Source of the DNA: a virus
DNA length: 37,715 bases
Direction: 5' to 3' (one strand)
IMG/VR virus record: IMGVR_UViG_3300035698_008908
Span: 1-37,715 of that record
Made by a program: the position numbers and the translations under genes. Positions 1 to 37,715 of the stretch are shown piece by piece. Position 1 is the first letter of the stretch. Each line of letters begins with the position of its first letter. Below the pieces are notes generated by a model that saw only the letters and a program-made list of their open reading frames with translations, was not told where the DNA came from and did not search any database.

Positions 1-2
1 AA

Positions 3-120
3 GCTCTAGGAGCTCTGGGCGGCGTCCTCCCATCCCGCAAGGGCATCTCACCAGAGCACATACTGGCGGTGAAAAGGACGACAGGCGACCGTGGGTTTAT
101 TCCTGACCCACGGACCCGCT
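3..120 (+). CDS. C-terminal end of an upstream protein (partial)
   Basis: Reading frame 3 is open from the left edge to a TGA at 118-120, giving 38 residues that end in a charged tail (…GFIPDPRTR). A perfect hairpin starts 6 bases after the stop, as expected after a gene end. Frame 2 is also open (to 105) but encodes a Ser/Arg/Pro-rich peptide typical of a wrong frame in GC-rich DNA. No function can be assigned from this fragment. Confidence 0.35.
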
Positions 121-126
121 GACCCT

Positions 127-156
127 GGCTGCACCACCCGGCAAGGTGGTGCAGCC
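127..156 (+). terminator. Perfect 12-bp hairpin after the upstream gene, no T-tract
   Basis: Bases 127-138 (GGCTGCACCACC) pair perfectly with 145-156 across a 6-base loop. It lies just after the stop at 120 and before the methyltransferase. There is no run of T after it, so it may be a Rho-assisted or RNA-stabilising hairpin rather than a classical intrinsic terminator. A second perfect 8-bp hairpin (89-96 with 106-113) sits just upstream, overlapping the end of the upstream frame. Confidence 0.45.
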
Positions 157-193
157 GCTAACAAGGGGTGAGCCGAAGGCTATCAAGTAAGTA

Positions 194-2479
194 GTGTGTA
201 TGGACATGAAGCTAAAGCTCATCTATGGCGTCCGCGCAGCCAGCCAGGACCTTGTCGTGCTGGGGAAGGTCCGCGTCACGGACAACTACGTCGCTCTGCT
301 CTTCGCAGACGGTGCCCTTGGCCAGCTCGCCGTCGGAGTGGTCCGGCCGTTCATCTTCCTAGGCTCCGCGCTCCAGCGCTGGCCCACGCTGCCCGACCTC
401 TCAACGCGTCCCGTCGAGGCCAATATCTGGGGACCTGCGAAGGGGAAGAGCCACGATCACGTACCTGCGACGTGGGAAGGCTGGCCCATCCGCGACGACC
501 TCGTGCTTCTGCGACCAGTGGTCCCGCTCAACGAGCTGGACAGCTACGAGTCCAGACAGGCCGGATTTCTCGAGAGTCTGCGCGCTCCCTGTCCCCAGTG
601 TGGAGGCGACGGCGCCCCCGCTGCCCCGCACCTGGCGTGCGAAACCTGCGACGGTCACGGCTACGTGATCGTAGAACCCGCGAAGAAAGAGGATATCGAA
701 GATGAAGATACTGAAGACACTGAGGCACCTGATGAGGCAGAGGAAGAACACACGGCACAGTCGAACGACCAAGCACCTAGCCCGCCTGGCTTGGTCGATG
801 GCGAAAGGGGAAGCAATGGCCCTGTCGATGGACGAGACGGTGTCGATGACTCCGCGCGGCGACATGGTGTCAATCCAGATGGTTATCCGCCGATTCCCAT
901 CCCCCGCCGCGGCCCCTGGGAAAGACAAGTTCTTTGGACTCTCCGTGCGCTCGACCTGGGCTGCACGGAAGCCGACATCGCAGAAGCCCTCGACGTCGAA
1001 CTAGGTGTCATTCAGGCCGCTAAGACTTGGACGGCTCCGGATGAGTCGAGTACGAACGACTCAGTGCAACCTCATGAACTGGTTGAGCTTGACCCCGATG
1101 ACCTGATCGCGGCCGAGCCATTCTGTGGAGCTGGCGGTATGGGCCTAGGGCTCGACCGTGCCGGCTTCGCTCACGTGTGGGCCGGCGACTCGAATAAGCA
1201 CGCGCTGGCTACGTTCGCGCGCGCCTTCGATGGCCCCATCCTCGCGGGCGACGAGCTGACCGGCGGCGAGAAGCTATTCCTGCGCCAGGGTCGCCTCGAC
1301 CTGCTCGCGGGCGGTCCGCCCTGCCAGCCCTTCAGCAACGCGGGTGACAAGAAAGGCAAGTGGGACAGCCGCGACGGCTTCCCCATCTTCCTGAAGCTGG
1401 CGCTGCGCTATCTCCCAAAAGCGATAATGCTGGAGAACGTCAAAGGGCTCACGGCAGCCCGACATTCTGAGTACCTCGCTACCATCAAGTCGTCGCTGGA
1501 GAAGCTCGGCTATCACCTGCGCACGACCGTGCTCCAGGCCGCCGACTACGGCGTCCCCCAGCGTCGCGAGCGCTTCTTCCTCGTAGGGTTCCTCGACGCG
1601 AAGCAGGCCCAGCGCTTCGCCTGGCCCAAGCCTACGCACTCGCTCGAAGCACTCGTGATGCGCAAGTATCCCGAGGTCGGTCTCTTCGCAGACTGGGAGT
1701 CGCCGGACACAGCCACGCGCTACGAGAACGCCGTCCTCAACCTCTTCAAGAAGTACAACTGGAACGAGCCCACGCCAGGGTCGAAGATCCACGCGAAGTG
1801 GAAGGCCGCGATCAGCGACTCGCTCCTGCTCCCGTGGGTCACCGTGCGTGAAGCTCTGGGCGACCTCGTGCGCGAGTTCGAGCCAGGCGAGACGCTCCAT
1901 CGGCCGCCCGTAGCGGGGGCCATCGAGGCGGAGCTCTACGACGCAGGCCGTGGCGGTGAGACCGGCGAGGCGGGGACTTCGCGCGAGAAGAGCCTGCTCT
2001 ACAAGCTCACGCAGCCCGACGTCCCCGCCGACACAGTGAGCGCCGCCGCCGAGCAGAAGGGCAGCGAGCACTGCACCCGCGTCGCCCTTCGGATGACTCC
2101 CCAGCTCGTCGTGCGGAACCTCGGCGCAGGGGATGGCCTAGGCGCTCGCCCCGATGAGGTCGCGCCTACAGTCCCCGCAGACCACGCAGGACAGACGGGC
2201 CTGGCAGCGATGGACGCCAACAGCGTCCACGAGTGGGAGGGCAGCGAGGACAGCACCGAGCCTGGTCGCGTCCACAAGCGCCCCAAGGTCGTGCTGCGTC
2301 GCCTCAGCCACCTGGAGGTCGCGCGCTTGCAAGGCTTCCCCGACTCCTGGCCCTGGCAGGGCCCCAGCACCGCCATCTACAGGCAGATAGGCAACGCGGT
2401 ACCGCCCCCGCTCGCCGAAGCTCTGGGCGCGTCCATTGTGCGCGCGCTCCGCAAGAAGAAACCCCGACCACTGATCTAG
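194..2479 (+). CDS. DNA (cytosine-5-)-methyltransferase with N-terminal extension
   Basis: Transfers a methyl group from S-adenosylmethionine to C5 of cytosine in DNA. The catalytic domain starts near residue 300 and shows the family motifs in order: motif I EPFCGAGGMG (from 308), motif IV GGPPCQPFS with nucleophile Cys377, motif VI LENVKG (Glu414), motif VIII with QRRER (from 456), a long variable target-recognition region, motif IX (RLSHLEVARLQGFP) and motif X (YRQIGNAVPPPLA). The first ~300 residues are not part of the usual enzyme: they hold a DnaJ-like zinc pair (CPQCGGDG at 133, CETCDGHG at 149), an acidic linker and a possible helix-turn-helix near 250-280. Start is uncertain: GTG 194, ATG 200 and ATG 206 are in frame and none has a good Shine-Dalgarno. 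No restriction endonuclease is visible nearby, so it is probably an orphan phage enzyme that shields the genome. Target sequence unknown. Confidence 0.95.
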   Translation: MCMDMKLKLIYGVRAASQDLVVLGKVRVTDNYVALLFADGALGQLAVGVVRPFIFLGSALQRWPTLPDLSTRPVEANIWGPAKGKSHDHVPATWEGWPIRDDLVLLRPVVPLNELDSYESRQAGFLESLRAPCPQCGGDGAPAAPHLACETCDGHGYVIVEPAKKEDIEDEDTEDTEAPDEAEEEHTAQSNDQAPSPPGLVDGERGSNGPVDGRDGVDDSARRHGVNPDGYPPIPIPRRGPWERQVLWTLRALDLGCTEADIAEALDVELGVIQAAKTWTAPDESSTNDSVQPHELVELDPDDLIAAEPFCGAGGMGLGLDRAGFAHVWAGDSNKHALATFARAFDGPILAGDELTGGEKLFLRQGRLDLLAGGPPCQPFSNAGDKKGKWDSRDGFPIFLKLALRYLPKAIMLENVKGLTAARHSEYLATIKSSLEKLGYHLRTTVLQAADYGVPQRRERFFLVGFLDAKQAQRFAWPKPTHSLEALVMRKYPEVGLFADWESPDTATRYENAVLNLFKKYNWNEPTPGSKIHAKWKAAISDSLLLPWVTVREALGDLVREFEPGETLHRPPVAGAIEAELYDAGRGGETGEAGTSREKSLLYKLTQPDVPADTVSAAAEQKGSEHCTRVALRMTPQLVVRNLGAGDGLGARPDEVAPTVPADHAGQTGLAAMDANSVHEWEGSEDSTEPGRVHKRPKVVLRRLSHLEVARLQGFPDSWPWQGPSTAIYRQIGNAVPPPLAEALGASIVRALRKKKPRPLI

Positions 2480-2489
2480 GACCTGCCCA

Positions 2490-3116
2490 ATGACTATGAC
2501 CAAAGACTACGCCTTCGAGTCCCCCAAGCCGACCCCCGAGGAGCTGGAGGCCCTCGAAGCGTTCCTCGTGAGCCTTCAGCCCGCCGAGGGTGAAGAAGGT
2601 GAACCCGTGCGACGCCTCGACATGGAGCCGCTACGCATCAGCCGCGACGCTCCCCCGCTCGTGCTTCAGTTCGCAGACCGCGCCAGCGTAGCGCTGACCG
2701 CGTGGCTCGCAGGAGCGAAGGACCGGCCCCTGACGCAGGACCCCTCGAGCGCGCGGATGCGTCTCTTCGATGGTCGGTGGATCAGCGGGCGCGTGCTCAT
2801 GGAGTCCATCGAGGCCAACTACGACACGGGCCCAGACGACGCCATCGACGCGCTTCCTGGCGACCGCTTGTGGGAACGTCGAGTTGAGAGCCCGTGGGAT
2901 GCCTACGGCCGTCTTGTGGACCTCGGCGAGGAGGATGAGGTGCGTATCCTCGCAGCAGCCATCTACGAGACCCTCGACATGCGCGGGGCCGCTGACCGCC
3001 TGCTCTGCACTGCCGCAGCTACAGGGCGTAAGGTTGCTGACGAACTGGAGACTGCCATCAAGGCCAGCGCTGAAGCTGACGGCGTAGCCCCTGACGGGCA
3101 CGCTACGCTGGACTGA
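2490..3116 (+). CDS. Hypothetical protein, 208 aa
   Basis: Not recognised. It begins 10 bases after the methyltransferase stop and is probably co-transcribed with it. The start could be ATG 2490 or ATG 2496 (MTMTKD). The protein is acidic, soluble-looking and without Cys pairs or membrane segments. The N-terminal ~40 residues are Glu-rich, and residues ~140-200 look helical and Ala-rich. Position next to a methyltransferase suggests an accessory early-type gene, but nothing in the sequence shows a partner role. It is followed by a strong inverted repeat at 3136-3171. Confidence 0.7.
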   Translation: MTMTKDYAFESPKPTPEELEALEAFLVSLQPAEGEEGEPVRRLDMEPLRISRDAPPLVLQFADRASVALTAWLAGAKDRPLTQDPSSARMRLFDGRWISGRVLMESIEANYDTGPDDAIDALPGDRLWERRVESPWDAYGRLVDLGEEDEVRILAAAIYETLDMRGAADRLLCTAAATGRKVADELETAIKASAEADGVAPDGHATLD

Positions 3117-3135
3117 CTAGCTATCGTTGAGAAAA

Positions 3136-3171
3136 GATAGTCGTCGAGGAAGAAAAACCTTGGCGACTATC
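3136..3171. promoter_or_regulatory. 14-bp hairpin between two small genes
   Basis: Bases 3136-3149 pair with 3158-3171 across the loop AAGAAAAA. The outer 8 pairs (GATAGTCG/CGACTATC) are perfect and the inner 6 include two G-T wobbles. Flanking bases add an outer imperfect arm (AGCTATCG upstream, CGATTAGCT downstream). On the + strand no T-run follows. On the - strand the stem is followed by TTTTCTC, so it could act as a minus-strand terminator, or the repeated CTATCG/CGATAG half-sites could be an operator. It is the only content of the gap 3117-3189. Confidence 0.5.
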
Positions 3172-3189
3172 GATTAGCTGTGATAGACA

Positions 3190-3393
3190 ATGGTCATGGC
3201 GCAGCGCATCACACCAGAACTTGAGACCCGAATCCTTGCAGCCCCCGAGTGCCGCGTCGTAAACCACCGACGCCCAGGCGCTACGGTCGCGGCGCTTGGG
3301 GACGCTGTCCTGCTCATCGGCTACTGCCGAGAGGGCAGCGCCAAGTTCACGGGCTTCGCCGACAACGGTACCGCCCTCTTCAGCTGGAAATAG
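3190..3393 (+). CDS. Hypothetical small protein, 67 aa
   Basis: Not recognised. Start ATG 3190, with an in-frame ATG at 3196 as alternative. It lies just after the 3136-3171 hairpin, with its stop 4 bases before the next start codon. The sequence is a mixed alpha/beta small protein with two Cys (one in PECRVV, one in GYCREG) but no paired metal motif and no membrane helix. The tight spacing to the next gene supports that it is real. Confidence 0.55.
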   Translation: MVMAQRITPELETRILAAPECRVVNHRRPGATVAALGDAVLLIGYCREGSAKFTGFADNGTALFSWK

Positions 3394-3397
3394 ACCA

Positions 3398-3601
3398 ATG
3401 ACCAACCCCCTCAACGTCATCCCTTGTCCACAATACGCGGATACCCGCTACGAGGTCGCCGTCCGCACGGATGGTGACTGGTACGCCCTACGCATCATGG
3501 AGAAAGGCATCTTTCGCCGTGTTGAGCAGCTTGCGGGCCCTCTTTCCGAGAACCAGGCGCGCGAGGCCATGGTCGCCCGTGTCGCAAAGGAGAACAGCTA
3601 G
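3398..3601 (+). CDS. Hypothetical small protein, 67 aa
   Basis: Not recognised. The frame is open further upstream, but ATG 3398 is preferred because it follows the stop of the previous gene (3393) by 4 bases, whereas the longer form would overlap it by about 100 bases. The stop TAG shares a base with the next GTG (3601). The peptide (begins MTNPLNVIPC) has a beta-rich middle part (YEVAVRTDGDWYALRIME) and a helical C-terminus. Part of a run of coupled small genes. Confidence 0.55.
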   Translation: MTNPLNVIPCPQYADTRYEVAVRTDGDWYALRIMEKGIFRRVEQLAGPLSENQAREAMVARVAKENS

Positions 3602-3849
3602 TGACTATCATCAACGAGCTTACTAATACCGATAAACCCTTTTGGGATCTCCACGGCGACGCGCTCCACGCCTGCGACCTCGCCGCCCGTAGTAGGACGC
3701 GAGGCGAGATGCTCAACCACACCGCGCGGGCGCTCAAGAACGCCCGCACCATGGTGGGCCAGGCCAAGGGCCAGCGTCAGCTCGACGCCGTGGCCAAGCT
3801 CTCCACGATGACCTCCTACCTCGTCCGCCGCGCTCGGGTGGCTTCGTGA
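3601..3849 (+). CDS. Hypothetical small helical protein, 82 aa
   Basis: Not recognised. GTG 3601 overlaps the preceding TAG by one base, and the stop TGA (3847-3849) overlaps the GTG start of the next gene, so it is translationally coupled on both sides. The protein is basic and predicted largely helical (ALHACDLAARSRTRGEML; ARALKNARTMVGQAKG), without Cys motifs or membrane segments. It could be a small nucleic-acid- or protein-binding factor, but there is no direct evidence. Confidence 0.6.
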   Translation: MTIINELTNTDKPFWDLHGDALHACDLAARSRTRGEMLNHTARALKNARTMVGQAKGQRQLDAVAKLSTMTSYLVRRARVAS

Positions 3850-4463
3850 AGCTCGCTGACCTCGACAACGACGGGCTCACCGCGGAGATCCTCAGTGTCC
3901 TAGACGACCCCACGGAGGCCGGATATCTGGCGAAGCTCTACGAAGAGCGCAAGCGCCGCCTTGTGCTGAACCCGCTACCCTTCGAGGCGGGGGACTTCCT
4001 CGGTGCCGTCCTCTACGCACCTGGAAGCGTTGACCATATGCGCGAGTTATTAGAGGGCACCATGCAGGACCACGGTATGAGTGCCACCGAAGCCCGCGAC
4101 AAGCTCCGCGAGACTCTCGACTCTGGGATCTTCGGCAGCGTCGACCCCGCGCTAATAGAGATCTACCAGCAAGCCAAGCGCGATCTCGCCGATGCCGATT
4201 CGACTTTCGCGCAGTCCTGGACACATGGCCGCGCCTTGGTCATCTGCGACGGTACAGGCACCACCACCACCTACTACGCGAACCGCGAGGCCCTCGTGCG
4301 CGACGGCGGCTCTGGTGGGGTCAGCAGCAGCCGCCCCTGGTACGCGAGCATCGAGGACAAGGGCAGCTGTATCGACGACCGCGTACCCGACGGCTACTTC
4401 CGCACCATGCGCTTGTGCCATGAGGCCATCCGCGAGCATCACGAGGCCGCCCTCCGTAAATAA
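3846..4463 (+). CDS. Hypothetical protein, 205 aa
   Basis: Not recognised. GTG 3846 overlaps the previous stop by 4 bases. The N-terminal two thirds looks helical (VDHMRELLEGTMQDHGMSAT, then a Glu/Lys-rich helix), followed by a Gly/Thr/Ser-rich stretch (CDGTGTTTTYYAN; GGSGGVSSS) and a helical, His-rich end. No membrane segment. The gap that follows (4464-4538) contains an imperfect hairpin at 4471-4496 (GGCTA/TAGCC arms). Confidence 0.65.
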   Translation: MKLADLDNDGLTAEILSVLDDPTEAGYLAKLYEERKRRLVLNPLPFEAGDFLGAVLYAPGSVDHMRELLEGTMQDHGMSATEARDKLRETLDSGIFGSVDPALIEIYQQAKRDLADADSTFAQSWTHGRALVICDGTGTTTTYYANREALVRDGGSGGVSSSRPWYASIEDKGSCIDDRVPDGYFRTMRLCHEAIREHHEAALRK

Positions 4464-4538
4464 AAGCGAAGGCTACTGTCAGAAGAGCTGATAGCCACAC
4501 GTCTACTAGTTGAACCCCAAGAACGAGGAACCCTGCCC

Positions 4539-4970
4539 ATGACAAACACCACCACGGCCGCCCCCTGCTCCACCCTTCGCCCGGTCCTGATGACCGACGT
4601 GTACCCCACGCGGTACGCGTCGCAGGAGAACCCCGAGACGTGGGTGATGTTCGACACGCCCGACGGCACCTATCGGAGCTGCCGCGAGGCCGGTCCCCAC
4701 CTTGACCGCGCCCAGCTCGGGCACGGCCCCAACATCGACCTCGCGTGTCTTCGGATCCCGCTCGTGAATCGAAACTGGCCCACCGAGTACGTCGACGGCT
4801 TCGTGGCGTCGGTCGCCCGCTGGCATGATGGCGTGTGGGCCGAGTGCCACTACACCGCGCCCACGAAGGGGCGGGAGCAGTACGGCGCTCGCCTGAAGGC
4901 CAAGACGGTCCGCGGGGCCATGCGCGCCGTTGACGCCTGGATCGCTGCCCAGCTCGTGAAAAACGCTTGA
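4539..4970 (+). CDS. Hypothetical protein, 143 aa
   Basis: Not recognised. ATG 4539 is preceded at a plausible distance by a purine-rich AACGAGGAA. The protein is soluble-looking, Trp-rich for its size (ETWVMF, NWPTEY, ARWHDGVWAECHY) and ends in an Ala-rich helix. It is the last gene before a non-coding structured stretch and a strong terminator, so it probably closes the transcription unit that begins upstream with the methyltransferase. Confidence 0.65.
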   Translation: MTNTTTAAPCSTLRPVLMTDVYPTRYASQENPETWVMFDTPDGTYRSCREAGPHLDRAQLGHGPNIDLACLRIPLVNRNWPTEYVDGFVASVARWHDGVWAECHYTAPTKGREQYGARLKAKTVRGAMRAVDAWIAAQLVKNA

Positions 4971-5140
4971 CCCCAGCGGGCCGGTCCCGTATTCACACCT
5001 TTCCAAGGATGCTTTGGCAGCGGGGGAAACGGGAACAAGTCGGCGCGGGCGTATGTCAGCCGGTAAGCTCCCACGGTAGACATCGCAGTCTAGGTTAGGT
5101 CCCGAAAGGGCGAGACTACGAAGCACTCAGCGGATAGAAG
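4971..5140 (+). other. Non-coding structured stretch before terminator; candidate ncRNA or 3' UTR
   Basis: No convincing frame covers these 170 bases. Near the right end AGTCT…AGACT arms enclose CCC-GAAA-GGG (5101-5110), a GNRA-type tetraloop hairpin, and TCCCGT / ACGGGA arms lie further left. An intrinsic terminator follows directly. It may be a small RNA with its own terminator or a long structured 3' UTR. I tested it by eye for a tRNA: there is no acceptor stem or T-arm consensus. Confidence 0.35.
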
Positions 5141-5170
5141 AGCCCTTGCATTCCGGTGCGAGGGCTTTTT
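5141..5170 (+). terminator. Intrinsic (Rho-independent) terminator
   Basis: A 10-bp stem (AGCCCTTGCA 5141-5150 with TGCGAGGGCT 5157-5166, one G-T pair) with a 6-base loop is followed by TTTT. It closes the accessory gene block 194-4970. The next probable start codon is only 15 bases beyond the T-run. Confidence 0.9.
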
Positions 5171-5184
5171 GCTATGGTGCTCCC

Positions 5185-5388
5185 GTGCAGGTCGTAGCCC
5201 TAGAAGCCTCAGTCGTAGGGTTCGCCGTGGAAGCGGACGCGGAAGCCCTACCAAAACTTTGGGTATGCAACAGCCTAGACTGTCCTATTATAGTTCGGAT
5301 GGACGGGCTGAAGGTGGTGCAGATAGGACACGTGACGTGCTTGAGATGCCTTCGCCCCATGCGTTTGAGTGACGCGACGGTGCACTGA
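5185..5388 (+). CDS. Small putative zinc-binding protein, 67 aa
   Basis: Starts in this frame further upstream fall inside the terminator, so GTG 5185 is taken as the first usable start. There is no Shine-Dalgarno, and a TATGGT resembling a -10 box lies 6 bases before it, so a leaderless mRNA is possible. Two Cys pairs (Cys28/Cys33 and Cys52/Cys55) in a 67-residue chain suggest a small zinc ribbon, probably binding nucleic acid or protein. The stop is followed after 4 bases by the next start. The family is not recognised. Confidence 0.5.
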   Translation: MQVVALEASVVGFAVEADAEALPKLWVCNSLDCPIIVRMDGLKVVQIGHVTCLRCLRPMRLSDATVH

Positions 5389-5392
5389 GCGG

Positions 5393-5596
5393 ATGCGGAA
5401 ACACTGGTCAGACCTGCCGGTCCACGCGACGCATACCTGGGGCAAGGACGGCCACTGTCAGGGGTGCATGATGCATATGTCTTGGCAGGGAGCCCGCGCT
5501 CGCTGTACATATCGAGTACCGAAGCCGCCGAAACAGCCTAGGTCACCGGTCCATCTGGACCTGGTGCCGGTCGACTCAACCGAAAGCCCTGAGTAG
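5393..5596 (+). CDS. Small HxW…CxxC…C zinc-finger-like protein, 67 aa
   Basis: ATG 5393 is chosen over the upstream GTG 5369, which overlaps the previous gene. The motif His14-x-Trp16…Cys22-x2-Cys25-x12-Cys38 matches the small protein at 22458-22643 (His8-x-Phe10…Cys17-x2-Cys20-x12-Cys33), including the exact spacing between the second and third Cys, so both seem to belong to one small zinc-finger family. Role unknown. The C-terminal third is Pro-rich and probably flexible. Confidence 0.55.
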   Translation: MRKHWSDLPVHATHTWGKDGHCQGCMMHMSWQGARARCTYRVPKPPKQPRSPVHLDLVPVDSTESPE

Positions 5597-5627
5597 ACTA
5601 GCCCCACACCCCAGGAGGAAATTCACC

Positions 5628-5933
5628 ATGAGCAGACTACGACTTCGCAACGGGCGCCGCGCGCGCTACTTCCCAACCGCCGCCGAGGCCGCCATCTACG
5701 GCGTCGGTCCCTACAACGCGGCCGTCACCAAGGTGCTGGCCAACGGAACCGCCGATCTCTCGGTCGATGTTCCCTCTGCTGTCATCGAGGACGGCGCAGT
5801 TGACGGCACCTATGCCACCGACCCAGAGGGCAACCTGCTCACGGAGCTGCGCGCACGCGAAGCGCTCCGATTCAAGGCAGGCATCACCCAGGGTGGAATC
5901 GCGGGTCAGTTCGACCTCAATGTCCCCATCTGA
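5628..5933 (+). CDS. Hypothetical protein directly upstream of TerL, 101 aa
   Basis: ATG 5628 has the best Shine-Dalgarno of the region (AGGAGG, 9 bases upstream), so strong expression is likely. The gene ends 17 bases before TerL, where a small terminase subunit usually sits, but it has no obvious helix-turn-helix, and the Gly/Ala/Val-rich beta-type sequence looks more like a small virion protein. A small terminase is therefore not identified in this window. Confidence 0.65.
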   Translation: MSRLRLRNGRRARYFPTAAEAAIYGVGPYNAAVTKVLANGTADLSVDVPSAVIEDGAVDGTYATDPEGNLLTELRAREALRFKAGITQGGIAGQFDLNVPI

Positions 5934-5950
5934 ACCACGACAGGTAGGCC

Positions 5951-7831
5951 ATGCCCGCAGGTAGCACTCGGGCTGGCACACCGTCGCCGAAGCGACGAAA
6001 ACGACCCAAGGCCCCACGGCCCTTGGACGATGACCTTCTGCCACCAGTAGCGCAGGAGGCTCTCGAAGCCTGGGAAACAGAAGCAGCGCTAGAGCGTCTC
6101 GAAGCGCGCACCAACGGCGGCGACCACCAAGACGGCCACGAGGAGATCCGGCAGGATCCCGTCGTCAAGCGTGTCGCCGACACCCCAGTGGATGACCCGC
6201 TGTGGAAGGCGAACTACGTCCGCATGCTGAAGTGCAACCTCGCTCTCTTCTGCAAGGACATCCTCAAGCTAGAGATTGGGCCGCACATCGAAGAGTGGTC
6301 CGAGATGGTGTTCAACCACCGTCGAATCGCGCTCAACGCTGCGCGAGACCATTCCAAGTCGACCATCTTCAGCTATGCCTACCCCATCTGGCGCGCATGG
6401 AGCGAGCCAGGCTGTGACGTCTACATCTTCTCGTCCACGCAGGACGGCGCGATGGACTTCCTCGACACCATCATCTACGGCAACGCCGACGGGTCGCTGA
6501 AGGGGATGATCGACATCCCCGAGCTGCAACACCTGGTCCCCACGCGGGACACCATGCGCCTCGACCCTCGCCAGCGCTTGAACAAGCGCGACGTGCGCTT
6601 CACCAACGCGAGCCGACTGCGTGCCGTTGGCTACGGCAAGAAGATCCGAGGCCGTCACCCGAAGTACGTCATATGTGACGACATCCTCAACGACGAGGAC
6701 ATGCATAGCGAGACCGTTCGCACGAAGAACATTTCGTACTTCAAGAGCGCTATCGTAAATCTGGTTCACCCCGACGGCCAGATCATTCTCGTAGGCACAC
6801 CCTTCCACGTCGCCGACTTGTGGGGATACCTACGCAAGAACGTCGTCTACGAGTTTCGAGCCTACCCGGCCATCATCAAGGACAAGTTCGGCGAGGACCG
6901 CCCGCTCTTCCCCTGGCGCTGGACGCTCAAGAACCTCTACCGGAAGAAGCTGGAGATCGGGACCGTCGCGTTCGCACGCGAGATCCTTTGTCAGCCGATC
7001 AGCGACGACATCAGCATCTTCCCGTCGCACCTGTTCCCGAGGCTTTACGACGAGACCTTCTGTATGCGGCCGTCGAAACAGAAGATCCGCTCGATGGGGC
7101 TCAGCGTCTTCGCGGGCGTGGATATCGCACTCTCCGCCAGCGTCGCGGCCGACTACTTCGTCATCTTCATCATTGGCGTCGACAGCAAGGGCATGCACTA
7201 CCTGCTCGACATCATCCGCGAGAAGGGGATGCCGTTCCACAAGCAGCTGAAGCTCATCGAATGGGCCTGCAAGCGCTACCTCGTGGACCTCTGTCACATC
7301 GAGTCGAACCAGGCTCAGCGCGTCTGGCCGGATGAGATGAAGCGGCAGACCGACGCCCCCGTGCGTGAGTTCTTCACGACGTCGGCGAACAAGTACCCGC
7401 TCGACAAGGGCGTGCCCGGCCTGCGCATCCTTCTCGAGAACCTCAAGGTCGTGATCCCCCGAGGCGACCAGTACAGTATCGAAAAAACCGATATCTGGAT
7501 GGAGGAGTGCCTTTGCTTCTCCTTCGTGAATGGAAAGCTCACGGGCGTAGGCGCCCACGACGATACAGTCATGGCCTGGTGGATGGCGCGCGAAGCTCAG
7601 CGCCTTGGTGGCTTCGGCTTTAGCGACGGCACTGAGGACAACGGCGACGACGACGAGTTCATGGACAACGGCGCCGACGGCGAAGACTGGGAGACGGTCA
7701 TGCTCGGCGGCGAGGACGACGACGAGGAGAACATGGAGGACGGCCCGTCATGGCAGGACGTCCTCCTCGGCTCCGGCCCCGAGCGGACTGCGCGCCTAGG
7801 TGGTGAGGGCGACGGCGCCTTCGGCGTGTGA
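5951..7831 (+). CDS. terL: Terminase large subunit (ATPase-nuclease DNA packaging motor)
   Basis: Pumps DNA into the prohead through the portal and cuts the concatemer. The ATPase half shows a deviant Walker A, NAARDHSKST (from residue 130), a Walker B VICDD (Asp243/Asp244), and a coupling-motif-like LVGTPFHVADL. The RNase H-type nuclease half shows Asp391 (GVDIALS), Glu451 (HIESN) and Asp537/Asp538 (GAHDDTVMAW). At 626 residues it is somewhat longer than typical. The extra length is a basic N-terminal tail (PKRRKRPKAPRP) and a strongly acidic C-terminal tail of ~55 residues. It is followed by a 97-base gap with no gene (7832-7928). Confidence 0.97.
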   Translation: MPAGSTRAGTPSPKRRKRPKAPRPLDDDLLPPVAQEALEAWETEAALERLEARTNGGDHQDGHEEIRQDPVVKRVADTPVDDPLWKANYVRMLKCNLALFCKDILKLEIGPHIEEWSEMVFNHRRIALNAARDHSKSTIFSYAYPIWRAWSEPGCDVYIFSSTQDGAMDFLDTIIYGNADGSLKGMIDIPELQHLVPTRDTMRLDPRQRLNKRDVRFTNASRLRAVGYGKKIRGRHPKYVICDDILNDEDMHSETVRTKNISYFKSAIVNLVHPDGQIILVGTPFHVADLWGYLRKNVVYEFRAYPAIIKDKFGEDRPLFPWRWTLKNLYRKKLEIGTVAFAREILCQPISDDISIFPSHLFPRLYDETFCMRPSKQKIRSMGLSVFAGVDIALSASVAADYFVIFIIGVDSKGMHYLLDIIREKGMPFHKQLKLIEWACKRYLVDLCHIESNQAQRVWPDEMKRQTDAPVREFFTTSANKYPLDKGVPGLRILLENLKVVIPRGDQYSIEKTDIWMEECLCFSFVNGKLTGVGAHDDTVMAWWMAREAQRLGGFGFSDGTEDNGDDDEFMDNGADGEDWETVMLGGEDDDEENMEDGPSWQDVLLGSGPERTARLGGEGDGAFGV

Positions 7832-7928
7832 TAGTTCTAAAGCCACATCAACCCGCCAGCCTTGCGCATCTACCAACCGGAAGGCAGCATCGAAGAACAA
7901 GGCTCAGGCCCACCCGGAGAAAATCATC

Positions 7929-8351
7929 ATGCGAGAGACTGCACGCGAAGTCGCTATCGAAAGCGCAATCGAGACCCCCATCTACCAGGACCAGACTCAG
8001 ATCGTCCGCAAGCTGGGCGCTCACCTCACTGAGTCCTACCTCGCGGAAGGCGTGGGAGCTGGCGGCGCTGGCTTCACCATCGAGAACGTTCCCTTTCAGC
8101 CCGCGTACATCAAGTGCGTCAATGCTGGAGGCGCGGCCCCTGCGGTGTACGAGAGCTTCTTCCCCGCCTCCGGCGGGACCGCTCAGCATGCGACCACGAT
8201 CCTTGCGGTCGCGGCCAACGGCACGCCGCCGACGCTCGCGAAGGTCGCGGAGGGTGACTGGACCGTGACCATCCCCGTCGGGATGGCGCCCAACACCGAG
8301 ACCCTCCTGGTCTACATCGTTGGCTTCCGCGACGTCGCGGCTAGCCTCTAG
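7929..8351 (+). CDS. Hypothetical small virion-type protein, 140 aa
   Basis: ATG 7929 has CGGAG upstream. Longer in-frame starts would run into the end of TerL and give a low-complexity N-terminus, so they were rejected. The sequence is beta-rich with Gly/Ala (GVGAGGAGFTIENVPFQPAY) and ends with strand-like segments (DWTVTIPVGM; TETLLVYIVGF). Such composition is common for capsid decoration or small structural proteins, but no family is recognised. Confidence 0.7.
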   Translation: MRETAREVAIESAIETPIYQDQTQIVRKLGAHLTESYLAEGVGAGGAGFTIENVPFQPAYIKCVNAGGAAPAVYESFFPASGGTAQHATTILAVAANGTPPTLAKVAEGDWTVTIPVGMAPNTETLLVYIVGFRDVAASL

Positions 8352-8396
8352 GCTCACCGGGCTTGGTGGTGGTTCCTTTCGCCACCATCCGGGATA

Positions 8397-8418
8397 GACG
8401 GTGTTGAGCCACACCGTC
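8397..8418 (+). other. Perfect 8-bp hairpin in the gap before the giant gene
   Basis: GACGGTGT (8397-8404) pairs with ACACCGTC (8411-8418), loop TGAGCC. The gap 8352-8471 holds also GGTGG…CCACC arms near 8374-8386, but no T-run directly follows any of these stems, so termination is unproven. They may instead shape the leader of the 1669-residue gene. Confidence 0.35.
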
Positions 8419-8471
8419 ACGCCACTTCGGCAGGTGGGGGCCGCTGTGGCACCTTTTCACAGGAGTAGCGC

Positions 8472-11400
8472 GTGGCAATGGACGAAGACGACCGACTGAA
8501 AAAAGCAGCCCCTTCCCTCGAACGTACGGGGGGAAGGGCGTCTGCACATTATCCAGCCTTCTCTGCGCAGAAGGTCCGGCGCATGGCGCAAGCGGGCCTA
8601 GGCGAGATGGAGTCGCGAGTCCGCGAGATGATGCGCACGGAGCCCGAGGACTACACCAAGCGGACGATGACCCCTATCATCACCATCTTGGACGTTACGC
8701 GCGGGCTAGGACTCGACCAGGCGGACGAGCAGCGCTTCCAGGGCTTGGTCTCCGACATCAACCCTAGCTTCGCGCAGAAGGGTCAGACGCAGCGCATCTT
8801 CCACGCGCGCGCCCAGCTCCTATCCGTCCTTCGCGATAGCGCCACCAACATCGACAGCGACGCACGATTCGAGATCCTGCGGCGCGCCGTCGCGTTCTGG
8901 AAGCGCAGCTACCAAACCGACTACGGCAAAGAGCCCACCGTCCGCTTCGGCGGGGAGATGAACAAAGCGATGACCAGAGGCCCCCTTCCTGTTTTGACTG
9001 TCGAGCGACTGCGAGACCCCCTACTGAAGGCAGGAGCTACAGGCGGTAAATACTACCGCCGCGTCGCGACCGGGAAGCCTAAGCGCCCTTGGAAGTACTA
9101 CTACACCAAGGAGCAGTATGACCGCGCCCACGGCAAGGAGGCGCACCTTCACGGCCCCGAGCAGCTCAGCCTCTTCGGCGGTGAGTCGAAGGCCAAGGCG
9201 AAGGCGAAGCCCAAGGCTGAGAAGAAGAGACTAGACCTCTCCCAAGTCCCTAAGTGGGGCATGATGATGCTCAAGCGTCTGAAGAAGTTCCTCTCAGGCG
9301 ACGCTACGCATCACAGTCTCACCGATCTGGCGCACGCGAAGAAGTTTCGCAGGGAGACCGCGGCGACCATCGACGCCATCACCGGTCCAGGCAGCGAGCG
9401 CGGTCACGCGTGGATCAGGGAGCGCATCCTCAAGCCCCTGGATAGTCACATCGCCGCGCTTGAGAGCGTTGAAAGCCCCGATATCGCCCCCGAAGCTGAC
9501 ACGTCTCCCCCTTCCGAGGCGGTTACGTCCCCCGTGCTGGCCCATCCAGAGCAGCCCACCGTGGAGATGCCCCACGAGGGCGGGGCATCTAAGGGCAAGT
9601 CGGTGTCCGGTCTCGACTGGAAGGCCATCAGCGACGATGTCCACGAACACGAGTTCACCGACACGAAGGGCGACACCATCGTCCTGACGGTCGAGCGGAA
9701 CACGGACGCCATCGTCGCAGGCGTGAGCAACGCGAAGCGCTACGACGCCGCAGCGCTGAACATCACGCAGGGCGTGCCCGTGGGCGTTGAAGGGGCAGGG
9801 GGCGCCACTAGCTTCCCATCCGTAGAAGCTGCAAAGGCCGCGCTCGAGGGTCACCACCAGAAGGTCACGGGGCAGGTCCAGAACGGCCCTAAACTGACGG
9901 TCCCCGTCTTCGACGCGCCGAAGAACCCCGAGGAGGAGCGACGCGCCGCCCAGCGCGCCCAGAACCTCGTGGGCCGTAAGGACATGACCCTCGGGAAGAT
10001 CACGCGCACCTACGGCGCCGCGACAGCCGAGGCCGTGCAGAAGCTTCGCGAGGGTGCGCAAGCGACGCCCGAGGCGCCAACGCCCGCCCCGCCGCCAGCC
10101 AAGCCGAAGGCCAGTCTCTTCCGCGCGGGGGCCGCTGAGCTACGAGCCGCAGCCAAGGGAGGCGACAAGGATGCGCTCCAGGAGCTTGAGCGCCGAGCAG
10201 CCAAGCGGGAGGGCAAGACCCGCGGAACCAAGGAAGCGCCCAGCAAGCCCGCAAGCGCCGCCGACAAGGCAGCCCGCAAGCTTCGGGCCCCAGCACTCCG
10301 CGCAGCCGCTAAGGCCGGCGACGAGGCCGCTCTGAAGGAGCTCCAGCGTCGCGCCGACCGTCGAAAGGCGAAGAGTGGAGGCAAGAGCGCCGACAACTTC
10401 GACACGATGCCGGACAAGCCGCCGGCTGAGCCAAGGGCCGCACCCGCAAAGGTGGAGATCCCGCAGATCATCCGCAACGCGAGCCACGAGAAGCTCGCAG
10501 AGCTGATCGTTCGAGGAGGCCCCCACGCAGCAGCCGCTCAAGCTGAGACCGACCGACGCGCAGCCTACCGCGAGTCGAAGGGGCAAGAGCCATTCAAGGC
10601 GCCCGACACCAGCAGCCTCGAAGGGTTCACCCCCGAAGAGCTACGAGCGCAGTACAAGGAAGCCCACGTGAAGACCGAGGCTGCCTACTGGCGCTTTACG
10701 CGTGGGACGTCCACGACGACGAAGCCACCCGCCCTCGCTGAGCCTGAAGCCACCGAGAAGAAGCGCATGATCCGCAACGAGCTGGCGCGCCGTGGTCTTT
10801 CGACGGCGGGCTACGAGGGTGAGGAGCGCGAGCCCGTGGCTCCGCCGAGCACTGAGCTGGACGCGCAGGACCTCGACGACCTAGGCACCATCGCTCTGCG
10901 CGACGCTACCGGCGGCATCCCCTTCGGAACGGGCAACCCTAGCAAGCGCATCCTTCGGCTCGAAGAACTGGGGCTCGTGGAGAAGCGAAACGGGGGCTAT
11001 CACCTCACGGAGGCAGGGAAGGCCAAGCTCCCCACGTCCGACAAGAAGTGGAAGGACATGACGCCCAAGGAGCGCCGCATCCGGCAGATGCAGAACGACG
11101 ACCGGAACGCCGCCGAGCGGAAGGCCCGCCTCGAAAAGCAGGGCAAGACCGTACCCACTGCGGCCGAAGAGGAGACCATCAGGGCGACAGCCACGGGGCT
11201 GAAGCCTGGGCAGCTCGTGAAGGTCGAGGGCTATCGGAAGCCGCTGGTAGTCATGGCCAACAGAGGGGGCGCCATCACGCTTCTCAGCGCCAGCGGTCAC
11301 AAGAGCTTCACCATGAGCAGCGTGGACGACCTGGCGCGGGTCACCCCTACGAGCGCCTCCGCGACAAAGTCGTACTTCACGGCAGCAGGCTGGGAGCGTT

Positions 11401-13481
11401 TCCTCAAAGACATGGGCTTCATGCAGCGCGCGTCGGGGGAGCGTAGGGGACAGGCGCAAGCTCTATACGAGACCGTGGTCAACGCACCCGACGAGGGGGC
11501 CAAGGTCGAGGACAACCGGCCAGCGGCGTCACCAACGCCGACAGAGGAGACCAAGACCAAGCTCACAGTCCCAAGAAAGAAGGCGACCCCTAAGTCCCCA
11601 CCGGACACCCCACGCGGCGACGCAGAGGCCCAGACCGCAAAGCTCAAAGCTGACGATGCGTATATCAACTCCAGGGCTAGCCGCTATGGACACGGAGGCA
11701 CGGACATTCCGGGCAGCGCGCGGCACAAGGCCGCTATATGGAAGCAAGGGCTCGACGCCGCGCTCGATCACACGGGCGCGAAGGTCCTATTCACTCGCGG
11801 GAAGTTCAGGGAGATGGACCCCTTCGATGTCTTCTCACCGATTCAGCAGGCGCAAAGCCGCGCAGAGCTGGACGCAGCTGTCGCCGTAGCAGTGTCCGAA
11901 AACGCGTTTCCCGCACGTGCGGGCAACCTCGTCACAGCCGTGAAGGGCAAGGCCAAGGCGACCGCTCACGCAGAGGTCGGCGCATGGTTCGTCACAGGAG
12001 CTCGGAACAAGGCGAAGCGCGAGGCCATCGCAAGCGGGCAAGGCTGGAGCGCGCGGGACGAGGACCTCGCTATCACTGCGGCTTCTAAAGAGCTTCAGGG
12101 GATGGAGGGCACGCCTGCGTACGACGAAGTGGTCCGGCAGCTTCTCCGAGACAAGCGGAAGTCCTACTACGACATGTTCACGAAGTTCCGTGAGATGCAG
12201 CGCGCACTGCCTGAAACCATCAAGGCAGCCTACGACCCCACGCGGGGGCCACGAGGGCAGTATCAGAAGGCAGGGCTCGACCTCCTACACAGCGAGCTGG
12301 TGACATGGGTGAACAACACCGACGTCACCCCGAGCATGCTCAAGTTCGCGCACGACATCGTGAAAAAGATCGCCAATCGGGGCAAGAACGGTCTGCGGTC
12401 TACAGCGCGAATGCTCCGCACCTACAGCATCGTCGATAACAAGCCAGACTCTGAAGAGTCATTCGAGGCTTACCGCGAGGCTGCGCTGCTATACGCGGAG
12501 CACGGCGACCTTGGAGTCGCTCTAGGGAAGAAGCCGATCCCCGAGGCGAAGGAGCGGAGCAAGCCCAAGAACGCCGATCTCAAGAAGGTCCGGTCAACCG
12601 AGTGGGAGCGTAAAGGCCCCGCTCGTGAGGCTAATCCGAAGCAATCGCACGTTGACCTGCTACCTGGGGGGCGCTTCGACATGAAGCGCTTGCAGATGTC
12701 GAAGTCGATGCAGGACGAAGAGCGAGGCCACCATCTTCTCGCCGCTGGCGCGGCATTCGACGACCTCGTGGACGTGCTGGGGCTACCCGTCAAGATGGCG
12801 ACCTACAACGGCCGTCTATCGCTGGCTATCGCGGCCCGTGGCCGAGGTCGCGCGGATGCCCACTACGAGCCCGGCGAGCAGGTGATCAACCTCACCAGGG
12901 CAGGCGGTGCGGGCTCCCTCGCTCACGAGTGGGTCCACTTCCTGGATGACACGCTTTCAAGGCTCTACGGAGTCGACGAGGGTCACCAGGGCATTCAGTT
13001 CAACGGGACGCGACTGGTCGTCGAGAACACGAAGCTCTCGGGGCAGCTCGACAACCCTAGTCTGAAGAAGACCCCAGTCACGGAGGCCATGCGTGGGCTC
13101 ATGCAGAGCAAGGGGATGGCTGACCTACACACTAGGATCAGCGACGTCTGCGAGCGTCGCGACTTGTCCGAAGGTCAGAGAGCCTACTGGCACAGCTCGC
13201 ACGAGGTCTTTGCTCGGTGCTTCGAGCGCTACATCATCACGAAGCTCGGGTCGAAGGGTCAACAGAACAAGTACCTCGCGAACATTCGCGAGCAAGCCTA
13301 CGGCCCTGACGGCATGTGGCCGAACGACAAAGAGATCGCGGACATGACGCCACACTTCGACGCGTTCTTCAAAGCGTTCCGCGAGTCGGACCTACTCCAC
13401 AAAGCCATGGGCATCATTCCCCTGGTACGCTCGAAGTACGCGCACCTCGTACGGCCGAGGATGACTATCAAAAAAGGCTAG
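8472..13481 (+). CDS. Giant polyvalent-type protein with LPD1-like zincin domain, 1669 aa
   Basis: GTG 8472 is preferred to ATG 8478 because AGGAG (8461-8465) lies 6 bases upstream. Visible parts: a helical N-terminus; at 184-237 a Gly/aromatic module ending in QLSLFGG (231-237); Lys/Ala linkers; two 26-residue helical repeats at 557-582 and 609-634 (17/26 identical); a winged-helix-like segment around 797-853 (LEELGLVEKRNGGYHLTEAG); and near 1400-1640 a domain with INLTRAGGAGSLAHEWVHFLDD whose His1485-Glu1486-x-x-His1489 is a zincin metallopeptidase site. That domain resembles LPD1 (large polyvalent protein-associated domain 1). Polyvalent proteins are thought to be delivered with phage DNA to counter host defences or prepare the cell; applying this here is inference. 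The position between terminase and portal is unusual. Confidence 0.9.
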   Translation: MAMDEDDRLKKAAPSLERTGGRASAHYPAFSAQKVRRMAQAGLGEMESRVREMMRTEPEDYTKRTMTPIITILDVTRGLGLDQADEQRFQGLVSDINPSFAQKGQTQRIFHARAQLLSVLRDSATNIDSDARFEILRRAVAFWKRSYQTDYGKEPTVRFGGEMNKAMTRGPLPVLTVERLRDPLLKAGATGGKYYRRVATGKPKRPWKYYYTKEQYDRAHGKEAHLHGPEQLSLFGGESKAKAKAKPKAEKKRLDLSQVPKWGMMMLKRLKKFLSGDATHHSLTDLAHAKKFRRETAATIDAITGPGSERGHAWIRERILKPLDSHIAALESVESPDIAPEADTSPPSEAVTSPVLAHPEQPTVEMPHEGGASKGKSVSGLDWKAISDDVHEHEFTDTKGDTIVLTVERNTDAIVAGVSNAKRYDAAALNITQGVPVGVEGAGGATSFPSVEAAKAALEGHHQKVTGQVQNGPKLTVPVFDAPKNPEEERRAAQRAQNLVGRKDMTLGKITRTYGAATAEAVQKLREGAQATPEAPTPAPPPAKPKASLFRAGAAELRAAAKGGDKDALQELERRAAKREGKTRGTKEAPSKPASAADKAARKLRAPALRAAAKAGDEAALKELQRRADRRKAKSGGKSADNFDTMPDKPPAEPRAAPAKVEIPQIIRNASHEKLAELIVRGGPHAAAAQAETDRRAAYRESKGQEPFKAPDTSSLEGFTPEELRAQYKEAHVKTEAAYWRFTRGTSTTTKPPALAEPEATEKKRMIRNELARRGLSTAGYEGEEREPVAPPSTELDAQDLDDLGTIALRDATGGIPFGTGNPSKRILRLEELGLVEKRNGGYHLTEAGKAKLPTSDKKWKDMTPKERRIRQMQNDDRNAAERKARLEKQGKTVPTAAEEETIRATATGLKPGQLVKVEGYRKPLVVMANRGGAITLLSASGHKSFTMSSVDDLARVTPTSASATKSYFTAAGWERFLKDMGFMQRASGERRGQAQALYETVVNAPDEGAKVEDNRPAASPTPTEETKTKLTVPRKKATPKSPPDTPRGDAEAQTAKLKADDAYINSRASRYGHGGTDIPGSARHKAAIWKQGLDAALDHTGAKVLFTRGKFREMDPFDVFSPIQQAQSRAELDAAVAVAVSENAFPARAGNLVTAVKGKAKATAHAEVGAWFVTGARNKAKREAIASGQGWSARDEDLAITAASKELQGMEGTPAYDEVVRQLLRDKRKSYYDMFTKFREMQRALPETIKAAYDPTRGPRGQYQKAGLDLLHSELVTWVNNTDVTPSMLKFAHDIVKKIANRGKNGLRSTARMLRTYSIVDNKPDSEESFEAYREAALLYAEHGDLGVALGKKPIPEAKERSKPKNADLKKVRSTEWERKGPAREANPKQSHVDLLPGGRFDMKRLQMSKSMQDEERGHHLLAAGAAFDDLVDVLGLPVKMATYNGRLSLAIAARGRGRADAHYEPGEQVINLTRAGGAGSLAHEWVHFLDDTLSRLYGVDEGHQGIQFNGTRLVVENTKLSGQLDNPSLKKTPVTEAMRGLMQSKGMADLHTRISDVCERRDLSEGQRAYWHSSHEVFARCFERYIITKLGSKGQQNKYLANIREQAYGPDGMWPNDKEIADMTPHFDAFFKAFRESDLLHKAMGIIPLVRSKYAHLVRPRMTIKKG
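9021..9182 (+). repeat. Dispersed protein module, copy 1, with QLSLFGG
   Basis: Encodes L-K-A…GGKYYRR…PWKYYYT…QLSLFGG. It shares the layout L-x-K-(A/S)…GG…basic…(K)x(W/Y)xYxY with stretches at 13823-13930, 15329-15423 and 18402-18509. QLSLF (9162-9176) matches the bacterial sliding-clamp-binding consensus QL(S/D)LF. Confidence 0.6.
10140..10373 (+). repeat. Two helical protein repeats inside the 1669-aa gene
   Basis: Bases 10140-10217 and 10296-10373 encode 26-residue units with pattern LRAAAKxGDxxALxELxRRA, 17 of 26 positions identical. They look like amphipathic Ala/Arg-rich helix pairs. A weaker third unit may lie near 10480-10580. Confidence 0.65.
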
Positions 13482-13483
13482 TA

Positions 13484-16400
13484 GTGACCAAAAAGACGAA
13501 GAAGCACATCACCTCGACGGGGCTCACGGCCGCGTCGAGGCGCGTTATGGCCTTCTACACTGATCCCGATCGGACATTCGAGGCCGAGGGCAGCTACGCC
13601 ACCCTCAGCGAGCTGAAGAACTGGGAAGCGAACATGACGCCCGAGCAGCTCGCGGACCTCGAAGCCGCCCTCGCCTACGAGAAGGAGCACGGGACCGGCA
13701 GCAGCAAGGCCAAGGCGGGCAAGGTCGAGAACCACCTCGCCGAGCGTCCGGCCTACTACGTCGAGCTAGAGCGCATGATGGACGTCGACGCGCCTATGCG
13801 CCGGTCGATGACGCCGGGAGACCTTCGGAAGGCCGCTATGGGCTGGGAGATGGGACCTAGGGGCGGGAAGCGCCGCAAGGGTAAAAACGGCAAGTGGATC
13901 TACGGCCCTGGGGGCGCCACGGGCGGGAAGGGCGCCGCCAAAGAGAGCACCAGCTCGGCCTACAAGAAGCCCCCGCAGAAGCAAAACCTGGGCGCGCGCA
14001 TCAAAGGCGCGGCCAAGAACGCTGCTCGGTCGGTGTCCGACACGGTGGGACTAACCGACAAAAAGGGCGGCGCCGTCGAGGAAGTGCGTAACAAGATCAT
14101 GAAGCGCACGGGTAAGAGCGCCCAGCAGGTCGACAAGGAGATGGGCGGCAGCAAGCTGGCGCTGAAGATCCGATCCAAGCTCCGCGGGGACAAGCCCGAG
14201 GACAAGAGCAAGGGCAAGGACGAGGACAAGGGCGAGGACAAGGGCCCGCCAGGCGCCGAAGGCGTGGAAGAGGAAGTGCACCCGCGGGACGAGCGCGAGC
14301 CGCACCCTGACGCCGTCCACGACAGCCACCAGACCACGCAGGGCAAGCCGCTGAAGGAAGCGCTCGCCCACCTCGACAGCGTAGACCCCCACGACCTGAA
14401 GCAGCGCGGCGAGGCCATCGCTGAGGAAGTCGCCCGCAAGGACCCCGAGGCAGGTGAGCGCATCAAGGCGGCCATGGTCCAGCTCGAACACGCGACCCGC
14501 CGAGGCAGCGCCCACCGGAAGGCCGGCAGCTCGTCGAAGAAGGAGGACATGGACGCCGCCGACGCCCTGAAGAAGATCATGCGCGACTTCAACGCAGCCG
14601 CAGCTCCGTCCAGCGTGCTTGGTCCAGAGCTTGGGGGGATCCTGGAGTCCGAGGGCAAGGGAGACGACGGCAGCAAGGCCGGCCCCGCTGACAAGCTCAA
14701 AGAGCAGAAGACAGCGTCGAAGGCGAAGCTGAAGGAGACCAAGACCGCCGGCGCCGCCAAGGTCAAAGCGGTCAAGGCGAAGGCCAGCGACAAGGCCAAG
14801 CGCGTCCAGCAGCGCGCGAAGGCGAAGGCGCAGAAGACCAAGGCCCGCGACAAGGCGAAGAAGGCCAAGGCGAAGGCGAAGAAGGTCAAGAAGAGCATCA
14901 CGCCGGCGGACCTCCGAAAGGCTGGCGCCGTGATCCTCGGCAGCGGGAAGCAGGGCTCGGAATCGCTCCCCGACTTTCAGACCATCTACCACCAGCCCGA
15001 GAGCGACGCGCGCAAGAAGCTCGAAGACGAGCAGGAGCAGACCCGCCGCCTCGCCAACTCCAGCCGCAACAAGGGCCGCTACGGCTTCCACGGCACGGCA
15101 GTCCCCAAGCCCGAGCCCGTGCTCCGCTACGTGCCCACGCCCCACGCGGACCACGTAGGGCCCAAGCTCGCCGCCCAGCGCCCCGCGGTCACGGCTCAGA
15201 AGGACATCAAGCGACAGACCGCGGGCAACACGCCCACCGAGGACGAGGACGACGTGAAGAAAAAGAAGAAGAAGCGACTACGACATGTTCCCGTAGTCAA
15301 GGCGTTCACGTTCGCGGACGACGACGACTTGATCAAGGCAGCTGCGAAGGGGGGCAAGTACCTCAAGCGCGTGCCCTACTTCAAGGACGGTAAGAAGAAG
15401 TACCGCTACTATTATGCGGAATCTTCGATAGCCCGCGACGCGCAGGTAGGCGAAGAGATCCGCGTAGGTAAGCAGCGGATGAAGGTCGAGGCCATCGGCG
15501 AGGACGGGTCGATCACGTTCTCCATGGGCGGGAAGACCCGCACGGTCTCGCGCGACCAGTACACGCAGCTTTTGAGCCGTCACTTCGGCTATCGATACTT
15601 CGAGCACGCGGAGAAGCGCGCGAAGCAGGCGATGAACGCGGTGTTCCGCCACGTGCCGAAGTCTGCCCTCGCGGACCTCAAGGGCGACACGCTCGAGGAG
15701 CGCATGGCGGACCTCAAGAAGCGGCTGCCAGGTGTGTACGCGAAGCTCGAAGCCAGCTTTCAGCGGGCAGGCGTCAGCCCCCGCACGGCCAAGACGATCC
15801 TCCAGAAGACCCTGGAGCGCCGGGGCTGGTCCCCCGATGCTCGCGCAGCCGCCATCGGCAGCGTGCTCACGCAGCAGACCAATGCGCTGAGCTTCCACGA
15901 AGTGCTCCGAGGCGCCGAGAACCTCGCCGCCGGCGGACGCGTGGAGTCGAAGCACGTGGGGGCTCTCATCGAGCTACGCGGGCACGACGGCCCCGAAGAG
16001 CAAAGCTTCTCGTCGAAGGTCGCGGCCCTCGCGAAGAAGGCGGAGGCAGACCTCGCGAAGCTGAAGGCGCTCCTGGCGAAGGGAGACGCCGGCGCGGACA
16101 TGGAGGCGTTGAGCGCTGCGCTGACCTCGACGGCTATGGCGAAGCTCCAGCTACTCACGCAGGCGTTCCCAGGTCTGAAGGACCGCGCCGCCGAGGAAGT
16201 TCGCGAGACCCTACTCGAAGTGCCGTCACGCATTCCCGGCCCACCGAAGGCGGAAGGCTCTGAAACGCTGGTCTTCGTCAGCGGTGCCGATGGGGCGCCG
16301 ACAGCCCTACGAGCCCGCTACAAGCTCATGGAAGCCAGCGACGTCGTCGCGAGTCACGACCCGTCGAAGAACTTCAAGAAGCGCGGGGACTACCCCGAGG

Positions 16401-17551
16401 ACGTGCAGGAACGCGCGTATCACAGCGACGACGCTGAGAAGGGCAAGGTCGTGCGCCAGGCCGTAGGGCTCAAGCCCGAGTTCGTCGTCAACACCAACCC
16501 CGACGCCGTCAACGGTCCGCCGATGGTCACCAGCAGCGGTCATGCACTTGGAGGTAACTCGCGGGCGATGAGCATGCAACTCGCGTATGCCGAACACCCC
16601 GAGAAAGCCGCCGAGCTCCGCGCGTACCTCGCCGAGAACGGGCACCAGATGGGCTTCACCCCTGAAGACGTCGCGGCCATGAAGAACCCGATCCTGGTGC
16701 GTGTCATGGACGACCCGCAGACGGCTGGCGACCTGCTCAACCCCGAGGGTGGCTCGCGGAAGCACACCAAGGAGGAGATGCAGCTCCTGGTGCGCCAGAT
16801 GAACGAGAGCTTCACCCAGGCGATGGACCCGAGAACGATGCAGGTCGCCATGGGCCGGAAGCTCAACAAGGAGACACTCGCCGCCCTGGCCGATGGGATG
16901 AACGAGGGCGAGACCCTCGCGCAGTTCCTGACGTCCTCCCGCGCCGAGCACTTCACCAACCAGCTCAGCAAGGTAGGCATCATCGATGACCGCAATCAGA
17001 ACCAGTACAAGACCCAGGGAAAGCTCAATGCGGACGGCCGCACGCTGGTCTCCCGCATCCTGGTGGGCCGGCTGGTAGGTAACGCAGACATCCTCAGCGA
17101 CACCCGGACCAGCACCGTTGAGGCCGTCGCGCGCTCCACGCCTTACATGATCTCGGCGACTGCCTACGGCGAGGGCTTCGACGTCAGCGAGGACATGGGC
17201 GTCGCCCTGGCTGCTTTCAATGAACTGCAACGCCAAGCGGCCACGGGGAAGGCAGCCTTCGGGACCAGCCTCGACCCGAAGATGAGTCACGATGACTTCG
17301 ACAAGCTCTTCACCCAGATGGACCTCGAAAACGTTCAGGAGGCCCCCGAGGTCACGAAGAACAAGCGGGCGATGGGACTGCTCAAAGTCCTGATAATGAA
17401 GCCAGGGCCGAATCAGATGTCGGCGGTCTTCAAGGCGTACGCGTCCAAAGCCTCACACCACGAGGAAAGCCAAGGGGGCCTATTTGGGTCGCCGCCCACA
17501 CCCGCCGAGATTCTCGCGGATGTGATAGATGAAGCAACCAGGTCGAACTAA
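13484..17551 (+). CDS. Giant polyvalent-type protein with DdrB/ParB-like domain, 1355 aa
   Basis: GTG 13484 is chosen because it directly follows the previous stop (13481); the frame is open further upstream but overlaps the preceding gene. Parts in order: N-terminal helical region; module GPRGGKRRKGKNGKWIYGPGG at ~114-149; Lys/Asp/Glu low complexity; a histone-H1-like Lys/Ala region (~404-476); a second module copy at ~616 (GGKYLKRV…YRYYYAE); helical middle; then about 940-1230 a domain with SHDP, VVNTNPDAVNGPPMV and GGNSRAM (GGNSR at 1023-1027), the pattern I know from the DdrB-like ParB superfamily domain of polyvalent proteins (named after phage P1 DdrB). The C-terminus has QGGLFGS, related to the QxSLFGG peptides in its neighbours. 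Likely a DNA-associated, possibly injected protein; catalysis unproven. Confidence 0.88.
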   Translation: MTKKTKKHITSTGLTAASRRVMAFYTDPDRTFEAEGSYATLSELKNWEANMTPEQLADLEAALAYEKEHGTGSSKAKAGKVENHLAERPAYYVELERMMDVDAPMRRSMTPGDLRKAAMGWEMGPRGGKRRKGKNGKWIYGPGGATGGKGAAKESTSSAYKKPPQKQNLGARIKGAAKNAARSVSDTVGLTDKKGGAVEEVRNKIMKRTGKSAQQVDKEMGGSKLALKIRSKLRGDKPEDKSKGKDEDKGEDKGPPGAEGVEEEVHPRDEREPHPDAVHDSHQTTQGKPLKEALAHLDSVDPHDLKQRGEAIAEEVARKDPEAGERIKAAMVQLEHATRRGSAHRKAGSSSKKEDMDAADALKKIMRDFNAAAAPSSVLGPELGGILESEGKGDDGSKAGPADKLKEQKTASKAKLKETKTAGAAKVKAVKAKASDKAKRVQQRAKAKAQKTKARDKAKKAKAKAKKVKKSITPADLRKAGAVILGSGKQGSESLPDFQTIYHQPESDARKKLEDEQEQTRRLANSSRNKGRYGFHGTAVPKPEPVLRYVPTPHADHVGPKLAAQRPAVTAQKDIKRQTAGNTPTEDEDDVKKKKKKRLRHVPVVKAFTFADDDDLIKAAAKGGKYLKRVPYFKDGKKKYRYYYAESSIARDAQVGEEIRVGKQRMKVEAIGEDGSITFSMGGKTRTVSRDQYTQLLSRHFGYRYFEHAEKRAKQAMNAVFRHVPKSALADLKGDTLEERMADLKKRLPGVYAKLEASFQRAGVSPRTAKTILQKTLERRGWSPDARAAAIGSVLTQQTNALSFHEVLRGAENLAAGGRVESKHVGALIELRGHDGPEEQSFSSKVAALAKKAEADLAKLKALLAKGDAGADMEALSAALTSTAMAKLQLLTQAFPGLKDRAAEEVRETLLEVPSRIPGPPKAEGSETLVFVSGADGAPTALRARYKLMEASDVVASHDPSKNFKKRGDYPEDVQERAYHSDDAEKGKVVRQAVGLKPEFVVNTNPDAVNGPPMVTSSGHALGGNSRAMSMQLAYAEHPEKAAELRAYLAENGHQMGFTPEDVAAMKNPILVRVMDDPQTAGDLLNPEGGSRKHTKEEMQLLVRQMNESFTQAMDPRTMQVAMGRKLNKETLAALADGMNEGETLAQFLTSSRAEHFTNQLSKVGIIDDRNQNQYKTQGKLNADGRTLVSRILVGRLVGNADILSDTRTSTVEAVARSTPYMISATAYGEGFDVSEDMGVALAAFNELQRQAATGKAAFGTSLDPKMSHDDFDKLFTQMDLENVQEAPEVTKNKRAMGLLKVLIMKPGPNQMSAVFKAYASKASHHEESQGGLFGSPPTPAEILADVIDEATRSN

Positions 17552-19907
17552 GGCCCGCCTCGCTGTAGAGTGGGCGAAGGAGATCAAGAGAAACATGCCT
17601 AGAGTAATGGACACCAGGCCCGCCCCTACAGCTCGTACCCCCATCTTTGATAGGGGTGGACCTGCGCCAAGTGCAGAGGAGGCAGTTCCGCAGCAGCACA
17701 CGCCTAGTAAGCAAGTGGGCGGCGTTTCTCTACCGCCTGGGCCTATGCTCAAAAGCGCAGTAGGTGACCCCAACAATGGCAATTTCTTCTCTTGGGACTC
17801 GGTCATGCGCATGCGTGGCGGTGCCATCGCGGAAGCTGGCGAGGATGGGACGCCGACGATGATCAAGGGCGAACTGACCGGAGCGGGCAAGGTTCCCGGC
17901 GTCAGATCAGGAGCCACGCAGCAGACCGGCGGCCAGGCATTCGCAGGCCCCGAAGGGCAAGCTCCCCCGCCGATGGCGATGGGCGGAGCGCAGCAAGGGC
18001 CTGGTATCCCCTTCGCTGGCGAGCTGGCAAAGGCCGGGATTGGTCCGGCAGCAGGCGGCGCAGGCTGGATTGACTGGTCGGGCGCTGGTGTCGCCCCTTC
18101 AGACATGACCGACTCCATGGTCGCCGAGATGTCCGCCCCCGCCGTCGCCACAAGCGGCGACCCTATGGTCGGGCACATGGCGATGGACCCGTCCAGCAAC
18201 TTCGCAGACGCTGGCGCGATGATCGGCCGACTCCTCGCTGGCATGAGCGGACCCGCTCCGATGGCTGGGAAGGCCACGTCCGCCATGGGTCGAGGGACCT
18301 CGCGGTCCTTCACCTACGGCGTCGACGATGAAGCCTCGAAGAACGAAGAGAAGGTCGAGAAGAGCCTCACCCTCGACGACATGCTCGAACCCCTGCGCAT
18401 GCTCTTCAAGAGCGGCGGCGGCCACAAGTTCAAGAGCAAGAAGCGCGTCAACGGTAAATGGGTCTACGAGTACGCGGACGGCGCAAAGCAGAGCAGCCTC
18501 TTCGGCGGCGGCGTCATGGACACCAAGTCGGACAAGCGCAAGAACGAGCGGAAGGCTGGCCGCGCTGCCGCGAAGGAGCGCGCTCGACTGGCGCCTATCA
18601 AGCGCAATAAGGCGGCTAGGGCCAAGCGCTACGCGAGCGAAGCCGCGAAGGCCGCGACAGCCTCGGCAGGCCGCGCAGCACAAAAGGCGTACAACAACTC
18701 GCCAGATCAGAAGGCCAAAGCTGCAAAACGTGAGACTGAGATGCCCCAGGGCGCTCAGGACGCGCTTGCAGCCCATCGCGGGGTATCTGCTACAGCCGCA
18801 GAGACGGCGGCTATCGAAGCTGGGTTTGGGTCCAACGCGAAGCCTATGCAGGCTGATATCGACAAAGCAGCCAAGATGAACCACCCACAAAAGGCTGTAG
18901 TGGCTATCTCCAACGAGTTGAACGCTCTCGTGGATGATGTGGTGAACGAGGCCAATATCCCGAAAGCCCAGAAGGTGGCGCGCGGCTTTGCTGCAATGGA
19001 CAGCGTGCTCAAGAAGCGCGCTTCGGGTGCAGAGGGCGTGGAGAAGAATGTACTCCTACACGTAGCGGGCCTATTCTCGGGCTATCGTAACGCCATCCAG
19101 AAGCGTGTTGAGAAGAAGCGCGAGGTAGCCGTTAGCGAGAGAGCTAAGCGGCCCGTAGGGAAGGTGAAGCGCATCAGCATGAAGAAGAGCAGAAGGACCA
19201 AGAGTATGGACGTCGTCGACACCGCAGGCCGGACCCTCGCGAAGGGCCTGGATAGCTACAACGGGAGCGCTGGCAGCGTCCCCAACGAGTACCTCCACGA
19301 CTACCTCTGCGCGTTCATCGCTCAGGCGTACGAGACGGTCTCGAAGGGGCCGCAGCACTTCACCGCTCACGACCGCCTCGAGTCCATCGCCCGCGGCATC
19401 ATGCACGAGCTGGTGCGCAGCATGGCCCACGACTCCAACCTGGCGCGCGCTTGCAGCAGCATCCACTGCGACACGATGTTCGTGGCGCGCATCCTCGTGG
19501 AGAAGCAGCTCGCCCGCCCATCGAGCGACATCATGGATCACACCGACGTGAACGGTCACAAGGCGATGGGGGACTACCTCGTCGAGGAGATGGCCCTCTC
19601 GCATAAGGTGCCGTGGATTCAGGCCGAGCCTGCCCCCGTGGTCTCCCGTGACGTCGTCGAGCGCGGGCGCGAGTGTGTCGCTCACCTCGTGAAGTCCGAC
19701 ACCGAGAACCCCTTCCACGTCCTGATGGCTCGCCGCATCGAGGAGGGTCAAGCGTTCTGGAAGGGCAGCAACGAGGACCCTGTCAGCGTGGGCAACATGA
19801 GCGACGACTGCCCCGTGCACGCAGGCCGCGACATCACCAAGTCAATGAACCTCTGGAACCCAATGCAGCCCTGCACCTGCAACGGCACGCCGAACGCGCA
19901 CGGATGA
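17529..19907 (+). CDS. Large protein of unknown function carrying the shared module, 792 aa
   Basis: ATG 17529 overlaps the end of the previous gene by 23 bases, and the stop overlaps the portal start (ATGA). The first ~290 residues are Gly/Pro/Ala/Met-rich and probably flexible. A module at 292-327 (KSGGGHKFKSKKRVNGKWVY) ends in QSSLFGG (321-327). Then come Lys/Ala-rich helices and a folded-looking C-terminal domain (~570-792) rich in His and Cys (SSIHCDTMF; DDCPVHAG; QPCTCNGT) that could bind metal. No family is recognised. Its location just before the portal and its module suggest a virion-associated or delivered protein, which is inference. Confidence 0.8.
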   Translation: MKQPGRTKARLAVEWAKEIKRNMPRVMDTRPAPTARTPIFDRGGPAPSAEEAVPQQHTPSKQVGGVSLPPGPMLKSAVGDPNNGNFFSWDSVMRMRGGAIAEAGEDGTPTMIKGELTGAGKVPGVRSGATQQTGGQAFAGPEGQAPPPMAMGGAQQGPGIPFAGELAKAGIGPAAGGAGWIDWSGAGVAPSDMTDSMVAEMSAPAVATSGDPMVGHMAMDPSSNFADAGAMIGRLLAGMSGPAPMAGKATSAMGRGTSRSFTYGVDDEASKNEEKVEKSLTLDDMLEPLRMLFKSGGGHKFKSKKRVNGKWVYEYADGAKQSSLFGGGVMDTKSDKRKNERKAGRAAAKERARLAPIKRNKAARAKRYASEAAKAATASAGRAAQKAYNNSPDQKAKAAKRETEMPQGAQDALAAHRGVSATAAETAAIEAGFGSNAKPMQADIDKAAKMNHPQKAVVAISNELNALVDDVVNEANIPKAQKVARGFAAMDSVLKKRASGAEGVEKNVLLHVAGLFSGYRNAIQKRVEKKREVAVSERAKRPVGKVKRISMKKSRRTKSMDVVDTAGRTLAKGLDSYNGSAGSVPNEYLHDYLCAFIAQAYETVSKGPQHFTAHDRLESIARGIMHELVRSMAHDSNLARACSSIHCDTMFVARILVEKQLARPSSDIMDHTDVNGHKAMGDYLVEEMALSHKVPWIQAEPAPVVSRDVVERGRECVAHLVKSDTENPFHVLMARRIEEGQAFWKGSNEDPVSVGNMSDDCPVHAGRDITKSMNLWNPMQPCTCNGTPNAHG
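18402..18509 (+). repeat. Dispersed protein module, copy with QSSLFGG
   Basis: Encodes LFKSGGGHKFKSKK…NGKWVYEYADG…QSSLFGG. Compare 9021-9182 and 13823-13930 (GKNGKWIYGPGG). The NGKW(V/I)Y core is shared with the 13823-13930 copy. QSSLF is at 18489-18503. Confidence 0.6.
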
Positions 19908-21661
19908 GCTTCATCGACGACATGAGAACGAGCCTCGCACGCGGGGCCGTAGCAGCAGCGAACGCATCTTCAGGGACGGGCGCCGCGGCGACCGACGCCC
20001 AGTGGATGCTCAAGAGCGACGACGACGTCTCCCCCGAGATGTTCGCTAAGGCGCTCACCAAGAAGGGCATGGGCGTGTCCATCGCGCAGCCCACCAACGA
20101 GACCCCCCGCGGCATGTTCCACGACCCCTACAGCGTCATGGACTGGGGCGGGTGGCGTCAGCGTCCGAGCGCGCTCACCTACCAAACGCTCCGCCAGATG
20201 TCGACGAGCAACACCGTTGTCGCGGCTATCATCAAGCTTCGTACGGAGCAGGTCAGCGCGTTCTGCAAGCCTCAACAGGGCCAGTACGACCGCGGCTTCC
20301 GCGTCATCCTTCGCGACCGTCGCGACAAGAAGAAGGGCATGACCCGCGGGCAGCAGAAGGAAGCAGAGGTCATCGAGCGATTCCTCGACACCACTGGCCT
20401 GCTCCTGCCCAACGAGAAGCCCAGCGACCGCGACAGCTTCCGAGCCTTCGCGAAGAAGGGCACCCGCGACGCGCTCACCTACGATCAGTGGTGTTGGGAG
20501 AAGATCCGCGACAAGAAGGGCCGGCCGTCGAAGTTCATCGCCCTGCCCTCCGAGACCATCCGGCCGGCAGTCTCCGACGTGGAGCACATGGACCCCGCGC
20601 AGAGGCGGAACCGTGTCTCGCACGTGCAGGTCTACGAGAACCAGGTCATTTCCGAGTTCAGCCCCGACGACATCGCATGGTGTGTCATGAACCCGCGCAG
20701 CGACCTCAGCGTGAACGGCTTCGGCTTCTCACCCATCGAGCAGATCATCCGCCTGACGACTGCCTGGCTCTTCGGCTTCGAGTACAACACGAAGTTCTTC
20801 ACGCAGGGCAGCGCCATCAAGGGGCTGATCAACATCAAGGGGGCCATCCCCGACCGCCAGCTGCGGGCCTTCCGCCGAATGTGGTACTCGATGATTTCAG
20901 GCGTCCAGAACGCTTGGAAGACGCCCATCGTCAACGCTGACGAGCTTCAGTGGATCTCGATGCACTCGACGAACCGCGAGATGGAATACGGCAGTTGGAT
21001 GGACTGGCTGACGAAGCTGATCTGCGCCATCTACGGCATCGACCCCATCGAGATCAACTTCATCTACGGAGCTGGCGGCGGCGGCAGCGGAATGTTCAGC
21101 TCGCGGCCAAACGCCAGCGAGGTCACGGAATCGAAGGACAAGGGCCTGCGGCCGATCCTCACGCACCTAGAAGACCACATCAACTCCCACATGATCTGGG
21201 AGCTGAACCCCGACTTCGAGTTCAGCTTCACCGGCTACGACGCCAAGGCGCAGGACAAAGAGGTGGAGCGACGAGGCAAGGAAGTCACGACGCACAAGAC
21301 CATCAACGAGATTCGAGCCGAAGAGGACGAGGAGCCGCTGCCCGGCAACCTTGGGGACATCATCCTCAACCCTGTCTTCCAAGCTCACTACCAGGCCGAG
21401 ACTCAGCAGGAGGAAGGCGGACCCGAGGAGGGCGGCGACGACGACTTCGCATTCGGCGACGACGACGACGACGGCTTCGGCAGCCTTGGAGACGATGGAG
21501 GCGACGAGCCCGAGCAGCAGCAGGCGGCCCCCTCACCTTCCGAGGACGAGCAGACTAACTCGCAATCGGGTGGGGAGACCGCTAAGGCGGTCCGTGGGTC
21601 CACGCTTCGCAAGTCGCAGAAACGCCTTCAATACATCGACATCTATCTCCCGGAGAAATAA
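19904..21661 (+). CDS. Portal protein
   Basis: Forms the dodecameric ring at the capsid vertex through which DNA enters and leaves. ATG 19904 overlaps the previous TGA; 585 residues. Portal-like features: an N-terminal region with SNTVVAAIIKLRTEQVSAF, a central stretch SVNGFGFSPIEQIIRLTTAW followed by FFTQGSAIKGLINIKGAIPD, the segment AIYGIDPIEINF, and the C-terminal signature KTINEIRAEEDEEPLPGNLGD common near the end of HK97/SPP1-type portals. An acidic Gly/Asp-rich tail (DDDDDGFGSLGDDGGDEPEQQQ region) follows and ends in a short basic segment (LRKSQKRLQY). Consistent with its place between terminase and MuF/capsid genes. An upstream in-frame extension exists but would overlap the preceding gene by over 200 bases. 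Confidence 0.93.
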   Translation: MSFIDDMRTSLARGAVAAANASSGTGAAATDAQWMLKSDDDVSPEMFAKALTKKGMGVSIAQPTNETPRGMFHDPYSVMDWGGWRQRPSALTYQTLRQMSTSNTVVAAIIKLRTEQVSAFCKPQQGQYDRGFRVILRDRRDKKKGMTRGQQKEAEVIERFLDTTGLLLPNEKPSDRDSFRAFAKKGTRDALTYDQWCWEKIRDKKGRPSKFIALPSETIRPAVSDVEHMDPAQRRNRVSHVQVYENQVISEFSPDDIAWCVMNPRSDLSVNGFGFSPIEQIIRLTTAWLFGFEYNTKFFTQGSAIKGLINIKGAIPDRQLRAFRRMWYSMISGVQNAWKTPIVNADELQWISMHSTNREMEYGSWMDWLTKLICAIYGIDPIEINFIYGAGGGGSGMFSSRPNASEVTESKDKGLRPILTHLEDHINSHMIWELNPDFEFSFTGYDAKAQDKEVERRGKEVTTHKTINEIRAEEDEEPLPGNLGDIILNPVFQAHYQAETQQEEGGPEEGGDDDFAFGDDDDDGFGSLGDDGGDEPEQQQAAPSPSEDEQTNSQSGGETAKAVRGSTLRKSQKRLQYIDIYLPEK

Positions 21662-21663
21662 CC

Positions 21664-22458
21664 ATGGGCGTACGCACCAACCTCGAGATCCTCTTCCAAA
21701 TTGGGCGCAACAATAGCCTGACCGATAAGCTCCTAGACGAGTCGCTAGACTCGCTCCTGGACACGTTGGACCACGCGACGGTGCAGGAGGTCACTCTCGC
21801 CGCGGGGGAGACTGGCTACGTGGTCCCCTTCGGAGACGTCGCTCAGGCCCGTCTGGTCTACGTGAAGGGCAACGGGGCTCTACGGATCACCCCAGGCGGC
21901 GGAGTGGCTTCTAGCGCCGTTGTGACGGGCGCAGGCGGTAGCTACCCCACGGCGTTCACGGGCACGGGTGAGAACCTGGACCTGCTCATCAACGACCTAG
22001 CGGTCAGCCTGACCTTCACCAGCTCAGCGCAGACCCTCGCGCAGGTGATGGCGGAGATCAACGCGGCTGCCGTAGGTGTCCCCGTGCTGGACACCGCAGG
22101 CGACCCTGTGGCCATCGCGCGGGACTCGGGCGGCGGCGAGCTCCGCCTCTACAGCAACTTCGTGGGGCCTACGTCCAAGGTTGAAGTGCTGGCGACGAGC
22201 GCGGGCGCAGTCCTCACAGCACTGGGGCTCACAGCGGGCGAGACGCTAGGCGTTGAGGCCACGGCAGGCCAGACCCCCGTCACCATCACCAAGCCCGCCA
22301 ACACCAACGCCAGCGACGCCGCCGCGGGCGTGTCTACGTTCTTCTTCGCCACCCTCCAGACTTCGGGGCTGACCATCGACAACCTTGACGCTGTGGAAGT
22401 TCGCGTCGTCATCGCCATTGCCGGCGACGTCCTCACCGAACCCCCTACGGACTGCTAG
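21664..22458 (+). CDS. Putative structural protein, 264 aa
   Basis: ATG 21664 follows the portal stop by 2 bases. The protein is Gly/Ala/Val/Thr-rich, beta-type, with no Cys except the last residue. Residues ~105-195 carry the pattern VSLTFTSSAQTLAQVMAEIN…GELRLYSN…LTALGLTAGE, which resembles the segment seen in flagellar cap (FliD)-type and various phage structural proteins; I cannot confirm a family. Its stop overlaps the next GTG. A head-associated or decoration role is plausible from its location between portal and MuF. Confidence 0.7.
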   Translation: MGVRTNLEILFQIGRNNSLTDKLLDESLDSLLDTLDHATVQEVTLAAGETGYVVPFGDVAQARLVYVKGNGALRITPGGGVASSAVVTGAGGSYPTAFTGTGENLDLLINDLAVSLTFTSSAQTLAQVMAEINAAAVGVPVLDTAGDPVAIARDSGGGELRLYSNFVGPTSKVEVLATSAGAVLTALGLTAGETLGVEATAGQTPVTITKPANTNASDAAAGVSTFFFATLQTSGLTIDNLDAVEVRVVIAIAGDVLTEPPTDC

Positions 22459-22643
22459 TGCGGATCGTAGGCTCGGGGCACCAGTTCCACCCAGAGACCG
22501 GCCAGTGTCGCCGGTGCACGCTCTCTATGGTCGATGAGGCCGCGAAGATGCCGTGCGCGCAGGCGCCGCAGCCGGTGCACCCGAAGCCCAGCGGTAAGAC
22601 GCCCAACCTGTTCACCGCGAGCCTTCCGATCAAAACGAAGTAG
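22458..22643 (+). CDS. Small HxF…CxxC…C zinc-finger-like protein, 61 aa
   Basis: GTG 22458 overlaps the preceding TAG by one base. The motif is His8-x-Phe10…Cys17-x2-Cys20-x12-Cys33, the same layout as the small protein at 5393-5596. The C-terminal half is Pro/Lys-rich (HPKPSGKTPN). Small phage proteins of this type are usually of unknown role. A tightly coupled position inside the head operon suggests it is expressed late with the virion proteins. Confidence 0.6.
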   Translation: MRIVGSGHQFHPETGQCRRCTLSMVDEAAKMPCAQAPQPVHPKPSGKTPNLFTASLPIKTK

Positions 22644-22651
22644 AGTCGGGC

Positions 22652-24529
22652 ATGGGTTCAAAACGTCAGAGGGTGCGCATCGAGGCACCGGCGGACCTTG
22701 ACCGGGCACGACTGGTCAAGGCTATCGCGAGCGCGACAAGCGCCGAAAAACCAAAGCACGTTCACACCAGCGACCGCACCTTCTCACGAGAGAAGCCGCT
22801 GGCGCTGCTATCCCAAAAGGTAGCAGCCGCCTATGAGTCGCTCGTGGATAAGATGTACCGTGAGCTTCTGAAGTTCATCGGGACTCAGATCATCCCAGGC
22901 ATGGAGCTGCGGAAGAGCGAGGACCCGAGCGACGGCGACTCGATGATGTACGGATTCGTCAGCGACGTAGTCTTCCCCGAAGACGACCACGTAGCCGCAG
23001 CGACCGGCACGACGACAGGACCCTTCGACCCACTCCGCGCACATACCCAGCGGAAGATGAGCCTGCTCACCCCACAGCAGCTGGAGGTCATCAAGGAGAT
23101 CATTCGCGACTATCACTCGGCGTTCGCAGTCGGCGTTATAGGTCCCGACGCTATACCGGCCGCCGAGGTCACTCGCCTCATGGACGTGGGCATTCTCCCA
23201 CAGGGTCTCGGTCTGCTCTTTCAGCCCGCCCCCGGGGAGCTTCCGCCGCCCGTCATGCGCGTGACCGACTTGGGCTATCAGTACGGCCAGCAGATCGCAC
23301 AGCCCGCTCAGGCGGAGGCTGTGCGGAAGATGGACGAAGAGCAGTTTCAAGAGCATCTGGAGCTGACCCGCCCCACGCTCAACGCAGTGGAGCGCCAGGC
23401 GATGGGCTTCGCGCGCTTCAACGCCGGCGAGCACATCCGAGGCATGGGGGACCGTATCTCGCTCGAGGTAGGCACCTTGGTCCGCGATGCCGACGCCGAG
23501 CAGCGCCGCCGCTACATGGGCGTCGTGCAGAAGGAGCTTGAGGACAACATCGACCGCCGAGGGTCTTGGCGCGCGCTGGCTTCGTCCATCGGCCACGCGA
23601 CCGGCGACTGGTCCCGTGACATGCAGCGCGTGGCAGCCACCGAGACTCAATACGCGATGCAGGAGGGGCAGGCGCGCACCATCGCCAAGGGCCGCGACCC
23701 CGCGAAGATCCGCGTCGCGAAGATCCCGAACCCTGGGGCCTGCAAGGACTGCGTCCGCCTCCACCTGACAGCAGGTGAGGGTAGCCCCCCGCGGATCTTC
23801 TTCCTCGAAGAACTGACGGCCAACGGCACCAACGTGGGCATCAAGCGCGCGGGGTGGAAGCCCACCGTCGGGCCGGTGCACCCCTGGTGTGGATGCTCGC
23901 TTCTCGAAGTGCCCGACGGCTGGGGCTTCGACGCTGAGGGCACCATGCTGCCCGAGTCGATGCTGGAGAAGCACGACCGCCTAGAGGACTCTTTCGAGAA
24001 GTCCGGACGAGCGCATATGACCCACGGCGACGCGGTCCCCGTAGACACCCTCGTCGTCCGCGTGGCTGACCCGGCCATCCGCCAGGTCATCGAAGCAGTC
24101 CTCGCCGAGGCGCCGCCGGCCATCTTCCACAAGGACATCGGCGTCACGCTGATCACCACCGACAGCCCACGCGCGCAGAACCCGCTCGAAGAGCACGATT
24201 TCGCTTATTGGACGGCGAACGAGATCCGCTTGAACCAGACACTACCCATCGAGCGCGTGCCCCGCGTGCTTCGCCACGAGCTGGGGCACAGCCTCAACGT
24301 CCACCTGATGAAGAAGTTCGGCAACGTCCAAGCCGTCCGCGACTGGCACGACGAGCTTTGGGCGGTCTCGAAGGAGGAAGGCTACGTGAGCGCCTACGCC
24401 GTGAAGTTGCCCATTGAGAATGCAGCCGAGGTCACTCGGATGTACCTTTTTGAGAAGCCCAAGCTGATGCTCCACTACCCGAACCAGTTCGCCTTCTGTC
24501 ACCGCGCCTACAGGGACATATTCACATGA
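22652..24529 (+). CDS. MuF-like minor head protein fused to a C-terminal zincin metallopeptidase
   Basis: ATG 22652, 625 residues. Residues ~250-425 match the Mu gpF-like head morphogenesis pattern: a helix with RVAATETQYAMQEGQA, then Cys364-x2-Cys367 and the closing HPWCGCSL (His410, Cys413, Cys415). The C-terminal ~120 residues contain RHELGHSLN with His542-Glu543-x-x-His546, a zinc metallopeptidase signature, preceded by EIRLNQTLP. MuF proteins sit inside the capsid at the portal, and MuF fusions to effector domains are known in phages, so the peptidase is probably packaged and may act on ejection; this last step is inference. Its stop overlaps the next ATG. Confidence 0.88.
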   Translation: MGSKRQRVRIEAPADLDRARLVKAIASATSAEKPKHVHTSDRTFSREKPLALLSQKVAAAYESLVDKMYRELLKFIGTQIIPGMELRKSEDPSDGDSMMYGFVSDVVFPEDDHVAAATGTTTGPFDPLRAHTQRKMSLLTPQQLEVIKEIIRDYHSAFAVGVIGPDAIPAAEVTRLMDVGILPQGLGLLFQPAPGELPPPVMRVTDLGYQYGQQIAQPAQAEAVRKMDEEQFQEHLELTRPTLNAVERQAMGFARFNAGEHIRGMGDRISLEVGTLVRDADAEQRRRYMGVVQKELEDNIDRRGSWRALASSIGHATGDWSRDMQRVAATETQYAMQEGQARTIAKGRDPAKIRVAKIPNPGACKDCVRLHLTAGEGSPPRIFFLEELTANGTNVGIKRAGWKPTVGPVHPWCGCSLLEVPDGWGFDAEGTMLPESMLEKHDRLEDSFEKSGRAHMTHGDAVPVDTLVVRVADPAIRQVIEAVLAEAPPAIFHKDIGVTLITTDSPRAQNPLEEHDFAYWTANEIRLNQTLPIERVPRVLRHELGHSLNVHLMKKFGNVQAVRDWHDELWAVSKEEGYVSAYAVKLPIENAAEVTRMYLFEKPKLMLHYPNQFAFCHRAYRDIFT

Positions 24530-25872
24530 AAGTCCGTATCGTCAGATTCGATAGCCTCCACAAAGGCGGGCCCTTCATCGGGCCCAAGGGCGGGAAGTAC
24601 GCAGACGCTGCCCATAAGATCCCGTGGAAGGAGCCCGGCACCCACGCAGGAGACCGCGCAGGACTCTCGGCTCTGATGGAGGAGATCAAGACCCAGCACG
24701 GCGTGAAGCTTTGGATCTCCCAGCGCGACGACATCATCACGCTGAGCAAGGTCATAGTCCCCGACGACAAGCGAGGCAGTGGCATCGGCGGCAAGGTCAT
24801 GAACGCCCTGCACGCTCACGCGGACAAGCACGGTAAGACTATCGGATTGACGCCTAGCACCGACTTCGGCGGAAAGAAGGCAGGGCTCGTCCGCTTCTAC
24901 AAGCGCCACGGCTACGTCGACAACAAGGGCCGCAACAAGGACTACGAGATCAGCGAGACCATGCTGCGGACGCCGAAGAAGCTCGCGAAGAGCTTGCGGA
25001 AGTCGCCGTTCATCGGCCCGCGAGGCGGGCTCTACGCAGACGTCGCGCACAAGATCCCCTACAACAAAAAAGAGCACGGAGCGGTGAAGCCGTCGAAGTG
25101 CCCTCGGTGCAAGGGCGTCTCGCACATCATATCTAGGCAGAAGACCATCGGCGGGAAGGCTGAGGTCAGCGCGTCCCCATGCCGGACCTGCAACCCCAAG
25201 GGCAAGATCAAGCTCGACCCCAAGAAGGTCGCGGCCGCGGGGCTCCCAATGCCCAAGGCCAAGAAGGTCGCCCGCCGAGCGCCCCCCGAGCGTGATCAGC
25301 CTGCGCAGAAGCACCAGATGAAGCTCGACTACGATCGCAAGGAGGACACGCGCCAGATGAGCATGTTCAAGGCGGGGGTCATCACCTACGGGGAGCTCTG
25401 CAAGGCTTTGAGCGGGTCACCGTTCAAGCTCCACGGCTCGCTGAAGTTTCAAGGGCTCGACATCGCTATCGAAAATCGCAAGGGCTCTAAGCGCCCTTGG
25501 ACTGACGAGACCGGCCAGAAGGGCCACACGGTCATAGTGCACCCCTACGGCTACATCCGCGGCGTCGAGGGTGCGGACGGCGACGAGGTCGACGTCTACG
25601 TGGGCCCCGACAAAAAATCCGAGCTGGTCTTCATCGTGAATCAGCGAGCCATTCAGGACTCCCGCAAGTTCGACGAGCACAAGATCATGCTCGGCTTCAG
25701 CAGCGAAGCCGCGGCCCGTGAAGGCTATCTAAAACACTACGCGCCTCGCTCGCTCGGGAAGCGCCTACTGGGCACCATGCGCACGTGGTCAATGGAGCGA
25801 TTCAAGCGGTGGCTGGATAAGCGCGAAGCCCGTAAGGCCCCCGTGCAGAAGGCGTTCGTGGTCCATCGATGA
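24526..25872 (+). CDS. GNAT acetyltransferase - zinc motif - inorganic pyrophosphatase-like fusion
   Basis: 448 residues, ATG overlapping the MuF stop. Domains: a module PFIGPKGGKYAD (11-37); a GNAT-type domain with the acetyl-CoA loop VIVPDDKRGSGIGGKVM (~76-92); a second near-identical module PFIGPRGGLYAD (153-182); four Cys (192, 195, 219, 222) spaced as a zinc ribbon; QMSMF (277-281); then from ~300 a domain with GLDIAIENRKGSKR, YGYIRGVEGADGDEVDVYVGP (351-357 fits the family I pyrophosphatase signature D-x-D-x-x-D) and DEHKIMLGF. The last domain resembles the pyrophosphatase-like domain found in polyvalent proteins. Acetyl-acceptor and physiological substrate are unknown. The protein may be delivered with the DNA. 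Confidence 0.85.
   Translation: MKVRIVRFDSLHKGGPFIGPKGGKYADAAHKIPWKEPGTHAGDRAGLSALMEEIKTQHGVKLWISQRDDIITLSKVIVPDDKRGSGIGGKVMNALHAHADKHGKTIGLTPSTDFGGKKAGLVRFYKRHGYVDNKGRNKDYEISETMLRTPKKLAKSLRKSPFIGPRGGLYADVAHKIPYNKKEHGAVKPSKCPRCKGVSHIISRQKTIGGKAEVSASPCRTCNPKGKIKLDPKKVAAAGLPMPKAKKVARRAPPERDQPAQKHQMKLDYDRKEDTRQMSMFKAGVITYGELCKALSGSPFKLHGSLKFQGLDIAIENRKGSKRPWTDETGQKGHTVIVHPYGYIRGVEGADGDEVDVYVGPDKKSELVFIVNQRAIQDSRKFDEHKIMLGFSSEAAAREGYLKHYAPRSLGKRLLGTMRTWSMERFKRWLDKREARKAPVQKAFVVHR
24556..24636 (+). repeat. PFIGPKGG module, copy A
   Basis: Encodes GGPFIGPKGGKYADAAHKIP and is repeated in the same gene at 24982-25071 as SPFIGPRGGLYADVAHKIP. The two copies flank the acetyltransferase domain, and both precede a basic/aromatic end (WKEP, YNKK). 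Confidence 0.8.
24982..25071 (+). repeat. PFIGPRGG module, copy B
   Basis: Second copy of the 24556-24636 module, preceded by LAKSLRK. The core PFIGP(K/R)GGxYADxAHKIP is shared; only four core positions differ. The GPRGGK core also recurs in the 1355-residue protein (13823-13930). Confidence 0.8.
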
Positions 25873-26090
25873 AAAACTGCCCCCACTGCACACAGCCCGT
25901 ATTCCGCAAGTCCGCGAACGGTCTGAAGCTCAAAGCGAAGACGCGGATCCTGGTGCTCCACAAGAGCGGCAGCGTCGAGATCAACTGCGGTTCCTGTGGC
26001 AAGGGCGTGCTTCTCCCGCTCGCTGTGATCGAAGGCGACGGCGCTCTGCGGAAGGCGGAAGGCCCTCGCCTCACTGCGCGCAAGACTTGA
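25869..26090 (+). CDS. Small zinc-ribbon protein, 73 aa
   Basis: ATG 25869 overlaps the previous TGA (ATGA). Cys4-x2-Cys7 and Cys40-x2-Cys43 form a classical two-knuckle zinc ribbon (NCPHC…NCGSCGKG). The size and layout recall small phage zinc ribbons such as the Com-type regulators, but similarity is only structural. The basic C-terminus (RLTARKT) may bind nucleic acid. It is the last gene before a strong terminator. Confidence 0.7.
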   Translation: MKNCPHCTQPVFRKSANGLKLKAKTRILVLHKSGSVEINCGSCGKGVLLPLAVIEGDGALRKAEGPRLTARKT

Positions 26091-26149
26091 CGGACCCAGC
26101 GAAGGCAGGTCATATCAAGACGTGGCCTAGCCGTGAATAACGGCAACGA

Positions 26150-26181
26150 GGTGGATCTCCAGCAGGGGGTCCGCCTTTTTT
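26150..26181 (+). terminator. Intrinsic terminator before the protease gene
   Basis: GGTGGATCTCC (26150-26160) pairs with GGGGGTCCGCC (26165-26175) through 11 pairs including three G-T, loop AGCA, followed by six T. It closes the portal-MuF-fusion unit. The protease start codon is only 13 bases after the T-run. The rest of the gap 26091-26149 shows nothing else. Confidence 0.92.
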
Positions 26182-26194
26182 CGTTTGTATCCCC

Positions 26195-26923
26195 ATGTCT
26201 AACACCCCCTTCAAAGTCGAGATTCAAGCCGAGTTCTTCGAGAAGTCGGAAGCCCCCCAGGGCCGGCATCGACGGATCGGCGGCTACGTCTCCACGGACG
26301 ACCTCGACAAGCAGGGCGAGGTCTTGCTTCAGGAGGGTCTCGACTTCGGGCCGTTCCTCAAGGCTGGCTACTTCAACGACAACCACCTGAAGGAGACCGG
26401 CAAGGCTGTCGGCTACCCTGAAATCGCCGAGCTGCGCACCCTCGCGAAGGGTCGACAGGCCTGGTACGTCGAGGGCTACCTACTCGAAGGCCACCAGCCT
26501 GCCGACGAAATCTGGTCGATGGCGACAGCGTTGAAGCGTGCAGGCGCTCCGCGAAGCCTCGGCTACAGCGTCGAGGGCATGATCCTCGAACGCGACCCAA
26601 GGAACCCTTCGACTATCTCGAAGGCCATCGTTCGCGAGGTCGCGGTCACCCGCTGCCCCGTCAACGACAACACCAGCCTCGTCCTGCTCGCGAAGAGCTT
26701 GAGCGCTGGCGGTGCTGTCTCCAACCCAGGGGCCAGCCCCGGTGAAGGCTTCGCGCTGCGCACGGAATCCCTCGAAGAGGACGAAGACGAGCGCAAGAAG
26801 AAGAAGCTGAAGAAAATGAAGAAGAGTGAGGCCGTGCGGTTCCTGATGACCCGCAACGCAAGCCTCTCCGAAATGTCTGCAACTCGCATCGTCGAGTATG
26901 CACTGCGGCATCCCGCCGCGTGA
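26195..26923 (+). CDS. Prohead (capsid maturation) protease
   Basis: Serine protease that trims scaffold and capsid proteins during head assembly; it acts inside the prohead. The family pattern is visible: GGYVSTDDLDKQGEV, candidate catalytic His64 (FNDNHLKETG), and GYSVEGMILE with candidate nucleophile Ser125, then IVREVAVTRCPVN. 242 residues. After the catalytic core, residues 165-194 carry a block that is 20/30 identical to residues 29-58 of the capsid protein, ending in LRTESLE, followed by a Lys-rich stretch and a C-terminal helix. No Shine-Dalgarno is visible and the start lies directly after a terminator, so transcription probably begins in or very near this gap. Confidence 0.88.
   Translation: MSNTPFKVEIQAEFFEKSEAPQGRHRRIGGYVSTDDLDKQGEVLLQEGLDFGPFLKAGYFNDNHLKETGKAVGYPEIAELRTLAKGRQAWYVEGYLLEGHQPADEIWSMATALKRAGAPRSLGYSVEGMILERDPRNPSTISKAIVREVAVTRCPVNDNTSLVLLAKSLSAGGAVSNPGASPGEGFALRTESLEEDEDERKKKKLKKMKKSEAVRFLMTRNASLSEMSATRIVEYALRHPAA
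26687..26776 (+). repeat. RTESLE block, copy in the protease
   Basis: Encodes a 30-residue block starting LAKSLSAG and ending GFALRTESLE. It aligns without gaps to 27958-28047 in the capsid gene with 20 of 30 residues identical. Confidence 0.85.
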
Positions 26924-26937
26924 TCAGGAGGACAACC

Positions 26938-27840
26938 ATGGAAAACGGACAAGAGGTCACGCTCGAGGATATCGACGCGGGACTCGACAATCTCCTCAAG
27001 GCGGTCGGCAAGACCAGCCTCGTCAAGGGTGGCGGCATCGACCAGTACGGTCATGTCGACGAGCGCGGCAAGACCGCGGGCGGGCGCCCAGGTTCTAGCG
27101 ATATGGGCGGTCTCGACCGCATGATGATCGCCAAGATGGAGGACGCGCTCATCGACGGCGGCTTCCCCGCCGACGCCATCGCTGCCTTCATGGGCGACGA
27201 CGAAGAAGAGGAAGAGGAAGAGGAAGAGGAGGAGTCGGGCAAGATGTCCAAGGACGACGACGACAAGAAGGACAACCCCTTCGGCAAGTCGCTCGACGCC
27301 TTCCAGTCCGACGAAGTCGTGGCGGACGCCATCGACGTCTCGCCCTTCCTCGAAAACCTGGTGCACATCACCAGCACGCAGCTCGACGCCCTCGGCAAGA
27401 GCCAGAACGCATCCGTCGCCGAGCAGGCCCAGGTCAACGAGTCCATGGCCGTCGCCATGTACGGCATCGGCCAGCTCGTGAAGGGCATGGCTCCCGTGCT
27501 CCAGGCGCTCAACGACCGGCTTCAGCTGGTCGAGCGCACTCCCAACGCCCCCCGCGGCATCCAGAGTCCTCGTCGCGCCCAGGCGATGGCGAAGAGCTTC
27601 GGCGAGCACGGCGTCGAAGGACAAGGCCAGGGCGTCCAGCTCACGAAGAGCATGGTGCTCGGGGCCTTGACCTACATGAACCTCGAAAAGGGGCTCAAAG
27701 AGATCGGCGGACGTCCTACGTCTGAGCTGATTGGACTCTACGAGTCCAACAACCAACTCCAACCCCAGGCGCTGCAAGCGGTTCAACGCTTCCTCTCCAC
27801 CCACCCATCGGAAGCGGCCACGGCCGTCTCCTACCGCTAA
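26938..27840 (+). CDS. Scaffold-position protein with polyacidic stretch, 300 aa
   Basis: ATG 26938 has a good Shine-Dalgarno (CAGGAGGA, 26926-26933); the upstream in-frame GTG was rejected. Between protease and capsid genes, where scaffolding proteins usually lie. It has a Gly-rich N-terminal part, a run of Glu (27198-27236), a Lys/Asp-rich linker and a helical C-terminal half (NESMAVAMYGIGQLVKGMAP; LQALNDRLQLVE). The composition and length fit an internal scaffold that the protease removes, but no family is recognised, so the role is inferred from position and composition. Confidence 0.7.
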   Translation: MENGQEVTLEDIDAGLDNLLKAVGKTSLVKGGGIDQYGHVDERGKTAGGRPGSSDMGGLDRMMIAKMEDALIDGGFPADAIAAFMGDDEEEEEEEEEEESGKMSKDDDDKKDNPFGKSLDAFQSDEVVADAIDVSPFLENLVHITSTQLDALGKSQNASVAEQAQVNESMAVAMYGIGQLVKGMAPVLQALNDRLQLVERTPNAPRGIQSPRRAQAMAKSFGEHGVEGQGQGVQLTKSMVLGALTYMNLEKGLKEIGGRPTSELIGLYESNNQLQPQALQAVQRFLSTHPSEAATAVSYR

Positions 27841-27873
27841 ACCCGGTCTGAGCAAAGAAAAGAGAAAACCAAC

Positions 27874-29292
27874 ATGCTAGGAGCATTCGTTTCAGCGCAG
27901 GATTACCGGGATTACGGCGGGTACGGCAACGTACAAAACTCCACCGACATCACGGACCTGCACAAGGCACTCAGTGCCGGCAACGACGTCAACGACCCGG
28001 GCACTGCCCCAGGCGTGGGCTTCCCTCTCCGTACAGAGAGCCTTGAGGCCACCCTCAAGAATCTCACGTACGAGATGGACGAGATCAAGCTGTTCAAGAG
28101 CATCGCCAAGGTGCCCGCGAGCAACACGGTCGAAGAGTTCAACCGCATCCTCGCCTACGGCGAAGGCGGAGCTCGTTCGTTCAACCAGGGCTTCTTCTCC
28201 GAAGGCGGACTGCCTGACGAGCAGGATTCGACGTATGAGCGCGTGACCGTGCTCATCAAGTTCCTCGGAGTCGTCGGCCGCGTCACGCACGTCGCCAACA
28301 CCATCCGAGCCGCGCACGGCAACGTCATCGCCATGGAGACGATGAACAAGACGATGGAGCTTCTTCGGAATCTCGAGAACGCCTTGTTCTTCGGCGACAG
28401 CTCGCTCATCCCTGAGCAGTGGGACGGCATCAAGAAGCTCGTGACGGACGGCGCGCCCGACAACGTCATCGACCTTCGCGGCGGTCCCCTCACGGAGGAG
28501 GCCCTCAACGACTTCCTTCTCATCATCCGCGAGAACTTCGGCATGGCGACCGACGCGTACTTCGGTACGGGTCCATTCGCTGACCTCGCGAAGCAGGTCT
28601 ACGACCGTCAGCGCTTCGCGTACGCCCCAGCTCCGGGCGTCCTCGGTGCGACCATCACTGCCTTCCAGGGGCAGAACGGCCGCGTCAACCTCCACGACCA
28701 CGTCTTCATCACGCCGGGTAACCTCGCGCGCGCTGCGGGCTTGGGCAAGGTCGACAAGCGCCCAGCGGCGCCTTCGATCTCCGTGGACCCCGCGGCAGCT
28801 GCCAGCGGCGCCTCGCTCTTCGGAGCAGGCGACGCAGGCACCTACACCTACCGCGTCGTCGCGGGCAACAAGCACGGTCTCTCCGTTCCGCTCAGCTCCG
28901 CTTCGGTGGCTGTGGCTGTCGGCGACGCTGTCACGTTCACCGTCGTTGACGGCGGACAGGACACGACCTTCTACGAGATTTACCGAACCCCTGCCAGCGG
29001 TGCAGCGGCGACGGCGAAGCTCATGGTCCGCGTTCCACGCTCGGCCGCTTCCCAGGTCATCACCGACCTCAACAGCGACCTCCCTGGTACCAGCGACGGC
29101 TTCGTGCTGATGCAGAACCAGCGCTCGTTCTCTTGGAGCCAGCTCCTTCCGATGACCCGCATTCCGCTCGCTGCGCTCGACACGTCGATCCGCTGGGCGC
29201 AGGTCATCTACGGGGCCATCAAGATGTACACCCCGACGAAGAACGTCATCATCAAGAACATCGGCCGCGCGCCAGGTTCACTCGGCGTCTAG
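27874..29292 (+). CDS. Major capsid protein with Ig/FN3-like insertion
   Basis: 472 residues, ATG 27874. The capsid call rests on the gene order (protease, scaffold, capsid), the size, and the segment TVEEFNRILAYGEGGARSF…EGGLPDEQDSTYERVTVLIKFLGVVGRVTH typical of a phage HK97-fold capsid group. Residues ~29-58 form an N-terminal block shared with the protease and ending LRTESLE, probably part of a removable or targeting segment. Residues ~292-409 (KRPAAPSISVDP … TYTYRVVAGNKHG … TFYEIYRTPASG) look like an Ig/FN3-type beta sandwich inserted in the fold, as in phages whose capsid surface carries Ig-like domains. The last ~60 residues resume the capsid fold. A terminator follows. Confidence 0.9.
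   Translation: MLGAFVSAQDYRDYGGYGNVQNSTDITDLHKALSAGNDVNDPGTAPGVGFPLRTESLEATLKNLTYEMDEIKLFKSIAKVPASNTVEEFNRILAYGEGGARSFNQGFFSEGGLPDEQDSTYERVTVLIKFLGVVGRVTHVANTIRAAHGNVIAMETMNKTMELLRNLENALFFGDSSLIPEQWDGIKKLVTDGAPDNVIDLRGGPLTEEALNDFLLIIRENFGMATDAYFGTGPFADLAKQVYDRQRFAYAPAPGVLGATITAFQGQNGRVNLHDHVFITPGNLARAAGLGKVDKRPAAPSISVDPAAAASGASLFGAGDAGTYTYRVVAGNKHGLSVPLSSASVAVAVGDAVTFTVVDGGQDTTFYEIYRTPASGAAATAKLMVRVPRSAASQVITDLNSDLPGTSDGFVLMQNQRSFSWSQLLPMTRIPLAALDTSIRWAQVIYGAIKMYTPTKNVIIKNIGRAPGSLGV
27958..28047 (+). repeat. RTESLE block, copy in the capsid protein
   Basis: Encodes residues 29-58 of the capsid protein, starting LHKALSAG and ending GFPLRTESLE. It is 20/30 identical to protease residues 165-194 with no gap. 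Confidence 0.85.
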
Positions 29293-29329
29293 CGCTGAGG
29301 TACTCAGCCAGCGCAAGCTGGTGGTAGAG

Positions 29330-29362
29330 TGGGCGGGTGGGCTTGGCTCGCTCGCCCATTTT
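29330..29362 (+). terminator. Intrinsic terminator after the capsid gene
   Basis: TGGGCGGG (29330-29337) pairs with CTCGCCCA (29351-29358, one G-T), followed by TTTT. A second small hairpin (CTGAG-GTA-CTCAG, around 29296-29308) sits between the stop codon and it. Such a partial barrier allows high capsid expression relative to downstream genes. Confidence 0.8.
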
Positions 29363-29391
29363 GCTATCTGCTATCGGAAAGGACGATACCA

Positions 29392-29907
29392 ATGAAACTA
29401 CAGAATCACTCAATGAAGAACGCGACGCTCGCACTGCGCTACACCCGTGACGAGGACGGCCTGCCGCTCGCGATCACTGGCGACGCTGCCGGCATCTTCG
29501 ACTTCTCGGACGCCAACGCGAAGGATCGGAAGTTCATCGCGAGCCTCGACGGCTGGAATCCACCAGCGAAGAAGGCGCGGCCTATTACCCCGCCAGCGAA
29601 GAAGACCCACAAGGCGACGGTCGCCAACGGTCCCCAGAACAGTCCCCCACCCCAGGCCGATCCCGAGCCTGACGGCGACCCTGACGGCGACCCTGACGTC
29701 ATCGAAGGTCCAGACGTCGACGGGCTTCGTACGAAGCTCAACGCCTTGGCCATGGCCGAGGAGTGGCGCGCCAAGGGGGTCGACATCGTGGAGCTTGACG
29801 CGGACACCATGAAGCTCGGCGAGATGAAGGACATCCTCAACGCTGCGCTCTACCCAGAAGACGGCGAAGAAGGCGACAGCGAAGGCGCTGGCGCAGAGGA
29901 GGAATAA
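29392..29907 (+). CDS. Hypothetical head-associated protein, 171 aa
   Basis: ATG 29392 has AAAGGA 10 bases upstream. The N-terminal ~60 residues are a small folded-looking domain (ATLALRYTRDEDGLPLAI…FIASLDGWNPP). A Pro/Lys and Asp-rich linker follows, with the tandem DGDPDGDPD. The C-terminal ~50 residues are helical and acidic, with a LRTKLNALAMAEEWRAKG…KLGEMKDILNAAL pattern reminiscent of small helix-extended-helix domains. Position after the capsid gene suggests a head completion or decoration role. Not recognised. Confidence 0.65.
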   Translation: MKLQNHSMKNATLALRYTRDEDGLPLAITGDAAGIFDFSDANAKDRKFIASLDGWNPPAKKARPITPPAKKTHKATVANGPQNSPPPQADPEPDGDPDGDPDVIEGPDVDGLRTKLNALAMAEEWRAKGVDIVELDADTMKLGEMKDILNAALYPEDGEEGDSEGAGAEEE

Positions 29908-29910
29908 GCG

Positions 29911-30312
29911 ATGGCGGCCCATGCAGACGACTTGAGGTATTTCTACGCGGAGCACTTGGGCGACACCGTCCAGGTCACGCTCCCCGATGCTGCCTCCACG
30001 CCCTTGCGTGATGAGCCGCTCGCACCGGGCCGCTACATCCTCCGCATCGTCGACTTCGGGAGCGCTACGAGCGTTTGGGTCCGGCAGGTCCCGACAGGGG
30101 GCGATGCTGTGGCAGTCGCAGCAGCCCCCGCGACGCAGTTCTTCGCTCACACGCTGGCTCACGAGCTGAACAAGCCCCTGATGCACTTCATGGTGCGAGC
30201 TGGGGGCCCAGGCGGCGACGCGCAGGCGGCTATCGACAACCTGTCGTTCTTCGGCGCCGGCGGGGCCGACGCCATCATCCAGGTGACGAAGGTCAGCCGC
30301 GACAAGAGCTAG
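29911..30312 (+). CDS. Putative head decoration-type protein, 133 aa
   Basis: ATG 29911, 3 bases after the previous stop; GGAGGAA lies upstream. A beta-type sequence with LAPGRYILRIVDFGSATSVW followed by VPTGGDAVAVAAAPATQFF. The same layout (ARYLFQVAGVGADGADTVWA … GDTAGSVAGPG) appears at the N-terminus of the next gene, so the two look like paralogues. A small beta-rich protein encoded after the capsid is often a decoration or accessory head protein; this is an inference. Confidence 0.65.
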   Translation: MAAHADDLRYFYAEHLGDTVQVTLPDAASTPLRDEPLAPGRYILRIVDFGSATSVWVRQVPTGGDAVAVAAAPATQFFAHTLAHELNKPLMHFMVRAGGPGGDAQAAIDNLSFFGAGGADAIIQVTKVSRDKS

Positions 30313-30321
30313 GGGGACCGC

Positions 30322-31215
30322 ATGAACGCGCACAGGGGTGACCACGATATCGCCTTCTTCGAGGCCACGGTCGGAGCAACCTCCGAGGCGCAGACCCTCG
30401 CGGCAGATACTCCCATCTTCCTCAACAGCGACGAAGACGGCGCGATTCTACCAGCCCGCTACCTGTTCCAGGTGGCGGGCGTCGGCGCGGATGGTGCCGA
30501 CACGGTCTGGGCGTGGATAGGCTTCCGACCCTTCGCCAAGGGCGACACCGCGGGCAGCGTCGCGGGGCCAGGTAACAAGCGCATCCCGCTGTCCCAGGCG
30601 ACGATCATCGGCATCGAGTCGAACGTGCTCGAGGGCGCCCAAACGTATTGGGTCTTCTCCACACACGAAACTTTCCAGCCCCTAGGCGGTTATGCACTCG
30701 GCTACGATGAGAACCGATTCAAGTACGCCATTGTCCAAGACAGTGACGGCGGTACTCTCGAAAACTTCGGCAACGCCGCCTACACGGAGTTTGGACTTTT
30801 CGGTAAGAACTTCGTTCTCACCTTAGTTTACGACGGCACGGATTCGTACTTCTACGTAGACGGGCAAGAGGTGTTCGGTCACACACCCGCCAGCGGTTAC
30901 CGAGTCGCGAACAGCTCCAATCGACCGCTTCTCGGGAAAAACAACAACACCGGCGCAGAACTGGTGAATGAACATTTCGCTGTGATGGGGTTTGGTTACG
31001 ACGAGACAGTACCTACACAGACTGAAGTCATCGCTCACTACGTCTCGTGTTTGGAGGCTGACGGGTTCGTGGACGGCGGGATCGGTTTCTCCAACATGTA
31101 CAGTTTCGATGGCGAGGCTTCCGGTCCTACTACGCTGGCCGATAGCGTAGGGGCTGTGGACTTCACCGAACAAGGCACCATCACCACCACCGAGATCAAA
31201 AGGGTATACGGATGA
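30322..31215 (+). CDS. Decoration-like protein with C-terminal LamG/concanavalin-type lectin domain
   Basis: 297 residues, ATG 30322 preceded by AGGGGGA. The first ~110 residues resemble the preceding 133-residue protein. Residues ~140-265 have the pattern of a LamG/ConA-like jelly roll: FVLTLVYDGTDSYFYVDGQEVFG, NRPLLGKNNNTGAE, HFAVMGFGYDETVPTQTEV. Such domains bind glycans and on phage heads or tails may help attachment. Base composition changes at this domain: two 60-base lines (30781, 30961) count 28 and 29 G+C against 41 for 30181-30240. This suggests that the lectin part was acquired separately. Its stop overlaps the kinase start (ATGA). Confidence 0.75.
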   Translation: MNAHRGDHDIAFFEATVGATSEAQTLAADTPIFLNSDEDGAILPARYLFQVAGVGADGADTVWAWIGFRPFAKGDTAGSVAGPGNKRIPLSQATIIGIESNVLEGAQTYWVFSTHETFQPLGGYALGYDENRFKYAIVQDSDGGTLENFGNAAYTEFGLFGKNFVLTLVYDGTDSYFYVDGQEVFGHTPASGYRVANSSNRPLLGKNNNTGAELVNEHFAVMGFGYDETVPTQTEVIAHYVSCLEADGFVDGGIGFSNMYSFDGEASGPTTLADSVGAVDFTEQGTITTTEIKRVYG

Positions 31216-32348
31216 GCGAGCACTACCTACGGCTGGAGCTGGAGCAGCTCATCCAAAACGAGCCCGCAGTCTTCACCTGGATTGATGAGGGCTCGCTCGA
31301 CGGAGTCTGGTATCTCGACCTCATCGACGGGAAACAGGAGTGGATGAGCCCGCGCTTCTGCGAAATCTTCGGATACGAGTATGGGGATCTCCCCAACACA
31401 TCCGACTGGTGGCAGAACGCCATCTTCCCCGAAGATTTGAAGGTCGCCCTTGCAGCCTACGAGGCGCACGCAGCGGACCCCGATGTCCCCTACGACCTGA
31501 TCGCACGCTACCGGCACAAGAACGGCAGCACGGTCTGGGTTCGGTGCCGTGGGCTCATCATCCGCGACAACCAGGGCGAGCCCATCCGCATGCTGGGCGC
31601 ACATACGGAGATCACTCAACACATGGAGACCGAGAAGGAGCTTCAGCGCAGCGTCCAAGAGCTGGCCCAATTCGCTTTCGTGGCCAGCCATGACCTCCAG
31701 GAGCCTCTGCGGATGGTGACCAACTTCCTCGCGCTAGCGCTGGAGAGCCTCGAAGAGCGTGGGGTCAAGCTTCTGCCCGACGAGGTCGAGGCGTTCAACT
31801 TCGCCAGCGACGGCGCTATCCGCATGAAGCGACTCATCGCCGGCCTGCTCGAGTACAGCCGCGTGGGTCGTGACTTCGCCACAAGGCCGTTTGAGGCATC
31901 CGAGGCGGTAGACGAAGCCCTGGCCATTTTGAACGGCGCGGTGACGGACCGCGGCGCTGAGGTCGTTGTAGGGGAGCTTCCCGAGATCATCGGCCACTTC
32001 CCCAGCATCGCGCGAGTCTTTCAGAACATCATCGGGAACGCGCTCAAGTTTCGCCATGCGGACCGTCCCCTCGTGGTCAAGGTCAACGGCATTGACGAGG
32101 GCAACCGCTGGCGCTTCAGTATTCAGGACAACGGGGCAGGCTTTGAGCAGGATTTTGCTGAACAGATATTCGTCATCTTTCGACGGCTCGGGTCGGAAAA
32201 GAACGGAGAAGGTCTAGGTTTAGCCGTTTGTCGGCGCATAGTGGAACGGCACCAGGGTAGTATCTGGGCAGAGTCGTGTCCCGATATAGGGTCGACGTTC
32301 TTCTTCACGATTATGAAGCCTACGAAAGTGGGTGAAGCGGCAGGGTGA
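31212..32348 (+). CDS. Soluble PAS-domain sensor histidine kinase
   Basis: Autophosphorylates on histidine and passes phosphate to response regulators. 378 residues, ATG overlapping the previous stop. PAS domain at ~18-135 (DGVWYLDLIDGKQEWMSPRF … YRHKNGSTVWVRCRG … GAHTEIT). HisKA H-box FVASHDLQEPLRMV with phospho-accepting His160, the SHDLQEPLR form common in phytochrome-like (Cph1-type) kinases. HATPase: N-box NIIGNALKF (Asn276), G1 DNGAGF (Asp306), F-box FVIFRRLG, G2 GEGLGLAVCRRI (from 332). All catalytic elements are present, so it should be active. No membrane segment, so it senses a cytoplasmic cue through PAS; the ligand is unknown. Histidine kinases are rare in phages, and its position inside the head-neck genes is striking. 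Two receivers follow. Confidence 0.95.
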   Translation: MSEHYLRLELEQLIQNEPAVFTWIDEGSLDGVWYLDLIDGKQEWMSPRFCEIFGYEYGDLPNTSDWWQNAIFPEDLKVALAAYEAHAADPDVPYDLIARYRHKNGSTVWVRCRGLIIRDNQGEPIRMLGAHTEITQHMETEKELQRSVQELAQFAFVASHDLQEPLRMVTNFLALALESLEERGVKLLPDEVEAFNFASDGAIRMKRLIAGLLEYSRVGRDFATRPFEASEAVDEALAILNGAVTDRGAEVVVGELPEIIGHFPSIARVFQNIIGNALKFRHADRPLVVKVNGIDEGNRWRFSIQDNGAGFEQDFAEQIFVIFRRLGSEKNGEGLGLAVCRRIVERHQGSIWAESCPDIGSTFFFTIMKPTKVGEAAG

Positions 32349-32352
32349 TAGC

Positions 32353-32754
32353 GTGGCTCGGGTTCTATTGGTCGAAGACAATCTAGGCGACGTCATCCTC
32401 ACGAAGCGGTCTATCGCCAAATCCAAGCTACCCATCACCTTGGACGTCGTGCGCGACGGGGAGCAGGCCATCGATTTCCTCTTCCAGCGGGGAGCCTATG
32501 AAGACGCCAAGCGACCCGACGTGGTCCTTCTGGACTTCAACCTGCCTAAATACGACGGCAGCGAGGTCCTGAAGCGCGTGAAGGCCAGCCTCAGCCTTCG
32601 CCTCATCCCCATCGTCATGCTGACGAGTTCTGACGCTGAGTCCGACATCGTGCGAAGCTACGCGCAGCACTGCCAGAGCTTCCTCCTGAAGCCGCTCAAC
32701 CCTCAGTCGTTCTACGACTGGTGGTTTAGGCACGGCAAAATCCCGAAGGGCTGA
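32353..32754 (+). CDS. Rcp1-type single-domain response regulator
   Basis: Receiver domain only, 133 residues from GTG 32353 (a longer GTG 32332 would overlap the kinase). Key residues visible: the acidic pair in LLVEDNLGD, phospho-acceptor Asp61 (VVLLDFNLP), Thr/Ser in MLTSSDAE, and the conserved Lys in FLLKPL. The sequence style (VEDNxGDVxLTKR; FLFQRGAYEDAKRPD; IVRSYAQHCQSFLLKPL) is that of the Rcp1 family that partners Cph1-type kinases. With no output domain it probably acts by protein-protein contact or as a phosphate shuttle to the next gene product. Confidence 0.93.
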   Translation: MARVLLVEDNLGDVILTKRSIAKSKLPITLDVVRDGEQAIDFLFQRGAYEDAKRPDVVLLDFNLPKYDGSEVLKRVKASLSLRLIPIVMLTSSDAESDIVRSYAQHCQSFLLKPLNPQSFYDWWFRHGKIPKG

Positions 32755-32757
32755 AGG

Positions 32758-33585
32758 ATGGAAATCGAAAAGACGAGGGTTCTACTTGTTGAGGACAACG
32801 AGGGCGACGTGATCTACATCACGCGCCAGCTCAAGAAGGCCCCAGAAACCAAGTTCGAGGTCACAGCCGTGGGCTGGCTCAATGCGGCGCTCCAGATGCT
32901 GGAGGCCCGTGACTACGACGTGATCCTCCTCGATCTCTCGTTGCCCGACTGCCAGGACGGCATCGACACGCTGATGTCTGTTGTAAGGAGCGCCAGGGGG
33001 GCCGCCCTGCCCATCCTCGTGATGACCGGCCACGACGACAAGGAGACCGCCAAGCGCTGCGCACGCTACGGCGCCCAGGAATACATCGTCAAAAAGAAGA
33101 TCGACCCCCGTACGCTGGAGCTGACCATCGTCGGGGCCATCGAGCGGAAGCGCACGGACCTGATCTCGAAGCAGCTCATGCACGCGGCTCTCGCTGGCTT
33201 CGATGGTGCCGGCAACGACGCGGCCACGGTCCGCATGATGCGGGACTTCGTGCACGGGTCCTTCCGAGCGATTCGCGGGATTCGGACCTACATCGCCGAG
33301 AACGCGCCCGCCCACATGGAGGCCATCGTCAGCATCCTCAACAAGCAAAACATGACCATCCTCAGCCGCGAGCTGAGTACGGTCCTGAGCTTAGACCCCA
33401 CCGAGGAGGTCACGCCGCCCCGAGGTACGCCTCGCCCTCGTGCTATGAGCGCGCAGGCCATGAAGGCGGTAGACAACATTGTCGGCCGAAAGCAGTCGCA
33501 GAGACCTTCCGACCCACCCGAAGCGCGTGCAAGCCTGCTCGACGTCATCACGCGAAACTTAGGGAAGGGGATTGGTCATGGATAA
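32758..33585 (+). CDS. Response regulator with C-terminal domain of unknown function
   Basis: 275 residues, ATG 32758. Receiver at ~5-130: LLVEDNEGD, phospho-acceptor Asp59 (VILLDLSLPD), MTGHDD, and Lys in YIVKKKID. The C-terminal ~140 residues are not a DNA-binding, GGDEF or phosphatase domain that I know: a helical part (VRMMRDFVHGSFRAIRGIRT; MEAIVSILNKQNMTILSREL) is followed by a Pro/Arg-rich linker and a final helix. It overlaps the next gene by 8 bases, so the coiled-coil membrane protein is its nearest candidate partner (inference). Confidence 0.9.
   Translation: MEIEKTRVLLVEDNEGDVIYITRQLKKAPETKFEVTAVGWLNAALQMLEARDYDVILLDLSLPDCQDGIDTLMSVVRSARGAALPILVMTGHDDKETAKRCARYGAQEYIVKKKIDPRTLELTIVGAIERKRTDLISKQLMHAALAGFDGAGNDAATVRMMRDFVHGSFRAIRGIRTYIAENAPAHMEAIVSILNKQNMTILSRELSTVLSLDPTEEVTPPRGTPRPRAMSAQAMKAVDNIVGRKQSQRPSDPPEARASLLDVITRNLGKGIGHG

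Positions 33586-37715: not shown

Follow-up and report, generated by a model that had tools for sequence, protein, structure and literature searches.

A sequence block shared by the head maturation protease and the capsid protein of an SPO1-type phage, with a candidate cleavage rule and a possible capsid-arm mimic

Why would a phage carry the same stretch of protein sequence in its prohead protease and in its major capsid protein? The question is raised by a viral DNA of 37,715 nucleotides (IMG/VR record IMGVR_UViG_3300035698_008908; hereafter the window), for which an initial annotation had noticed an ungapped block of 30 residues with 20 identities, ending in LRTESLE in both proteins, and had read it as a sign of common use. 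Realignment, BLASTP and shuffles confirmed the block. It probably combines a maturation-cleavage site with the capsid N-arm, and the protease that cuts the capsid protein would carry a mimic of it in its own tail. The features concerned are these (an arrow marks a scissile bond).

26195..26923, + strand: prohead (head maturation) protease gene, 242 aa (phrog_1028, E 6e-44)
26246..26695, + strand: folded catalytic domain of the protease, residues 18-167 (AlphaFold2 model)
26693..26776, + strand: protease copy of the block, residues 167-194, with predicted self-cleavage at K167↓S168 and then a putative N-arm mimic ending LRTESLE
26813..26911, + strand: C-terminal two-helix domain of the protease, residues 207-239 (AlphaFold2 model)
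26920..27840, + strand: scaffold gene, start GTG 26920 or ATG 26938 (phrog_15087 head scaffolding protein, E 1.4e-12)
After nt 27000, 27288, 27594 and 27648, + strand: four predicted LxK↓[SA]h-type cuts in the scaffold
27874..29292, + strand: major capsid protein gene, 472 aa, HK97 fold of SPO1 type (phrog_752, E 1.7e-88)
27874..27966, + strand: predicted capsid propeptide, residues 1-31, removed by a cut at K31↓A32
27964..28047, + strand: capsid copy of the block, residues 31-58, a predicted cleavage site followed by the start of the mature N-arm

The block and its distribution among relatives

The protease appears to be an SPO1-type head maturation protease, with predicted activity on the capsid protein and the scaffold. 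The phrog_1028 profile matches residues 17-195 (E 6.4e-44), and H64 and S125, which we infer to be the catalytic residues His64 and Ser125, are invariant in 37 relatives. The AlphaFold2 model has its best structural match in T4 gp21 (5jbl, Z 10.7), with herpesvirus proteases (assemblins) at about 6-10, and the protein combines this assemblin-like serine protease fold with an invariant Ser and His. It scores below the Peptidase_S78 (PF04586) cut-off (13.4 bits vs. 21) while the SPO1 and A9 proteases pass, which makes it a diverged Peptidase_S78 relative. In the model, pLDDT is mostly 86-97 over residues 21-160 and drops to about 67 around 161-170, where the domain ends; the linker that holds the block (residues 168-202) is disordered; and two helices (210-220 and 226-238; pLDDT 94-97 over most of the segment) follow at the C-terminus. 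A comparable helix pair is present in most relatives.

The capsid protein matches the SPO1-type major capsid proteins both in profile (phrog_752) and in fold (Z 35.4 against the SPO1 capsid, 9vel). The order portal, protease, scaffold, capsid is that of SPO1 gp3.1, 3.2, 3.3 and 6.1, in families phrog_1028, phrog_15087 and phrog_752, so that the SPO1-type (Herelleviridae) head cluster resembles the window in gene order, gene families and block pair, while the capsid proteins of SPO1 and the window are only about 30% identical. Searching with the capsid protein returned 628 phage records, all below 60% identity and mostly from Staphylococcus, Bacillus, Enterococcus and Listeria phages.

Two other parts of the window stand out. 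Among its head and tail genes, positions 31212-34105 encode a PAS-histidine kinase, two response-regulator receiver proteins and a small ORF (at 33572). No kinase or receiver genes lie near the capsid gene in the fetched relatives, and the flanking genes (30322, 34143) are conserved; judged from the sequence, this is a two-component cassette inserted in the phage structural operon. A C-5 cytosine DNA methylase with an N-terminal extension (194-2479; PF00145, E 1.5e-61) occupies the window start.

Protease residues 165-194 (LAKSLSAGGAVSNPGASPGEGFALRTESLE; nt 26687-26776, + strand) align without gaps to capsid residues 29-58 (LHKALSAGNDVNDPGTAPGVGFPLRTESLE; nt 27958-28047, + strand), with 20/30 identities, and the match grows to 22/39 identities in BLASTP (E 5e-10). 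The local score of the pair is 107, compared with 35±5 for shuffles and a maximum of 64 among 2,000 shuffled proteases. Paired blocks are also found in SPO1, SBSphiC, LysYB1, Listeria AG20, Brochothrix A9, Staphylococcus Stab22, Pseudomonas Touem01, Thermus Cumys and IMG/VR loci. Their wording is lineage-specific, as in the protease and capsid copies of A9 (KSMTTGYEHGGTDQTDGSALRRQSLA / KSMTTGYNHGGTDQFNGQALRRQSLA) and of Cumys (AGDPHALDPKSGLTGVPAIRRESLE / AGDPHALDFKAGLSGVPAIRLESLE), and the capsid profile phrog_752 itself matches the protease tails of SPO1, A9 and Stab22.

The initial annotation had suggested searching relatives for co-variation of the two blocks. In 75 distinct pairs, whose sources were phages, IMG/VR and two contigs of bacterial genomes, matched blocks score 70.1 on average and randomly re-paired ones 45.4±1.9, a difference due in large part to shared descent; none of 20,000 trials reached the matched value. 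With capsid-core and protease-domain distances removed, block distances keep a partial correlation of 0.29 (0/2,000), a rough figure as the regular-expression extraction missed true blocks (e.g. those of L107, L111 and L116), and the match persists where capsid cores are less than 30% identical. Common use is thus borne out in that pairs recur in SPO1-type phages, those of Bacillus included, and matched pairs exceed re-paired ones. Chance or low complexity as the source of the match is ruled out by the BLASTP E value, the shuffles and the re-pairing.

The trait is uneven. Scores of at least 60 are reached by 38 of the 75 pairs; the other 37 fall below 60, and their proteases keep K[SA]h (h, hydrophobic) and little else of the block. 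In one group of loci (L097-L106) the ESLE part is lost and the protease retains only K[SA]h. Since many proteases have K[SA]h with little further block, the mimic is not essential everywhere. It looks specific to the SPO1-type lineage.

At the DNA level the two window copies are identical at 51/90 positions and use the same codon for 5 of 20 identical residues. Over the strong pairs, codons agree for 334 of 764 identical residues, and 324 are expected from codon usage. Codon sharing at chance level leaves no trace of recent DNA copying, which rules out a recent duplication or gene conversion; as far as codon use can tell, the match is maintained by protein-level selection and not by recent copying. 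An older event is a separate matter: a functionless remnant, left when part of the capsid N-terminus was duplicated into the protease gene or by gene conversion, would agree with LysYB1 and contigs L115 and L118, where similarity continues for 47-70 residues past the block start as an old duplication predicts. With no DNA-level trace across those 764 residues, and with a match between phages whose capsid cores have diverged so far that selection is needed to hold it, we regard such a remnant as very improbable. No description of the shared block was found in the open-access literature searched, and an earlier one elsewhere is possible.

Mature N-termini of relatives and a candidate cutting rule

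Mature capsid chains of two relatives begin at the block. In phage 812 (PDB 9row, 9rox, 9roz), the chain opens at precursor Ser25, directly after K24; this N-terminus was taken from the deposited sequence of 9row, which we read as phage 812 because it is nearly identical to 5lii, the capsid protein of phi812. For the SPO1 capsid (9vel), the alignment starts at residue 24 and the longest chain has 445 ordered residues (24-468), after K23, an N-terminus derived from resolved-residue counts; residues 1-23 could be hidden by disorder instead of cleavage. The window residue aligned with both SPO1 K23 and phage 812 K24 is capsid K31. Because the mature SPO1 and 812 chains start after the first lysine of the block, the block survives maturation and opens the N-arm of the finished shell. 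By alignment, the window capsid protein is predicted to be cut at K31↓A32. Its residues 32-65 are disordered in the monomer model, the mature SPO1 capsid is ordered from residue 24, and in HK97 the N-arm is disordered in the prohead (PMC10275583).

The initial annotation was therefore right to suspect a cleavage site inside the block and mistaken about which end: the cut lies after the first lysine (SPO1 K23↓A24, 812 K24↓S25), not at or near RTESLE. Rather than keeping residue 1 of the capsid protein together with an unconserved pair, relatives lose residue 1 and conserve the pair. That the block is the end of a propeptide, cut at or after RTESLE by an S-x-E type specificity as in phiKZ, is scarcely credible. 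SLE formally matches the S/A-x-E motif of phiKZ (PMC9026906), but the mature SPO1 and 812 chains contain the block, the 812-type capsid block ends in REILDDQ and lacks the motif, and what is enriched in scaffolds is L-x-K↓S, not x-x-E.

Conservation and motif counts point to one cutting rule, L-x-K↓[S/A]-hydrophobic, for the capsid protein, the scaffold and the protease itself. None of 41 capsid proteins departs from K31, A32 and L33, and L29 is kept in 90% or more of them. In 27 proteases, K167 and S168 are the best-conserved residues of the tail, each at 90% or above, and all 75 protease tails contain K[SA]h, including those that have no downstream half of the block. In 70 scaffolds, K[SA]-hydrophobic occurs 327 times vs. 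72 expected, a 4.5-fold enrichment (5.6-fold for L/F/M), compared with 1.1-1.4-fold for the R-, E-, D- and Q-[SA]-hydrophobic controls (E[SA]h, 1.1-fold) and 0.65-fold for K[SA]-hydrophobic in capsid cores. Leucine at P3, which was absent from the search pattern, is present at 111/230 scaffold sites (6.9-fold enriched), 41/48 capsid sites and 30/49 protease sites, and the P3, P1 and P1' profiles of the latter two agree. The window protease carries LLAK167↓SL at the end of its catalytic domain, that is, its own inferred motif before a C-terminal extension, an arrangement of the SPN3US gp245 type. The cleavage after Glu of that type (L/I-x-E, S/A-x-E) has no counterpart here, the enriched motif being L-x-K↓[SA]h. 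A further match within the capsid core, LFK75↓SI, means that the motif alone is insufficient and that the fold must expose the site.

The P1' residue differs by substrate, being Ala in 43/48 capsid sites and Ser in 37/49 protease and 171/230 scaffold sites (in the window, 27964-27969 vs. 26693-26698), a split that possibly orders the cuts. In five loci (L030, L032, L036, L091, L107) K[SA]h occurs twice in the protease tail, first at the domain end and then, about 8-17 residues further on, where the block starts, a layout that might allow one cut to follow another. A 448-aa protein (24526-25872) combines a GNAT-like part with a C-terminal InPase (PF18823) domain and also has an internal repeat (GPFIGPKGGKYADAAHKIPW / SPFIGPRGGLYADVAHKIPY); with its three L-x-K[SA]h-like sites (K155, K293, K442), it is another possible substrate of the protease.

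The downstream half of the block

Scaffolds have no similarity to the downstream half (22.3 vs. 22.4 for shuffled scaffolds). Protease tails score 50.5 against the downstream half of their own capsid protein, 29.6 against those of other phages and 19.4 when shuffled, with 35 of 46 clear. As scaffolds have the cleavage motif without this half, the reason why the roughly 25 residues past the cut are alike must lie with the protease and the capsid protein alone. One conceivable reason is that all 28 residues are an extended recognition sequence of the protease, whose substrates are then the capsid protein and its own tail. The cleavage site does open the block in both proteins, and the block co-varies between them, but scaffolds rich in L-x-K↓[SA]h have nothing of the downstream half in common with the capsid protein, and several proteases in which this half has diverged pair with a capsid protein that has the full block. 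We consider extended recognition unlikely.

Another possibility is that the block only targets or anchors the protease, as an N-arm mimic or a scaffold-binding signal that packages it, and that no self-cleavage takes place. This would suit a downstream half common to protease and capsid protein only, in a linker that adjoins the C-terminal helical domain. Against it, K[SA]h persists in every tail even where the downstream half is gone, K167 and S168 head the conservation of the tail, and related proteases remove their own C-terminal propeptide; a role in targeting alone is accordingly hard to accept, and we hold it to be quite improbable. The preferred reading, cleavage site plus N-arm mimic, keeps both elements, and in this modified form the targeting signal suggested by the initial annotation may hold. 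On the structural model, a cut at K167↓S168 is predicted to part the catalytic domain from the two-helix domain across the disordered linker, and the two-helix domain is presumed to be the prohead-targeting part that self-cleavage would remove.

Known head proteases and a proposed mechanism

The nearest parallel for the site is HK97 gp4/gp5 (Peptidase_S78 with Phage_capsid), in which the gp5 capsid protein is cut at K103/S104 (PMC10275583). As in the SPO1 type, the cut follows a Lys and precedes a Ser and the N-arm starts at the cut, and gp4, like the window protease, has K-S (MKS) past its catalytic domain and then a C-terminal extension. The scaffold has a gene of its own in the window, whereas HK97 builds it into the capsid protein as a domain. 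The extended shared block is absent from HK97 gp4/gp5, and it is also absent from 20 prophage S78 loci in bacterial genomes (own 24.7 vs. cross 23.9), a rough control, since a profile identified the capsid protein in only about 10 of the 20 loci and the first long downstream ORF stood in for it in the others. These two comparisons speak against the block as a general property of HK97-type proteases.

C-terminal processing is known for T4 gp21 and phiKZ gp175 (PMC9026906), and SPN3US gp245 cleaves a C-terminal propeptide of 64 residues off itself (PMC10052503). All three share the fold of the window protease and read a short motif from P3 to P1, and SPN3US also shares the P1' Ser preference; their P1 residue is Glu, whereas that of the window group is Lys. 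A capsid look-alike in the tails of these three proteases is not reported in PMC10052503 or PMC9026906.

The assemblins of herpesviruses, made as protease-scaffold precursors, have a fold related to that of the window protease. They cleave a single type of site, with Ser at P1', that occurs both at the junction of the catalytic domain with the scaffold part and close to the end of the scaffold. Their P1 residue is Ala, the capsid protein itself is not known to be cut, and no capsid-arm mimic is known in them. Two loci among the relatives have protease ORFs of 527-532 aa (L042:3336-4931 and L114:1173-2753) that are apparently protease-scaffold fusions, as in the herpesvirus arrangement.

We propose that the protease would recognise L-x-K↓[S/A]-hydrophobic in three settings. 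Cutting the capsid protein at K31↓A32 would take off the 31-residue propeptide and free the N-arm, which opens with the block; cutting itself at K167↓S168 would release the enzyme from whatever the two-helix domain binds inside the prohead; and the scaffold would be cut at several such sites. The remainder of the block, apparently dispensable for cleavage since scaffolds lack it, would act as an N-arm mimic, through which the protease tail may engage the partner surface of the capsid N-arm and keep the uncut protease at the inner face of the shell. More tentatively, and at rather less than even odds in our estimation, the tail might fill the N-arm site on the shell lattice before self-cleavage and so hold the enzyme beside its substrates, until a cut in the tail frees the enzyme and passes the site to newly cut capsid arms; one shared sequence would then set both targeting and timing.

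How prohead proteases enter the shell and when they free themselves is reported to be a major gap even for T4 gp21 (PMC9026906). The predicted single cleavage rule and the capsid-arm mimic offer a testable handle on it in well-studied phages (SPO1, phage K/812 and A511 relatives). If the rule is true, it would let mature N-termini be read off the sequences of hundreds of Herelleviridae capsid proteins.
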